This document shows, piece by piece, positions 1 through 64,000 of a stretch of 64,000 bases of DNA. The stretch lies in contig CAJXNL010000003.1 in the NCBI GenBank assembly GCA_913057195.1, forward strand, positions 1 through 64,000, read 5' to 3'. A program made the translations under genes and the position numbers. Within the stretch, counting starts at the first letter, position 1, and each line of letters begins with the position of its first letter. Below the pieces are notes generated by a model. The model had not been told where the DNA came from. It saw nothing but the letters and a program-made list of their open reading frames with translations, and searched no databases. The DNA is from an uncultured Wenzhouxiangella sp. (GTDB taxonomy: Bacteria > Pseudomonadota > Gammaproteobacteria > Xanthomonadales > Wenzhouxiangellaceae).

Positions 1-2
1 GT

Positions 3-1010
3 GGTTATGGCCTGCGTTTGGTGGGACAAGACTCGGGGCGAGGCACTTTTTTTCATCGGCATGCCGTCCTCCACGAACAATCCACCGGCGAGGTCAAAAT
101 TCCGCTGGCCGAACTGTCTGAGCAACCCAATCAAGTCACCGTCATCGACTCGTTGTTGTCTGAAGAAGCCGTTTTAGGCTTTGAATATGGTTACGCGACT
201 GCCGAGCCGAACACGCTCACGATTTGGGAGGCGCAGTTCGGTGACTTTGTCAACGGCGCCCAGGTTGTGATTGACCAATTCATCACCTCCGGCGAAGCCA
301 AATGGGGTCGCTTGTGCGGCCTGGTGATGTTTTTGCCTCACGGCTATGAAGGCCAAGGACCCGAGCACTCATCCGCGCGGCTTGAGCGGTTTATGCAGTT
401 ATGCTCACACAACAACATTCAAGTCTGCGTACCGTCACTGCCTGCGCAAATGTTTCATATGCTTCGCAGACAAATGATTCGTCCGCTGCGTAAACCCTTG
501 GTGGTGATGACGCCAAAATCACTGCTGCGGCACAAATCATCGACATCAACCCTCGATGAGCTCAGTTCCGGGACATTTCAGTTGGTGCTCGACGACCCCA
601 CTCAGCCCAAACCCAAATCGGTCAAACGGGTGGTGTTCTGCGCTGGAAAAGTCTACTTTGACTTGGCGGCGCATCAAGCCGAGGAAGGCATTGATGACAT
701 CGCGCTGGTGAGGGTTGAGCAGCTTTATCCCTTCCCCAGAGAGGAATTGCAAAGCACGCTCAAACGTTACAGCAACGCCGTCGAGGTGGTCTGGTGTCAA
801 GAAGAACCAATGAACCAGGGGGCCTGGTTCCAAATCAGGCATCACATTCAAGCCTGCATTAGTGAAAACCAACAGCTTTGGTACGTTGGGCGTGAAACCT
901 CAGCCTCTCCCGCGGTGGGCTATTACCAAATCCATCTGCAACAACAAAAACAATTGGTCAGCGAAGCCTTAACCTTGGGTCAGGGTTATCGAGAAGGAGC
1001 AACTGCATGA
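3..1010 (+). CDS. sucA: 2-oxoglutarate dehydrogenase E1 component, C-terminal part
   Basis: Partial gene: the reading frame is open from the first bases of the window, so the start lies outside. It encodes about the last third of the thiamine-diphosphate-dependent E1 subunit, which decarboxylates 2-oxoglutarate in the TCA cycle and passes the succinyl group to the lipoyl arm of SucB. The blocks [16 protein letters not shown]-like at the left edge, [39 protein letters not shown] and [12 protein letters not shown] are diagnostic of SucA rather than of the pyruvate enzyme. The stop overlaps the sucB start (ATGA), so the two are translationally coupled in a sucA-sucB-lpd operon. Confidence 0.97.
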
Positions 1011-2200
1011 GCATAGAGATCAAGGTCCCCAATCTGCCCGAGTCGGTCAGTGATGCCACCATTGCCAAATGGCATAAAAAGGCCGGTGATGCCGTCGCCC
1101 GGGACGAGAACCTGGTCGATCTTGAGACCGACAAAGTGGTGCTCGAGGTCCCTGCCCCTGCCGATGGCGTGCTGAAAGACATCACCGAAGACGAGGGCGC
1201 CACCGTCACGGAAGGACAAAAGATTGGCCTGATGGAAGAAGGCGAAGCCCCTGCCAGCGCCCCCGAGAACACCGAGCCCTCAAAGGATGCGCCAGCGAAC
1301 ACCGACGACGACAACGAAAAAGCCGCCGCTGAGCCTGCGCCAGCGCCGGCTCCCGAAGCAAAGGGGGGTGACGGTTGGCCGCCGGCCGCGCGACGTGTGG
1401 CGGCAGAGAACGACGTTGACCCTGAGTCTGTTCAGGGCAGCGGACGCGGTGGGCGCGTCACCAAAGGTGACGTTCTCAAACACATTCAAGGCGGCGGCGC
1501 CCGACCGGCCGAACGTGTCAAGATGTCGCGCCTGCGTGCTCGGATTGCTGAGCGCATGAAAGATGCCCAAAACACCGCAGCGATTCTGACCTCTTTTAAT
1601 GAGGTGGATCTTAAGGCTGTGATGGATATCCGCGCGCGCCACAAAGACGCTTTCCTGCAGCGTCACGGTGTGAAGCTTGGGTTCATGTCGTTCTTTGTCA
1701 AAGCCGCCTGCGAAGCCCTTCAAAAACATCCGGTTGTCAACGCCTCAGTCGATGGCGACGAGGTCGTGTATCACGGCTATCAAGACGTGGGCATTGCGGT
1801 GTCGACCGAGCGCGGCCTGATTGTGCCCGTGCTTAAAAATGCTCAAACAATGGGCCTGGCCGAGATCGAGGCCGGCATTGCCGACTATGCTGAGAAAGCT
1901 CGAAATGGCACCATTGCCCTGGAGGACTTGCAGGGAGGCACATTCACCATCACCAACGGCGGTGTGTTTGGCTCACTGCTGTCGACTCCGTTGCTGAACA
2001 TGCCCCAAAGCGCGATTCTTGGCATGCACACGATCAAAGAACGGCCCGTTGCGATCGATGGTGAGGTGGTGATCCGACCCATGATGTACATCGCGCTGTC
2101 TTATGACCATCGCATCATTGATGGCAAAGACGCCGTCCAATTTTTGGTCGCGATCAAAGAATCACTCGAAGATCCTGCGCGTTTGCTGCTGGATCTGTAA
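1007..2200 (+). CDS. sucB: Dihydrolipoyl succinyltransferase (2-oxoglutarate dehydrogenase E2)
   Basis: Transfers succinyl groups from E1 to coenzyme A in the core of the 2-oxoglutarate dehydrogenase complex. The 397-residue protein has one N-terminal lipoyl domain with the lipoyl lysine at K43 (ETDKVVLEV). An acidic, Ala/Pro-rich linker follows (about 85-120), then a peripheral subunit-binding domain (about 125-160, [11 protein letters not shown]...[12 protein letters not shown]) and the catalytic domain with H368 and D372 in the SYDHRIIDG motif. A single lipoyl domain and the SucB-like active-site block fit the succinyl enzyme. The start codon overlaps the sucA stop and has the Shine-Dalgarno sequence GAAGGAG upstream. 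Confidence 0.97.
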
Positions 2201-2215
2201 CTCAAGGAGCTTTTC

Positions 2216-3652
2216 ATGGCCGAATCGGCGCCAGACAAACAGTTTGATCTCGTGGTCATCGGCGGCGGGCCCGGCGGATACGCCGCTGCGATCCGAGCGG
2301 CACAGCTTAAGATGAACGTGATGCTCATTGATGATCGTCAGTCCGATGACGGCAGCCCCGCGCCTGGCGGCACTTGCCTCAATGTGGGGTGCGTGCCATC
2401 TAAAGCGCTGCTGGATTCCTCCAAGCATTTTCATCATATCCAACACGATTACAAAGACCACGGCATCCGTGTGAAAGACGTGGAAATGGATGTCGAGCAA
2501 ATGCTTAAGCGCAAACAAGGCGTGGTCAAGCAGTTGAACAGCGGCCTCATCCAGCTGTTCAAAGCCAATAAAATCAGCTTTGTCAATGGCCGAGGTCGAC
2601 TGCTGGCTGATCGACTTGTTGAAGTCACCACCCATGAGGGCACTGAAACCGTTGCTGGAGAGCACGTGATCCTGGCCGCAGGCTCGGTGCCATTCACCAT
2701 TCCCGGCGTGGACATTGATAACAAGTATATTGTTGACAATGAAGGTGCCCTGGCCTTTGGCGATACGCCCAAAAAACTCGGGGTGATTGGGGCTGGCGTG
2801 ATCGGGTTGGAGCTGGGCAGCGTGTGGCGCCGATTGGGTGCAGAGGTCACTTTGTTCGAGGCGGCCGAGACATTCTTACCCGTGGTTGATGACGACATGT
2901 CGCGTGCAGCCGCGCGTGAGTTCAAAAAACAAGGTCTCGATATCCGGCTGGGCACCAAAGTCTCGGGTGCAAAGGTCAGTCGCTCAAAAGTCAAAGTCAA
3001 TTACACCGAGGGTGACAAAGACCATGAGGCGACCTTCGATCGGCTGCTGGTGGCCGTGGGACGCCGCGCCGCCAGCGATGAGCTGCTGGCTGAAGACTGT
3101 GGCGTTGCGTTGACGGACCGAGGCCAAGTTGATGTCAACGAGCAGTGCCAAACAAGCGCACCGCAGGTTTGGGCCATTGGTGACTTGGTTCGCGGCCCGA
3201 TGCTCGCGCATAAAGCCTCTGAGGAGGGCATCGCGGTGGCAGAAACCATTGCCGGTCATCATGGCCACTTCAACCTCGACACTGTGCCGTGGGTGATTTA
3301 TACGGATCCTGAGATCGCTTGGGTGGGACACACGGAAAAAGACCTGCAGGCGGCTGGAATTGACTACCGCAGCGGCAGCTTCCCGTTCGCTGCCACAGGT
3401 CGAGGCCTGGCGATGGGGGATGCCGCGGGACACGTGAAACTGCTGGCCGATGCTGAGACCGATCGCTTGTTAGGCGCCCAGATTATCGGCCCACAGGCCT
3501 CCGAGCTTATTGGAGAATGCGTAGTGACCATGGAGTTTGCTGGATCCAGTGAGGATTTGGCACGCATTGTTCACGCGCACCCCACCCTTTCTGAAGCGGT
3601 CCATGAGGCTGCGCTTGCGGTGGATCGCCGCGCCATTCACAAAGCCAACTGA
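2216..3652 (+). CDS. lpd: Dihydrolipoyl dehydrogenase (E3)
   Basis: FAD- and NAD-dependent flavoprotein that reoxidises the lipoyl group of the E2 subunit. An N-terminal FAD-binding GGGPGGYAAA motif lies near residues 16-25, the redox disulfide is C54/C59 (GGTCLNVGCVPSK), a second nucleotide-binding glycine motif (GVIGAGVIGLELG) follows, and the C-terminal His-Glu pair is H455/E460 (HPTLSEAVHE). The length of 478 residues is normal. It begins 15 bases after sucB behind AAGGAG, completing sucA-sucB-lpd. It probably serves this complex, and possibly also the glycine cleavage system. Confidence 0.97.
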   Translation: MAESAPDKQFDLVVIGGGPGGYAAAIRAAQLKMNVMLIDDRQSDDGSPAPGGTCLNVGCVPSKALLDSSKHFHHIQHDYKDHGIRVKDVEMDVEQMLKRKQGVVKQLNSGLIQLFKANKISFVNGRGRLLADRLVEVTTHEGTETVAGEHVILAAGSVPFTIPGVDIDNKYIVDNEGALAFGDTPKKLGVIGAGVIGLELGSVWRRLGAEVTLFEAAETFLPVVDDDMSRAAAREFKKQGLDIRLGTKVSGAKVSRSKVKVNYTEGDKDHEATFDRLLVAVGRRAASDELLAEDCGVALTDRGQVDVNEQCQTSAPQVWAIGDLVRGPMLAHKASEEGIAVAETIAGHHGHFNLDTVPWVIYTDPEIAWVGHTEKDLQAAGIDYRSGSFPFAATGRGLAMGDAAGHVKLLADAETDRLLGAQIIGPQASELIGECVVTMEFAGSSEDLARIVHAHPTLSEAVHEAALAVDRRAIHKAN

Positions 3653-3662
3653 GTGGGTTGAA

Positions 3663-4733
3663 ATGCCATCCATGTCCGCACCCGACATCTTTCATGCGTT
3701 TCGCATCAACGACGATGAAGACGGGTTCCGTGCTCAGTGGCAAGAGCAGACGGTCCACGAGCAAACAGATGGCGATGTCATCGTTGAGGTCCACTACTCC
3801 AGCATCAACTACAAAGACGCCCTGGCCGGAACCAACCGCGGAAAAATCCTGAGACGTTTCCCCCTCAACGGCGGCATCGACATGGCCGGTGTGGTGGTTC
3901 ACTCTGAGCAAGCTCCATTCCAGCCGGGCGATCGGGTGTTGATGACCGGCAGTGGACTTTCTGAGACGCATGATGGAGGCTACAGCGAATATCTGCGGGT
4001 GCAATCGGCGCAACTCATTCCCTTGCCCAAGTCGATGACCTTACACGAGGCCATGATCATCGGAACCGCTGGCTTCACCGCGGCTTTGGCGCTTTACCGA
4101 ATGGAACTCAACGGTCAAACGCCGGACATGGGCTCGATCGCCATTACAGGCGCCACTGGCGGCGTGGGCTCTCTGGCGGTGGATATTTTCTCAACCGCCG
4201 GCTATACCGTCAGCGCGATCTCCGGAAAACCCGATGCGTTCGAGTGGCTGCATGAGCTGGGCGCGGCGCAATGCATCGACCGTCATGGCCTGTATTGGCC
4301 AGAGACACCGCTGGCCAGCGCGAAATTTGCCGGGGCACTGGACAACGTTGGCGGCGACATGCTGGCCGGCCTAACGCGCGTCACGCAGCCATGGGGCAAC
4401 ATTGCCGCCTGCGGCATGGCGGGTGACATCGCACTAAACACCACCGTGATGCCTTTTATCATCCGGGGCGTCTCGCTCATTGGAATCAATTCTGCCGGCA
4501 CACCTCGCCCTATCCGGGACGTCATCTGGCACAAATTGGCGAACGAGTGGCGCCCGCGCCACCTCGATCAGATCCACCAAGACACCATCCCACCCGAAGC
4601 CCTGTCAGAGCGATTTGACGCGTTCTTGCAAGGAAAAAGCCAAGGGCGCGTGGTGGTCCAAATAAAATCTGAACTCGATCCTGAAGTCGATCCTGAAGAC
4701 GACTCCAATATCAACCCCACCGAAAACGAGTGA
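3663..4733 (+). CDS. acuI: Acryloyl-CoA reductase family protein (AcuI/YhdH, zinc-free MDR)
   Basis: NADPH-dependent medium-chain reductase of the YhdH/AcuI family, which reduces acryloyl-CoA to propionyl-CoA. In marine bacteria this detoxifies acrylate made from dimethylsulfoniopropionate. Family blocks are visible: YSSINYKDALAGTNRGKI, PLNGGIDMAGVV, GTAGFTAALAL and the cofactor loop GATGGVGSLAVD. The ATG at 3663 gives 356 residues; the open frame runs further upstream, into lpd, but family similarity begins at this ATG. A C-terminal acidic tail of about 20 residues (Asp/Glu/Pro-rich) goes beyond the usual length. Its place right after lpd suggests co-transcription with the TCA genes. Substrate is inferred from family only. 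Confidence 0.85.
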   Translation: MPSMSAPDIFHAFRINDDEDGFRAQWQEQTVHEQTDGDVIVEVHYSSINYKDALAGTNRGKILRRFPLNGGIDMAGVVVHSEQAPFQPGDRVLMTGSGLSETHDGGYSEYLRVQSAQLIPLPKSMTLHEAMIIGTAGFTAALALYRMELNGQTPDMGSIAITGATGGVGSLAVDIFSTAGYTVSAISGKPDAFEWLHELGAAQCIDRHGLYWPETPLASAKFAGALDNVGGDMLAGLTRVTQPWGNIAACGMAGDIALNTTVMPFIIRGVSLIGINSAGTPRPIRDVIWHKLANEWRPRHLDQIHQDTIPPEALSERFDAFLQGKSQGRVVVQIKSELDPEVDPEDDSNINPTENE

Positions 4734-4742
4734 GCGCATACG

Positions 4743-5237
4743 ATGATTGAAATTGGTCAACGCCTACCCAGCACGCCGGTCATGACGATGACCGCCAACG
4801 GACCCACCCCTGTTCAAGCAGACGAGTTGATGGGGCAAGGCCTGGTGGTCTTGTTCGCAACGCCAGGGGCATTCACACCAACGTGCTCGGCGCAGCACCT
4901 GCCCGGCTTCATTGAGCGGATTGACGACATTAAAAGCCACGGCGTTGACCAGGTGGTCTGCATGGCCGCCAATGATATTTTTGTTGTCCATGCTTGGGCG
5001 GCGGCTTCCAAAGTTGACGACCGCATCACCATGATCGCGGATGGCAATGGCGATTTCGCTGAAGCCATGGGCTTAGGCATGGATGTCAGTGCTTTTGGAA
5101 TGGGCCAAAGGTGTCAGCGTTTTGCGATGATTATCCAAGATGGACAGATTCAATCGCTGATGGTCGAAGCGCCTGGGGAATTTAAAGTGTCCAGCGCGGA
5201 GTCTGTGCTTGCAGCCCTCGAGCAGCTCAATCAGTAG
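4743..5237 (+). CDS. Peroxiredoxin, Prx5-like
   Basis: Thiol peroxidase of the Prx5/AhpC-TSA group, 164 residues, cytosolic, removing hydrogen peroxide or alkyl hydroperoxides. The peroxidatic cysteine is C48 in the PGAFTPTCSAQHLPGF motif. Further cysteines occur at about residues 76 and 121, but no glutaredoxin domain is fused. It starts 9 bases after acuI, probably in the same transcript, and its 3' end overlaps the convergent DUF2909 gene by 11 bases. Confidence 0.92.
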   Translation: MIEIGQRLPSTPVMTMTANGPTPVQADELMGQGLVVLFATPGAFTPTCSAQHLPGFIERIDDIKSHGVDQVVCMAANDIFVVHAWAAASKVDDRITMIADGNGDFAEAMGLGMDVSAFGMGQRCQRFAMIIQDGQIQSLMVEAPGEFKVSSAESVLAALEQLNQ

Positions 5238-5460
5238 CGGACGGGTAGCGGACGGGATTGACGCCCTGGGGCTCAATGACGCCAAACTGGAACCCTGCCC
5301 ACAAAAGCGCCAACAATCCTAAAGACAGCCCCACACGCCAGCTGAGTCGCCGGACAGCCCGATCGCCCTCGCCTCGGTCTGTCACCAAGTAATAAAAACT
5401 GGATGCAAGCGTGTAGAGAATGGCCAAAAAGACGCCGATGATGAAAACTTTGCCGAGCAC
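5227..5460 (-). CDS. DUF2909 twin-transmembrane protein
   Basis: Small membrane protein of about 77 residues with two hydrophobic helices separated by a short charged loop (TDRGEGDRAVRR), matching the DUF2909 twin-transmembrane family. This family is commonly found next to SURF1 in oxidase assembly clusters; its function is unknown. I chose GTG at 5460 because GGAGA lies about 9 bases upstream; a TTG at 5481 would add 7 residues without a ribosome binding site. It is divergent from SURF1. Confidence 0.75.
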   Translation of the reverse strand: MLGKVFIIGVFLAILYTLASSFYYLVTDRGEGDRAVRRLSWRVGLSLGLLALLWAGFQFGVIEPQGVNPVRYPSATD

Positions 5461-5492
5461 AGTGATGGATCTCCAGAACAAGCTGAACTGTC

Positions 5493-5500
5493 AGTATAAA
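5493..5500. promoter_or_regulatory. Possible overlapping -10 elements of the SURF1 and DUF2909 promoters
   Basis: In the 51-base divergent gap the + strand reads TATAAA (5495-5500) and the - strand TATACT (5493-5498), overlapping -10-like hexamers facing each gene. No good -35 element is visible, so this is tentative. Confidence 0.3.
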
Positions 5501-5511
5501 GGTTTTGCGTG

Positions 5512-6246
5512 ATGGCAATCACCTTCACCACCATGGTGGGTCGAGTGTTGCCCCATCTGGTCGCCATCGGTTGCATAGTGGCATGCATCCAGCTGGGTTT
5601 TTGGCAACAACAGAGGGCAGACTACAAACAAGCGCGGCTCACGCAGTGGGCGCAGGCACCGATGTTGGTCTCTCCAAGCACACAACAAATGCAGACCGCG
5701 CCCCCTTTTTCTCAGGTGGAACTGACTGGTCGATTTGACCCCCAACGCCACATCCTGTTGGACAACCAAACGCGCAACAACCACCCCGGCGTTCACGTTT
5801 TCGTTCCTTTTAGACTCAGCGGCGGATCAACCATTGTCATGGTCAATCGAGGCTGGCAGCCGTACTATCGCCACACTCAGCAATGGCCAGAGTACTCAAC
5901 CCCCGAACAGACGCTGACCATCACGGGGCGACTGAGCCCGCCACCGCGGGTGGGATTACAACTGGGTCAGGCGGCCCCCCTGGATCCTGAGCAGTGGCCT
6001 AACCTGATGACATATTTTGATTTGGGGCGGATTCAAACCGTGTTTGGACCCGAGGTATTCGAACAGATCTTGCTGCTCCACCCCGATCACCCCGCGCACC
6101 TCAGCCAAGACCCATGGCCAGAGGTGAATATGGGCCCAGACCGCCACACCGCGTACGCATTTCAGTGGTTCACCATCGCCGGTGTCATTTTTTTGATCTG
6201 GCTGGGCTTAAGCTACCGGTTTTATCGGACCAAGAGCCATGAATAA
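5512..6246 (+). CDS. SURF1 family cytochrome oxidase assembly protein
   Basis: Membrane protein that helps insert heme a into subunit I of cytochrome c oxidase. The 244-residue product has the SURF1 layout: one transmembrane helix near the N-terminus (about 8-25), a large periplasmic loop containing the conserved VNRGWQP block near residue 110, and a second helix near the C-terminus (about 212-232). GTG at 5509 immediately precedes the chosen ATG. The gene overlaps the next one by 8 bases and leads an assembly operon with the Sco-like gene, ctaA and ctaB. Confidence 0.92.
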   Translation: MAITFTTMVGRVLPHLVAIGCIVACIQLGFWQQQRADYKQARLTQWAQAPMLVSPSTQQMQTAPPFSQVELTGRFDPQRHILLDNQTRNNHPGVHVFVPFRLSGGSTIVMVNRGWQPYYRHTQQWPEYSTPEQTLTITGRLSPPPRVGLQLGQAAPLDPEQWPNLMTYFDLGRIQTVFGPEVFEQILLLHPDHPAHLSQDPWPEVNMGPDRHTAYAFQWFTIAGVIFLIWLGLSYRFYRTKSHE

Positions 6247-6826
6247 ACAAACCATCGTTCTCGTATTTGTCATATTTGGCGTGCCCGTTATTCTGGCAAC
6301 GCTGATGCACAGCAAATGGGTTGATTGGCGCCCAGGGGCCACACGAAATCACGGCGAATTGATTTCTCCTGTCATAGAATGGCCGCCATTGGAGGTGGTT
6401 GATGCTTCAGGCGATGCGGTCTCAACAGCCTCACTGGAGGGTCAGTGGCAACTGGTGTACTACCGTCAGACAGCCTGCGATGAGGCGTGCCTAGAATCGC
6501 TGTACTGGCTTCGACAGGTTCGTTTGGCGCAGGATCGACACGTCACAGACATCGGCCTTTTGGTGATTCAAGAAACGCCCATGAGTGATGATGTCGTCGA
6601 TGAGATCGAAGCCTTGTCTGACGCCTTCGTTGTCATCGATGGTGAAGCCGCAACAAAGCTCGCCAGTCACCTGCCCCGTCCAGCAAAGAGTGGGGAGCGG
6701 TTCATTATGGATCCCATGGCCAATATAATGATGCGTTATCGCCCTGAGCAAGACCCAGACCATATCCGCATTGATTTGGGGCGACTGCTGACATGGACAC
6801 AAACCCAAGCCGGACCAAGCAACTGA
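6239..6826 (+). CDS. Sco-like thioredoxin-fold membrane protein of the oxidase cluster
   Basis: A 195-residue protein with an N-terminal transmembrane anchor (about residues 5-23) and a periplasmic domain carrying C80-x3-C84 (TACDEACLES). This has the spacing of the copper-binding CxxxC motif of Sco1/SenC proteins. The rest is too divergent for me to call it a true Sco. Proteins of this size sit between SURF1 and ctaA in many gammaproteobacteria and are usually annotated as hypothetical. Its position suggests copper delivery or thiol chemistry during CuA assembly, which is inference. Confidence 0.75.
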   Translation: MNKQTIVLVFVIFGVPVILATLMHSKWVDWRPGATRNHGELISPVIEWPPLEVVDASGDAVSTASLEGQWQLVYYRQTACDEACLESLYWLRQVRLAQDRHVTDIGLLVIQETPMSDDVVDEIEALSDAFVVIDGEAATKLASHLPRPAKSGERFIMDPMANIMMRYRPEQDPDHIRIDLGRLLTWTQTQAGPSN

Positions 6827-6863
6827 CCGCCCACATTGTAGAGTAAGGACAAAACACGCCGAC

Positions 6864-7877
6864 ATGATCACGAAAGAACGTTACAGCCAAATGAGTCTGT
6901 TTGCCGTGGGTTTGACGCTCATTGTCATCGTCTTGGGGGCTTGGGTTCGATTGACCGACGCCGGCCTGGGCTGTCCTGATTGGCCCGGCTGCTACGGAGA
7001 GCTCACCTGGCCCAAAACCGAAGACCAGGTACTGGCGGCCAATGCTCGATGGGCGGAGCGGCCTGTGGAGACAGGCAAGGCCATCCGGGAAATGGTCCAC
7101 CGGTATGCAGCCGGGGCACTTGGGTTGTTGGTGCTGTTTCTGACCATCGTTGCCTGGCGGGCACGCCGGTCGGACCCGTCTTTTCCGATTGTCCTGCCCA
7201 GTGCCATTTTGGCTTGGATTACATTTCAGGCCGCTTTGGGCATGTGGACCGTAACGATGCTGCTCAAGCCCGCCATTGTGCTGGCCCACCTGGGCGGTGG
7301 GATGCTGACCGTGGCTCTTTTGTTCTGGCTGTATCTGGCCACGCGAACGACGCAGACAAAGCCGTCCCTGCCCGAGCGTGGATTGAAATGGCCCGTTCGA
7401 CTGGGGCTTATTGCCATCGTTGCCCAACTGCTCATGGGCGGCTGGGTGTCAACCAACTATGCCGCTTTGGCCTGCCCCGACTTTCCGACCTGCATGGGCC
7501 AGTGGTGGCCTGAGGGCAACTACCGAGAGGGCTTTAAACTCTGGCGGGGCGTGGGCGTCGATTACGAAGGGGGCATTCTCGATCAAAATGCTCGCGTGGC
7601 AATCCATATGGCGCACCGCGTCGGCGCGGTGATCGTGACCGCCATTTTTGGGTGGCTGCTGTGGCGTTTATGGAAAGTGCACAGCCTAAGGGTGCCTGCC
7701 ACACTGGTTGGCGGGTTGCTGGGGGCACAAATTACACTCGGCATTTTAAATGTTGTCCTCGGTTTGCCCCTCTATGTCGCCGTGGCGCATAACGGCGTGG
7801 CCGCCTTGCTGGTTTTGTCAATGGTGTTCCTCAGCTACCGAACGGGGCGCAGCATCAATCGCTGGGATGCCGTCTAA
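6864..7877 (+). CDS. ctaA: Heme A synthase (COX15/CtaA)
   Basis: Integral membrane enzyme that oxidises the heme o C8 methyl group to give heme a. The 337-residue protein has about eight hydrophobic segments. It contains the family blocks GAWVRLTDAGLGCPDWPGCYG, HRYAAG, AHLGGG, LACPDFPTC and MAHRVGAV, including heme-ligand histidines. The Shine-Dalgarno sequence AAGGAC precedes the ATG. The stop codon directly abuts the ctaB start with no spacer, so the two steps of heme a synthesis are encoded as a pair. Confidence 0.96.
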   Translation: MITKERYSQMSLFAVGLTLIVIVLGAWVRLTDAGLGCPDWPGCYGELTWPKTEDQVLAANARWAERPVETGKAIREMVHRYAAGALGLLVLFLTIVAWRARRSDPSFPIVLPSAILAWITFQAALGMWTVTMLLKPAIVLAHLGGGMLTVALLFWLYLATRTTQTKPSLPERGLKWPVRLGLIAIVAQLLMGGWVSTNYAALACPDFPTCMGQWWPEGNYREGFKLWRGVGVDYEGGILDQNARVAIHMAHRVGAVIVTAIFGWLLWRLWKVHSLRVPATLVGGLLGAQITLGILNVVLGLPLYVAVAHNGVAALLVLSMVFLSYRTGRSINRWDAV

Positions 7878-8774
7878 ATGATCGCACGAGCGATTGAGAT
7901 TCAGCAAAGCTTGAGTGAGCGGCTCAGCTTCTATCTGGGCCTGTGTAAACTCAAGGTGGTCAGCCTCATTGTGTTCACCGCGATGGTTGGCATGGCGCTG
8001 TCGCAACCGGGCATGCTGCCGCTTGGCACGCTCATTTTTGCGACATTGGGCATCGGCATGGCCGCATCCAGCGCTGCGGCCATTAATCATCTTCTGGATG
8101 CCAAGGCCGACGAGATGATGGCACGCACCCGAAACCGCCCCCTGCCCCGTGGCCAACTGACTGAGAAAGATGTCTTGATCTTCGCGTTGGCGTTGGGGGC
8201 CGTGGCGATGGCCATCCTCGTTGCTTTTGTCAATCCATTGACCGCGGGCTTGACCTTTTTGACTTTGATGGGGTACGCGGTGATCTATACGGCATTTTTG
8301 AAGCGGGCCACCCCACAAAATATTGTCATTGGAGGCGCAGCCGGCGCTGCTCCCCCTGTGCTTGGCTGGACAGCCATGACCGGTGAGCTGCATGCGCATG
8401 CCTTGCTTTTATTTTTAATCATTTTTGTTTGGACACCTCCGCACTTTTGGGCGCTGGCCATTGCCCGCCGGGATGACTACGCCCGGGCAGATGTGCCCAT
8501 GCTGCCGGTGACTCACGGGGTTGCGTTCACACGCTGGCAGATACTTTTTTATACCATCATGCTTTGGTTGGTGACATTGCTGCCGTGGCTGACTGGGATG
8601 AGCGGCCTGCCCTACTTAGCAGGTGCCAGCATCCTCAATGCGGGGTTCTTGGGATATGCAGTCGCACTGGTTGTGACAAAAAGCGACAAATTGCCCATGC
8701 CGATGTTCCGCTACTCCATCATTTATTTGATGGCCCTGTTCGCTTTTTTATTGCTAGATCACTACCTAATTTGA
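7878..8774 (+). CDS. ctaB: Protoheme IX farnesyltransferase (heme O synthase)
   Basis: UbiA-superfamily membrane prenyltransferase that attaches farnesyl to heme b, forming heme o. The 298-residue product has the first Asp-rich motif [20 protein letters not shown] and the second conserved region [17 protein letters not shown], plus about nine hydrophobic segments. Its start codon is the first base after the ctaA stop. It uses farnesyl diphosphate, the same isoprenoid pool that the carotenoid genes farther downstream draw on. Confidence 0.96.
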
Positions 8775-8796
8775 TGCCATTTGCGAGGAAGATGGG

Positions 8797-11700
8797 ATGT
8801 CTGAGCACAACAACGCTGTAATTGACGGACTGCTCGAACCAGATGCATTCGTTCGGCGCCACATTGGGCCCGATGATGCCAGCATCAAGGCCATGTGTGA
8901 GGCTGTGGACACCGACACGCTGGACACGCTGATCGCGGAAACCATGCCTGATCAGATCCTGCAGCGCTCCGAGTTGGACGTCCCCGATCCAGTCAATGAG
9001 CACCAAATGCTCGAGGAGCTCAAACACATCGCGCAGCAAAACAGCATCCAGCATTCGATGATTGGGCTTGGCTATCACCCCACGGTCACACCACCCGTCA
9101 TCCAGCGCAATGTATTAGAAAATCCAGGCTGGTACACCGCCTACACGCCCTATCAGGCCGAAATTGCGCAGGGTCGGTTGGAAGGCATGCTCAACTTTCA
9201 GCAAATGGTGATGGACCTTACGGGCATGCCTTTGTCTAACGCCTCCCTGCTGGATGAGGGCACTGCGGCGGCAGAGGCCATGGCCATGCTCAAGCGCGTG
9301 AACAAAAAGAACAAGAGCAACGTGTTCTTGGTTGATGCCAATTGCTTTCCCCAAACGATTGATGTCATTGAAACAAGAGGCGCCCACTTGGGTCTGGATG
9401 TTCAGGTGACCCACGACCTGCTCAATGCGCTTGAGACTCAGGCGTGCTTTGGGGTGTTTGTTCAATATCCTGGCAACAATGGCCAGATTGAGGATCTGAG
9501 CACGATCATCGACAAGGCACACAGCATCGATGCGCTGGTGTCTGTGGCGACCGACTTAATGGCGCTGGTGATGCTTAAACCACCCGGTGAGTTTGGCGCC
9601 GATGCCGTGGTGGGTTCAGCGCAGCGGTTTGGTGTCCCCATGGGCTTCGGCGGCCCGCACGCGGCCTTCCTCGCCACCCGCGAGGAGTATCGCCGGAATG
9701 TGCCCGGCCGAATCATTGGCGTCTCCAAAGACCGCCACGGCAATAATGCCTTCCGAATGGCGCTGCAAACTCGGGAGCAACATATTCGCCGAGAAAAAGC
9801 GATGAGCAATATTTGTACTGCTCAGGCGCTGTTGGCTGTCATGGCAAGTTTTTATGGCGTCTATCATGGCCCAAACGGCCTTAAGACCATTGCCTGCAGA
9901 ATTCATCGCTTGACGCAAGTTCTGGCAACCGGATTGGCTCAGGCGGGCTTTCGTCTGGAAAATGAGACGTTCTTTGATACGCTGACAGTTCTCGTTGAAG
10001 AACCCAAGCGAGCCGCCCTCATCCAGGCCGCCTGCGATGCCGGCATCAACCTCAGAACCGATCGGTCAGAAGCCATCGGCATATCGGTCAACGAGTGCAC
10101 CACCCCCGATCACATCAATGCTCTACTTTCGATATTCGCGGACGATCCCGCGTCGACAACGCATCTCGATGCTGCGCTCTCGCCCGATGCGCTGGGATTT
10201 GGGCAAAGCCTCAAGCGAGAAAGTGCATTTATGACTCACGAGGTGTTCGAAAATTTCCACTCGGAGACCGAAATGCTTCGGTATCTCAAGCGCCTTGAAA
10301 ATAAGGACCTCAGTCTGGCGCATGCCATGATCCCGCTGGGCTCATGCACCATGAAACTTAATGCGACTGCCGAGATGCTGCCCGTCTCATGGCCCGAGTT
10401 TGCCGAGGTTCACCCCTTTTGCCCCCACGAGCAAGCACGCGGCTATCATGCTCTCATTGCACAGCTGGAGAATTGGCTGTGTCAGATCACAGGCTTTGAT
10501 GCAATATCCCTGCAGCCCAATGCCGGCTCTCAGGGGGAGTATGCCGGCTTGCTGGCGATCAAAGGCTGGCACCATGCCAGGGGTGAACACCATCGAAACA
10601 TTTGCCTAATTCCGTCGTCAGCGCATGGCACGAATCCTGCCAGCGCGCAAATGACCGGAATGGACATCGTTGTGATCCGGTGTGACGAGCAAGGGAATGT
10701 CGATTTAGATCATCTGGATCAAATGATTGAGCAGCATCGCGACAATCTGGCCGCGCTGATGGTGACATACCCATCGACGCATGGCGTGTTCGAGGAGTCC
10801 ATCATTACTATTTGTGAAAAAGTCCGACAGGCAGGCGGGCAAGTCTACCTCGATGGCGCCAACACGAACGCGGTCGTCGGCTGGTCCCAAGTCGCCGATT
10901 ATGCGGATGTGTGCCACTTAAACCTACACAAGACATTTTGTATTCCACATGGTGGTGGCGGGCCTGGCGTTGGGCCGATTGGGGTGCGGGCTCATCTGGC
11001 ACCACACCTCCCCGGCCATTTCACCGGCGCATTGGGCACGAAAGCCCAGACCGAAGGTGCGGTTGCCGCCGCGCCCTGGGGCAGCGCGGGCATCTTACCC
11101 ATTTCCTGGGCCTACATTCGGTTAATGGGCCCCAAAGGCCTGTCCCGCGCAACACAGGTGGCCATTCTCAATGCCAACTACATTGCCACACAGCTCAAAG
11201 GTCACTACACGATTCTGTATACCGGACGAAACGATCGAATTGCGCATGAATGCATTGTTGACCTTCGTCCATTCAAAGACTACGCGGGCATCAGCGAAGA
11301 AGACGTGGCCAAGCGACTCATCGATTATGGCTTTCATGCACCCACCATGTCCTGGCCGGTGTCGGGCACACTGATGATTGAGCCCACCGAAAGCGAGTCA
11401 AAACAAGAACTCGATCGTTTTATTGAAGCGATGATCGCGATCAAAAAAGAAATCGACTGGGTGGCGCAAGGTCAATGGCCGGCAGACGACAACCCGCTGG
11501 TGAACGCGCCTCACACCATCGACGAACTGGCCGCCGATGACTGGCCACATGTGTATTCGCGCCAGCAGGCGGGCTGGCCAGTGGAAGCGTTAAAAGCCGA
11601 TAAGTTCTTCCCCACCGTGGCACGTGTGGATAACGTGCACGGCGACAGGAATTTGGTGTGCACGTGCCCACCTTTGGACGCTTACGCCAAGGCCAGTTGA
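8797..11700 (+). CDS. gcvP: Glycine dehydrogenase (decarboxylating), P-protein
   Basis: PLP-dependent P-protein of the glycine cleavage system, releasing CO2 from glycine and loading the aminomethyl group onto lipoyl GcvH. The 967-residue, single-chain form is complete. N- and C-terminal halves are both present, with a glycine-rich pyridoxal region and the PLP lysine at K712 ([17 protein letters not shown]). A GAGGAAG ribosome binding site precedes the ATG. gcvT and gcvH are not in the window, unlike the gcvTHP order of E. coli, so the gene appears to stand alone. Confidence 0.97.
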
Positions 11701-11738
11701 CAGACAGGAATTAAGTCAACACGCCTCACGCGCTCGCA

Positions 11739-11754
11739 GCAACCCACTGGTTGC
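11739..11754. terminator. Weak hairpin between convergent gcvP and gyrA
   Basis: GCAACC and GGTTGC form a 6-bp stem around the loop CACT in the 75-base gap between the two convergent genes. There is no T-run on either side, so termination here is a weak guess. Confidence 0.25.
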
Positions 11755-11775
11755 CCTGATTGGGCGGGGCCTCAA

Positions 11776-14364
11776 TCAGTCTTCCGGTATCGAGTCTGAG
11801 ACGTTGTCTTGCTCAGCGGCTTGCTCATCGTCATCAGATGCCGCCACCCTTGCCAGTCCGATCAAATGCTCATCCTGGCCAAGGCGAATCAATGTCACGC
11901 CTTGTGTGTTTCGACCGAGCACTGAGATCTCCGATACTGAGGTCCGCACAAGCGTCCCCCCATTAGAGGTCAGCATCACGTCATCGTCATCTCGAACAGA
12001 GAGCGCCGCCACCAAAGCGCCGTTGCGTTCAGAGGCTTGGATGCCAATCACCCCCTGACCACCTCGCTTAATAACGGGAAACTCAGCCAATTGGGTTCGT
12101 TTGCCATAGCCATGTGCCGTACCAAAGAGCACATCGCCGGCCTCGTCATCGGTCACCAGCATGGAGACCACGCTCTGGCCCGGCTTCAGCTTGATGCCGG
12201 TCACGCCTCGGGTTTGTCGACCCATTGGCCGCACGTCCTGTTCATTGAATCGGATCGCTTTGCCTGCCGATGAAAACAGCAGCACATCACGGGTTCCGTC
12301 AGTAAAGGCAACATTCACAAGCTCATCGTCATCTTCAAGCAACACTGCCCAAATCCCATTGGCTCGAATGTTGGCAAAGTCACTGAGCGCTGTCTTTTTC
12401 ACACGACCGGACCGCGTTGCGAAGAACACATACCAATCTGGCGGGAATTCCCGAGTCGGCAAAATGGCATTGATGCGTTCGCCCTCATCCAACGGAAGTA
12501 GGTTGACCATCGGACGACCTCGGCTTTGCGGACCCGCCAGCGGAAGTTCATAAACCTTGGTCTTATACACTTTGCCTGCGTTGGTGAAGATCAATAGCGT
12601 GTCGTGGGTATTGGTCACCCAGAAGCTCTCAACAAAATCCTCGTCTTTGGTCTTGGCAGCGCTTCGACCTCGGCCGCCTCGTTTCTGCGCCCGATACCGT
12701 CCCAGCGGCTGGTATTTGGCATAACCTGCGTGCGACAGTGTCACGACAACATCCTCGGGCGTGATGAGATCCTCCATCTTTAGATCGAGGTGCGTTTCTA
12801 CAATCTCTGATCGGCGGGAATCCCCAAATTGCCCCTTGAGCGCGGCCAGCTCATCTTTGATCACTTGCATCAACGCATCGGGCTCAGAGAGGATGCGCAT
12901 CAGCTCTTGAATCTGGCCCAATATCTCTTTGTACTCATCGGACAGCTTGTCCTGTTCCAGGCCGGTAAGCTTTTGCAGGCGCAAGTCAAGAATGGCCTGA
13001 GCCTGAGCTGGCGACAGCTGATAGCCGCCCTCACCGAGGCCAAATTCAGGCGCCAAATCTTCTGGGCGGGACAATTCCGCCCCTGCCTGGCCGAGCAGCG
13101 CTTTCACGATGGAGCCATCCCAACGCTTGCCCTGCAGCGCCTCTCTGGCCTCAACTGGCGTTGGAGAAGCTTTGATCAACGCAATGACTTCATCGAGGTT
13201 GGCCAGAGCGACGGTCAGACCCTCCAAGATGTGGGCGCGCTCCCTGGCTTTTCGGAGCTCGAAAAGACTGCGACGCGTCACCACTTCCCGGCGGTGCGCC
13301 AAAAATGCCTGAAGCATCTCTTGAATATTCAAAAGCTTGGGCTGACCGTCGACCAACGCCACCATGTTGATACCAAAAACCGTTTGCAAAGGTGTCAACT
13401 GATACAGGTTGTTGAGAACAACCTCCGCAACCTCGCCCCGCTTGAGCTCAATGACCATTCGCATGCCGTCTTTGTCAGACTCATCGCGAAGCTCTGAGAT
13501 GCCCTCTATGCGCTTGGCACGAACCAAATCAGCAATTTTCTCCAGCAACCGAGCCTTATTTACTTGATAAGGCAGCTCCGTGATCACAATCCGGCTGCGG
13601 TTTGAGCCTTCATCGTTCTCAACATGTGAGCGCGCGCGGATGTAAACCCGGCCCCGCCCTGAGCGGTAGGCCTCATGAATCCCAGCGACGCCATTAATGA
13701 CTCCGGCGGTCGGGAAATCTGGACCTGGCAGGTACGCCATAATGCCCTCAATGTCCAGATCCGGTTGGTCCACCAAGGCCAACAGAGCATCGATGACTTC
13801 ACCGAGGTTGTGCGGCGGAATATTGGTGGCCATGCCCACAGCAATGCCGGAGGCCCCGTTCACCAACAGGTTGGGCACGCGGGTCGGTAAAACCACCGGT
13901 TCATTTTCTGACTCGTCGTAATTGGGAATGAAATTGACGGTCTGCTTGTCGATATCGGCGAGCATTTCATGGGCCAACCGATCCATCCGCACCTCGGTGT
14001 AGCGCATCGCCGCAGGCGAGTCACCATCGATTGAGCCAAAGTTTCCTTGTCCATCAACCAGCATGTAGCGCATGGAGAAAGGTTGCGCCATTCGAACGAT
14101 CGTGTCATACACAGCGGTATCACCGTGGGGGTGATATTTACCAATCACATCACCCACGACACGAGCAGATTTTTTGTAGGGTTTGTTGTAGTCATTGCCG
14201 AGCTCATGCATCGCATAAAGCACGCGACGATGAACCGGTTTCAGGCCATCTCGAACATCGGGCAGCGCTCGACCCACGATGACGCTCATGGCGTAATCGA
14301 GGTAAGATTGCCGCATCTCGTCTTCCAGGTTGACCTGGAGCACTTCTCGTGCCAATTCTGCCAT
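11776..14364 (-). CDS. gyrA: DNA gyrase subunit A
   Basis: Breakage-reunion subunit of DNA gyrase, 862 residues. The N-terminus aligns without gaps to E. coli GyrA, which puts the catalytic tyrosine at Y122 (AMRYTEVRM). The quinolone-resistance region reads [10 protein letters not shown], so residue 83 is Thr and 87 is Asp. The GyrA box is present in the C-terminal domain ([10 protein letters not shown]), followed by beta-pinwheel repeats and an acidic tail. Thr83 is natural in several genera (Pseudomonas, for example) and does not by itself show acquired resistance. Confidence 0.98.
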
Positions 14365-14395
14365 CTGGAGGGTCCTATTGCTCGCTTTGCTAATT

Positions 14396-14401
14396 ATTAT
14401 A
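14396..14401 (-). promoter_or_regulatory. Candidate gyrA -10 element
   Basis: A perfect TATAAT lies on the minus strand 31 bases upstream of the gyrA start, in an AT-rich stretch. No convincing -35 hexamer is seen. The rest of the 258-base gap between gyrA and the cyclophilin gene holds no further gene that I can see. Confidence 0.45.
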
Positions 14402-14622
14402 AGTTCCTGACTTTAATATACTTTTTCGGGCTTCGCGCCAAGGCCGCTCAGCCGGGCAACGCCTGTCAGGAGTATCCCTAATTTTACCATATTTCCCAGT
14501 CTCGAAACGACCTGGCAGCCGCTTCTCACCCGACGCCACGACCCGCCCGTCGACAATCTGGAGTATCATTTAATCTCGGCTTCAACGGGTGGTTTGACCC
14601 ACCAAAATAAGGATCGATGTAA

Positions 14623-15243
14623 ATGCGAGCAATGACCTGGCTGATAACTTTCGCATCGTTTGCATTGATGACAAGCGCTGCTGCACTACAGACTGAAACG
14701 AGTACCGATAACGCCACTGAAATACCAAAGGACAACCCCACCGTGATCATGCAGACCAACTACGGGCCAATCAGACTTGAGCTCTTTGCCGACCAAGCAC
14801 CTCAGTCCGTTGCTAACTTCATCCAATATGTCGAATCCGGCCACTACAACAACACGCTGTTCCACCGGGTCATCCCCAACTTTATGATTCAAGGGGGCGG
14901 GTTTGATCTGGACTTCCAACAAAAGCCCACGCAAGAACCCATCACCAATGAGGCCGACAACGGCCTGAGCAATACCCGCGGCACATTGGCCATGGCGCGA
15001 ACCATGTCGCCACACTCCGCCACCGCCCAATTCTTTATCAATGTCCAAGACAACACTTTTCTTGATCATCAAGGCACCTATTCTGGACAAGCATGGGGGT
15101 ATGCGGTGTTTGGGCGAGTCACCGATGGCATGGAGGTGGTTGACGCCATTCGTCAAGTCGCCACAGGCCCCAAAGCTGGCCATCAAGACGTCCCAATAGA
15201 ACCGGTGGTGATCGAACAAGTGACATTAAGCGAAGAGGGTTGA
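14623..15243 (+). CDS. Exported peptidyl-prolyl cis-trans isomerase, cyclophilin type
   Basis: Periplasmic foldase that isomerises Xaa-Pro bonds. The 206-residue product starts with a Sec-type signal peptide (about residues 1-22, ending near TSAAA). A cyclophilin domain follows with [39 protein letters not shown] and [10 protein letters not shown]. The active-site region QFFINVQDN is intact. The signal peptide makes it PpiA-like rather than the cytosolic PpiB. AAGG lies 10 bases before the ATG. lpxH begins immediately after its stop. Confidence 0.9.
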
Positions 15244-16047
15244 TTGACCCCGCTGACGCCTCGGTATCCCGTTGATGTGGTCTCCGATGTTCATCTGAGC
15301 CGCCAAGACCCCGCCACGGTGCAGGCCTTTTTAAGCTTTTTGGCCGCGGAGGATTCACCAGCGGCGACGCTGATCATTCTTGGCGACCTATTCGATGGAT
15401 GGATGGGTGATGATGCGACTGATGAACTCGCCGAGACGGTCGCCCAGTCGCTGCGACAACGCCATGAGCGTGGCACAGCGATCTATTTCGTGCCCGGCAA
15501 CCGTGACTTTCTTCTTGCACATGCTTACTGCGAGCGCGCTGGCATGACGCGGGTCGACGAGCCCATCATTTTGCGCAACACCAATCCGCCCACGGCGCTG
15601 ATCCACGGCGATCGACTGTGCACGGATGATGACGCCTATCAACGCTTCCGAAAGAAAACACAAGACCCCCAGTGGCGAGCGAAAATCTTGAACTTACCCA
15701 TCTGGCTCCGCCGAGTACTGCGGGCTTGGGCTCGCCATCGCAGCCAGCGATATGGCGCGCATCAGACCAAGAAGCGTCCACAAATCATGGACGTCAACCA
15801 ACAATCCGTCGATCGCTACTGTGAAGCGCTCGGCGTCACCCGTCTCATTCATGGTCACACCCATCGACTGGGCACTCATCGCCCTAAGGATGGTGCAGCG
15901 CTCGAGCGTTGGGTGCTGGGCGATTGGCATACCGCCCAAGGCTCCTATCTGCGTCTCACCCCCGATGCATGCCAGCTCTTTTCAGTGGCTCATTCGCCCG
16001 GATTTCCCCTCAGTCAGCGAGCGATAGAGCAGCCTCCAGGCCACTGA
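15244..16047 (+). CDS. lpxH: UDP-2,3-diacylglucosamine pyrophosphohydrolase
   Basis: Calcineurin-like phosphoesterase of lipid A synthesis, producing lipid X on the inner membrane surface. Metal-binding motifs appear in order: SDVHLS, GDLFDGWMGDD, GNRDF, HGDRLCTDD and HGHTHR, all typical of LpxH. The start is a TTG directly after the cyclophilin stop; no ATG is available before the first motif. It confirms a Gram-negative outer membrane. The 3' end overlaps the convergent flavoprotein gene by 38 bases. Confidence 0.93.
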   Translation: MTPLTPRYPVDVVSDVHLSRQDPATVQAFLSFLAAEDSPAATLIILGDLFDGWMGDDATDELAETVAQSLRQRHERGTAIYFVPGNRDFLLAHAYCERAGMTRVDEPIILRNTNPPTALIHGDRLCTDDDAYQRFRKKTQDPQWRAKILNLPIWLRRVLRAWARHRSQRYGAHQTKKRPQIMDVNQQSVDRYCEALGVTRLIHGHTHRLGTHRPKDGAALERWVLGDWHTAQGSYLRLTPDACQLFSVAHSPGFPLSQRAIEQPPGH

Positions 16048-17005
16048 GCCACGCGCCCTCCACGCGGTTGCCATGACACCAGTCACCCGCAATCCACAAG
16101 CCGTTGGCCGGATCTGAGAGGTGACCCACATCGAGCGCTTGAGCGCTTTGGGCATACCGCCAACGATGAAGGAAATGCGCATCCGGCAAGCTTCCACCCA
16201 ATCTCCCCGCTTGTTGAAAAGCCTTCCACATGGCCTCCGCCACCGCCGTCGGTTCATCTTCAAGATGCGCTTCCGACCAATCGGCGCTCGCGTGGACCAC
16301 CCATGCCTCGCCGTCGCGACCGGGCTTTGAGCTTTGTCGACAAATCCAAGACAGCGGACCTTCATTGACAAATGCCGCATCCCAGTCCAACGCTTGTACC
16401 GATCGGAAGCCCAACATTAACGTCCAGCACGGGCGCATCGGGTGATCGGTGAGCATGGCATAAAATTCATGATTATGACCGAGCAACGCGGCCGCTTGTT
16501 GGGGTGGCGCGGTCAAAATCAAATGCTTGGCTTCCCAGCGCTGAGTCTGCTGATCAATGCTCACATCAATCTGCCACCGATCCCCAAGGCGGTTGATCTG
16601 ATCAACCCGATGCCGATAAAGCACGCGCTGCGATGAAGCCAAGTGCTTTAATACAGCGTTGTTGCCTGGCACACCCACCCAACGGGTCCGGTCGTTCGGC
16701 TGCCGTGGTGTGCCCAGTGTGTCGGGCCTGGGCCCAATGACGGCGATGCGGGGTGTCCACGTGGCCACCAGTCCAAGCTCGCGCCAATGGCTCAGTTGCT
16801 CTTGAAACGGCGCTGAGTCAGCGGTCATGTATTGTGCCCCATGATCAAAGGCCCAACCCGCCTCACGCCGAGTGGCAGACCGGCCGCCTGGTCCTCGGGA
16901 CTTTTCGACCACCACCACGTCTCGCCCTCTTTGACTGAGCGCTTGAGCAGCAGACAAGCCAGCCCAACCGGCCCCGACCACCACAACGTCGGCAGTATTG
17001 CGCAT
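16010..17005 (-). CDS. Renalase-like FAD-dependent amine oxidase family protein
   Basis: Flavoprotein of about 331 residues with an N-terminal Rossmann FAD motif (GAGWAGLSAAQAL), the glutamate of strand beta-2 (VVVEKSRGPGGR) and a C-terminal FAD block (GLWIAGDWCHGNRVEGAW). The DHGAQYMT motif is typical of the bacterial renalase-like group. Renalases oxidise misreduced isomers of NAD(P)H; that activity here is inferred. The ATG at 17005 overlaps the lysS stop by one base (TGATG), with a GTG one codon upstream, so it is probably co-translated with lysS. Confidence 0.8.
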   Translation of the reverse strand: MRNTADVVVVGAGWAGLSAAQALSQRGRDVVVVEKSRGPGGRSATRREAGWAFDHGAQYMTADSAPFQEQLSHWRELGLVATWTPRIAVIGPRPDTLGTPRQPNDRTRWVGVPGNNAVLKHLASSQRVLYRHRVDQINRLGDRWQIDVSIDQQTQRWEAKHLILTAPPQQAAALLGHNHEFYAMLTDHPMRPCWTLMLGFRSVQALDWDAAFVNEGPLSWICRQSSKPGRDGEAWVVHASADWSEAHLEDEPTAVAEAMWKAFQQAGRLGGSLPDAHFLHRWRYAQSAQALDVGHLSDPANGLWIAGDWCHGNRVEGAWLSGLEAALSLAD

Positions 17006-18561
17006 CACTCTTCGCTGCTGGCCTCAGGTCGAAGGTAAGGGAACAGCAGCACATCTCTGATCGACGGCGAGTCCGTCAACAACATGACCAGTCGGTCAAT
17101 GCCTATGCCCTCACCGGCTGTGGGCGGCAACCCATACTCAAGCGCTCGGATGTAGTCGTGATCAAAATGCATGGCCTCGGCATCACCGGCATCTTTGGCC
17201 TCAACCTGTGCACGGAACCGGGCCTCCTGATCTTCTGGATCATTGAGCTCAGAGAAGCCATTGGCAATCTCGCGCCCAGCGATGAACAGCTCAAACCGGT
17301 CGGCCAACTCAGGATCGTCGTCATTGCGCCTCGATAAAGGCGAGACCTCAATTGGATAACCCACGACAAAAGTTGGCTGAATTAAATTGGGTTCAACGGC
17401 GTGCTCAAACAAAGCCATGACCAACTGCCCCCAGCCCCAACCGGGATCATGGTCAATCCCAACGCCATCACACACTGCCCTCAATCGGGCCTCATCGCGC
17501 GTTTGATCGACCTCCAGCTCATCAAAATGCTCAACCACTGCAGCTTCAATAGATTGGCGCTGATAAGGTCCTTTGAGGTCAATGACGTGACCTTGGTACT
17601 GGATCACGCCATCACTGCCCGATTGACAAACCTCTGCAATATCGGCCAACAAAGCCTCCGTAAGGTTCATCAAATCTCGATAATCGGCATGTCCCCAGTA
17701 AAACTCAAGCATGGTGAACTCCGGGTTATGCCGTGTGGAGACGCCTTCATTTCGAAAGTTTCGATTGATTTCATACACGCGCTCCAGACCACCGACAACC
17801 AGCCGCTTTAGATACAGCTCAGGCGCCACCCGAAGATACAAATCCAAATCCAGCGCGTTGTGATGCGTGACGAAAGGTCGCGCCGTGGCGCCGCCGGGGA
17901 TGTAGTGCATCATCGGCGTCTCCACTTCCAAAAACCCTCGTGCATCAAGAAAGTCACGGATTGCACGAATCACCCGCGAGCGCCGCTCAAAGGTGTCTCG
18001 GACCTTGGGGTTCACAATTAAGTCCACATACCGCCGCCGATAGCGGGTTTGTTGATCGGACAGGCCATGCCACTTTTCTGGCAAGGGACGAAGCGATTTG
18101 GTGAGCAGGCGCAATTGATTGGCATGGATACTGAGCTCGCCTGTTTTGGTGCGCATCAAACGTCCTCGAACGCCAAGAATGTCGCCAATGTCCCAGTGTT
18201 TAAAATCAGCGTATTGACCTGCCGGCAGATCGTCCCGACGGGCATACACCTGAATGCGAGCGCCCGATCCATCTTGAATATCAAAGAAGCTGGCCTTGCC
18301 CATGATGCGTCGGCTCATTATTCGCCCGGCCAGAGAAAATTCTGTTTCAATCGCGGCCAGCGCGTCGGCATCATACTGATCCGGATCACCGTACGCATCC
18401 AGCAGTGATTGCGCATCATCACTCGAGCGCCAGTCATTGGGAAACACCGGTCGGCCTTCAGCCTGTTCACGCAAATGGTGCAGCTTCGAGCGCCGTTCAG
18501 CGATTAAGTGATTATCGTCGACTGGGATGTCGTCTTGGTTGGGTTGATTGTCGTCACTCAT
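17005..18561 (-). CDS. lysS: Lysyl-tRNA synthetase, class II
   Basis: Class IIb synthetase of 518 residues. An OB-fold anticodon-binding domain (about 75-190, including [16 protein letters not shown]) is followed by the catalytic domain with motif 2 ([20 protein letters not shown]) and motif 3 ([12 protein letters not shown]). An N-terminal extension rich in Asp and Gln precedes the OB fold. It lies 48 bases downstream of prfB, the common prfB-lysS pairing of gammaproteobacteria. Confidence 0.97.
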
Positions 18562-18609
18562 AGGGAAGATGGTCCGTGGAATTGGGCTAAGCCAGCATGG
18601 CGGCAGGCG

Positions 18610-19708
18610 CTAATCGAGCCCCATTTTAAGGGATGCTTGGATAAATTCATCCAAGTCGCCGTCTAAAACTTTCTGGGTGTCGGTGCGTTCGACACCCGTC
18701 CTGATGTCTTTGATCCGAGATTGATCAAGCACATAGTTTCTGATCTGGCTTCCCCAACCAATGTCTGCTTTCTGAGCTTCGGTGGCTTGAGCCTTCTCAC
18801 GCTGCTTGAGCATCTCCAGCTCATAGAGCTTAGCGCGCAACTGCGCCATGGCCCGGTCTTTGTTTTTGTGTTGTGACCGATCGGTTTGACACTGAACCAC
18901 GACACCGCTGGGCTCGTGTGTGATTCGAACCGCTGATTCAGTCCGGTTGACGTGCTGCCCGCCCGCACCCGAAGCACGATAAACGTCAATGCGAAGATCG
19001 GACGGATCGATATCGATCTCAATGCTGTCATCAATTTCAGGAGACACAAATACGCTGGCAAATGACGTGTGGCGTCGGTTCCCGGAATCAAAGGGTGACT
19101 TTCTCACCAGTCGATGCACCCCAATCTCTGTCCGACACCAACCGTAAGCAAATTCCCCCTCAACCCGAATCGTGGCGCTTTTGATGCCGGCCACCTCACC
19201 TGCTGAGACTTCCACCAACTCGACCGTCCAACCCCGGTGCTCTGCCCAGCGCAAATACATTCGGAGTAGCATTTCAGCCCAGTCCTGAGCCTCGGTGCCA
19301 CCTGAGCCTGCTTGGATATCAATAAAACAGGGCCGGTCATCCATCTCACCGGAAAACATTCGTTGAAACTCGAGCTCGGCAACGGTTTGCTCGATGGATT
19401 GCAGATCATCCGCGACCGCTTGAAGCGTTTCTGCATCCCCCTCAGACACAGCCAGACTGAACAGCTCTGAAGCCTCTTTTATGCCTTCGATTGCCCTCGA
19501 CTGCGCCTCGACCGATTTCTCCAGGTCAGCGCGTGACTTGCCCAGGCGTTGGGCATGCTCAGGGTTGGACCAAACGTCTGGTTGCTCCAGCTCGCGGGTC
19601 AATTCCTCCAGCTGTTCACGCTTGCCATCGTAGTCAAAGATACCCCCTCAGCGCCTCGATTCGGCACTCCAGGTCATCCAAAATACTTTTAATTGCGGTC
19701 TGTTCCAT
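18610..19708 (-). CDS. prfB: Peptide chain release factor 2, expressed by +1 frameshifting
   Basis: Recognises UGA and UAA stop codons. Translation starts at ATG 19708 and runs 24 codons to an in-frame TGA (19634-19636); a +1 shift continues into the long frame, giving 365 residues, the length of E. coli RF2. The stop-recognition tripeptide SPF ([14 protein letters not shown]) and the peptidyl-hydrolysis motif GGQ ([13 protein letters not shown]) are present. Ala precedes SGAGGQ, the common variant rather than the Thr of E. coli K-12. A finder using one frame would miss the first 24 codons. It is followed by lysS. Confidence 0.97.
19633..19648 (-). promoter_or_regulatory. Programmed +1 frameshift site of prfB
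   Basis: On the coding strand this reads AGGGGGTATCTTTGAC: an internal Shine-Dalgarno-like AGGGGG, the slippery CTT codon, the UGA stop and a following C. This is the canonical autoregulatory signal of RF2, in which low RF2 levels favour the shift. Confidence 0.96.
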
Positions 19709-20056
19709 CACTCAATTCCCATCGTCAACCCACCATCTGCCTAGTGTAGCTTCCATGGCCCTGTGAAAGGCCCAAAAAGCCAATAATGGCGGGATTTCAG
19801 AGCAGATATCGACAAAATTTTCACATTCGCCCGAACTGCGAGCGCTTTTTCTTCAATAACTCGTTGATTTCCAAATTAAAACCCCCGTATTCACCCGGCT
19901 GAGCCAATCTTGACACTTTGGCGTCACAGGCGTATCGTGTGCAACCAAGGTTCGCGGAATCCGTGGGCCGAATTGGACAACTGGCGATTCCAACTTTACG
20001 CGTAAGTCATCCGGAATCCCCAGCTCACAATAAGCCTGTTAACGGGAGATTGTTTT
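19709..20056. other. Gap between prfB and proteorhodopsin: promoter region and long 5' leader
   Basis: No gene or tRNA is visible in these 348 bases. The left part, up to about 19,750, would hold the prfB promoter. The right part contains a strong rhodopsin promoter and then about 110 bases of untranslated leader ending in the ribosome binding site GGGAG, 8 bases before the ATG. The leader has short complementary segments (TTGGA at about 19973 with TCCAA at about 19989) but no riboswitch that I recognise. Confidence 0.6.
19910..19938 (+). promoter_or_regulatory. Sigma70-type promoter of the proteorhodopsin gene
   Basis: A perfect TTGACA at 19910-19915 is followed after exactly 17 bases by TATCGT at 19933-19938. 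Transcription would start near 19945, leaving a leader of about 110 bases. This is the best-looking promoter in the window. Confidence 0.75.
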
Positions 20057-20803
20057 ATGGAACTTACATTTGGCCAATACGAGTTAATTTACAACTCGTT
20101 CTCATTTGGTGTAGCAACATTCTTTGCTGCCACTTTGTATTTCTGGCTGGGGTTATCACAAGTCGCGAAGGAATACAAAACGGCAGTGATCATCACCGGC
20201 TTGGTGACCTTCATCGCAGGTTATCACTACTGGCGAATCTTCGGCAGCTGGGGCGATGCTTATGAAGCGGTGAACGGAACCGTGACCGCGACTGGCGTTG
20301 CTTTTAACGTTGCCTACCGTTACGTTGACTGGCTGTTGACCGTACCTCTGCTCTTGATCGAGCTGATCTTGGTGATGGGTCTGTCAAAGTCAGAAACCGT
20401 TCGCAAGAGTGTCTCGCTCGGTGGCGCAGCTGCATTGATGATCATCTTGGGCTACCCAGGTGAGGTCTCTGGCGGTATTGACGGCACCCGCATGCTGTGG
20501 GGCGTCTTGTCCATGATTCCGTTCTTGTACATCGTCTACAACCTGTTTGTGGGTCTGTCCGACTCCATTAACAGCCAGCCCGCCGAGGTGCGTGGTCTGG
20601 TCAGCGCTGCACGCTGGATTGTCGTCCTGTCTTGGACGTTCTACCCAGTCGTGTACTTCCTGCCGTTCGCAGTCCCAATGGACGGTGGCACAGCCAAAGC
20701 CGTGATCGAAGTGGGCTACACAGCCGCCGACATCATCGCGAAAGCTGCCTTTGGTGTGCTGATCTTCACCATCGCTGTGCGCAAATCGCGCGGTGCTGCA
20801 TAA
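20057..20803 (+). CDS. Proteorhodopsin, green-tuned proton pump
   Basis: Seven-helix retinal protein of 248 residues that exports protons in light. Helix C reads RYVDWLLTVPLLLIE: D91 (Schiff-base counterion), T95 and E102 (proton donor) form the D-T-E pump signature. L99 occupies the spectral tuning position (105 in the type protein), predicting green absorption. The retinal lysine is K229 in GYTAADIIAK, with the second counterion D225; H57 matches the conserved helix B histidine. No cleavable signal peptide is evident. Tyr161 aligns (from memory) with the glycine that opens the carotenoid-antenna window of xanthorhodopsin, so a bound antenna is unlikely. It is flanked by its own promoter and terminator. 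Confidence 0.97.
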   Translation: MELTFGQYELIYNSFSFGVATFFAATLYFWLGLSQVAKEYKTAVIITGLVTFIAGYHYWRIFGSWGDAYEAVNGTVTATGVAFNVAYRYVDWLLTVPLLLIELILVMGLSKSETVRKSVSLGGAAALMIILGYPGEVSGGIDGTRMLWGVLSMIPFLYIVYNLFVGLSDSINSQPAEVRGLVSAARWIVVLSWTFYPVVYFLPFAVPMDGGTAKAVIEVGYTAADIIAKAAFGVLIFTIAVRKSRGAA

Positions 20804-20830
20804 GGATCCACAGATCCTGTAAAGCACAAG

Positions 20831-20846
20831 CATCACCTTCGTGATG
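20831..20846 (+). terminator. Small hairpin after proteorhodopsin
   Basis: CATCAC-CTTC-GTGATG forms a 6-bp stem with a four-base loop just upstream of the main terminator. It has no T-run and may protect the mRNA 3' end. Confidence 0.4.
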
Positions 20847-20852
20847 TCAAAG

Positions 20853-20883
20853 ACCCCGGCCAGTTCCTGGCCGGGGTTTTTTT
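20853..20883 (+). terminator. Strong intrinsic terminator of the proteorhodopsin transcript
   Basis: An 11-bp perfect stem (ACCCCGGCCAG / CTGGCCGGGGT) around the loop TTC is followed by seven T residues. It separates the rhodopsin transcript from the crt operon and suggests they are made at different levels. The remaining 212 bases before crtI (20884-21095) must contain the crt promoter, but I see no convincing hexamer pair there. Confidence 0.93.
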
Positions 20884-21095
20884 ATGCGCATTCACCCCCC
20901 TGCCGTGTTGGCCAAGAAGATTCAATCAACACCACACATCCTCATCGATGCGGCCATCACACCCCTCAAGCTACAGTTTGTGTCAAGCATGCGGTATCCT
21001 TAAAGGTGGCGTAGTCCACATCGCCAAGACAGCCCCATTCGTCTCAATCAGGTGGATGGCCAAGAGCCCCAGTCAGCGGAGAGACAAGTCAACCA

Positions 21096-22580
21096 ATGAA
21101 ACAGTTCGTGGTAATCGGCGCAGGATTTGGTGGGATGGCAGCAGCGCTGCGGGCGCGCGCCAAAGGATATGAAGTCACCCTGATCGATCGGTGTCCGCGC
21201 CTGGGTGGACGTGCGCAGGTGTTTGAGCGTGGAGGTTACCGCCACGATGCAGGACCAACAGTCATTACCGCGCCTTTTTTATTTCAAGAACTTTTTGAGC
21301 TGTTTGACAAACGAATGGAGGACTACATTGAGCTGGTTCCTTTAAAGCCGTGGTATCGGTTCCGCTTTAACGACGGTGAGCATTTCGATTATGGCGGGAG
21401 CATGGAGGACACCCTCAACGAGATCCGTCGTCTCAGTCCTGACGATGTCAACAATTATCAAAAGCTCCTAGCTGACTCAAAGCGCCTATACGATGTCGGC
21501 TTCACGGCGCTGTCCGATGCTCCGTTTCATAGCCCAGCGTTCATGTTCAAACAAGTCCCCCACCTCATTCGACTGGGCGCATGGCGCACCGTTTGGCAAA
21601 TGGTCTGCCGCAGAATCAAAAACGACTATCTCCGGCAGGCATTTTCGATCCAACCGCTTCTGGTGGGAGGCAATCCTTTTGATACCACAAGCATTTACGG
21701 CCTGATCCACTTCCTGGAACAAGCCCATGGCGTGCATTTTTCCATGGGTGGCACCGGCGCTTTGGTTGATGGCCTGGCCCGTCTGATGGACGAGGAAGGA
21801 ATTCGCGTTGAGCTGAACACCACTGTGGAAAGAATCGAAACCCGTGGAAACTCAATCACCCGAATCAAAGTGTATGATGACAACCACAACACACGTGAGA
21901 TCGCATGCGATGGTGTGATTTCAAATGCAGATCCTGCGCACCTCTATGGCGAGTTGCTGCCTGCTGAGTCTGTTAAAAAGTCGGCTCACTTCAAAGTGCG
22001 CCATGCCAAAAAATCAATGGGCCTGTTTGTCTTGTTTTTTGGAACACGCAGACAATATCCAGATGTCGCTCACCACACCATCTGGATGGGGCCGCGCTAC
22101 AAAACGCTCTTACAAGACATCTTCAAAAAGAAAATATTGGCCGAGGACTTCTCCATTTATCTACACCGACCGACAGCGACAGACCCCAGTTTTGCGCCCG
22201 AGGGCTGCGACAGCTTTTACGCGTTGGTCCCAGTTCCAAACCTCGAGGCAGAGTTGGACTGGGAAAAGGAAGGCCCTCAGTTAAGTCGCCGCGTGATCGA
22301 GGCTCTGGAGGAAACAATGATGCCAGGCCTGACAGACTGCATCGAGGCAGACTTTTTTATGACCCCGGAAGATTTCGAGGAGCGTTATCTCTCGCCTCAA
22401 GGCGCGGGGTTCTCAATCTCTCCCTACTTCAGTCAGTCGGCTTGGTTTCGCTTTCACAATCGCTCTGAAGGCCCGGACAATTTGTATCTTACAGGCGCTG
22501 GCACGCACCCTGGCGCGGGGCTTCCGGGTGTTTTGTGCTCAGCGAAAGTGGTTGATCATCTGCTGGAACCAGCGCGATGA
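21096..22580 (+). CDS. crtI: Phytoene desaturase
   Basis: FAD-dependent desaturase converting phytoene to lycopene. The 494-residue protein has the N-terminal FAD motif (VIGAGFGGMAAALRARAKGY), LGGRAQVFERGGYRHDAGPT, and the C-terminal carotenoid-dehydrogenase signature (LTGAGTHPGAGLPGVLCSAK). Two sampled sequence lines (21241-21360) are 45% G+C, lower than the general impression of the window, which may hint at transfer. GGAGAG lies about 14 bases upstream. The gene overlaps crtB by 4 bases and leads the crtI-crtB-crtY-blh operon. Confidence 0.96.
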   Translation: MKQFVVIGAGFGGMAAALRARAKGYEVTLIDRCPRLGGRAQVFERGGYRHDAGPTVITAPFLFQELFELFDKRMEDYIELVPLKPWYRFRFNDGEHFDYGGSMEDTLNEIRRLSPDDVNNYQKLLADSKRLYDVGFTALSDAPFHSPAFMFKQVPHLIRLGAWRTVWQMVCRRIKNDYLRQAFSIQPLLVGGNPFDTTSIYGLIHFLEQAHGVHFSMGGTGALVDGLARLMDEEGIRVELNTTVERIETRGNSITRIKVYDDNHNTREIACDGVISNADPAHLYGELLPAESVKKSAHFKVRHAKKSMGLFVLFFGTRRQYPDVAHHTIWMGPRYKTLLQDIFKKKILAEDFSIYLHRPTATDPSFAPEGCDSFYALVPVPNLEAELDWEKEGPQLSRRVIEALEETMMPGLTDCIEADFFMTPEDFEERYLSPQGAGFSISPYFSQSAWFRFHNRSEGPDNLYLTGAGTHPGAGLPGVLCSAKVVDHLLEPAR

Positions 22581-23515
22581 GCAACAAAACCCCTGACATG
22601 GTGGAACAACCATTGGCCATTTTGGCCGAGCATGGACGGACATTCCACTTTGCCAGTCATTTGCTTGGGAAGACGTTTCGCCTGCGGGCTGCCAAACTCT
22701 ATGCATTTTGCCGCTACATCGATGACTTAGCAGACAAAACTCAAGATCCGCAGCTGGCAAAAAAACGGCTGCAGAGCCTGCGCCGAGACTTGAGCCTTCG
22801 CGCTTCAGCTCACGAGCGATGTGCGCAAATGCTGGCATTGGCAGAAGAAACCTCGATGCCCATGACACCGGTGCTGGCACTGATTGATGGTGCAATGCAA
22901 GACTTGTCACCCGTCTCCATCCCCGACGAGCGGGCATTAATCCAGTACGCCTACCAAGTGGCGGGGACGGTTGGGTTGATGATGTGTTCTGTCCTGGATG
23001 TTAAAGATGCCCAGGCACTGCCCTACGCCATTGACTTGGGCATCGCCATGCAATTGACCAATATTGCTCGAGATGTGGGTGAGGACGCGGAACTTGGGCG
23101 GGTCTATCTGCCGACCGAGTGGACCGGTGGGCTTCGCCCTGACGATATTCTTGATCCGTCTCCGGTCCATGCCGAAACGCTCAAGGTGGCAACGAGGCGA
23201 ATGCTTTATTTGGCTGATGAGTACTACTACAGTGGGCTGCAAGGCCTTTACTTTTTGCCCCGCGGCGCCCGCTGGGGGATCTTGGTGGCCGCTCAGGTCT
23301 ATCGTGACATCGGCACACTGATCGCTGGGGCCGATTATCGCTCATGGGATCGGCGCGCGATCGTCTCAAAACAACGAAAAATTCAAAAGGCAGGCCTGGC
23401 CATCACGGCCCATGTCTTACGCAATCGATTCAAACCCCACCGTCCTGTCCACAATCCCAATTTGCATCGCCACCTTGACGACCACTATGGGGCCAATGAA
23501 ACAAAAGCGGCCTGA
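22577..23515 (+). CDS. crtB: Phytoene synthase
   Basis: Condenses two geranylgeranyl diphosphate molecules to phytoene, the first committed carotenoid step. The 312-residue protein carries the first Asp-rich motif DDLAD (D49, D50, D53) and the second (NIARDVGED, about residues 165-175) with LGRVYLP following. The start overlaps crtI by 4 bases (ATGA) and the stop overlaps crtY by one base. Its substrate needs a GGPP synthase (CrtE), which is not encoded in the cluster. Confidence 0.96.
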   Translation: MSNKTPDMVEQPLAILAEHGRTFHFASHLLGKTFRLRAAKLYAFCRYIDDLADKTQDPQLAKKRLQSLRRDLSLRASAHERCAQMLALAEETSMPMTPVLALIDGAMQDLSPVSIPDERALIQYAYQVAGTVGLMMCSVLDVKDAQALPYAIDLGIAMQLTNIARDVGEDAELGRVYLPTEWTGGLRPDDILDPSPVHAETLKVATRRMLYLADEYYYSGLQGLYFLPRGARWGILVAAQVYRDIGTLIAGADYRSWDRRAIVSKQRKIQKAGLAITAHVLRNRFKPHRPVHNPNLHRHLDDHYGANETKAA

Positions 23516-24657
23516 TGAGCTCAGGCATGAAGCCGACGATTGAAAGTGATGTTTTGATTATTGGCGGGGGCCTATCGGGTCTGTCATTGGCCGTGGCTTT
23601 GATTGAAAAAAACACCTCACTGACCATCTCCATCGCCGAACCTCGGCGGGAATACAAAAACGACCGCACCTGGAGTTTTTGGCAATCTCATGATCATCGT
23701 TGGGCAAAGGCGGTCAGCCACCGTTGGTCCCGTTGGTGCTTTGGCTTAGAAAGTCAGCCGCAACAGTCCATCTATTCTCCCCACCGACCGTACCAAAGCA
23801 TTGAAAGCCTTGATTTTTATCGGCTCGCCACCGAACGTATCGAGGCATCGGATTGTGTTTGTCTTTATCTGGGAGAAGCCATTGAGCGTTGCGAGAAAAG
23901 CCACTCAAAATGGCATGCAACCGCCTCTCAACGACAATTCATCGCGCCGGTGGTGATCGATACACGTCCACCCCCCATAGAGCAGCTAAATACCAGCTTA
24001 CTCCATCAGTGCTTTATTGGGCACGTCATCGAGCACCCAGCGGCATTTAAACCAGATCGGCTGGAATTGATGACCGACATGGCAAGCGATGAGCACGGCT
24101 TTAAGTTTACTTACTGCCTGCCCTTTGGCGCAGACCTGGCCCTGGTTGAGTTGACTCGATTTGCACCGCATCCAGTGGACTGGGCCGTACTGGACGCCGA
24201 CCTACACGAACTCAAGCGCCAGCGCGGCTGGCTGGATGCACCGATTCATCGAACTGAGCGAGGTCAGCTGCCGATGGGCATGGCACCGCGTCTTGCCAGC
24301 GAATCGGGCTATGCCTACGCTGGCACCAGCGCTGGCGGATTACGCGCTGCAACCGGCTACGGGTTTTGGCGAATTCAAAACTGGGCCAACGCTTGCGCGG
24401 AGGCGCTGAATAAACACCTGGATCCCCTGGCGCACCCGCCAGAGCCGCCGCTTCAGGCTTGGATGGACCGTCTTTTTCTTCGCGTGCTGCGTCATTATCC
24501 CGATCGGGCACCGGAGCTGTTTTTTCGACTGTATCAGCGGGTGCCACCTGAAGCACTGATCCGATTTTTGAGTGATCAATCCAGCATAAGAGACAAACTC
24601 AAAGTGGTTCTTTCACTGCCCAAACGTCCGTTTTTGGCTATACTAACGAAGCGATGA
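23515..24657 (+). CDS. crtY: Lycopene beta-cyclase
   Basis: Flavoprotein of 380 residues that cyclises both ends of lycopene to give beta-carotene. The N-terminal nucleotide-binding motif is LIIGGGLSGLSLAVALIE; the family blocks NDRTWSFW, LPFGADLALVELTRF and the C-terminal GLRAATGYGFWRIQ follow. It belongs to the CrtY type of proteobacteria, not the membrane CrtYcd type. It is embedded between crtB (1-base overlap) and blh (4-base overlap), so all four proteins should be made from one message. Confidence 0.93.
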   Translation: MSSGMKPTIESDVLIIGGGLSGLSLAVALIEKNTSLTISIAEPRREYKNDRTWSFWQSHDHRWAKAVSHRWSRWCFGLESQPQQSIYSPHRPYQSIESLDFYRLATERIEASDCVCLYLGEAIERCEKSHSKWHATASQRQFIAPVVIDTRPPPIEQLNTSLLHQCFIGHVIEHPAAFKPDRLELMTDMASDEHGFKFTYCLPFGADLALVELTRFAPHPVDWAVLDADLHELKRQRGWLDAPIHRTERGQLPMGMAPRLASESGYAYAGTSAGGLRAATGYGFWRIQNWANACAEALNKHLDPLAHPPEPPLQAWMDRLFLRVLRHYPDRAPELFFRLYQRVPPEALIRFLSDQSSIRDKLKVVLSLPKRPFLAILTKR

Positions 24658-25532
24658 ACTGGTCTGTTGAAAGCAGAACATTTGTGCCGGTCGCCTTCTT
24701 GGCCGCGCTGGTCTTGGCGGTCGCACCCACCCTGGTTCCCTGGCCTTTGCAACTGGCGCTGCTGGCGCTGGGCGTGGTGGTTCTGGGGCTGCCTCATGGC
24801 GCCCTCGACCCTGCCACAGCCGAAGAGGCCAAGCTGATTCACTCGCGCACATCTTGGCTCATTTTCAATACGGCGTATACCTTGGTTGCGGTAGCGGTCA
24901 TTGGTTTGTGGTGGCTGTTCCCAGTCTTGACCCTCGCTTTATTTCTGGCGGTGAGCGCCTGGCATTTTTCGGGTGACTGGCGCTTTGTTCTGCCCAGCTG
25001 GGCGCAATGGATCGGAGGTGCAGGCCTTTTAATGATGCCAATTGTGATGCACACACCCGCTGTGGCCGACATTTTCACCGTTTTATCGGGGCCCGGAGGT
25101 GGCGCCCTGGCCGAATTCTTGGCCCAGGCAGGCTGGGCGGTGCCCGCATTGATGCTTGCCGCGGCCGTCTATGCCGCAGCACAAAAGGCCTGGGCGAGTG
25201 CTTTGGAGTTGTCTGGTTTGGTGGCGCTTGGTTCAGTCGCTCCACCGCTGGTTTTTTTCATTGTGTATTTTTGCCTGTTGCACAGTCCGAGACACCTTCG
25301 GGAACATTTTGAAGCAACGGCGCGCGCGCAACATCCCCGATTGTGGCGAATGCTGGTGATGTACACATTGGCCACACTGCTGCTGGCGTTCCCATTGCTG
25401 TGGCTGTGGTCTGGCGGTGAGCTGGGTGAAACCACCCTTCGACTGGTCTTCATCGGTCTGGCCGCAGTGACGGTGCCCCATATGCTGCTGATGCTTTACG
25501 CGGAGTCCAAAACGCGCTCCACCCAGTGCTGA
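24654..25532 (+). CDS. blh: Beta-carotene 15,15'-dioxygenase (Brp/Blh family)
   Basis: Membrane iron enzyme that cleaves beta-carotene into two retinal molecules, the chromophore of the rhodopsin. The 292-residue protein has several hydrophobic helices and the four iron-ligand histidines expected for Blh: H48 (GLPHGALDP), H104 (SAWHFSGDW), H210 and H214 (HSPRHLREH). Their spacing resembles that of characterised Blh. The start overlaps crtY by 4 bases. The 3' end overlaps the convergent recJ gene by 37 bases; no idi gene follows. Confidence 0.94.
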   Translation: MNWSVESRTFVPVAFLAALVLAVAPTLVPWPLQLALLALGVVVLGLPHGALDPATAEEAKLIHSRTSWLIFNTAYTLVAVAVIGLWWLFPVLTLALFLAVSAWHFSGDWRFVLPSWAQWIGGAGLLMMPIVMHTPAVADIFTVLSGPGGGALAEFLAQAGWAVPALMLAAAVYAAAQKAWASALELSGLVALGSVAPPLVFFIVYFCLLHSPRHLREHFEATARAQHPRLWRMLVMYTLATLLLAFPLLWLWSGGELGETTLRLVFIGLAAVTVPHMLLMLYAESKTRSTQC

Positions 25533-27214
25533 ATAATCAGCTGGACCCGATGCTGACCACGCCATCGGTTAACATCCAGCCGATAGGTCACATGCCAAGG
25601 CTGAGGCAAGTCAAAAGACATCAACGCCCCGGCGCGAAAAGCAATGCCATCAAACAGCTGCTGAGTGCCAGGCGCGCGAAGCGTCAATTTCATGTGCTCA
25701 CCACCCACCAGCCGGCGTTCCACAATGTCGAATTCGCCATCAAACAAGGGCTCAGTAAAACCCTGTCCCCACGGCCCCGCCCGTTCAATCGCAAGCGCCA
25801 GCTCAGAGGTGAGCACATCAGGCGGTAAGCACCCATCCGATGACACCACCGCCTGGCTTATCGGGAGGCTTTCCACCGTTTGGTAAAACACCTCTTCAAA
25901 CCGGGCCAGTGCGTCCTCGTCAATGGTCAGGCCAGCCGCGCCTGCATGACCACCAAATTGCCGCATCAAGCCTGGGGCTTGCCGGTCTATCGCCACCAAA
26001 AGATCTCGCATATGCACACCCTGAGGCGCCCGCCCGGATCCTTTAACTTGGGTGGGATTTTGCTCATCAGTTGCAAAGGCGACCACGGGGCACTGAAGCT
26101 TATCAGCCACCTGCCCCGCCACCAATCCCACAACACCTTGATGCCAGCTGGCATCAAAAAGACACATCCCGCGAACAGATTCTTGCTGACCCGCCATGAC
26201 CCGTTCAGCCTGCTCCTGTGCCTGGGCTTGCATGCTGGCCTGGAGTGTCCGACGCTGCTGATTAATCTCATCGAGCGTCTGCGCCCAGTGCCTCGCCGTG
26301 GGCTCATCCGCAGCCAGTAAGCACCGCACGCCAACACTCATCTCTTCTAAACGACCCGCAGCATTCAGTCTCGGCGCCACCGCAAATCCAAGATCAGCGG
26401 CTGTGCAGTGGACGAGATTGCGCTTGGCCACCTCTAACAGAGCTCGAACACCAGGACGTGTTTGACCAGCCCGAATCCGAGACAGCCCTTGCGCCACCAA
26501 TACGCGGTTGTTGTGATCCAAGTTGACCAAATCAGCCACCGTCCCCAACGCCACAAGATCCAACCATTGATCCAGACGAGGCTCAGCGCGTTGCGCAAAG
26601 TGGCCGGCTTGCCGTAAAGCCGAGCGCAACGCCACCATCAGGTAAAAAACCACGCCTACCCCAGCCAAGTGTTTGGACTCAAAATCATCAGCGGCCAAAT
26701 TGGGGTTAACAATGGCATCAGCCCCCGGCAAGGTGTCCGTCGGCAAGTGGTGATCTGTAATGATCACACTCATCCCAAGCGCTTGAGCCGATGCCACCCC
26801 CTCATGAGCGCTGATGCCTTGATCCACTGTCAGGATCACGTCGGGTTGTGGCGACTCAATTTCATCAACCAACTTTTGACTCAAACCATAGCCGTGACGA
26901 AAACGATCGGGAATCAGCCAGTCGACATGCTTTGCACCCATCGCGCTCAGCGCATCCACAGCCAAAGCCGTTGCTGTGGCGCCGTCAGCGTCAAAATCAC
27001 CGACAACCAGAATGCGTTGATTTTGACCGATGGCTTGTTGCAGCCGACTCACTGCCGCATCAATGCCCGATAAGGTTGGGGGCAACATCGCCCGGAGCGT
27101 GTAGTCTGGAGGCTCTGACAATCCGCGATTGCCCCACACCAGGGCCAAGACGTCGTCATTTGAGCGCAGCGGCGCCGATCCGCTTGCAGACCGGCTGATC
27201 ACCACCTTACGCAC
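25496..27214 (-). CDS. recJ: Single-stranded-DNA-specific exonuclease RecJ
   Basis: 5'-3' single-strand exonuclease of recombination and mismatch repair, 572 residues. DHH-superfamily motifs are visible: VVGDFDADGATATALAV, LTVDQGI, ITDHHLP and the later GRAPQGVHMRDLL and GGHAGAAGLT blocks. The start is GTG at 27214, overlapping the RpfE-like gene by 8 bases. The last 12 codons are antisense to the end of blh. In E. coli recJ is directly followed by prfB and lysS; here 5.8 kb lies between them. Confidence 0.96.
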   Translation of the reverse strand: MRKVVISRSASGSAPLRSNDDVLALVWGNRGLSEPPDYTLRAMLPPTLSGIDAAVSRLQQAIGQNQRILVVGDFDADGATATALAVDALSAMGAKHVDWLIPDRFRHGYGLSQKLVDEIESPQPDVILTVDQGISAHEGVASAQALGMSVIITDHHLPTDTLPGADAIVNPNLAADDFESKHLAGVGVVFYLMVALRSALRQAGHFAQRAEPRLDQWLDLVALGTVADLVNLDHNNRVLVAQGLSRIRAGQTRPGVRALLEVAKRNLVHCTAADLGFAVAPRLNAAGRLEEMSVGVRCLLAADEPTARHWAQTLDEINQQRRTLQASMQAQAQEQAERVMAGQQESVRGMCLFDASWHQGVVGLVAGQVADKLQCPVVAFATDEQNPTQVKGSGRAPQGVHMRDLLVAIDRQAPGLMRQFGGHAGAAGLTIDEDALARFEEVFYQTVESLPISQAVVSSDGCLPPDVLTSELALAIERAGPWGQGFTEPLFDGEFDIVERRLVGGEHMKLTLRAPGTQQLFDGIAFRAGALMSFDLPQPWHVTYRLDVNRWRGQHRVQLIIQHWVERVLDSA

Positions 27215-28148
27215 GCGACAGCCTCAGCGCGCTTCGCCACAGCGCCTTGGGTGTGAGGCGCCAACGTTGGTGGCGCGTGGTCAGTTCCAAACCGCTCAGA
27301 CGGCCCAGGCCAACCCGCCTTATCAACGTTTTGAGACTTGCATTGAGAGCGTGCAACGCCGCTTCCACATTGCCTGACGAGGGCGGCATGAATTCGATCA
27401 GCTCACCTGCTCCAATGGCCTCAACGCCGTGTTGATGTGGAGAGCGTCGATGAATTTTCAGTGCTTCAGCCAAACCATTGAGTTCTGGCGTCTCGGCCGC
27501 GACGGTGTGTACCCGCGGGCTCAGGCGGGTCGGATCCGGCATCGAGCCTGCCCCCCAAAACCACAAACCTTGCGGGACTGGCGGTCCGCCATCGGTGTGC
27601 TTGGCGCGATGATGCAACAATATTTGACTCTCACTGATGAATTGAACCCAACGACTGGCTTTTTCACCTTGGGGCATCAGCGCATCCAAACTCAGGCCAT
27701 CCAGCGCCCAAATCGGCTGCAAACGAGCGCCCAGACGCCGTGGCGCCACCAAAAAAAGCCCACTGGCATCCTGCTCCAATGCGAAATCGGTTGATGCAAT
27801 CAGCTCCTCACAAACCGCGATGACATCGCCCAGAGAAAAGTCCTCCATCGGTCGGGCCCACACCGCATTCAGATCCGGCCGTAGGGCGAGTGGTGTGACA
27901 TTGATCAGCACCTCATCTGTCCGGGGCCGTTGAGCCAGCGCGCGCCACAGCGGCGCGGGCGAAATCGCGTGATCGACAAGCCACTGCCCCCCGAAACCAT
28001 CGTGATCCACCCAATCGTGGAGACCCACGCGCCTGAGTTTTTCCAAGGCAGTCAACACGCCCGGGCTGGCAGCCAACCAGCGCTCTAAGTCCGGAACAAA
28101 AACAATGGCGGGGGCGTTAGTGGCCGTAGCTGACTTCCACAATTTCAT
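27207..28148 (-). CDS. RpfE-like protein (COG4255 type), function unknown
   Basis: Protein of about 313 residues resembling the RpfE-type proteins found beside recJ in Xanthomonas and other gammaproteobacteria. These are sometimes labelled cofactor-independent phosphoglycerate mutase-like without proof. The [10 protein letters not shown] motif in the second half is characteristic; an N-terminal FVPDLERWL stretch begins the conserved part. ATG 28148 overlaps greA by 32 bases; TTG 28142 is an alternative start. It lies between greA and recJ, the arrangement I recall from the rpf region. I do not know its reaction. Confidence 0.7.
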
Positions 28149-28599
28149 AGGCGCGCATGCCGCCTGGGGCTTCAAACTCGACCACGTCGCCTGATTCTTT
28201 ACCGATTAAAGCGCGTGCCAGTGGCGCACTGATGCCCAGGCGTTGCGATTTCGTATCAGCCTCAAGGTCACCCACCAGCTGCCATCGAATTTCCTCGCCG
28301 TCACCCGACTCATCGACCAAGACAACTGTAGCGCCAAACACCACTTTGTCGCCTGGCTCTAAAGTGGCGACATCAATCACACGGGCGTGGCTTAGTGCCG
28401 ACTCCAACTCCTTGATCCGGCCCTCAATAAAGCCTTGCTGCTCGCGAGCGGCGTGATACTCGGCATTTTCTTTCAGATCGCCATGTGCACGCGCCTCCGC
28501 GATGGCCTCGATCACGGCAGGACGGTCCACTTTCTTTAACTGGTTCAGCTCTTCTCGAAGCCGCTCAGCACCTTCTTTGGTGATGGGCACCTGACTCAT
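28117..28599 (-). CDS. greA: Transcription elongation factor GreA
   Basis: Binds RNA polymerase through the secondary channel and triggers cleavage of backtracked transcripts. The 160-residue protein has the N-terminal coiled coil with the acidic tip ([15 protein letters not shown]) and the C-terminal domain block ([15 protein letters not shown]). An excellent AAGGAGG lies 5 bases before the ATG, inside the end of carB, and the start overlaps the carB stop (ATGA). The carA-carB-greA order is common in gammaproteobacteria. Confidence 0.97.
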
Positions 28600-31500
28600 G
28601 GGGCCTCCTTTTTTGAATACAGCTCGTTCAGACTACGGACATCGGTCTCATCCCAATGTGCAAGCGCTCTCAGTGTGGCTTTGGCGCCTGCAATCGTCGT
28701 CGAATAATTGACTTTATTTTGTAATGCCTGGCGCCTGATTGAGAAAGAATCAGCGATCGCCTGACGACCCTCGGTCGTATTCACAATGTAGTCAATGTCG
28801 TGATTTTTGATGGCATCAACAATGTGTGGTCGACCTTGGGTCACCTTGTTGATGTATTCACATTCTACGCCATGCGCAGTCAACGTTTCATAGGTGCCCT
28901 GTGTCGCCACCAAAGAGAACCCCCTCTCTTGCAGCGCCCTGGCTATGGGCACTAAACGGGTCTTATCAGCATCACGCACACTTAAAAAGGCGCGCCCCGA
29001 GCCCGCCGCGTTGATTCCAGCGCCTTTTTGACCACGCGCAACTGCGGCACCAAAGGTCAGCCCCACCCCCATGACTTCGCCAGTCGAGCGCATCTCAGGC
29101 CCAAGAATGGGGTCAACCCCTTGAAACTTAATGAAAGGATAGACAGGCTCTTTGAGGGCATAAAATTTGGCCTCCAAGTCTGAGTCGATGCCTTGTTCGG
29201 TCAATCGATTGCCGATCATACATCGCGCGGCGATCTTTGCCAAAGGCACGCCGGTCGCCTTGGCAACAAACGGGACAGTCCGCGATGCTCGAGGATTGAC
29301 TTCAATCACATAAATGTCGTCGCCTTGAACGGCAAACTGAACGTTCATCAGCCCCACCACATCGAGCGCCTTGGCCATTTGACGCGTTTGCTCGGCAATA
29401 TCCCTGGTAATGGCTTCATCCAGCGAAAACACAGGCAGGCTGCATGAGGAGTCTCCCGAGTGGACGCCAGCCTCTTCAATGTGTTCCATGATGCCCCCGA
29501 TGACCACCGAGTCACCATCACATACGGCGTCCACATCAACCTCAATTGCATGATCCAAAAACCGATCCAGCAACACAGGTGAGTCATTGGACACCTTCAC
29601 CGCCTCGGTCATGTACCGCCTAAGCTCTGATGCATCGTACACGATGTCCATCGCTCGCCCCCCCAACACATAGGACGGCCGCACCACCAACGGGTATCCA
29701 ATTTCCTCGGCCAGCTTCAAGGCTTGGTCATGCGTGCGTGCCGTCCGGTTGGCGGGCTGTTTTAAGCCAAGCTGATTTAACAGCGCTTGGAACCGTTCTC
29801 TGTCCTCGGCCAAATCAATGCAGTCGGGAGTGGTGCCCACAATCGGCGCGCCGTTGGCCTGTAACGCCCGCGCCAGTTTGAGGGGTGTTTGCCCGCCGAA
29901 TTGAATGATCACCCCATCGGGCTTTTCAAGGTGCAATATCTCAAGTACGCTTTCAAGCGTCAACGGCTCAAAATACAGCCGGTCTGAAGTGTCGTAATCG
30001 GTGGAGACTGTCTCAGGGTTGCAGTTGACCATGATCGTCTCATAGCCCATCTCTCGCATTGCCATTGCAGCGTGAACACAGCAGTAGTCAAACTCAATGC
30101 CTTGGCCGATCCGATTGGGTCCACCACCCAGCACCACAATCTTTTTGTGGTCATTGACGTTCGCCTCGCAGGCTTCGCCCCAGGTCGAATACATGTAGGC
30201 CGTGGTGCTCTCAAATTCGGCCGCACAGGTATCCACACGTCTATATGCTGGATGAAGGCCAAACTGATGACGCAGTCCACGAACTTTGTCTTCTTCAACC
30301 TCGAGCAGCGAGGCCAGCCGCGCATCGGAGAAACCCTGACGTTTTAGTGAAAGCAACCGAGAGGCATTCAGCTCAGACAGTCCCCCGTTTGCCACATCGA
30401 GCTCAACCTCAACAAGTTCACTGATTTGATCGATGAACCACGGATCAATGTGGGTGAGCTGATGGACTTGCTCTGCCCCAAGACCCACACGCAGCGCTTG
30501 AGCCACATACAGCAATCGATCCGGTCCCGCCTGCGACAGCTCGCGCTTTAAAAGATCAAGCTCAGGGGTTTCGTGTTCCAAGACAGGCGGCGTGTCCAAG
30601 CCGGATAATCCAGTCTCCATGCTGCAAAGTGCTTTTTGAAAAGACTCTTGGAACGTCCGGCCGATGGCCATGGCCTCGCCGACAGACTTCATTTGGGTCG
30701 TCAAGCGGTCATTCGCCGCGGGAAATTTCTCAAACGTGAATCGGGGGATTTTTGTGACCACATAATCAAGGCTGGGCTCAAAAGATGCCGGCGTCTGTCC
30801 CCCGGTGATCTCATTTTGCAACTCATCCAGGGTGTACCCAACTGCCAGCTTGGCGGCCACTTTGGCAATTGGAAAGCCGGTGGCTTTGGAGGCCAACGCC
30901 GAGGACCGAGAGACTCTGGGGTTCATCTCGATGACGACGATACGGCCATCATCGGGGTTCACCGCAAATTGAACGTTGGAGCCCCCTGTATCCACCCCAA
31001 TTTTACGGAGCACAGCAATCGCCGCATTTCGGAGCATTTGATACTCACGATCAGTGAGTGTTTGCGCAGGCGCCACAGTCACCGAATCGCCGGTGTGAAT
31101 GCCCATAGGATCGATGTTTTCGATCGAGCAGATAATGATGCAGTTGTCTGCGTGATCCCGAACCACCTCAAGCTCAAACTCTTTCCAGCCCAGCACCGAC
31201 TCTTCGAGCAGCACCTCTGTCGTGGGAGAAAGCTCAAGCCCATGGCTGACAATCTCATGGAACTCTTCTTTGTTGTACGCAATGCCGCCGCCTGAACCGC
31301 CCAGCGTGAATGATGGCCGAATAATGGTGGGGAATCCGATGTCCTCTTGAATTTTGACAGCTTCATCCAGCCCGTGAGCCACCCGTGCCTTGGGGACCCC
31401 CAGACCGATCTCACCCATGGCCACGCGAAATTGCTCGCGGTCTTCGGCCATATCAATGGCGAGCTTGGATGCACCGATCATCTCAACGCCATAGGTTGCC

Positions 31501-31823
31501 AGCACCCCCTCACGATCGAGATCAAGCGCACAGTTCAGGGCGGTTTGTCCACCCATGGTGGGCAAGATGGCATCGGGCTTTTCTTTGGCGATGACTTCTT
31601 TGACGGTCTCCCACCGAATCGGCTCAATGTAGACAGCATCGGCAAGATCGGGGTCGGTCATGATCGTGGCCGGGTTGGAATTGACCAGGATCACACGATA
31701 ACCCTCCTCTCGAAGGGCCCGAACAGCCTGCACACCCGAGTAGTCAAACTCGCAGGCTTGTCCGATCACGATCGGGCCGGCGCCCACGATGAGAATCGAG
31801 TGAATGTCTTCTCTCTTAGGCAT
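28596..31823 (-). CDS. carB: Carbamoyl-phosphate synthase large subunit
   Basis: Makes carbamoyl phosphate for arginine and pyrimidine synthesis. The 1075-residue chain shows the internal duplication: two ATP-grasp halves beginning [20 protein letters not shown] and [20 protein letters not shown]-terminal MGS-like allosteric domain (about 935-1075) follows, containing [11 protein letters not shown] and [10 protein letters not shown]. It overlaps carA by 8 bases and greA by 4 bases. Confidence 0.98.
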
Positions 31824-32955
31824 GATCAGACCTCACCCAACGCATAAAAACGGAAAACAGCGGATACAAATCATGCGGCCCGGGGCTGGCTTCGGGGTGG
31901 CCCTGAAAGCCCATTGCACGTTTGCCCTCGATGCGAATGCCCTGAATACTGCCATCAAACAGTGATTGATGGGTGGGGATCACATGAGGGGGCAAATCCG
32001 CTGAATCAACGGCAAAGCCATGGTTTTGACTCGTAATAAACACCTCACCAGTGTCAAGATCGCGCACTGGATGGTTCGCCCCGTGGTGGCCATGTTTCAT
32101 CTTTTGTGTTCGAGCACCTGCGCCCAGGGCCAGCAGCTGATGGCCAAGACAAATACCAAACGTCGGTACATCACGCGCCAGCAGTTCGCCGACAAGTTCG
32201 ATGGCGTATCCACAAGGCTCGGGATCGCCTGGTCCGTTCGAAAGCAACACGCCTTGAGGCGCCAGCGCCAACACATCCTCGATCGTTGCCTGACCTGGCA
32301 CCACGGTCACACGGCAACCCGACTCGACCAGCAACCTAAGGATATTGCGCTTGGTCCCAAAATCCACGCAAACAATATGCGGCCCGTTCGCAGGCGATTT
32401 TGACTGGGCCTGGTCTGGCTTCAGTTGTACCAGGCCCTCAGTCCACTCATAAGAGGTTTTGGCGCCCACGCCCTGAGCCAGGTCCAAACCCGCCATGGAG
32501 GGGCAGGCTTGAGCGCGCTTAATCGCCTCGCCCGCATCGATGTCCTCACCGACCATCAGACACCCATTGCGTGAGCCGTGCTCGCGAAGGTGCTGAGTCA
32601 GCGTCCGAGTATCCAATCCAGAAATACCCGGTCTTTGGTGATCTTTTAAAAATCCGTCCAGCGACTGCGTCGCGCGCCATGAGGAGACGCACCGAGGGTA
32701 ATCTCTCACAATCAGGCCCGCGCAATGCATTTGATCAGATTCTTGATCTTTTGGATTCACGCCGGTGTTGCCCACATGGGCCGCGGTGAGGGTCACCAGT
32801 TGCCCGGCATAGCTCGGATCGGTGATGATTTCCTGATAGCCCGTCATGGCGGTGTTAAACACCACCTCACCTGTGGCGATGCCGGGCGCACCAAAACCCT
32901 CACCAGAAAACAGTTCCCCGTCTTCCAGTGCCAGTATTGCCTGCAAATGGGACAA
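31816..32955 (-). CDS. carA: Carbamoyl-phosphate synthase small subunit
   Basis: Glutamine amidotransferase subunit supplying ammonia to CarB. The N-terminal domain has [15 protein letters not shown]; the class I amidotransferase domain has the nucleophile elbow [15 protein letters not shown] and the His-Glu pair in [12 protein letters not shown] place the start at TTG 32955, which gives 379 residues and lines up with the usual CarA N-terminus; GGAGG lies 11 bases upstream. The frame is open back to a TTG at 33009, so a longer form cannot be excluded. The ribosome binding site lies in the 3' arm of a hairpin. Confidence 0.93.
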
Positions 32956-32964
32956 TGTCTTAAG

Positions 32965-33007
32965 GACCTCCGGTTTTAGGGCACACAATGTGCTCCGTCC
33001 GGAGGTC
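32965..33007 (-). promoter_or_regulatory. Hairpin that would mask the carA ribosome binding site
   Basis: GACCTCCGG (32965-32973) and CCGGAGGTC (32999-33007) are perfect inverted repeats, 9 bp. Nested inside are GCACA (32981-32985) and TGTGC (32989-32993), a 5-bp stem with a 3-base loop. In the carA mRNA the GGAGG Shine-Dalgarno is in the 3' arm of the outer stem. No T-run follows, so it is not a typical terminator. A translational switch is inferred from structure. Confidence 0.65.
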
Positions 33008-33038
33008 AATTGTAACGAATCCCCCGGCGCTGAACCAG

Positions 33039-33518
33039 CTAAATACTCAAAAACTCAGGAATTTCATCCATCGGGCGGAACGTGGCGGCGCCGTGGCCTT
33101 GATCAAGCAGGTAGTCCAACCATTTGACCAACGCCCGATTTAAACGCCAACTGCGAACCACCTGCCCATGGACGGGAAGTCCAGGCCCAGCCAAGCGCTC
33201 AATGCCCTGCTCTGGACTGAACGCGGTGGCCTCGGCCATGTGCGCATCGTGGTAAATCCGGATATAGGCGTTGGGGTTTTGAACACGCGAGCCGGAAAAA
33301 ACATACGTCAGCTGCAAATATGACGTGTAGTCGTGTCGCTCCAAAACGTTAAGATACAAATCCGCACTGCCCGGCACGCTGGAGATCAAGCAATCGGCGC
33401 GCGCCAAAGCATCAGGCAGCAGCAGATGTAAGGCCCGATAGATCGTCGCGTGCAACTCAGGCAGCTGGCGGGCACACCGCTGCACCTGGGGTCTTTGTGT
33501 ATCGACGCGGGTCAACAT
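33039..33518 (-). CDS. DUF1249 protein (YqiB-like)
   Basis: A 159-residue protein matching the DUF1249/YqiB family in the central block YTSYLQLTYVF and in AYIRIYHDAHMAEA, with the LVKWLDYLLDQG stretch near the C-terminus. Its function is unknown. I chose ATG 33518; a TTG at 33557 overlapping the ppsR stop would add 13 residues. A -10-like TATAGT ends 6 bases before this ATG, so transcription may begin at the start codon itself. Confidence 0.8.
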   Translation of the reverse strand: MLTRVDTQRPQVQRCARQLPELHATIYRALHLLLPDALARADCLISSVPGSADLYLNVLERHDYTSYLQLTYVFSGSRVQNPNAYIRIYHDAHMAEATAFSPEQGIERLAGPGLPVHGQVVRSWRLNRALVKWLDYLLDQGHGAATFRPMDEIPEFLSI

Positions 33519-33553
33519 CCGAGCACTATACCAAATGCTTTGTATTCGGCTGC

Positions 33554-34366
33554 TCAATCAGCTCGTTGCAGCCCCTGGCTCAGCAAAATGCGACTGGCGA
33601 GCTCCTCAATCGACGATCCCGTCGAAGACAGCTGCGGAACGCCTTCGGCGCGAAGCATGGCCTCAGCCGCCTCAACCTCATAACGACACTGCTTGATCGA
33701 CGCATAGCGGCTCCCGGGGCGCCGCAACTCTCGAATCTTACTGAGGCGATGAGGTTCAATCGTCAACCCAAACAGCTTGTGTTTGTGCTTTCTCAAAAAC
33801 TCTGGAAGGCGCGGTTGCTCCAAGTCCTCTTCGGTCAACGGATAATTGGCGGCTTTAATGCCGTAGTGCAATGCCATATACAAGCAAGTTGGCGTTTTAC
33901 CCGACCGCGATACCCCCACCAAAATGACCTCAGCCTGATCAAGCTTTTGTGAGATGCCATCATCATGGGTCAAGGCATAATTGGTGGCCTCCATTCGATC
34001 CTCATAGACGCCCCGATCGCCCATGCCGTGTGCTTGGCCCACACTGGGTTTTCTTTTCTGACCGATGGCTTTTTCAATGCGGTCTATAAAATGATCAAAA
34101 AGATTAAAAACGTGCGCATCAGCGTCTGAAATGATCTGGGTAACGTCAGGGTCCACCGTGGTTGTGAAGACCAAACTGGGTTCCCCGCTCACTTGGCTGG
34201 CTTGATTGATCAGCCCAAGCGAGTCGCGCGCTTTAGAAGGCGTGTCGACAAAAGGCAGACGGATTTGGCGAAACTCCAGCTCACCAAACTGCGTCAGAAG
34301 GCTGTGACCAAAGGTTTCTGCGGTGATGGCCGTGCCATCGGAGACAAAGAAAACGGTTCGTTTCAT
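33554..34366 (-). CDS. ppsR: PEP synthase regulatory protein (bifunctional kinase/pyrophosphorylase)
   Basis: DUF299 family enzyme, 270 residues, that phosphorylates PEP synthase using ADP and reverses it with phosphate. The N-terminal VFFVSDGTAITAE block and the P-loop GVSRSGKTPTCLYMAL are characteristic. It is divergent from ppsA with 58 bases between the starts, the usual pairing, so its target is clear from context. Confidence 0.95.
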   Translation of the reverse strand: MKRTVFFVSDGTAITAETFGHSLLTQFGELEFRQIRLPFVDTPSKARDSLGLINQASQVSGEPSLVFTTTVDPDVTQIISDADAHVFNLFDHFIDRIEKAIGQKRKPSVGQAHGMGDRGVYEDRMEATNYALTHDDGISQKLDQAEVILVGVSRSGKTPTCLYMALHYGIKAANYPLTEEDLEQPRLPEFLRKHKHKLFGLTIEPHRLSKIRELRRPGSRYASIKQCRYEVEAAEAMLRAEGVPQLSSTGSSIEELASRILLSQGLQRAD

Positions 34367-34424
34367 GACACCCTCTTGGGTTTACAATACGAATCGGGCA
34401 ACATCAACAGAGGACGACTGACCC

Positions 34425-36779
34425 GTGAGTGAGTATATCTTGTGGCTTGATCAACTGGGCATGAAAGACCTCGAAAAGGTCGGGGGCAAAAACGCGTCTT
34501 TGGGGGAAATGATCAGCCAGCTGGCAGGGGCTGGGGTCAAGGTTCCCGGGGGATTTGCAACAACTGCAGATGCTTTTAAAGCCTTTTTGGATCAATCCGG
34601 CCTCGCGCGCCGCATCCAGGAGCGACTGGCCGATCTCGATACCGAAGACACCCGCGCTCTGGCCAGTGCAGGCAGCGATATCCGCCGATGGATCATGGAA
34701 ACCCCACTCCAAGACGAATTACAACAGGCGATCGTGACATCATTTGAGACCATGCAAAGTCGCTACGGCGAGCACCTTGCGGTGGCGGTGCGCTCATCCG
34801 CGACGGCAGAGGACCTGCCTGATGCCTCTTTTGCCGGTCAACAGGAGACTTTTCTCAATGTGGTCGGCATCGACGATGTCTTAGAGAAAATCCACGCGGT
34901 TTTTGCCAGTCTATATAACGATCGCGCCATTGCCTATCGCGTCCACCATGGTTTTGATCATCATGATGTGGCGTTGTCTGCTGGAGTGCAGCTGATGGTC
35001 CGCTCGGACACCGGATCTGCCGGTGTGTTGTTCACCCTAGACACCGAGTCAGGTTATCGCGGCGTGGTGTTTGTGACATCAAGCTACGGCTTGGGTGAAA
35101 GCGTTGTTCAAGGGGCTGTCAACCCCGATGAGTTCTACTTATTTAAAGACAATTTACGGGCCAACCGTCCAGCACTGCTTCGTCGAACGCTGGGCACCAA
35201 AGCCACTCGGATGGTGAACCAGCCCGACCGAGGCGTGGTTGTTGAAGACACACCCGCTGAGCTGGCCTGTGAATTCTCACTGACAGAAGACGAAGTGACC
35301 CAACTTGGCCACATGGCTCTGGCCATCGAAGATCACTACGGTCGCCCCATGGACATCGAGTGGGGCAAAGATGGCCAAACCGGCGAGCTGTTTATCCTCC
35401 AAGCCCGCCCTGAGACAGTTAAAAGCCGACAGGATCAAACGCTTGAACGATTCCAACTTGAGCAAACGGGCTCGGTGTTGGCTCAAGGGCGGGCCATTGG
35501 TCAGCGCATCGGCACCGGACTCGCGCGGGTTGTGGACAATCTTGACGCCATTCATGAAGTCCAAAGCGGCGATGTCTTGGTCACGGACATGACCGATCCA
35601 GACTGGGAACCGGTGATGAAAAGGGCTTCGGCGATCGTCACCAACCGAGGCGGACGAACCTGCCATGCGGCCATCATCGCCAGAGAGCTTGGAATTCCTG
35701 CCGTGGTGGGCTGTGGCGATGCCACTGAGACCATCGTCGCAGATTCTGAGGTGACGGTTGCGTGTTCTGAGGGCGATACCGGTATTGTCTATGCAGGCCG
35801 ATTGGCATACACCGTCGCAGAAGATGCGATGGACGAAATGCCCACAGCCCCGCTGAAAGTCATGATGAACGTTGCCAACCCAGACCGCGCGTTTGATTTT
35901 GCACAAATTCCCAACCACGGCGTTGGGTTGGCAAGACTGGAGTTCATCATCAACCGGATGATCGGGATCCACCCGCTCGCCCTTTTGAACTATGAAGAGC
36001 AGCCAGAGCTCATCAAAACAGAAATTGACCAACGCATCCAAGGTTACCCAGATCCGGTCTCTTTTTACGTCGATCGTTTGGCCGAGGGCATCGCAACCAT
36101 TGCCGCCCCCTTTGGCCCCCACCCTGTCATCGTTCGACTGTCAGATTTCAAGAGCAATGAATATGCCAACCTCATCGGAGGCCGTCGGTATGAACCTGAG
36201 GAAGAGAACCCGATGATCGGTTGGCGGGGCGCGTCTCGATATGTGGATGAGCAATTCAAGCCAGCCTTTGAGTTGGAGTGTCGCGCGCTCAAAAAGGTCC
36301 GCGAGACCATGGGGCTTGAACACATTTGGGCCATGGTGCCTTTTGTGCGCACCGTAGATGAGGCCAAAGCCGTGGTTGATGTCATGGCCCAGTTCGGCCT
36401 CAAGCGTGGCGATCACAATCTAAAAGTCATCATGATGTGCGAGCTGCCATCAAATGCGCTGAATGCCGAGGCGTTCTTAGACCACTTTGATGGCTTTTCG
36501 ATTGGCTCGAATGACATGACGCAGCTGAGCTTAGGCCTGGATCGCGACTCCGCATTGATCGCTCATCGCTTTGATGAGCGCGATCCCGCGGTTAAATCGC
36601 TTTTGAAAATGGCCATTGATGCGTGCCGACAAAAGAACAAATACATCGGTATCTGCGGCCAAGGCCCATCGGATTACCCGGAGCTGGCTGCTTGGCTAAT
36701 GGATCAAGGCATTGAGAGCATGTCACTCAACCCAGATACGGTGGTGGCCACTTGGCGGCAGCTGGCAGGTTCAACTTAG
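34425..36779 (+). CDS. ppsA: Phosphoenolpyruvate synthase
   Basis: Converts pyruvate, ATP and water to PEP, AMP and phosphate for gluconeogenesis. The 784-residue protein has the N-terminal ATP-binding domain ([30 protein letters not shown]), the central phosphohistidine H414 ([19 protein letters not shown]) and the C-terminal PEP-binding barrel ([16 protein letters not shown]). The start is GTG preceded by AGAGGA about 11 bases upstream. The 3' end lies 8 bases from the convergent orn. Confidence 0.97.
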
Positions 36780-36787
36780 TTGGGCGC

Positions 36788-37366
36788 TCATCGCTCGGGC
36801 GTGAGTTGACCGCCGAGCATGCCCATATGCGCTCGATAGTGTCTAAGCTCTTCAATGGACTCTCGAATATCGTCAAGCGCTCGGTGGCTGCCTTTTTTTT
36901 GGAAACCCTTCACAACCGAGGGCGCCCAGCGCTTGCCCAACTCTTTAAGCGTGCTGACATCGAGATTTCGATAGTGAAAAAAGGCCTCCAACTGTGGCAT
37001 TTGCCTGGCCAGAAAGCGACGATCCTGACAAATCGAGTTGCCGCACATGGGCGAACAGCCTGGAGCAATCCATGCACTCAAAAACGCCACGGTCTCGTCT
37101 TGTGCCTGCGCTAAGCTCACCTCACTGTCCAGGCAGCGTTTCACCAAGCCAGATTCTGTATGCGTTTTGGTATTCCATTCATCCATGGCCTCTAATTTTG
37201 CCGCGGGCGTTTGGACTGCCAACACCGGCCCTTCAGCCATGACATTGAGCTCAGCATCAGTCACAATGGTCGCAATTTCGATAATCGTGTCGTTTTGGCA
37301 GTCTAATCCGGTCATTTCCAGATCAATCCAAGCCAGCCAGCTGGGGTTGAGGTTTTCAGTCGTCAT
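36788..37366 (-). CDS. orn: Oligoribonuclease
   Basis: DEDDh 3'-5' exonuclease that degrades diribonucleotides, including the linear product pGpG of cyclic-di-GMP. The 192-residue protein has D15 and E17 in [10 protein letters not shown], the [12 protein letters not shown] block and the [18 protein letters not shown] motif III. It is divergent from rsgA, the conserved orn/rsgA pairing of gammaproteobacteria. Confidence 0.97.
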
Positions 37367-37425
37367 GCCATGGCCTCTTGCTCTACACGCTTCTCAAGCG
37401 TGTGACTATATCAGCCTTCGGTGGA

Positions 37426-38313
37426 ATGATGAAGCTTGAGCAGGCGCGGGTCATTGTGAGTCACTCCGACCATGGCGTGGCCCTCAACGACCAAAGCCAG
37501 CCCACCGGTTTGCGTTATAAACGGGGACTGATGCGCCCCTTGCCTGGGGATCTTGTTGATGTTGATGATCGTGGGCAAGTGACCACCATTCATCCGCGCC
37601 ATGCCGTATTCGGGCGCGGCGATCACAAAGGCCAGTTCAAACCCACTGCGGCCAATGTGGATCAGCTTCTGATCGTCATCGCTCCCGATCCTGCACCCAG
37701 CCTTGATTTGTTAACGCGCTACCTGGCGATGGCTGAACTCAAGGGCATCAAAGCCAGAATTGTAATCAACAAAGCCGATATTGAAGCACCCCAGAAGCCC
37801 CCGTTCACTCAACTGGCAAGCCTTGAGCGGTTGGGCTATGCGCATCATTGGGTGAGCCGTCATGATCCAACGTCCCTGCCGCCATTAATGGCCGCGATTC
37901 GGGGGCAGATCAGTCTTCTGGCAGGTCAAACCGGTGTTGGCAAATCGTCGCTTCTAAACGCCTGCGTTCCCAACTTAGATGTGTTGACAAACAGCCTCTC
38001 CGCGGCAACGGGCAAAGGCAAACATACGACCACGACCACCCGACTCTATCCCCTGCCCGAAAGCGGCTTTTTGGCCGACTCCCCTGGGGTCTGGGAGTAT
38101 GGACTGTGGGCTTTGGATACCTCGGAGCTGGCCCAGGCCTTTGTCGAGTTTCGGCCGTTTTTGGGCCGCTGCCGTTTTCGAGACTGCAGCCACAATCACG
38201 AGCCAGGCTGCGCGGTGACTGATGCCGTGGCCAAGGGCCAAATTGAGCATTTTCGATTGGCGGCGTGGCACCGATTGTTAAAAGAGCAGGCGCGTTACAA
38301 CCGAGAGACTTAA
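37426..38313 (+). CDS. rsgA: Small ribosomal subunit biogenesis GTPase RsgA
   Basis: Circularly permuted GTPase that helps late 30S subunit maturation. An N-terminal OB-fold (KRGLMRPLPGDLVDVDDRG) is followed by the G4 motif NKAD, the P-loop AGQTGVGKSSLLNA, G3 (DSPGV) and a C-terminal zinc-binding domain (CRFRDCSHNHEPGC). I use ATG 37426, just before the conserved region, rather than the in-frame upstream ATG at 37378. The length of 295 residues is slightly short for the family because the N-terminal tail is brief. Confidence 0.95.
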   Translation: MMKLEQARVIVSHSDHGVALNDQSQPTGLRYKRGLMRPLPGDLVDVDDRGQVTTIHPRHAVFGRGDHKGQFKPTAANVDQLLIVIAPDPAPSLDLLTRYLAMAELKGIKARIVINKADIEAPQKPPFTQLASLERLGYAHHWVSRHDPTSLPPLMAAIRGQISLLAGQTGVGKSSLLNACVPNLDVLTNSLSAATGKGKHTTTTTRLYPLPESGFLADSPGVWEYGLWALDTSELAQAFVEFRPFLGRCRFRDCSHNHEPGCAVTDAVAKGQIEHFRLAAWHRLLKEQARYNRET

Positions 38314-38315
38314 AA

Positions 38316-38987
38316 TCACCAGGGCAAGGGCTCACCGTTGGCATGAACAAAACTGCCCGTGGTGGATAAATCCAGTGCATTGATTCGCTCAATCAGCTGA
38401 GCGGCCGCCGCATCAGGATCGATGTGACCGGTGTGTTTTGTCATGCCGGTCCGAACATAGCCTGGATGAAGCAACCCCACTGCAATCCCCCTCGGGGCCA
38501 ACTCATGGGCCAAAGACACCCCCGCGCTGTTCACACCCGCTTTAGAAATCCGATAGGCGAATTGGCCGCCGCTGGTGTTGTCTGCAATCGAGCCCATTCG
38601 CGACGTCACGATGATGACTTTGCTGCCCTCCGACAAATTGGCCAACAGCGCCCGAGTCACGCGCAGTGGTGCGAGTGTGTTGACCTCAAATTGCTGGCGA
38701 TAGACGGCCAGCTCATCCTCCAACTGGTCAAACTGCGTACCAATCAGCAACCCCGCGTTGTTAATCAAAATATCCACCGGCTGACCGCTCAGGCGATCGC
38801 TCAGCGCTTGAATGCCATCGGCCTGGGTGATGTCTATGCCCGACTCAATGTCAACATCAGCCAAGGCATCCAAAGCCGCACTGGTGTTTCGACACACGGC
38901 AATGACGCGATGCCCAGCCAGCGCCCACTGCTTTGTCAACTCAAAACCGATGCCCCGATTCGCACCCGTGATCACCACCGTTCCCAT
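38316..38987 (-). CDS. Short-chain dehydrogenase/reductase
   Basis: Classical SDR of 223 residues. It has the cofactor motif TGANRGIGFEL, the NNAG motif (DILINNAGLLIG), a catalytic serine region (VTSRMGS) and YxxxK (YRISKAG). It resembles the C-factor/sniffer-like SDR subgroup in size. The substrate is not predictable from the sequence. It converges on rsgA with a 2-base gap and is divergent from aguA. Confidence 0.85.
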   Translation of the reverse strand: MGTVVITGANRGIGFELTKQWALAGHRVIAVCRNTSAALDALADVDIESGIDITQADGIQALSDRLSGQPVDILINNAGLLIGTQFDQLEDELAVYRQQFEVNTLAPLRVTRALLANLSEGSKVIIVTSRMGSIADNTSGGQFAYRISKAGVNSAGVSLAHELAPRGIAVGLLHPGYVRTGMTKHTGHIDPDAAAAQLIERINALDLSTTGSFVHANGEPLPW

Positions 38988-39079
38988 GGCCTCAGCCCTC
39001 CGTCGTTGTCTGGTGTCATGCCATGATACAAGGCCCGGCGGGGGACGGTGTCACGTGAGCGGCTGATATACTGCCCATC

Positions 39080-40138
39080 ATGATCCGATCCGACACTGCC
39101 GGCGCTGCCCGTGCCACCGATTGGCGTTTGCCGGGGGAGTTTGAACCTCAGCTCGCGCTGATCATTGCCTGGCCTCACCGAGGCACTGACTGGGCTGATG
39201 TCATCGACGCCATCCGTCAAGAAATCATCGCTTTAATCCAGGCGGTGCTGGCGCATGAACCGGTGGTGCTCTTGATCGATCCAGCCGATACTGATCCGCT
39301 GCCAAATGGGCTCGCTCGCTCCCCAAAACTCTATGTTGTGGATGTCCCCTTTGACGACACGTGGTGCCGGGACTATGCACCAATCACCCTGGTGCAAGCC
39401 CATCAGCGCCGCCTGCTGGACTTTCAATTCAACGGATGGGGCAAATACCCCGCGCATTCAAATGACAACGCGGTGACCGCAGCCCTTGTCCAGCATCCCG
39501 TCTTTCGAAAGGTCGTCTCTTCGATACAACACATGCCCAGTGCCTGGGTCCTCGAGGGCGGCGCCATCGAATCGAATGGCCACGGGACAATCTTGGTGAA
39601 CATGCATTGTTTGAGAACACGCCTGCCCGAGCTGTCCCCAGACAGCATCGTGGAGGCACTCAAAACCCACCTCAAAGCCCATCAAGTGCTGGCCATCGAT
39701 GTCCCACCATTGCCCGGCGATGATACGGATGGCCATATCGATACGCTGGTGCGCTTTGTCGATGAACAGACGCTGCTGGTTCAAAAGCACCCCAACCCAG
39801 CGGCTCATCAAGCCCTCATGGACCAGATATCGGCGTTCTCCATTGACCGCCCAGAAGGCGCAGTCAAACCGCGCCTTTTCGAGCTGCCCTGCCCGTCTTA
39901 TCCGGACCAAGGTCCCAAAAATTACGCCAACTTCGTTCTAATCAACGGCGCGGTCTTGGTCCCTCAATATGGTGGCCCCAATGATCAAGCCGCCTGTGCC
40001 GTCATGAAAAAAGCGCTGCCCAAGCGCGCTGTCATCCCCGTGGATGCGTCCATCATGGTGACACAGCTCGGCGGGCCGCACTGTGCGACCATGCATATCC
40101 CACACACCGATCAACCGAGTACAAGCCTTGATGGATAA
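39080..40138 (+). CDS. aguA: Agmatine deiminase
   Basis: Hydrolyses agmatine to N-carbamoylputrescine and ammonia in putrescine synthesis from arginine. The 352-residue protein of the amidinotransferase fold has DDTWCRDYAP, the LEGGAIESNGHGT block, GHIDTLVRF and the nucleophile C335 (GGPHCATMHIP). It overlaps aguB by 8 bases, which supports the assignment. TATACT lies 7 bases before the ATG and no Shine-Dalgarno is seen, so the message may be leaderless. Confidence 0.96.
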   Translation: MIRSDTAGAARATDWRLPGEFEPQLALIIAWPHRGTDWADVIDAIRQEIIALIQAVLAHEPVVLLIDPADTDPLPNGLARSPKLYVVDVPFDDTWCRDYAPITLVQAHQRRLLDFQFNGWGKYPAHSNDNAVTAALVQHPVFRKVVSSIQHMPSAWVLEGGAIESNGHGTILVNMHCLRTRLPELSPDSIVEALKTHLKAHQVLAIDVPPLPGDDTDGHIDTLVRFVDEQTLLVQKHPNPAAHQALMDQISAFSIDRPEGAVKPRLFELPCPSYPDQGPKNYANFVLINGAVLVPQYGGPNDQAACAVMKKALPKRAVIPVDASIMVTQLGGPHCATMHIPHTDQPSTSLDG

Positions 40139-41024
40139 ACGCCTGAACGTGGCGCTCGCCCAGCATGAGATGAGCGCCGATGACCAAGACAATTTACAGA
40201 CCAGTCTGAGCCTGATCACTCAGGCGGCGGCGTCTGACGCCCAAGTGGTGGTGTTGCCAGAATTGCATCGTCACCCCTACTTTTGCAAGTCGCAAACAGA
40301 GGCCTTTTTTAAGCTTGCCGAGCCACTTAAAGGCCCCACATATGATGCCCTCTCGTTAGCCGCTCGCCAGCATCAAATGGTGATTGTAGGCAGTATTTTT
40401 GAGCGCCGCCAGGCGGGCATGGCATCCAATACGGCGATCGTGGTGGACGCCGACGGGTCGCTGGCGGGCATTTACCGGAAAATGCATATCCCTGATGATC
40501 CCGGATACAACGAGAAATATTATTTTGCGCCAGGCGATGGCGGGTTTCGGCCCATCGACACATCCGTTGGCCGGCTGGGCGTGCTGGTTTGTTGGGACCA
40601 GTGGTTCCCTGAAGCCGCTCGGCTGATGGCCCTGGCCGGGGCCGAGCTTTTGGTCTACCCCACCGCCATCGGTTGGGACCCGAAAGACGCCTCTGAGGAA
40701 CAGCAGCGCCAGCTCAATGCCTGGCAGGTCATGCATCAAGCGCACGCCATCGCCAATGGTCTTCCCGTGGTGGCGTGTAACCGCATCGGATTCGAAGATG
40801 ATCCCGTGGGCGACCATCCCGCACAGTTTTGGGGACACAGCTTAATCCTGGGCCCTCAAGGGGAGGCGCTGACAGCCACATTGGGCACGGATGCTGGGGT
40901 GATGCAAGCCACGCTTGATCTCGAGCGGACAACAACCATTCGCCAGCAGTGGCCTTTTCTGCGCGATCGTCGGGTGGATGCCTATCAAGGACTCACCGAG
41001 CGGTGTTTGGACGACCCGACATGA
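40131..41024 (+). CDS. aguB: N-carbamoylputrescine amidase
   Basis: Nitrilase-superfamily enzyme, 297 residues, that hydrolyses N-carbamoylputrescine to putrescine. The Glu-Lys-Cys triad is in VVLPELHRHPYF, YRKMHIPDDPGYNEKYYF and LVCWDQWFPE (C154). It starts inside the end of aguA and overlaps xseA by 4 bases (ATGA), making an aguA-aguB-xseA transcript. Confidence 0.96.
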   Translation: MDKRLNVALAQHEMSADDQDNLQTSLSLITQAAASDAQVVVLPELHRHPYFCKSQTEAFFKLAEPLKGPTYDALSLAARQHQMVIVGSIFERRQAGMASNTAIVVDADGSLAGIYRKMHIPDDPGYNEKYYFAPGDGGFRPIDTSVGRLGVLVCWDQWFPEAARLMALAGAELLVYPTAIGWDPKDASEEQQRQLNAWQVMHQAHAIANGLPVVACNRIGFEDDPVGDHPAQFWGHSLILGPQGEALTATLGTDAGVMQATLDLERTTTIRQQWPFLRDRRVDAYQGLTERCLDDPT

Positions 41025-42262
41025 CACAGGCACCCGGCCCTGAAGTGACGGTGTATACACCGTCTCAGATCAACCAAGAAGTGAAGCATCATCTCGAGGC
41101 TGGGTTTGGGCGAGTTTGGGTCCAAGGCGAGATTTCCAATCTGGCACAACCGGCCTCGGGCCACCAGTACTTTAGCCTCAAAGATGGTCAGGCCCAGATG
41201 CGCTGCGCCTTATTTAAACCCCACGCACAAAAACTGGCTGCACAACCGCAAAATGGGGACGAAGTGCTGGTTCGGGGCCAACTGACCCTGTACGCACCTC
41301 GAGGCGACTATCAGCTGATCGCCGATGCGGTTCTCGGTGCCGGTGTCGGTGCGCTGCACGCTGAGTTCGAGCGGCTCAAACAACGCTTGGATCAAGAAGG
41401 CCTGTTTGATTCGGCTCGAAAAAAAGCGCTGCCTCAGTGGCCCAGCGAAATCGCGGTGGTCACATCAGCCACCGGAGCAGCGATCCAAGACATCCAAAAC
41501 ACGTGGGCGCAGCGCTGGCCGGTGAGCAAGCTCAAACTCTACCCCGCCACGGTGCAAGGTGAGCAGGCGCCGGAGAGCATCATCGAAGCCCTGTCCCAGG
41601 CCGATCAAAGCCCCGACACAGACGTGATCATCCTTGCCCGCGGCGGGGGAGCCCTTGAGGATTTATGGGCATTCAATAACGAGGCTTTGGCCCGAGCACT
41701 CGCTGCCGTGAAAACGCCTGTGATTACCGGCGTTGGGCATGAAACCGATGTCACAATCGTCGACTTCATCGCCGATCATCGGGCGGCCACGCCGACGCAG
41801 GCCGCCGTGATGGCCACCCCCGACGGCACCGAAATTCGGGCCCGCCTCAGTCAACAGCTGATCCAACTTGATTCCGGTGTCAGACGCACGCTGAACCAGC
41901 ACGCCCAGGGGCTGGACATGCTCAGTCAACGCCTGGCGCGTGTTCACCCCGCCCAGCGGCTCACGGAGCATCAACGCCGATTGGCCGATCACCAGCGACG
42001 GCTCTGTCTCAGCGCGACGATGGTGATTGACCGCCACCAGCAGCGGCTCTCCGGCCTGGGACGACTCCTGGATCAGTTGAGCCCATTGAACGTGCTTGAA
42101 AGGGGCTTTGGCATCGTCCAAGACGAGAGGGGTCAGCCCATTTACCCCGAAAATCCACCTAAAATTGATAGCATCATCAATATTTTAACAAGAGATTTTG
42201 AGATCACGTCGAAGGTTGAAACCATCAAGCCCCGACCCGGCGCCCAAACTCGCGACGACTAA
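41021..42262 (+). CDS. xseA: Exodeoxyribonuclease VII large subunit
   Basis: Nuclease subunit acting on single-stranded DNA with XseB. The 413-residue protein has the N-terminal OB domain (FGRVWVQGEISNLAQPASGH), the catalytic DUF blocks VVTSATGAAIQDI and ILARGGGALEDLWAFN, HETDVTIVDFIADHRAATPTQA, and a long helical C-terminal region. The start at 41021 overlaps the aguB stop. xseB is not in the window. The 3' end overlaps the convergent glmM by 4 bases. Confidence 0.96.
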   Translation: MTQAPGPEVTVYTPSQINQEVKHHLEAGFGRVWVQGEISNLAQPASGHQYFSLKDGQAQMRCALFKPHAQKLAAQPQNGDEVLVRGQLTLYAPRGDYQLIADAVLGAGVGALHAEFERLKQRLDQEGLFDSARKKALPQWPSEIAVVTSATGAAIQDIQNTWAQRWPVSKLKLYPATVQGEQAPESIIEALSQADQSPDTDVIILARGGGALEDLWAFNNEALARALAAVKTPVITGVGHETDVTIVDFIADHRAATPTQAAVMATPDGTEIRARLSQQLIQLDSGVRRTLNQHAQGLDMLSQRLARVHPAQRLTEHQRRLADHQRRLCLSATMVIDRHQQRLSGLGRLLDQLSPLNVLERGFGIVQDERGQPIYPENPPKIDSIINILTRDFEITSKVETIKPRPGAQTRDD

Positions 42263-43608
42263 ATCGCGCGCGCCACCACCGATGCCAACTCAGCGGCCAC
42301 CGCCTCGATCTGTTGAGAGTCCTCACCCTCAACCATCACCCGCACCACCGGCTCTGTGCCCGATGGCCTCAGCACCACCCGACCGTGCTCACCCAATTTG
42401 CGTTGGGCATCGGTCAAGGCAGTGGCAATCTCGGGAACGGCTTCAATGTCGCCTTGACCGGGCGCCTGAATGGGCACGTTCACCATGGTCTGCGGATACT
42501 TCACCATGCCCTTGACCAAATCAGCCAATGAGCGCTGCTGCTGCACAAGTTGCTGGCAGACCTGCAGCGCGCTGACAATGCCGCAGCCCGTGCGAGACTG
42601 ATCTAAACACAGGATGTGGCCCGACGCCTCGCCGCCGAGCGTCCATCCATTGCGTTGCAACGCTTCATGGACATAGCGATCACCCACCCGGGTGCGCTCA
42701 AACGCGATGCCATTGGCCTCAAGGGCCTGCGCTAGGCCAAGATTGCTCATGACCGTGCCCACCACGCCCCCGTGAAGTTGGCCGGCCCGGTGCCGCGACA
42801 GCGCCAAAAGATAAACAATCTGATCGCCGTCGACCACCTCGCCGGTGTGATCGACCAGCACAACCCGATCACCATCGCCATCAAATGCCATGCCCACATC
42901 CGCTCCATGAGCCACCACCGCTTCTGAGAGACGCTGTGGGTGAGTTGAGCCGCAGTCGGCGTTGATGTTCAGCCCATCGGGCTGATCGTGGATGGCCACC
43001 ACCTCGCACCCCAGTTCTCGAAAGACCTCGGGGGCGATTCGATAAGTGGCGCCATTGGCGCAGTCCAAAACACACTTCAGCCCGGTGAGTGTCGTATCGG
43101 GTTCGATGGTGGCCTTGCAAAACTCAATGTATCGCCCCACCGCATCATCCATGCGCAAGGCTTTGCCCAGACTCTGCGCCTGGACCATGGTCATGCCTCG
43201 GGATAAGCCCTCATCAAGCTTCTGTTCAATTTCGACTTGAAGCGCCTCATCCACTTTCTCGCCGCTGGCCGAGAAAAGCTTGAGCCCATTGTCGTGGTGA
43301 GGGTTGTGCGACGCGGAGATCACAATGCCGGCAGCCGCATCGAGACTGTGGGTCAGATGCGCGACGGCCGGTGTGGGCATGGGACCCAGCAAAATACTGT
43401 TGGCACCGGCGGCAGACAGCCCCGCCTCAAGTGCCGATTCGAACAAATACCCTGAGATGCGGGTGTCTTTCCCGATCACCACCGGTCGAGGCGCTTGAGG
43501 TTGCCCCAACACAGTGCCCACGGCCCACCCAAACTGCAAAACAAACTCAGCGGTCATGGGGTGCTCGCCGACGCGGCCCCTCACCCCATCTGTTCCGAAA
43601 TACTTCAT
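42259..43608 (-). CDS. glmM: Phosphoglucosamine mutase
   Basis: Interconverts glucosamine-6-phosphate and glucosamine-1-phosphate for UDP-GlcNAc and cell wall synthesis. The 449-residue protein has MKYFGTDGVRG at the N-terminus, the phosphoserine S100 (ISASHNPHHDNG), the metal loop DGDGDRV and the C-terminal phosphate-binding RPSGTEPVVRVMVE. It ends the rlmE-ftsH-folP-glmM series, the same order as in E. coli. Confidence 0.97.
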   Translation of the reverse strand: MKYFGTDGVRGRVGEHPMTAEFVLQFGWAVGTVLGQPQAPRPVVIGKDTRISGYLFESALEAGLSAAGANSILLGPMPTPAVAHLTHSLDAAAGIVISASHNPHHDNGLKLFSASGEKVDEALQVEIEQKLDEGLSRGMTMVQAQSLGKALRMDDAVGRYIEFCKATIEPDTTLTGLKCVLDCANGATYRIAPEVFRELGCEVVAIHDQPDGLNINADCGSTHPQRLSEAVVAHGADVGMAFDGDGDRVVLVDHTGEVVDGDQIVYLLALSRHRAGQLHGGVVGTVMSNLGLAQALEANGIAFERTRVGDRYVHEALQRNGWTLGGEASGHILCLDQSRTGCGIVSALQVCQQLVQQQRSLADLVKGMVKYPQTMVNVPIQAPGQGDIEAVPEIATALTDAQRKLGEHGRVVLRPSGTEPVVRVMVEGEDSQQIEAVAAELASVVARAI

Positions 43609-43626
43609 GGTCTCATCCCCTTGGAT

Positions 43627-44487
43627 TCAGTGTGGCTGATGAAACGCCGAATCGCTCAGCGCCAACCAGACCTTCAGCGCATCCATCGTAGGCCCAACAT
43701 CGTGAACCCTCAAGATCGCGGCACCTGCCTGAGATGCGAGCAAAGCGGCGGCCACTGAGGCCGAAACCCGCGCCTCAGGCGCTTGGCGCCCTGTCAGTGT
43801 GCCAAGCATCGATTTGCGCGATAACCCGGCCAATACCGGTAAGCCAAGGTCCACAATCTGCGCCAAGCCTCTCAGCAAAGCCACATTATGCGCCAATTTT
43901 TTGCCAAACCCAAAGCCAGGATCCAACACCAAACACGCTTCATCGATGCCCCCACGTTGGCATGCGCGGACCCGATCAATTAAAAAGTCGGATACTTCGC
44001 TGAGCACATCGTCATAGCTCGGCTGATCCTGCATGTTTTCAGGCTGGCCTTGCATGTGCATCAACACCGCAGGCACTCCGGCCTGAGCCACAACATCGAC
44101 CGCACCGGGGGCTTGAAGCGCGTTGACATCATTGACCAAATCCGCACCCGCCTGAATCGCTTGTGCCATCACCTCAGGCTTGCTGGTATCCACCGAAATA
44201 AAGCCGCTCGTCTGGGTTCGAAGCGCTTCAATCACCGGAATGACACGCTGAAGCTCTTCATCCAGCGTGACCGGTGCTGCCCCAGGCCGAGTGGACTCAC
44301 CGCCCACATCAATGATCGACGCACCGGCCTCCAGCATCGACAGCGCATGCGCTACGGCGTCATCCTTGGCCGCATGCTCGCCACCGTCTGAAAACGAATC
44401 GGGCGTCACGTTGAGCACGCCCATCACCAACGGCTGGCGCTGGCGATGGGCATGAGTGATGGCGTCGCGCAGTGGGGTGGCGCTCAA
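43627..44487 (-). CDS. folP: Dihydropteroate synthase
   Basis: Condenses p-aminobenzoate with dihydropterin pyrophosphate in folate synthesis; the target of sulfonamides. The 286-residue protein has MGVLNVTPDSFSDGG, GASIIDVGGESTRPG, DLVNDVNAL, LDPGFGFGKKLAHN and GLSRKSMLG. The start codon is TTG at 44487, 2 bases after the ftsH stop. A typical ftsH-folP-glmM neighbour set surrounds it. Confidence 0.96.
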   Translation of the reverse strand: MSATPLRDAITHAHRQRQPLVMGVLNVTPDSFSDGGEHAAKDDAVAHALSMLEAGASIIDVGGESTRPGAAPVTLDEELQRVIPVIEALRTQTSGFISVDTSKPEVMAQAIQAGADLVNDVNALQAPGAVDVVAQAGVPAVLMHMQGQPENMQDQPSYDDVLSEVSDFLIDRVRACQRGGIDEACLVLDPGFGFGKKLAHNVALLRGLAQIVDLGLPVLAGLSRKSMLGTLTGRQAPEARVSASVAAALLASQAGAAILRVHDVGPTMDALKVWLALSDSAFHQPH

Positions 44488-44489
44488 AG

Positions 44490-46433
44490 TCAGCTCGGTG
44501 CAGGCTCCCCCGAGGGGGCATCGCCAGATCCCGGCGCGTCTGACTCAGGCTCATCGGTGCTCGGGGCCGATGGGGGCGGCGTTGAGTCATCACTCCAGCC
44601 CCGCGGCGGCCCAGGCTGCTCGCCTGCCATGATCTGATCAATTTGGTGGACGTCGATGGTTTCGTAACGCATCAGGGCATCCGCCATGACCTCGAGCTTA
44701 TCTCGATGGGTCTCCAAAATCGTTTTGGCTTCCGCGTAGGCATCATCAATAAAATGCCGCACTTCCTGATCCAGCTGCCGGTGCGTGTCATCTGAGATGT
44801 GCTTGTGCTGCGTGACAGAACGCCCCAAAAAGACCTCATCTTCATTTTCACCGTACGCCAGAGGGCCCATGGTGTCCGACAGACCCCATTTGGTGACCAT
44901 GTTGCGGGCAATTTGTGATGCACGCTCGATGTCGTTGGACGCGCCCGTGGTGACATGGTCTTTGCCATAAATCAGCTCTTCTGCCACACGCCCCCCAAAT
45001 AAACTGGCCAATTGCGACCGCAACTGCTGTCGCGTCATCGAATACTTGTCTTCCTCGGGCAAGAACATGGTGACGCCCAGCGCACGCCCTCGCGGAATGA
45101 TGGTGACCTTGTAGACAGGATCATGATCGGGCACCAACCGACCAACGATGGCATGGCCGGCCTCGTGGTAAGCCGTCAGGCGCTTGTCGTCTTCCGACAT
45201 TGCCATTGATTTTCTCTCAGCCCCCATCATGATTTTGTCTTTGGCCTGCTCGAAGTGATGCTGCGCCACCGTCTTTGAGTTGTCTCGCGCCGCGAACAGT
45301 GCCGCCTCGTTGACCAAATTCGCCAAGTCAGCCCCTGAAAAGCCCGGCGTGCCGCGGGCGATCACCCGAGGATCCACATCCTCACCGCTTGGCACCTTCT
45401 TCATGTGGACCTGCAAAATGTGTTCGCGGCCTTTTAGATCGGGCAGCGGCACAACCACTTGGCGATCAAACCGGCCCGGTCGGAGCAGCGCCGGGTCCAA
45501 CACGTCTGGGCGGTTGGTGGCGGCAATCAAAATGATCCCTTCATTGCCCTCAAAGCCATCCATCTCGACGAGCAGCTGGTTGAGGGTTTGCTCGCGCTCG
45601 TCATGGCCACCACCGAGACCCGCGCCTCGGTGACGGCCGACAGCGTCAATCTCATCAATGAAGATAATGCACGGGGCGTGTTTTTTTGCCGTTTCAAACA
45701 TGTCACGCACCCGCGACGCGCCGACGCCCACGAACATCTCCACAAAATCAGATCCTGAAATTGAGAAAAACGGGACTTTCGCTTCACCCGCGATGGCTCG
45801 CGCTAAAAGCGTCTTGCCTGTTCCCGGTGGGCCAACCATCAAGATGCCTTTGGGAATATGCCCTCCCAAGCGCTGAAACTTGGCTGGGCTTTTCAAGAAA
45901 TCCACCAGCTCTGTCACGTCATCTTTGGCCTCATCACAACCGGCCACGTCCGAGAAGGTCACCTTGACCTGATCTTCGCCTTGCAATTTTGCTTTTGATT
46001 TGCCAAAGCTCATTGCGCCGCCGCGGCCGCCCATGCCCCCCTGCATTTGGCGCATGAAATAGACCCACAGCCCCACCAAAACCAAAACAGGCAGCAGGCT
46101 GATCAAGATATCAATGAACAGCGAACGGCCTTCGGGCTCTTTGGCAATGATCTCAACTCGATTGTCCAACAAGTCTTTAATCAACCCATCATCCGACGGC
46201 GCCACCACGGTAAAGGCCTGACCGTCACGGCGGGTGCCTGTGATCGTCTTCGCCCCCGGAGACTCTTCAATCTGCACCGAGCTCACTGAACCGCTTCTGA
46301 CCTCTTCGAGAAACATCGAGTAGGTCATCTCCCGGGTCTGTTCGGCATTGGGCTGAGAGTAGTAATTGAATACGCTCATCAGCACCATTGCGATGACAAT
46401 CCACATCAATAAATTCTTTGCAAAATCACTCAA
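44490..46433 (-). CDS. ftsH: ATP-dependent zinc metalloprotease FtsH
   Basis: Membrane-anchored AAA+ protease of 647 residues. Two N-terminal transmembrane helices (about 7-25 and 107-126) flank a periplasmic domain. The AAA domain has Walker A GPPGTGKT, Walker [13 protein letters not shown] and the SRH region; the zinc site is HEAGH (about residue 415). A long Pro/Ser/Asp-rich C-terminal tail follows the protease domain. The start is TTG at 46433 behind GGGAGA; an ATG ten codons in is the alternative. It is followed by folP. Confidence 0.97.
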
Positions 46434-46499
46434 TCTCTTCTCTCCCGGCGCTTGGCCGACTAGTTTACCGCAATTGACCGGATCACCGCCTGGCTGTGG

Positions 46500-47129
46500 T
46501 CATGATGCCGTTGTGTTTAACCCCCGAGCGACCAGATACATCTCCCGACTCTCAGCTCTTGAGGCTTTGGGCTTTTTGCTCTTAACGCTTTGAAAGGATC
46601 GCCTAAGCTCGGTGAGGAAGGCGTCAAAACCGGCCCCCTGGAAGACTTTGACCACAAACACCCCTTGGGTGTGCAGCCAGTCGTGTGCAAAGGCGAGTGC
46701 AAGCTCTGCCAGATCCATGCTTTTGGCTTGATCCGATGGCCCAATACCTGAAATATTGGGGGCCATATCCGATAAAACAAGGTCCACCTTTTCACCCGCC
46801 CCTGATCCGCGCAGGGCATCTTCGAACGCCGTTAAGACCTCAGGTTCTCGAAAATCGCCCTGTACAAACACCACGCCCTCAATGGGCGCCATCTCCAGCA
46901 CATCGAGTGCATACACTTGACTTTGGGATCGACAGCGCGCACGGGCCACCTGACACCACGCACCCGGCGCCGCGCCCAGATCAACAACGCGTTTGGCGTT
47001 GTCAAAAAGCTTTTCGGTGTCGTCAAGCTCAAGCAGTTTAAAAGCCGACCGGGCCCGCCAACCCTGCTCCTGGGCTTGTTTGACGTACGGGTCTTGGCGT
47101 TGACGGTGAACCCAGTTCTTTTTTGACAA
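46500..47129 (-). CDS. rlmE: 23S rRNA 2'-O-ribose methyltransferase RlmE
   Basis: FtsJ/RrmJ enzyme that methylates U2552 of 23S rRNA. The 209-residue protein has WRARSAFKLLELDD (with the K of the K-D-K-E tetrad), the SAM motif VVDLGAAPGAWCQVA, LVLSDMAPNISG and FVVKVFQGAGFD. The start is TTG at 47129 with AAGGA 6 bases upstream. It is upstream of ftsH and divergent from yhbY, matching the E. coli arrangement. Confidence 0.96.
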   Translation of the reverse strand: MSKKNWVHRQRQDPYVKQAQEQGWRARSAFKLLELDDTEKLFDNAKRVVDLGAAPGAWCQVARARCRSQSQVYALDVLEMAPIEGVVFVQGDFREPEVLTAFEDALRGSGAGEKVDLVLSDMAPNISGIGPSDQAKSMDLAELALAFAHDWLHTQGVFVVKVFQGAGFDAFLTELRRSFQSVKSKKPKASRAESREMYLVARGLNTTAS

Positions 47130-47165
47130 ACCACTTCCTTTGTCGTGCGAATAAAAGCCATCAGT

Positions 47166-47171
47166 TACAAT
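47166..47171 (+). promoter_or_regulatory. Candidate -10 element of yhbY
   Basis: TACAAT ends 6 bases before the yhbY ATG. No Shine-Dalgarno is seen, so transcription may start at or next to the ATG. There is no clear -35 element. Confidence 0.35.
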
Positions 47172-47177
47172 GGCGCC

Positions 47178-47483
47178 ATGTCATTAAGCATCGCACAAAA
47201 AAAGTATCTTCGGGGCCTGTGCCACGACCTTTCGCCCGTGGTGACGGTCGCCGATAGGGGTCTGAGTGAAAGCGTCATGAAAGAGATTGAGCTCAACCTA
47301 ACCCACCATGAGTTGATCAAGATCAAACTTCGCCACGACAAAGCGCGTCGTGCCCAAATAACTGAGGCACTGGTCTCCGAAACCAATGCCGACCCTGTGA
47401 TGACGATCGGTCAGGTGGTCTGTTTGTACCGGACCAACCTCGATAAGCCTGCCGACAAACGCATTACCTTGCCCAATCGGTGA
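47178..47483 (+). CDS. yhbY: CRM-domain RNA-binding protein YhbY
   Basis: Small RNA-binding protein of 101 residues that associates with pre-50S ribosomal particles. The CRM domain shows LRGLCHDLSPVVTVADRGLS, ELNLTHHELIKIKLRHDK and QVVCLYRTN. I use ATG 47178, since family similarity begins there, rather than the upstream in-frame ATG at 47145. It is divergent from rlmE, its usual neighbour, and both act on the large ribosomal subunit. Confidence 0.93.
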   Translation: MSLSIAQKKYLRGLCHDLSPVVTVADRGLSESVMKEIELNLTHHELIKIKLRHDKARRAQITEALVSETNADPVMTIGQVVCLYRTNLDKPADKRITLPNR

Positions 47484-47486
47484 TTC

Positions 47487-47870
47487 ATGCAGCTGACTGA
47501 ACATACGCCTGGCGATCACTATTTCATTCGATCGGTCACACCAGACGCGGTGCAGATCAATGACGATACCCATCACACAAGCCTCATCTTAGGCGCACAC
47601 TTGCTCGTTCCCGACTGGTCAGTGACCTCTCTGTCCGAGCTTGATGAACACACCACCGCTCCACTTTTGGAGCACTCACCCGAGCTTGTGGTGCTGGGGG
47701 TGGGCACTCAACAATCCTTTCCGCCCACCGAGGTCATGCGCCTATTTTTGGCCCAGCAGGTGGGCCTCGAATGCATGACGCTGGATGCGGCCTGCCGCAC
47801 GTTTAACGTGCTGATGAGCGAAAATCGTCGGGCCTTGCTGGGGCTCATTTTGCCCACACGTGATAAATAA
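47487..47870 (+). CDS. Mth938-like domain protein (DUF498)
   Basis: A 127-residue protein of the Mth938/NDUFAF3-like family, with LVPDWSVTSLSEL, PELVVLGVGTQQSFPP and the MTLDAACRTFNVLMSENR block. Human NDUFAF3 assists complex I assembly, but the bacterial role is unknown. It starts 3 bases after the yhbY stop, so the two are probably one transcript. Confidence 0.82.
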   Translation: MQLTEHTPGDHYFIRSVTPDAVQINDDTHHTSLILGAHLLVPDWSVTSLSELDEHTTAPLLEHSPELVVLGVGTQQSFPPTEVMRLFLAQQVGLECMTLDAACRTFNVLMSENRRALLGLILPTRDK

Positions 47871-47893
47871 AAGAAAACCAAAGCTCGCGATCA

Positions 47894-47908
47894 ATAGCTT
47901 TTATATAT
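47894..47908 (+). promoter_or_regulatory. OxyR-like operator half overlapping the oxyR -10 element
   Basis: ATAGCTTTTATATAT matches 9 of the 10 defined positions of the OxyR consensus ATAGNTNNNANCTAT. It overlaps the -10-like TATAAT at 47906-47911. A second copy at the usual spacing is not convincing. This would suit autorepression; it is inference from motif and position. Confidence 0.4.
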
Positions 47909-47911
47909 AAT
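47906..47911 (+). promoter_or_regulatory. Candidate -10 element of oxyR
   Basis: A perfect TATAAT ends 6 bases before the oxyR ATG, so the start point would fall on or beside the start codon. No -35 hexamer is seen at the expected distance. Confidence 0.45.
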
Positions 47912-47917
47912 GGCGGC

Positions 47918-48826
47918 ATGAACTTACGGGCGTTGCAATACTTCATCGCGCTGGCCGAATTGCGCCACTTTCGAAAGGCCGCCGAGCGCTGTCACGTCAG
48001 CCAGCCGACGCTGAGCACGCAGATCCGAAAATTAGAGCAGCAGCTCGGCGCCGATCTCATTGAGCGAAACTCACGGCAAGTGCTGCTCACGCCCCTGGGT
48101 GAGCGCGTGTTGGAGCATGCCAAAAAAGCCGTCAGCGAAACGCAAGCCATTCGTCAACTCGCACGAGACGCCGACGATCCGTTTGCGGGGACCTTGAGCT
48201 TGGGCATTTTCCCCACGCTGGCACCCTACCTTCTGCCGCACGTCATCCCAAAACTGCGCACGCAATACCCCAACCTCACGGTCCGATTGTTTGAAGAAAA
48301 AACCGAGCGCGTGATGGCCATGCTGCTTGAGGGACAGCTCGACGCCATCTTATTGGCGCTGCCCCTCGACAATGAGCAGCTGCACGTTGAGCCACTGTTT
48401 GATGAGCCCTTCGTGCTCGTTGCACCTGAAACGCATCGATTCTGCCGTGCGCGCGACGTGGCCTTGGAAGACCTCCAGCGAGAGCAAGTCTTACTGCTTG
48501 AGGATGGACATTGCTTGCGCCAACACGCGCTTGACGTGTGCCAATTGGCTGGCGCTTTAGAAAACCTGGATTTTCAGGCGTCCAGCTTAGAAACGCTCAG
48601 GCACATGGTCGCCGCGGGAAGCGGCATCACCCTGCTGCCGATTTTGGCCACTCAACCGCCGCTCACCACAATGGATGGTTTGATCGCCCGGCCGTTCCGA
48701 CCGCCCGCCCCTCAGCGCACCATCGCCATGGCGTGGCGAAAGAGCTCACTGCGTGAGGAGTTGCTCAACAGCGTTGCCTCCTTGTTCAAGGGCATCAATC
48801 CAGCCCTGTTACGCGCCAACGGATAA
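47918..48826 (+). CDS. oxyR: Hydrogen peroxide sensor OxyR (LysR family)
   Basis: LysR-type activator of 302 residues. The N-terminal winged helix (FRKAAERCHVSQPTLSTQIR) is followed by the sensor domain with C199 and C208 (LLEDGHCLRQHALDVC). These match the numbering of the E. coli redox disulfide, and SLETLRHMVAAGSGITLLP also matches OxyR closely. It stands alone, converging on the GldG-like gene; katG or ahpC is not adjacent. Confidence 0.95.
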   Translation: MNLRALQYFIALAELRHFRKAAERCHVSQPTLSTQIRKLEQQLGADLIERNSRQVLLTPLGERVLEHAKKAVSETQAIRQLARDADDPFAGTLSLGIFPTLAPYLLPHVIPKLRTQYPNLTVRLFEEKTERVMAMLLEGQLDAILLALPLDNEQLHVEPLFDEPFVLVAPETHRFCRARDVALEDLQREQVLLLEDGHCLRQHALDVCQLAGALENLDFQASSLETLRHMVAAGSGITLLPILATQPPLTTMDGLIARPFRPPAPQRTIAMAWRKSSLREELLNSVASLFKGINPALLRANG

Positions 48827-48848
48827 CAGCCAGACCCCTGAGGCTGTT
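48825..48848. terminator. Hairpin between convergent oxyR and the GldG-like gene
   Basis: AACAGCC and GGCTGTT form a 7-bp stem with a 10-base loop in the short gap between convergent genes. No T-run follows on either strand, so a bidirectional terminator is only possible. Confidence 0.35.
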
Positions 48849-48850
48849 GC

Positions 48851-50563
48851 TCAACTTCGGCGGGCTTTTGGCCATCGACGCATAAGCATCCAGACCACCA
48901 CCACCAAAGGCATGAACAAAAGGTTGATCCAAATGATTCGCTGCTCAAGCGATCGGATGTCTTGATCCAGCTCACGCCTCACCTGTCGAAGTTCTTGGCG
49001 AAGCCTCATTCGCCGCTCAACAAAACGTTCAAGCTCCTGACGCTGTGCATCGGTCATGGCATCAGGCGCCTCTGCTCTGAGCGCTGTCAACGCCTGATCA
49101 GCCTCTTCAAGTGCCGACGATAGGCGGTTTTCGGTGGCCAGCAGACGCGCTTCGGCCAAACGCCTGAGCTCATCAACCAGGGTAAATGGCCGGAAAGCGA
49201 CATCCCGACTGCGAATGCCAATCAACCGCTCATCGCCGATTAAGTGATCAACCGCGTTTAATACGAACGCGCCGTTGCTTGCAAAAGCTTCGGTCAGCTC
49301 GGTCCCAAGAAACTGCTGACGCGCCACCCAGTAGCGATCATCTAAAAAATCAACGTCGCCAATGACAATGGCATTCACCCGCCCAGTGATGCGCGCCGCC
49401 ACCACTGAACGTTCGCCTTGAAGGGGGGTCTCTTGGCTCAGCTGGGTCACCCTCTCCTCGCTGCTGATGTCGGTCTCAAGCCGCGTGGTTGGGAGTCGGG
49501 CTGATCGCTCAGACGACCACATCAAAGGCTCAAAAAAGGGCGCTGTCTCGCTGTTCGCTTGCCAGTGCCCCGCCGTGGCCACATGAACAATGTCAAGTTC
49601 AGTCGTCACGACGTCCTCACGGCTCAGATGCTCGCCATCTATACCCAAAATGGCGGGGTGTCTCACAGGAGAACTTTCGGGGGAGAGATTGACCTCCAAA
49701 CCCAACAGAGGGTCATTGACAAAATGGGTCAAGTCAATGCTGACCCCAAGGGCCTCAAACACCGCGGACAACTCAGCGGCCGGTGGACCTGGACGACCGA
49801 CCGACTGCACAAACGGATCGACCGCAAGCAACAGGCCGCCTCCGTTGTGGATGAACTCAAGCACATCACTGACCAGCGAGGGTGTCATTTCGGTGGGTTG
49901 GGCGATCATCAATGCATCGAGCTCACTGGCCAACTGTTCAGCGGTGGCAGGGTGCTCAATCAGCTCAAAGCGGGCACTGAGCTGCTCGTAGATCAGACCA
50001 GATTGGATCGGCAAGTCACTAATCAAACCGAGCCGCGGCTGGGTGTCGCGCTGAACGCGCTCAATGGTTTGAATCAGCATAAATTCGAGCAGCGGCTCAC
50101 GCTGGGGTGATATCAGCGGGATACTCTGAGTCTGACCACCTTCGGCCGTGGCACGAATGCCAAAGTAGACGTTGGTGTCTTGCGGTCCGATCGCCAGCCC
50201 AGTCAAGCCCGCCAGCAAGGCCTCATCCTCCGCCTGCGAGAACGGGATCGGATCGACCCAGTCCACCACCAACTGACCGTCAGATGCCAGCACCATCTCC
50301 TCGATTAAATCGCGCACGCGATCGGCAAAAAACCGCAGGCTCGGCAGATCACGTGTGGCCTCATCACTGAAATACACTGTCAATGTCACAGGTTCATCTA
50401 ACGAACCCAAAATCTGATGGGTGCCGCTCGAGAGGGTATAGAGCTGATTTTCTGTGACGTCGAAGCGAACAGATGAACCGAGCAGCCAAGACGACCCCCC
50501 AATCAATGCAACAAACAGGAGGGGCGCAAGCACCAAGATCGCCATTAGCCTGCGACGGGTCAT
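48851..50563 (-). CDS. GldG-family ABC system accessory protein
   Basis: A 570-residue protein with an N-terminal membrane helix (about 8-30), a large extracytoplasmic region, a predicted coiled coil (about 480-545) and a C-terminal helix (about 547-565). FDVTENQLYTLSSGT near residue 34 and the VDWVDPIPF region are typical of GldG/IFT52-like proteins. In Bacteroidetes GldG works with GldA and GldF in gliding, but proteobacterial homologues have no known motility role. It is the third gene after the ATPase and permease, with a 1-base gap. Confidence 0.85.
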   Translation of the reverse strand: MTRRRLMAILVLAPLLFVALIGGSSWLLGSSVRFDVTENQLYTLSSGTHQILGSLDEPVTLTVYFSDEATRDLPSLRFFADRVRDLIEEMVLASDGQLVVDWVDPIPFSQAEDEALLAGLTGLAIGPQDTNVYFGIRATAEGGQTQSIPLISPQREPLLEFMLIQTIERVQRDTQPRLGLISDLPIQSGLIYEQLSARFELIEHPATAEQLASELDALMIAQPTEMTPSLVSDVLEFIHNGGGLLLAVDPFVQSVGRPGPPAAELSAVFEALGVSIDLTHFVNDPLLGLEVNLSPESSPVRHPAILGIDGEHLSREDVVTTELDIVHVATAGHWQANSETAPFFEPLMWSSERSARLPTTRLETDISSEERVTQLSQETPLQGERSVVAARITGRVNAIVIGDVDFLDDRYWVARQQFLGTELTEAFASNGAFVLNAVDHLIGDERLIGIRSRDVAFRPFTLVDELRRLAEARLLATENRLSSALEEADQALTALRAEAPDAMTDAQRQELERFVERRMRLRQELRQVRRELDQDIRSLEQRIIWINLLFMPLVVVVWMLMRRWPKARRS

Positions 50564-50564
50564 C

Positions 50565-51302
50565 TCAAGAGGCCTTTTTCATTTCGACGCTTGCCCAGGT
50601 CATGATCAGGCCCAGAAACATTAGGGCTGTGAAATACAACACATCGCGACCGTCTAAAACGCCACGTGCCATCGATGAGAAGTGAACGAGCACACTCAGT
50701 CGAGCAATGCCATCGATCAGCCATTGGGGTGCCAGCAAAGCCACGGGCTCAAGCACCAAAGGCCACCCTGCCATCAACAACATGAAACACAAAACAGCGG
50801 ACACAATAAACGCAACCACTTGGTTTTGGGTGCTGGCCGACACGCTTGAACTGATGGCCAAAAATGTGCCGCTGACCAACCAACTGCTGACATAGCCGGT
50901 CAAAATCACGCCGTTGTCGGGGTCGCCCAAGATATTGACACTGATCCACATCGGAACAGTCATCAATAACGCACATCCAAGCAACAGCCAGCCGGCCAAA
51001 AATTTGGCCAGCACCACTTGAGCGGTGGTCACCGGAAGGGTTAACAACAGTTCAGCTGAGCCTGAGCGATACTCCTCTGACCACAACCGCATGCCCACTG
51101 CAGGCACCAAGAACAGATAAATCCATGGGTGAAATTGAAAAAAAGGCCTTAAATCGGCGATCTCACGCTCAAAGAAATTGCCAATGTAAAACGTCAAAGC
51201 CACACTCAACACCGAGAAAATGACCAATAAGAACATCGCGATCGGCGTTTGCAAGTAGCCCTGAAACTCTCGCCTGACAAGCAACCCCGTTTTAGTGTTC
51301 AT
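50565..51302 (-). CDS. ABC-2 type permease (GldF-like)
   Basis: Membrane protein of about 245 residues with six hydrophobic segments, including a characteristic LVRREFQGYLQTP start, RLWSEEYRSGSAELLLTLPV and ASTQNQVVAFIVS. I chose ATG 51302, which overlaps the ATPase stop by 11 bases, because the family N-terminus begins there. It would form the channel of the adjacent ABC system. The substrate is unknown. Confidence 0.88.
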   Translation of the reverse strand: MNTKTGLLVRREFQGYLQTPIAMFLLVIFSVLSVALTFYIGNFFEREIADLRPFFQFHPWIYLFLVPAVGMRLWSEEYRSGSAELLLTLPVTTAQVVLAKFLAGWLLLGCALLMTVPMWISVNILGDPDNGVILTGYVSSWLVSGTFLAISSSVSASTQNQVVAFIVSAVLCFMLLMAGWPLVLEPVALLAPQWLIDGIARLSVLVHFSSMARGVLDGRDVLYFTALMFLGLIMTWASVEMKKAS

Positions 51303-52224
51303 CCGGTGTGGCTCCTGTGATCTGAGCAAACACATCGTCCAAGCGTCCAGACTCGAGGTGGAACTCTGAAATCGACCAGCGCTCGCGCTGAGCTAAGGCG
51401 TACACGGCGGGGCCAATGGCCTCCGATTCGCGTGGAAACGCAGTGATGCGGCCTCGGCGAACCTCAACGTGGGCAATCTCTGCCAGGGTGCTTAGCTTTG
51501 AGGCCGCCGCTTGAGGCTCATCAACGACCAAGCTGACCGCATTGGCATAGCGCGACAATCGGCGAACCCCATCGGGCGTGTCGTCCAGCTTCAACTGCCC
51601 TTGAGCAATCACCATGATTCGATTACACAGGATCTCAACCTCTTCTAAGATGTGCGTTGAAATCACGATGATCTTGTCTTTGGACATCGCCTGGATTAGC
51701 TGTCTGACCTGGATCTTTTGAGTGGGATCCAGGCCATCTGTTGGCTCATCTAAGATCAACACATCGGGGTCATGAATCATCGCCTGGGCAATGCCCACGC
51801 GGCGCCCAAAGCCCTTCGACAATGTGCCAATGCTTTGATCCATGACCGCGCCCAGATCCAATTGGCTGACCACCCGCTCCAACGCCGCGGTCAATTGATG
51901 GCCACGAAGCCCTCGAATTTCGCCAATGAACGTGAGAAACTCTCCGACCCCCATTTCCGGATACATTGGCGCGCCTTCTGGCAAATACCCCAACGCCTGA
52001 CGCGCGGCCAGCGCATCAGTCTCGAGGTTGTGGCCATTGATCACAGCCCGCCCTGCACTGGGTCTCAAAAATCCAGTTAACATCCGCATGGTGGTGGACT
52101 TGCCGGCCCCATTCGGCCCCAGAAATCCCAAGACGGTGCCGCTGGCCACCTCAAACGACAGCGCGTCCACGGCCTTGTTCGAGCCGTAGAGGCGGGTCAA
52201 TGAGTGTGCCACAATGGATGCCAT
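51292..52224 (-). CDS. ABC transporter ATP-binding protein (GldA-like)
   Basis: Nucleotide-binding subunit of about 310 residues. It has Walker A GPNGAGKSTTMRMLTG, the ABC signature region TLSKGFGRRVGIAQA, Walker B VLILDEPTDGLDP and the switch histidine ISTHILEEV. The C-terminal 80 residues form the extra domain common in ABC-2 systems. The start is placed at ATG 52224; an upstream in-frame start at 52266 would overlap the divergent gene. It leads the three-gene operon. Confidence 0.9.
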   Translation of the reverse strand: MASIVAHSLTRLYGSNKAVDALSFEVASGTVLGFLGPNGAGKSTTMRMLTGFLRPSAGRAVINGHNLETDALAARQALGYLPEGAPMYPEMGVGEFLTFIGEIRGLRGHQLTAALERVVSQLDLGAVMDQSIGTLSKGFGRRVGIAQAMIHDPDVLILDEPTDGLDPTQKIQVRQLIQAMSKDKIIVISTHILEEVEILCNRIMVIAQGQLKLDDTPDGVRRLSRYANAVSLVVDEPQAAASKLSTLAEIAHVEVRRGRITAFPRESEAIGPAVYALAQRERWSISEFHLESGRLDDVFAQITGATPDEH

Positions 52225-52242
52225 CGGCGTTAAGGATACCGC

Positions 52243-53343
52243 ATGACCCCTGCTGTTCTCGACCACTTGCCCAATGCGCTTCTGTCATTGCCCGCCGAGA
52301 AGTTGCATCGTCACTTAGACGGCCCCACGGTGATCCATTTGGCGGGCCAGCACCCTCAGCCCCTGGCGGTCTCTGTATTGCAACACGGCAACGAGACCTC
52401 AGGTTGGGACGCCGTTCGACGCTTACTCAAAGGCCGATACCAACGAGACCCCCTCCCCCGAAGCCTGATTCTATATATCGGCAACCCGAAAGCCGCTGCA
52501 GTGAATGTGCGCCACCTCGATCATCAGCCTGACCTGAATCGATGCTGGCCAGGCTCAACCACTGAGCGCACCCCTTGGCACGGGCTGATGCAAGCCGTCA
52601 CCGATCACATCCAACAGTGTCAACCAATGGCGAGCATCGATATTCATAACAACACCGGTCGCAACCCCCACTATGCAGCAGTGAATCGGCTTGAGCCGAC
52701 TCATCTGTCCTTGGCCTGTGAGTTCTCCCGATCAGTGATCTTTTTCACAGAACCCCGCGGCGTCCAATCCCAAGCCTTTGGACGGTTTTGTCCTGCGGTC
52801 ACCCTCGAGTGCGGACTGGCCCAGGACAGCAATGGCGCAGACCATGCCATGGCTTACTTGGAAAGAATGCTGCATTGTGAGGAAGTGCCCAACGTCTTCC
52901 CACGCCCCAGTGCGCTGGAGCTTTTTCAGACCCACGCCACGCTGAAACTGGCGCCCGATGTGACGTTTCGCATTGGCCAACGAGACGAGCCGGCAGCGTC
53001 CCGAGCTGTTTTGGCCTTGGCGGATGATCTCGATACGCACAATTTTGAAGAGCTGCCCGCGGCCTTTGATTTGGCCAAGATCAATGGCCAGCATCCAAAG
53101 CCACTGGTGGCAATGGGCCCCGATGGCCAAGACATGACCGAGCGCTATCTTCGTTTTGATCAAGGCGCCGTTCGCACCGTCCGCCCCATCACGCCCGCCA
53201 TGATGACACTCGACCCTTTCGCCATCCGGCACGACTGTTTGTGCTATCTAATGGAGCGCATCCCACTGGATGAGCTCAAAACCGGTGAAGGCGTTCCCCT
53301 GGCCGGGGTCACGCTTCCCGAAGCTTATGCCGAGTCTGATTAG
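52243..53343 (+). CDS. Aspartoacylase/succinylglutamate desuccinylase family zinc hydrolase
   Basis: M14-like zinc amidohydrolase of 366 residues. Zinc ligands are in QHGNETSG (H48, E51) and IDIHNNTGRNPHY, and the catalytic glutamate is probably in TLECGLAQ. The NPKAAAVNVRHLD and DLNRCWPG blocks match the AstE/AspA superfamily. No arginine-succinyltransferase genes are nearby, so AstE activity is not implied; the substrate is unknown. It starts 18 bases from the divergent ATPase gene and overlaps prpC by 4 bases at the 3' end. Confidence 0.83.
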   Translation: MTPAVLDHLPNALLSLPAEKLHRHLDGPTVIHLAGQHPQPLAVSVLQHGNETSGWDAVRRLLKGRYQRDPLPRSLILYIGNPKAAAVNVRHLDHQPDLNRCWPGSTTERTPWHGLMQAVTDHIQQCQPMASIDIHNNTGRNPHYAAVNRLEPTHLSLACEFSRSVIFFTEPRGVQSQAFGRFCPAVTLECGLAQDSNGADHAMAYLERMLHCEEVPNVFPRPSALELFQTHATLKLAPDVTFRIGQRDEPAASRAVLALADDLDTHNFEELPAAFDLAKINGQHPKPLVAMGPDGQDMTERYLRFDQGAVRTVRPITPAMMTLDPFAIRHDCLCYLMERIPLDELKTGEGVPLAGVTLPEAYAESD

Positions 53344-54461
53344 CGCTCCGCCAACGGCGGCACTGGCCGCGCGCTCGGCCCAGTGTATTCTGCGCCTGGG
53401 CGAATAATGCGATTGTTGGCGCGCTGCTCCATGACATGCGCGCACCAGCCTGTCACCCTCGACATCACAAATATGGGCGTGAACAGTGGGGTCGGAATGC
53501 CCATGAAATGATACGCGCTGGCGTGGTAAAAATCAGCGTTGGCGAACAGCCTTTTCTCATCCCAGAGCATCGCCTCGACCGTCTCTGAGACCGGATACAG
53601 CGTGGCGTCACCGACCGCCTCAGCCAACTGACCAGCCCAGTGCTTGATGATCGCATTGCGAGGATCGCGCTCGCGATAGACCGCATGACCGAAGCCCATG
53701 ATTTTTTCTTTGGCAGCCAACTTGGCCTTGACATCGTCTCGTGCAGCTTCAACTGAGGCGTACTGCTCAAGCATCGCCATGGCCATCTCATTTGCACCCC
53801 CGTGTAGCGGCCCACGCAAAGACCCAATGGCGCCGGTGATGCATGAGTGCATATCCGACAGCGTTGATGCGCAGACTCGCGCGGTGAACGTGGAGGCATT
53901 GAACTCATGCTCTGCATACAAAATCAGCGACACGTCCATCACCCGAGCGAACAGTTCGCTGGGTGAGGCATCATGAAGCATGTGCAAAAAATGTGCGCCC
54001 ACGCCAACTTCACCGGTGTCGGTGTCAATTCTGACATTGTCGTGGCTGAAGCGATACCAGTACGCGATGATGGACGGGCAAATCGCCAGCAGCCGATCGG
54101 CGCAGTCTTGTTGGCTTTCAAAATCAAGTTCAGGTTCAATGTTGCCCAAAAAAGAGCAGCCTGTTCTGAGCACATCCATTGGATGAGCGTCTTTGGGGAT
54201 CTGCTCAAGCACCGACCTCAGCGGCGCAGGCAATTCGCGCAGCGATTGCAAACGCGCTTGATAACCTTCAAGCTCCTTGCTTGTCGGCAAGTGTCCTTTG
54301 AGCAACAGATGGGCCACCTCGGTGAAGCTGGTCTCGGTGGCGAGCGCTTCGACGTCGTAACCTCGATAGCGGAGACTGTTGCCTGTGGCTCCAACGGTGC
54401 ATATGGCGGTCTCACCGGCCGACTGGCCGCGAAGACCCGCGCCTGAGTTGCTGGCTGTCAT
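53340..54461 (-). CDS. prpC: 2-methylcitrate synthase
   Basis: Condenses propionyl-CoA with oxaloacetate in the methylcitrate cycle. The 373-residue protein of the citrate synthase family has the small-type N-terminus ([10 protein letters not shown]) and the catalytic histidines in [12 protein letters not shown] and [15 protein letters not shown] run of [12 protein letters not shown] ends the chain. Its 4-base overlap with prpB supports 2-methylcitrate rather than citrate synthase. prpD/acnD, prpF and prpR are not in the window. Confidence 0.94.
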
Positions 54462-55366
54462 GGTTTCTCCCGATCGTTGAGCGCATCGAGCTTGCGCTCG
54501 AAGGCATGGTAATCCAACACTTCATATAAGGCCTCACGTGTCTGCATCTGATCGAGCAACGCACTTTGGGTGCCCTCATTGGCAATGGTCTGATAAACCG
54601 AAAGCGCCGCCTGGCTCATCGCGCGAAATGCCGATAGCGGGTACAGCGCCATCCCCACGCCCGCTCGCTTGAGCGTCTCGGTGTCCAGCAAGGGCGTGCG
54701 GCCAAACTCGGTGATGTTGGCCAACACAGGCACCGGACAGGCTTGGCAAAACACCTCAAAGTCCTCAACACTGCCCAGGGCCTCAGCGAAAATCATGTCG
54801 GCACCGGCTGCCACGTAGGCCAGGCTGCGATCAATCGCGCCTTGCATGCCCTCATTGGCAAATGCGTCTGTGCGTGCCATGACCACAAAGTTGTCATCTG
54901 TGCGAGCATCAACCGCCGCCCGAATGCGGTCGCACATTTCTTGGCTGGGCACAATGGCTTTGTTGGGCCGATGGCCGCAGCGTTTGGCCTGCACCTGATC
55001 TTCAATGTGAACCGCCGCCACACCGCAACGCTCCATCACCTGAATGGTCCGGGCGATGTTGAGCGCCCCACCGAAACCGGTGTCAATGTCAACCAACAGC
55101 GGCAACTCGCTCACTGCGGTGATCCGCTGGGCGTCTTCGGCCACGTCCCGAAGCTGCGTCATGCCCAAATCAGGCAGGCCAAATGAAGCATTGGCCACGC
55201 CAGCGCCAGACAGATACAAAGCCTCGTGACCCGCATTCTCGGCCAGCAACGCGCAATAGGCGTTCACCGCACCCACCACCTGCAGTGGTTGGCGCTCAGC
55301 CACCCGCTGTCGAAAACGTTGACCAGGTGAGGGTGAAAAGACAGAACTTGACATGGTTTGAGTCAT
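54458..55366 (-). CDS. prpB: 2-methylisocitrate lyase
   Basis: Cleaves 2-methylisocitrate to pyruvate and succinate. The 302-residue protein of the ICL/PEPM fold has [20 protein letters not shown], the [13 protein letters not shown] metal region and the catalytic loop [13 protein letters not shown] with its KRCGH signature. It is followed by prpC. A candidate extended -10 (TGCTAAACT) lies about 60 bases upstream in the 145-base gap. Confidence 0.95.
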
Positions 55367-55424
55367 CCATTGATGCGCGCGCGGGCCCTCCGCGCCTGAA
55401 TTGGGGCCCGTTCAAAACAGCCAA

Positions 55425-55433
55425 AGTTTAGCA
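55425..55433 (-). promoter_or_regulatory. Candidate extended -10 element before prpB
   Basis: The minus strand reads TGCTAAACT, an extended -10 (TGn plus TAAACT), about 60 bases upstream of the prpB start. No -35 is clear. It would allow prpBC to be expressed separately from the upstream pair. Confidence 0.3.
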
Positions 55434-55511
55434 TGCGTTATTGCTCTCAGTGGTCCGCTGAACCGCCCCCGAACGCGCTCACGGCCCCGTGTAGCTGTCA
55501 CCGCCGCCGCT

Positions 55512-56609
55512 TCAACGGCCGTGGCGGCGAATGATCCGCTTGCAGCGCCACAACAAGTAGTTGACCGCCATCCACAGGTGCCTAAATTGGCGGTTGGTTG
55601 TTTGCTTGTGGTGGTAACGGTAATAAATTTGCTGCGCGATCACGGCCAATCGAAAAAGACCATAAACCTCATAAAAGGCCCACTGGGCCGGTGACAAACC
55701 GCGCTGAGCGCAGTAATAATTGACGATCTGATCACGACGCCACATGCCGTCGACATGTGTGGGTTGCCGGCGAAAGTTTTTGAAGTAAACATCATCGTCA
55801 CCTTGCACCCAGTAAGCCATGGCATTGCCGAGATCCATTAGCGGATCACCGACGGTGGCCAACTCCCAATCGAGTATGGCCTTAACCTCGATGGGCGCGC
55901 GGTCATCGTCCAAATTGGGTGCAAGAACCAGGTTGTCCAGTCGATAATCCCCATGGATCATGCACAACCCAACCTCTTCAGGGCAGTGGGCAGCCAACCA
56001 GTCCATCACTTTCTCGCCCTTGCCGACGTTCCAAGTGCGGGCATTTTGATAGCGCTTCGACCAGCCCTCGATTTGGCGGCGGTTATAACCCACGCCCTTG
56101 CCCAACTGATCGAGCCCGGTCTGATTGATGTCAACCGAGTGCAATGCGATGAGCTGATCCACGGTGGCCTGGCATAAGGCGTCGGCCCTGGCGGGCGTAA
56201 GGGAGAGGCCCTCTGGCAAACGCGAGCGCAAGATCAGCCCTTCGACATGGGCCATAACGTAGAACTCGCTCCCAATGACGCTGTCGTCTTCGCACAGGGC
56301 CAACATCTCCGGGACCGCAACCGATGTCGCCGAGAGTGCCTGTTGGATGCGATACTCCCGCCCCATGTCGTGCGCCGACCGGGCCTTATGCCCCATTGGG
56401 GGGCGCCGCACGACCAGTCGTCGATTGGGATAGTTCAAGACATACGTCAGGTTAGATGCCCCTTTCGGATATTGCCCCACGGTCGGCAACCCCGCATCCA
56501 AGCCCTCGACATGTGCACGAATCCACCGATCCAGCGCGGACACATCGATGGCGTCCTCCGAGCGCACGGTTTGGGCTTGATCCAACCAAGGTCGTTGCTT
56601 AGCCGTCAT
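55512..56609 (-). CDS. Phosphotransferase of the APH/ACAD10-like family
   Basis: Aminoglycoside-phosphotransferase-fold kinase of 365 residues. It has the N-terminal LTYVLNYPNRRLVVRRPP lysine region, the catalytic loop CMIHGDYRLDN and the metal aspartate block ILDWELATVGDPLMDLG. This subgroup is the kinase half of ACAD10/11-type proteins and is related to LvaA, which phosphorylates 4-hydroxyacyl-CoAs. Its start overlaps the acyl-CoA dehydrogenase stop by 4 bases, so the pair should act together. It is not an antibiotic-resistance gene by context. Confidence 0.88.
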   Translation of the reverse strand: MTAKQRPWLDQAQTVRSEDAIDVSALDRWIRAHVEGLDAGLPTVGQYPKGASNLTYVLNYPNRRLVVRRPPMGHKARSAHDMGREYRIQQALSATSVAVPEMLALCEDDSVIGSEFYVMAHVEGLILRSRLPEGLSLTPARADALCQATVDQLIALHSVDINQTGLDQLGKGVGYNRRQIEGWSKRYQNARTWNVGKGEKVMDWLAAHCPEEVGLCMIHGDYRLDNLVLAPNLDDDRAPIEVKAILDWELATVGDPLMDLGNAMAYWVQGDDDVYFKNFRRQPTHVDGMWRRDQIVNYYCAQRGLSPAQWAFYEVYGLFRLAVIAQQIYYRYHHKQTTNRQFRHLWMAVNYLLWRCKRIIRRHGR

Positions 56610-57820
56610 TGGTCGGCCAAATGGTGCTTGATCTCGAGTTTGGCAATCAGCTGGCGGTGCACCTCATCGGGGCCATCCGCCAAGCGCAGGGCACGCGCGG
56701 CGGTCCAGGCCATCGAAAGGGGGAAATCGTCACTCAATCCCGCACCACCGTGGAGTTGCATCGCCATATCAATGACACTCAACGCCATGTTCGGCACCGC
56801 CACTTTAATCTGCGCAATCTCGCTCATCGAGGCTTTGACGCCTCGATGATCCAGCGACCAAGCCGCTTTAAGCACGAGCAATCGCGCTTGCTCAATGGCA
56901 ATGCGCGCATCGGCCAAACGCTCTTGATTGCCACCCAAATCAGCCAACCGACGGCCAAAGGCCTGACGTGATGTGGCCCGTGCCAACGCCAAACTCAAGG
57001 CCCGCTCGGCCAGGCCGATTAAGCGCATGCAGTGATGAATTCGACCGGGCCCCAGGCGCCCTTGAGCAATCTCGAAACCGCGCCCCACCCCAGCAATCAC
57101 CGCGCTGGTTGGCAATCGCACGTCTGTAAAACTGACTTCTCCATGGCCGTATGGCGCATCGAACTGACCCATGGTCTTGAGCATGCGCTCAACCTTGACG
57201 CCCGGCGTATCCATTGGGACCAGCACCATAGAATGCCGGCGATGGCGATCGGCCTCAGGATCACTCAAGCCCATAAAAATCAACACTCGACAATCGGGAT
57301 GGCCCACCCCAGTCGACCACCACTTGCGGCCATTGAGCACAATTTCATCGCCGTCGAGACAGGCGGTGGCCTCCATGTTGGTGGCATCGGAAGAGGCCAC
57401 GTCAGGCTCGGTCATACAAAACGCTGAGCGAATCTCACCTGCCAGCAGCGGCGCCAGCCACTGGGCCTTTTGTTCTTCTGAGCCGTAGTGATAGAGGACC
57501 TCCATGTTGCCAGTATCGGGGGCATTGCAGTTGAACAATTCCGGAGCGATGAGTGAGCGCCCCATGCGCTCGGCCATCGGCGCATAGTCAAGATTCGACA
57601 AACCCTGCCCCAGGGTTTCATCGGGCAAGAACAAATTCCACAGGTGCGCTTTGCGGGCTTTTTGTTTTAAAGCATGGACCTCAGGCAGCACCACCCAAGG
57701 GTTGTCCGCCTCGGCCAACGCTCGATGCCAGTTGGCCTCCACCGGCTCGACCTCCTCGCACATAAACCGATCGAGTCGAGCGCTGAGCTCCTGGGCTTTC
57801 GCCGACTGTGAAAAATCCAT
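56606..57820 (-). CDS. Acyl-CoA dehydrogenase, ACAD10/11-like
   Basis: FAD-dependent dehydrogenase of 404 residues. FAD and substrate blocks FCMTEPDVASSDATN, GRKWWSTGVGHPD, GRIHHCMRLIGLAERAL and LHGGAGLSDDFPLS are present, and SRQAFGRRLADLG follows the usual order. It matches the ACAD10/11 branch, whose partner kinase is encoded immediately downstream (4-base overlap). Together they may dephosphorylate and dehydrate 4-phosphoacyl-CoA to an enoyl-CoA. Confidence 0.9.
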   Translation of the reverse strand: MDFSQSAKAQELSARLDRFMCEEVEPVEANWHRALAEADNPWVVLPEVHALKQKARKAHLWNLFLPDETLGQGLSNLDYAPMAERMGRSLIAPELFNCNAPDTGNMEVLYHYGSEEQKAQWLAPLLAGEIRSAFCMTEPDVASSDATNMEATACLDGDEIVLNGRKWWSTGVGHPDCRVLIFMGLSDPEADRHRRHSMVLVPMDTPGVKVERMLKTMGQFDAPYGHGEVSFTDVRLPTSAVIAGVGRGFEIAQGRLGPGRIHHCMRLIGLAERALSLALARATSRQAFGRRLADLGGNQERLADARIAIEQARLLVLKAAWSLDHRGVKASMSEIAQIKVAVPNMALSVIDMAMQLHGGAGLSDDFPLSMAWTAARALRLADGPDEVHRQLIAKLEIKHHLADQ

Positions 57821-57832
57821 GGCCCTATCCTA

Positions 57833-59641
57833 TCAGCGCGGCTCGCGACTTGCGCGTTTTCTCTCGTGCTCTTTGAGCAGTCGCTTGCGCAATCGAATAT
57901 GACTGGGCGTGACCTCCAACAGCTCATCATCACCCAAAAACTCTAAAGCTTGCTCCAAACTCATCTTCACTGGCGGCGTTAATAACAAAGCGTCATCTTT
58001 GCCCGCCGCCCGAACATTGCTCAGCTGCTTCTTTTTCAGTGGATTCACGACCAAATCATTGTCGCGGTTGTGCAAGCCAATAATCATGCCCTCATAGACA
58101 TCCTCACCCGCACCGACGAAAAGCTTTCCCCGCTCTTGCAGATTAAACAGGGCATAGGCCACCGTGGTGCCCACATCCATGCTGATCAATGTCCCGTTGA
58201 CGCGGGGACTGAAACTCTCTGTTGGCTCGCCCCAGTGATCGAACACGCGAAAAAACAGTCCCGTCCCAGCCGTCATGGTGCGGTATTGGCTTTGGAACCC
58301 AATCAAGCCACGTGCAGGTGCGAGATAATCCAACCGCACACGACCACGACCATCGGGCTGGATGTCCTTAAGCTGGGCCTTGCGCTCGCCCATGGCTTGC
58401 ATGACCGCGCCCTGATAATCCTCCTCACAATCCAAAACGACCTGCTCCCAAGGCTCCCTGACCTCACCGTCAACCTCGACCTTGCGCACGCGAGGCCTTG
58501 ACACCGCCAGCTCATACCCTTCTCGGCGCATCGCTTCAATGAGAACCGACAGGTGAAGCTCACCTCGACCGGCCACTTCAAACTGCTCGGGATCAGCGGT
58601 ATCGGAGACCTGCAAGGCCACATTGTGGCTGGCCTCTTGAAAAAGGCGAGCTCGCAGCTGACGGGAGGTTAAATACTTCCCCTCGCGACCAGCAAAAGGC
58701 GAGTCATTGACCTGAAACGTCATATGAATCGTTGGCTCATCCACCGTCAGCGCCGGAAGCGCATCCGCGGCACCGGGATCACAGAGCGTCGATGAAATGG
58801 CCAAGTTCTCAATGCCAGAAACACCAATAATGTCGCCCGCGCTGGCTTTAGGGATCTCTTCACGATTGAGCCCGTTAAAGCCCAACACCTGAAGTACGCG
58901 ACCGGCGGCCTGGTTGCCTTCACTGTCAATCACCGTCACCGATTGATTGGTCGACACCTCCCCGCGACGGATTCGACCGATTCCAATTAAGCCCACGTAT
59001 GTCGAAAAAGCCAGTGATGAAATCTGCATTTGAAACGGCGCATCGGGATCGACATCGGGCGCGGGCACTTTTGAAACCAAGGTTTCAAACAATGGGTTCA
59101 TGTCGCCGGATCGAGCATCAGACTCATGGCTGGCATAGCCATTGAGCGCTGAGGCATAAAGCACCGGAAAATCCAATTGCTCATCGGTGGCGCCCAGCTG
59201 ATCAAACAGATCGAACGTTTGATTCAGCACCCAATCGGGCCGCGCCCCATCGCGGTCGATTTTGTTGATCACCACGATCGGCCGAAAACCCATCGCAAAG
59301 GCCTTTTGGGTGACAAACCGGGTTTGCGGCATGGGGCCATCGACCGCATCGACAAGCAACAGCACCGAGTCAACCATCGACAACACCCGCTCAACCTCGC
59401 CCCCAAAATCCGCGTGCCCGGGCGTATCGACGATATTGATTCGCCAATCGCGCCAGGTGATCGCTGTGTTCTTGGCCAAAATGGTGATCCCGCGTTCGCG
59501 TTCTTGATCACCAGAATCCATGACCCGATCGGTCAGGCGCTCATGTGCTGCGAATTGACCCGATTGACGCAGCAGCTGATCGACAAGGGTGGTCTTCCCA
59601 TGGTCAACATGGGCGATGATGGCAATGTTTCTAAGTTTCAT
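57833..59641 (-). CDS. typA: Ribosome-associated GTPase TypA/BipA
   Basis: Translational GTPase of 602 residues that binds the 70S ribosome and aids growth at low temperature and 50S assembly. G motifs are [26 protein letters not shown] and [10 protein letters not shown]. The C-terminal part carries the EF-G-like domains and the TypA-specific tail ([20 protein letters not shown]). It lies 12 bases from the upstream acyl-CoA dehydrogenase stop region and is probably a separate unit. Confidence 0.97.
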
Positions 59642-59713
59642 ACAGCGGCGGGCCTAAAAAAAAAGAGCCCAAGTATAACGCCATGTGCACATCGGGCATG
59701 GCCTAGACCGCCC

Positions 59714-60910
59714 TCATGGTTCCTCGCTGCTGGCCCGAGGCAGGTATTGTTGTGAACTGCCCTGACGCTGCAGCGCCGTGCGATAGTAATGCGCCGCCTG
59801 TTGGGCTTGCCCTTGGCGGTCCATCAATCGGCCCAGCGCTGAATACACCTCTGCAGACGCGTTGTGCTCAACGGCTTGTTCCAGCAGCCCTTGGGCTTTG
59901 TCATATTGACGGTCATCAAGATAGAGCAGCCCAAGAGTGGCCAGCAACTCGGGGTTTGTCGGCGCCAGCGACAGCCGTTTTTCTAGATCTTCGATTCGCC
60001 TCGCGCGCTGGGTGTCGTTGCTGTTCCGACACGCAGCCAATGTGTCCTGATCCAGTGACTGGTCCAACAAACGCGTCAAAAGCGCCTCGGCTCGGCTGTG
60101 ATGCCCAAGCGCTTTTGCCCGCTCGGCGTACGCCAGCACGATGGCTTTGTCTTGCCGCTGACGACGCGGCAACGCCTTCCACTCGGTGTCCAAGGCGTGC
60201 TCATCCATGGCCTGAGACAGCGCACGCTGCGCGGCCAATTGGTTCAGCGATTCGGCTTTCGAGGCATCCAACATGCCGGCCCGCTGCAGTGCCGGCGTCA
60301 ACTCTCGAAGCTCCCGCCAATGCCCGGCATCTTGATAGGCGCTCAACAGCAAGCGCAACACCCCCAGGTGCTTGGGCTTTTTCAAGTGCAGCGCTTCAAG
60401 AATTTCGATCGCTTCATCCATTCGACCCTGTGATAACCAAAGCCGAGCCCGCGCCAACTGCGTGATGAAATGTCTGCGCCCGAATCGACTGTCGGCCATG
60501 GCCAGCCATTGATCGCGTCTTTCAAAATCGCTCAAGCCCTGAGCTGCGCGCGCCGCGCCCAAGAGCCCCGCGGTGGAGGGATGCTCGGCCATGGCGCGTT
60601 CGAACAAACCTTGTGCCTGCGCCCACTCGCCCGCTGTGAGGGCCAAAAACCCATCCTCGAGCTGTTTTCTTGAACGTCGCTCGCGGCGTTTTTTTAACGC
60701 CCGGCCCGGCCAACGAATCAGCGCCACCCCCAGCGACAAAATCAGCCACACCGCGACCAGGCCAATCGCTCCGACAAGCAGCGGCATTTCGATCCACCAA
60801 GGCCCAAGGCCCACACTCACCGTGCCTGGATCGTCCATCAGACGTGGCGCCACCCACGCGGCCGCGATCACAGTGGCGGCCACAATCACCGTGATCAGCA
60901 GGCGTTTCAT
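59714..60910 (-). CDS. hemY: HemY-like membrane protein with TPR repeats
   Basis: A 398-residue inner-membrane protein linked to heme/porphyrin metabolism. Two N-terminal transmembrane helices (about 4-22 and 42-62) precede a helical region of tetratricopeptide-like repeats (for example LLATLGLLYLDDRQYDKAQGL). It overlaps hemX by 4 bases, the usual hemX-hemY order of gammaproteobacteria. The enzymatic role is not established. hemC and hemD, usually upstream, are not adjacent. Confidence 0.88.
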   Translation of the reverse strand: MKRLLITVIVAATVIAAAWVAPRLMDDPGTVSVGLGPWWIEMPLLVGAIGLVAVWLILSLGVALIRWPGRALKKRRERRSRKQLEDGFLALTAGEWAQAQGLFERAMAEHPSTAGLLGAARAAQGLSDFERRDQWLAMADSRFGRRHFITQLARARLWLSQGRMDEAIEILEALHLKKPKHLGVLRLLLSAYQDAGHWRELRELTPALQRAGMLDASKAESLNQLAAQRALSQAMDEHALDTEWKALPRRQRQDKAIVLAYAERAKALGHHSRAEALLTRLLDQSLDQDTLAACRNSNDTQRARRIEDLEKRLSLAPTNPELLATLGLLYLDDRQYDKAQGLLEQAVEHNASAEVYSALGRLMDRQGQAQQAAHYYRTALQRQGSSQQYLPRASSEEP

Positions 60911-62112
60911 GACCGATCAAGCATCGCCCGAGCCATGGCGATCGCCTCAGACGGCGGATCCTGATCGTCCGGCCAACGGAGCGTCTCCAGCGTTTGTAAC
61001 GTCGTCAAAGCGCGATCACTGATCGTTGGCGAAGAATCAAGGCCCAGCGTTCGCAGGTTGCCCAGCACATGGCTCGCCAGACGCCGAATGCTTTTCACAT
61101 CCCGACCGACAAGGGCACTTTCGAGCAGCAGCACACGCTGCTGGAGCATCACCCGCATCAGCCGGGTTTCGGGCTCAGACAGCTTGGCAGGGTCACGAGG
61201 CCGCACTGTCACCAAGCGCTGAGCGGCCTGTTGGAGGCGTCTCCAAAGTGATCCCCTGATCGGCTCGGCGTCGCCTGAATTGGACACCGGCGGCTCTTGA
61301 ACACCCTGAGCCCGTTCGCTTTGTCGAAGGGTTTCACCCAACTCAACGACCCCGTCTCGATGAGCGCGCCAGTCAATCAGCGGCCATGCGGCCACCGTGG
61401 CGCGCTCCTGGATCAGCTGATCGGCCAGGGCTTGGGCACTTGGACGCGTTTGCCCTGCCAAGCGCTCCAAGGCAAGATCGTATTGCTGCAAGGCGCTTTC
61501 AACGTCGTATTGCGCCATGGCTCGCTCAGCCTGGATCAAGGCGCTCAACACCTCAACGACCACGCCTTGCTCACGAAAATGGGCCTCAACGGCGGCTTCG
61601 CGGGTCGATTGGGGCAAGGCACCGGCCTCCCATTGATCGATGGCCTGTGTCAAACGCTCCGACAAGGCGTCAATCGCTCGCTGGTTTTGCCGCCGAGCCC
61701 GCTGGGCCCGCTCGTCGACGGGTGCGCGCGCTTCAAGGGCCTCCGCGTTGCTGCGCACCTGGGATTGCAACGCCGCCATGGCCTGTGACTGCGCGTCCAC
61801 CGCCTCCGTCAACGCGTCCAAGCGTGACACCGCATCGTTGAGTGTCTGTTCAGTGCGATCTGCTGAATTGGCCTGTTCCGCCGTCAGCGCCTCAAGCTGC
61901 TGGCTCAGGGCATCCACACGCTCGCCCATTGACGATGACGTCCATGGCCACTCAATCGGCGTGTCAAAAAAATACATGCTCGCGCCCAACGAGCCGGCTC
62001 CAATGACGGCAACCAGCACGCCCACCAAGCCAGCGCGCCGCCACCTTGGCCGCCGCTTTGGCGATGTTGAGTCCGATGAACTCATTGCTTTGGGGGTTGA
62101 CTCATCACTCAT
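60907..62112 (-). CDS. hemX: HemX-like membrane protein
   Basis: Protein of about 401 residues with a cytoplasmic basic N-terminus (PKRRPRWRRAG), one transmembrane helix (about 26-46 from the chosen start), a long coiled coil (about 60-130) and a helical C-terminal region. This layout and the position before hemY identify it as HemX, related to the C-terminal part of the E. coli uroporphyrinogen methyltransferase homologue; no methyltransferase domain is present. I chose ATG 62112; a start at 62151 is also possible. Confidence 0.85.
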   Translation of the reverse strand: MSDESTPKAMSSSDSTSPKRRPRWRRAGLVGVLVAVIGAGSLGASMYFFDTPIEWPWTSSSMGERVDALSQQLEALTAEQANSADRTEQTLNDAVSRLDALTEAVDAQSQAMAALQSQVRSNAEALEARAPVDERAQRARRQNQRAIDALSERLTQAIDQWEAGALPQSTREAAVEAHFREQGVVVEVLSALIQAERAMAQYDVESALQQYDLALERLAGQTRPSAQALADQLIQERATVAAWPLIDWRAHRDGVVELGETLRQSERAQGVQEPPVSNSGDAEPIRGSLWRRLQQAAQRLVTVRPRDPAKLSEPETRLMRVMLQQRVLLLESALVGRDVKSIRRLASHVLGNLRTLGLDSSPTISDRALTTLQTLETLRWPDDQDPPSEAIAMARAMLDRS

Positions 62113-62172
62113 CCAACGGTCCTTATCGAATCCATGGGCCGATTGCGACAAACGCCCAAGGCACGATGATAC

Positions 62173-62886
62173 TCACGGCTTGGCTTCATCCCATCGAGCG
62201 TGTTCAGCACTCGATACACACTCGTCCAAAAAATGATCCACGGCCTGGATTTCATCCAAACACACCTCGTGGCCCATGGGCCACGTCTGCCAGCGAACCG
62301 AGACACCGGCATTCATCAGCGTTTGGTGGCTCGACTGCCCCAGACTCATCGGCACAATTGGATCCGACTGGCCGTGACCCATGAAAACAGGCACCGCCTG
62401 TTGCACCGGTGAGCACCAATCACTGAGCTGAGGGGCGTCCAACAAGTAGGTCGACAAGGCCACGATGCCCCTCAACCGGTGGGGGCCACTCAACCCCGCG
62501 CGCAACGCAATGGCACCGCCTTGGGAGAACCCCGCCAGAACCACGCCGTCGGTCTCGGCCCGATTCAGTTCATCGGATATCAGGTGGTGGACCTTGCTCA
62601 CCGAGGCCATGATGCCCGACTGATCTTGGTCTCGAGACACATCGAAGCCGACAATGTCATACCACGCCGGCATCACCGCGCCTTGATTGATGGTCACGGG
62701 AATCTTGGGCGCGTTCGGGAAAACAAACCGCATCGGCACGCGCTTGGCGATCGTCAGCTGCGGTACAATCGGGACAAAGTCGTGTGCGTCCGCGCCCAGA
62801 CCGTGTAGCCAAATCACGCTCACCTGTGGCGCCGGGCTGGTCTCAATAACGACACAATCCATGCCGGCCAAGGTCTCTTCTTTCAT
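62173..62886 (-). CDS. Carboxylesterase/phospholipase family hydrolase
   Basis: Alpha/beta hydrolase of 237 residues in the small carboxylesterase family (EstB/LysoPLA type). The oxyanion region is WLHGLGADAHDF, the nucleophile elbow GFSQGGAIAL, the acid GHGQSDPIVP and the histidine GHEVCLDEI. Its start overlaps the + strand ATG of the lipoprotein gene. An ATG at codon 9 is another possible start. TAAACT ends 7 bases before the chosen start. Confidence 0.9.
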   Translation of the reverse strand: MKEETLAGMDCVVIETSPAPQVSVIWLHGLGADAHDFVPIVPQLTIAKRVPMRFVFPNAPKIPVTINQGAVMPAWYDIVGFDVSRDQDQSGIMASVSKVHHLISDELNRAETDGVVLAGFSQGGAIALRAGLSGPHRLRGIVALSTYLLDAPQLSDWCSPVQQAVPVFMGHGQSDPIVPMSLGQSSHQTLMNAGVSVRWQTWPMGHEVCLDEIQAVDHFLDECVSSAEHARWDEAKP

Positions 62887-63052
62887 GTCTTACAGTTTAA
62901 CCCCTTATCTGATTGATCAGGCAAAAAAGGGGGCCCGAGCGTTGACGGCCTGTTGGGTGGCGGGCGCGCTGGTGGGATGCGGTCTCAAAGATGATCTGAT
63001 CTTGCCCGAGCCCGATCGCCCCGAAGCCCAGACATCCATTGAGCCCACATGA
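62885..63052 (+). CDS. lptM: LptM-like small lipoprotein
   Basis: A 55-residue lipoprotein precursor. A basic n-region (KKGAR) and hydrophobic stretch lead to the lipobox LVGC, and GLKDDLILPEP after the cysteine matches the GCGLKGPLYFP core of LptM (YifL), which assists LptD folding. The start is uncertain: ATG 62885 overlaps the start codon of the divergent esterase, while TTG 62942 would give a shorter signal with no basic residues. It overlaps the methyltransferase by 4 bases. Confidence 0.7.
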   Translation: MSYSLTPYLIDQAKKGARALTACWVAGALVGCGLKDDLILPEPDRPEAQTSIEPT

Positions 63053-63717
63053 AACGCGTGCCAGAACCGGAGCTGATGGATTCGGTTGAACAAACCACCG
63101 CGTATGCGGCCGCTGACTTTTCTGAACCCAACGGATTGTTTTGTGAGCACCTGCGCTCGACTTTGACCTCCAGGCCGCCAGGGCGTTTGCTGGATTTGGG
63201 ATGTGGTTCGGGGGGATTGCTTGTCGACATGGCGCATGCCCTCGATGAATGGACGCTCATTGGAACCGACGCCGGCCCAAACATGCTGTCACTGGCCGCA
63301 GAGCTCATTGAGACCCAAGCCCTGGCATCGCGAATCGAGCTGATCAAAGCCCACTTGCCTGGCGATATTGGTGCGCTTCAAGCCCAAGGCCATTTTGCCG
63401 CCATCACCTCGAACAGCCTGCTCCATCATTTGGCTGACCCCATGACCCTGTGGCAAAGCGTGGCAACATTGGGGGCGCCCAAGACCCAGGTGGTGGTCAT
63501 GGATCTTAGCCGCCCTTCCAGCATCGAAGCGGCCGAAGCATTGGTGGAGGCGCATACCGAGGGCGCTGATGATGTCTTAAAACAGGACTTTCTCAACAGC
63601 CTATGCGCCGCGTGGCGTGCTGATGAAGTGCTGGATCAATTGCAACAGATGGGATGGCACGATTGGACACTGACTGAGCCATCCAATCGCCATTGGTTGG
63701 TGACCGGCCAACTGTAA
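63049..63717 (+). CDS. Class I SAM-dependent methyltransferase
   Basis: A 222-residue protein with motif I LLDLGCGSGGLLVDMA, the acidic motif II residue in IGTDAGPNML and the NSLLHHLADP region, giving the Rossmann-type SAM fold. The substrate is unknown. It lies between lptM and a DapF-like gene, the slot occupied by lysA in many gammaproteobacteria. The 4-base overlap with lptM indicates co-translation. Confidence 0.88.
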   Translation: MKRVPEPELMDSVEQTTAYAAADFSEPNGLFCEHLRSTLTSRPPGRLLDLGCGSGGLLVDMAHALDEWTLIGTDAGPNMLSLAAELIETQALASRIELIKAHLPGDIGALQAQGHFAAITSNSLLHHLADPMTLWQSVATLGAPKTQVVVMDLSRPSSIEAAEALVEAHTEGADDVLKQDFLNSLCAAWRADEVLDQLQQMGWHDWTLTEPSNRHWLVTGQL

Positions 63718-63729
63718 CGGGTGCATCAA

Positions 63730-64000
63730 ATGTCTGTCCGATCTGCCATCCCCTTTGATCGACTCAGCGCCCAAGGCAATGTGTTTTGTGTGGTTGGGGC
63801 ATCCACATTGTCCAGACCCATCGAATCGATTGATGTCATCCGCTGGGCGGGCATGAGCAAGTTCCGTGACGAGCGGCCGCGCGTCGGCCCTAAACGGTTG
63901 TTTGATCAGTTGCTCGTCATCGACCCCGCTGGGTCATCCCACGAACACCATACGGTGCGCATATACAACGCGGATGGCTCAGCCGCGGAACAGTGTGGCA
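63730..64000 (+). CDS. dapF: Diaminopimelate epimerase-like protein, N-terminal part
   Basis: Partial, cut by the right edge of the window. The first 90 residues fit the N-terminal half of DapF: FDRLSAQGNVF where the family has KMHGLGNDF, FDQLLVIDP matching FDQLLVVEP, and RIYNADGSAAEQCG ending at the catalytic cysteine. The first motif is clearly divergent, with the usual Asp after GN replaced by Val, and the conserved DRHxGVG region has an insertion. It may be a divergent epimerase or a paralogue. Confidence 0.7.
   Translation, partial: MSVRSAIPFDRLSAQGNVFCVVGASTLSRPIESIDVIRWAGMSKFRDERPRVGPKRLFDQLLVIDPAGSSHEHHTVRIYNADGSAAEQCG

Follow-up and report, generated by a model that had tools for sequence, protein, structure and literature searches.

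A pairing between the mRNA 5' end and the Shine-Dalgarno region of carA in Wenzhouxiangella and related families suggests pyrC-type start-site control

Described start-site switches and carA control

The main known cases of gene control by a start-site switch that responds to initiating nucleotides are a few pyrimidine genes of enterobacteria. In E. coli pyrC, translation is blocked at high CTP via a shift of the transcription start site, and pyrD may be regulated by a pyrC-like mechanism (PMC4491880). The E. coli pyrC sequence runs from TATCCT through five bases (N5) and T6 to CCGG, and the arm carrying the Shine-Dalgarno (SD) sequence reads CCGGAG. In pyrD of E. coli and Salmonella, a CCCGG in the start region pairs beside the SD, and we read the E. 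coli hairpin as lying just upstream of the SD, not over it.

At the E. coli carAB operon, ArgR acts at promoter P2 and the other regulators at P1. The regulation comprises ArgR, PurR, PepA, PyrH, IHF and UTP-dependent reiterative transcription. A term search of an account of carAB control (PMC6245113) brought up no pyrC-type switch at this operon. In the betaproteobacterium Polynucleobacter, an orphan carA motif, an extended hairpin just upstream of the ribosome binding site (RBS), has been proposed as a riboswitch candidate (PMC8632094). Searches of openly available papers gave no account of a start-site switch at carA for the order to which Wenzhouxiangella is assigned here.

The carA leader and its promoter

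The window, i.e., the whole stretch of DNA analysed, comprises 64,000 nt from an uncultured Wenzhouxiangella sp. (GCA_913057195.1, contig CAJXNL010000003.1, positions 1 to 64,000). On its minus strand, carA (31816..32955) encodes the small subunit of carbamoyl-phosphate synthase (379 aa; PF00988, E=1e-50, and PF00117, E=9e-48, by domain search) and is followed by carB (28596..31823, minus strand; PF02786/PF02787/PF02142), the second gene of the operon, and then by greA. Upstream of carA and co-directional with it is a DUF1249 gene (33039..33557, minus strand; PF06853) that ends at 33039. Judged by its sequence context, the start codon of carA is most likely the TTG at 32955-32953, which lies 11 nt after a GGAGG and within a TTGTCC that is kept in most relatives. 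The initial annotation had pointed to a frame open through the leader from a TTG at 33009. As a start of carA this TTG is rejected as an artefact of extending the open frame to its limit, and it overlaps a -10 box, the last base of which is its first T.

A hairpin sequestering the carA RBS had been proposed in the initial annotation, and its parts are confirmed. On the minus strand, all 9 nt of the 5' arm GACCTCCGG (33007-32999) are complementary to the 3' arm CCGGAGGTC (32973-32965), a 5-bp inner stem, GCACA-UUG-UGUGC (32981..32993), is nested between them in the RNA fold, and the SD GGAGG (32971-32967) lies within the 3' arm. What had been overlooked is a promoter adjoining the 5' arm, and its presence suggests a pyrC-like switch between transcription starts. 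Its -10 box, TACAAT (33014-33009), is followed by six bases and then by CCGG, and from promoter to start codon the minus strand reads TACAAT-TGACCT-CCGGACGGAGCACATTGTGTGCCCTAAAACCGGAGGTCCTTAAGACA-TTG. The putative -35 element, CTGGTT (33033..33038, minus strand), is separated from the -10 box by an 18-nt spacer and adjoins the stop codon of the upstream gene; its match to the consensus is weak, although its CTGG is kept in most leaders of the genus. Because of this weak -35, the carA promoter was missed by a generic scan for consensus promoters.

With the start predicted from the -10 box, the RNA would begin within the 5' arm, and the main transcript would have only the inner pairing, between CCGG at 33002-32999 (positions 7-10 after the -10 box) and CCGG at 32973-32970. 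The 9-bp hairpin thus stands as an exact repeat in the DNA, but only part of it is likely to occur in the transcript of carA's own promoter. Read-through RNA from the DUF1249 gene would carry the full hairpin and would be poorly translated. In folding predictions, RNA beginning at 33007 reached -25 kcal/mol (z = -5.3), while the whole fold of RNA beginning at 33002 was no better than shuffles (z = 0.09). Since transcripts with the predicted start fold no better than shuffles, stability alone is no evidence, and the case for the element is made instead by position-specific conservation and covariation.

Distance to the -10 box and the match to E. coli pyrC predict alternative starts at C7 (33002), C8 (33001) and G9 (33000). 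Among start positions counted from the -10 box, 7 nt is preferred over 8 and 8 over 9, and no initiating base is less favoured than C (PMC2613000). A conserved C7C8 at the start site therefore needs a reason.

Conservation and covariation of the pairing

The carA leaders of 28 members of Wenzhouxiangella were compared. The -10 box is TACAAT or TAGAAT and the SD is GGAGG in all 28, and in 24 of them CCGG stands at a constant distance, exactly at positions 7-10 after the -10 box, with neighbouring positions drifting. Information content is 1.2-1.4 bits at CCGG, 0.04-0.6 bits at positions 1-6 and 0.2-0.9 bits at positions 12-20. Conservation does not extend to the outer pairs of the window's 9-bp arm (positions 2-5), which already differ in the close relatives L003 and L005. 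The four leaders lacking CCGG at positions 7-10 are L006 and L009, which lack CCGG at the SD as well and have TCGG in its place there, and L010 and L015, in which a displaced complement can be read from the sequences (CCAGGT/ACCTGG and CCGGG/CCCGG). W. limi, whose locus L034 shares its contig with L006, no longer has the CCGG. Depending on the leader, the SD lies 31 to 95 nt away from position 7. The pattern TANAATN6CCGG occurs five times in the 1.78-Mb genome of the window (a control pattern, twice), and by inspection the copy at carA is the only one that has an SD and a gene start downstream. Inspection of pyrB, pyrC and pyrD of the genus found no such element. In Wenzhouxiangella (L315-L341), pyrB comes directly after another reading frame, which may be ruvX/YqgF, and the copies inspected have no leader of their own.

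The self-complementarity of CCGG and the GC-richness of the leaders might suggest a palindrome that arose by chance, or else a DNA operator, but the exact placement of the inverted repeat after the -10 box and its covariation across families (below) make either reading hardly credible. The spacing of the arms is too variable for an operator, and that candidate was rejected.

The comparison was extended to carA leaders of further families in the order, whose limits follow the database used (NCBI places Wenzhouxiangella in Chromatiales). Their -10 boxes were picked by score alone, except that one (L248) was reassigned by hand to the hexamer of its family. Three of these families, designated f2, f3 and f12, carry a related element: positions 7-9 are TCG in 29/31 leaders of f2 (TTG in the other two) and in 2/3 of f3, and CCG or TCG in 27/27 of f12. 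The RNA there begins YCGCC and faces GGCGR, or GTGAG or GCGAG, around the SD. Position 7 and its partner in the SD arm form C-G in 22 cases and U-A in 20, with one exception (U with C).

Covariation was assessed on 30 distinct arm pairs, the two arms being joined and anchored on the -10 box and on SD motifs that were chosen by eye. Pairing was found in 80.7% of cells, against 63.1% in shuffled data (0/500 shuffles reaching the observed value) and at most 43% in slid registers; the covariation score was 0.408, against 0.176 shuffled (0/500) and 0.193 for the best slid register; and 25 cells were changed on both sides, against 11.2 in shuffles. For two of the five measures there is no clear excess over shuffles: 3 pairs covary (shuffled mean 2.7), and there are 10 further pair types (shuffled mean 8.1; 52/500). 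The sequences are also related by phylogeny. Little variation occurs at pairs 8 and 9, and the covariation comes mainly from pairs 7 and 10. In duplex energy, positions 7-12 of Wenzhouxiangella give -6.6 with the cognate SD region and -3.5 to -3.7 with those of other families. Cognate combinations are thus stronger than those obtained by swapping arms between Wenzhouxiangella and the other families, and no shuffled 5' arm attains the observed mean in any of the three large groups. For gammaproteobacteria that do not belong to the order, positions 7-12 show no greater complementarity to the SD region than neighbouring windows do, and CCGG follows a -10-like hexamer in 1/71 leaders. Within the family, other genera have a 5' end that matches a different downstream site, as does a further family, f8. 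Taken comparatively, pairing of the 5' end with the SD is well supported by these alignments, covarying across four families of the order. The compensatory changes in homologues on which the initial annotation had staked its hairpin are present, and the element passes that test.

The initial annotation had gone on to consider a ligand- or protein-controlled switch. A riboswitch or protein-binding hairpin governing access to the SD has a possible parallel in the orphan carA motif of betaproteobacteria, which, as described in PMC8632094, likewise has an upstream promoter and a hairpin that directly precedes the carA RBS; the two were compared by description only. That motif was proposed to bind a ligand, and its description reports no relation to the start site. 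For the leaders studied here such a switch is improbable: neither the window nor its relatives gave an Rfam match at the gathering threshold or at E<=1, the conserved letters are those of the two pairing arms only, relatives disagree in loop and inner stem, and the length of leader between start and SD varies over the range given above.

Predicted start-site effects and the leader hairpin of relatives

The window shares three features with pyrC of E. coli and Salmonella. Its layout after the -10 box, N5-T6-C7-C8-G9-G10, is identical, and offers C7 (and C8) and G9 as start positions (TACAAT TGACCT CCGG); the mRNA 5' end is complementary to its own SD region (33002-32999 with 32973-32970), as the pyrC 5' end is to a CCGG overlapping the SD; and in prediction the SD is masked from an upstream start and open from a G start. 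The predicted cost of opening the SD (GGAG) of the window is 4.5 kcal/mol for RNA beginning at position 6, 2.9 at C7, 0.6 at C8 and 0.4 at G9, and that of E. coli pyrC is 6.2 kcal/mol from C7 and 2.5 from G9. Over the genus, the predicted drop between starts 7 and 9 averages about 1 kcal/mol and is at least 1 kcal/mol in 15/28 leaders. The start-site effect is thus clear in the predictions for the window and several other leaders, and weaker or absent in some.

We consider that the carA hairpin probably represents control of the pyrC type, with the mRNA 5' end folded onto its own SD, and we infer from pyrC that CTP would operate the switch. RNA polymerase at the TACAAT promoter would start at C7, C8 or G9. 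With ample CTP it would start at C7, giving a transcript 5'-CCGGA... that could pair with the CCGG overlapping the SD and block ribosome binding. When CTP is low (and GTP relatively high), starts would move to G9, or in the species of the window already to C8, and the pairs holding the SD would be lost; the freed SD would then allow CarA and CarB to be made. The gene for the first step that arginine and pyrimidine synthesis have in common would in this way be turned down by a start one or two letters earlier.

A pairing that is real but constitutive, setting a low rate of translation or shielding the mRNA 5' end from decay, would account for its conservation and covariation, and would suit the modest average of the predicted start-site effects. 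It appears unlikely, however, since the retention of Y7-C8-G9 (disfavoured pyrimidines followed by G9) and the match to pyrC suggest that the choice of start matters.

The proposed switch differs from its described counterparts in several ways. Like pyrC, carA serves pyrimidine synthesis, but it also serves arginine synthesis; its element is found in Wenzhouxiangella and related families, where switching is a prediction, its letters vary between families, and the leaders of relatives are longer and have extra hairpins. The pyrD element belongs to a different gene, and its hairpin does not cover the SD. E. coli carAB makes the same operon product, faces the same physiological problem and has initiation-coupled nucleotide sensing at P1, but the window lacks the GUUU start of that promoter and control of its carA is predicted at translation. 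ArgR (Arg_repressor, PF01316) was not found in any of 30 Wenzhouxiangella genomes, including that of the window, with control genomes giving matches; arginine control of carAB in its E. coli form therefore cannot operate in the genus.

Most relatives have a further hairpin before the RBS, followed by a U-rich tail, and in the clade of the window this has degenerated to a short stem without a U run. The inner stem GCACA-UUG-UGUGC is probably the remnant of this larger hairpin, to which it would be homologous. In a survey of one genome per family across Gammaproteobacteria (L286-L314, with L044, L092, L122 and L014), the pattern GGGA..UCCC..UUU was present before the carA RBS in 19/30 families, against 0.085 in shuffles. 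It has no Rfam family, and it looks like an undescribed, class-wide carA attenuator. This pattern, and the many relatives in which U3-6 follows the hairpin, would favour a reading of the leader hairpin as a conditional terminator upstream of the RBS, which could coexist with start-site switching in relatives having the U-tailed hairpin. As an account of the window it is very unlikely: its short inner hairpin is followed by CCUAAAA, without a U run (L003-L005 likewise have none), and leader reading frames preceded by an SD occur in just 3/28, 0/31 and 0/27 of the relatives, giving no sign of a leader peptide. Attenuators of the pyrBI or amino-acid type were rejected for the window on the same two grounds. 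The scarcity of SD-preceded start codons also speaks against the earlier suggestion of control by ribosomes on an upstream frame, the TTG of which (33009) shares a base with the -10 box and precedes the predicted start.

In f8 (L120, L122, L124, L127, L214, L274-L284), the 5' end at position 7 is GCTTAGA (GCTTGGA in 1/16, L278), which can pair with a TCTAAGC where the terminator-like hairpin has its 5' base and is possibly a start-site-dependent antiterminator. In sister genera of Wenzhouxiangella (L026, L027, L030, L031, L117, L119), positions 7-10 are TCG(A/G), and TCGA recurs just 5' of the terminator-like hairpin. These matches to the hairpin base suggest that the 5'-end element changed its partner in evolution. 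In some Wenzhouxiangella leaders (L016, L024, L116), TCGACAAGCGGG-like remnants persist, although CCGG has become the 5' end. It is conceivable, if doubtful, that the carA leader of the order is a switch defined by its 5' end with an evolving target, namely the SD in Wenzhouxiangella, f2, f3 and f12 and, for f8 and the sister genera, the foot of the class-wide terminator-like hairpin. If so, the choice of start would act on translation in certain lineages and on transcription termination in others, and a ligand need not be invoked to account for orphan carA riboswitch candidates.

The proposed mechanism is familiar from E. coli pyrC and, as far as the literature was searched, would be new at carA. 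RBS-sequestering hairpins taken for riboswitches may be start-site switches instead, and repression without a repressor would be recognisable from sequence, as a covarying element fixed right after the -10 box, by a test that can be applied genome-wide. If the pyrC-type reading is true, start-site control of carA operates in a genus in which no ArgR was found, and across a whole gammaproteobacterial order the enzyme at the entry to both arginine and pyrimidine synthesis is under a start-site switch.
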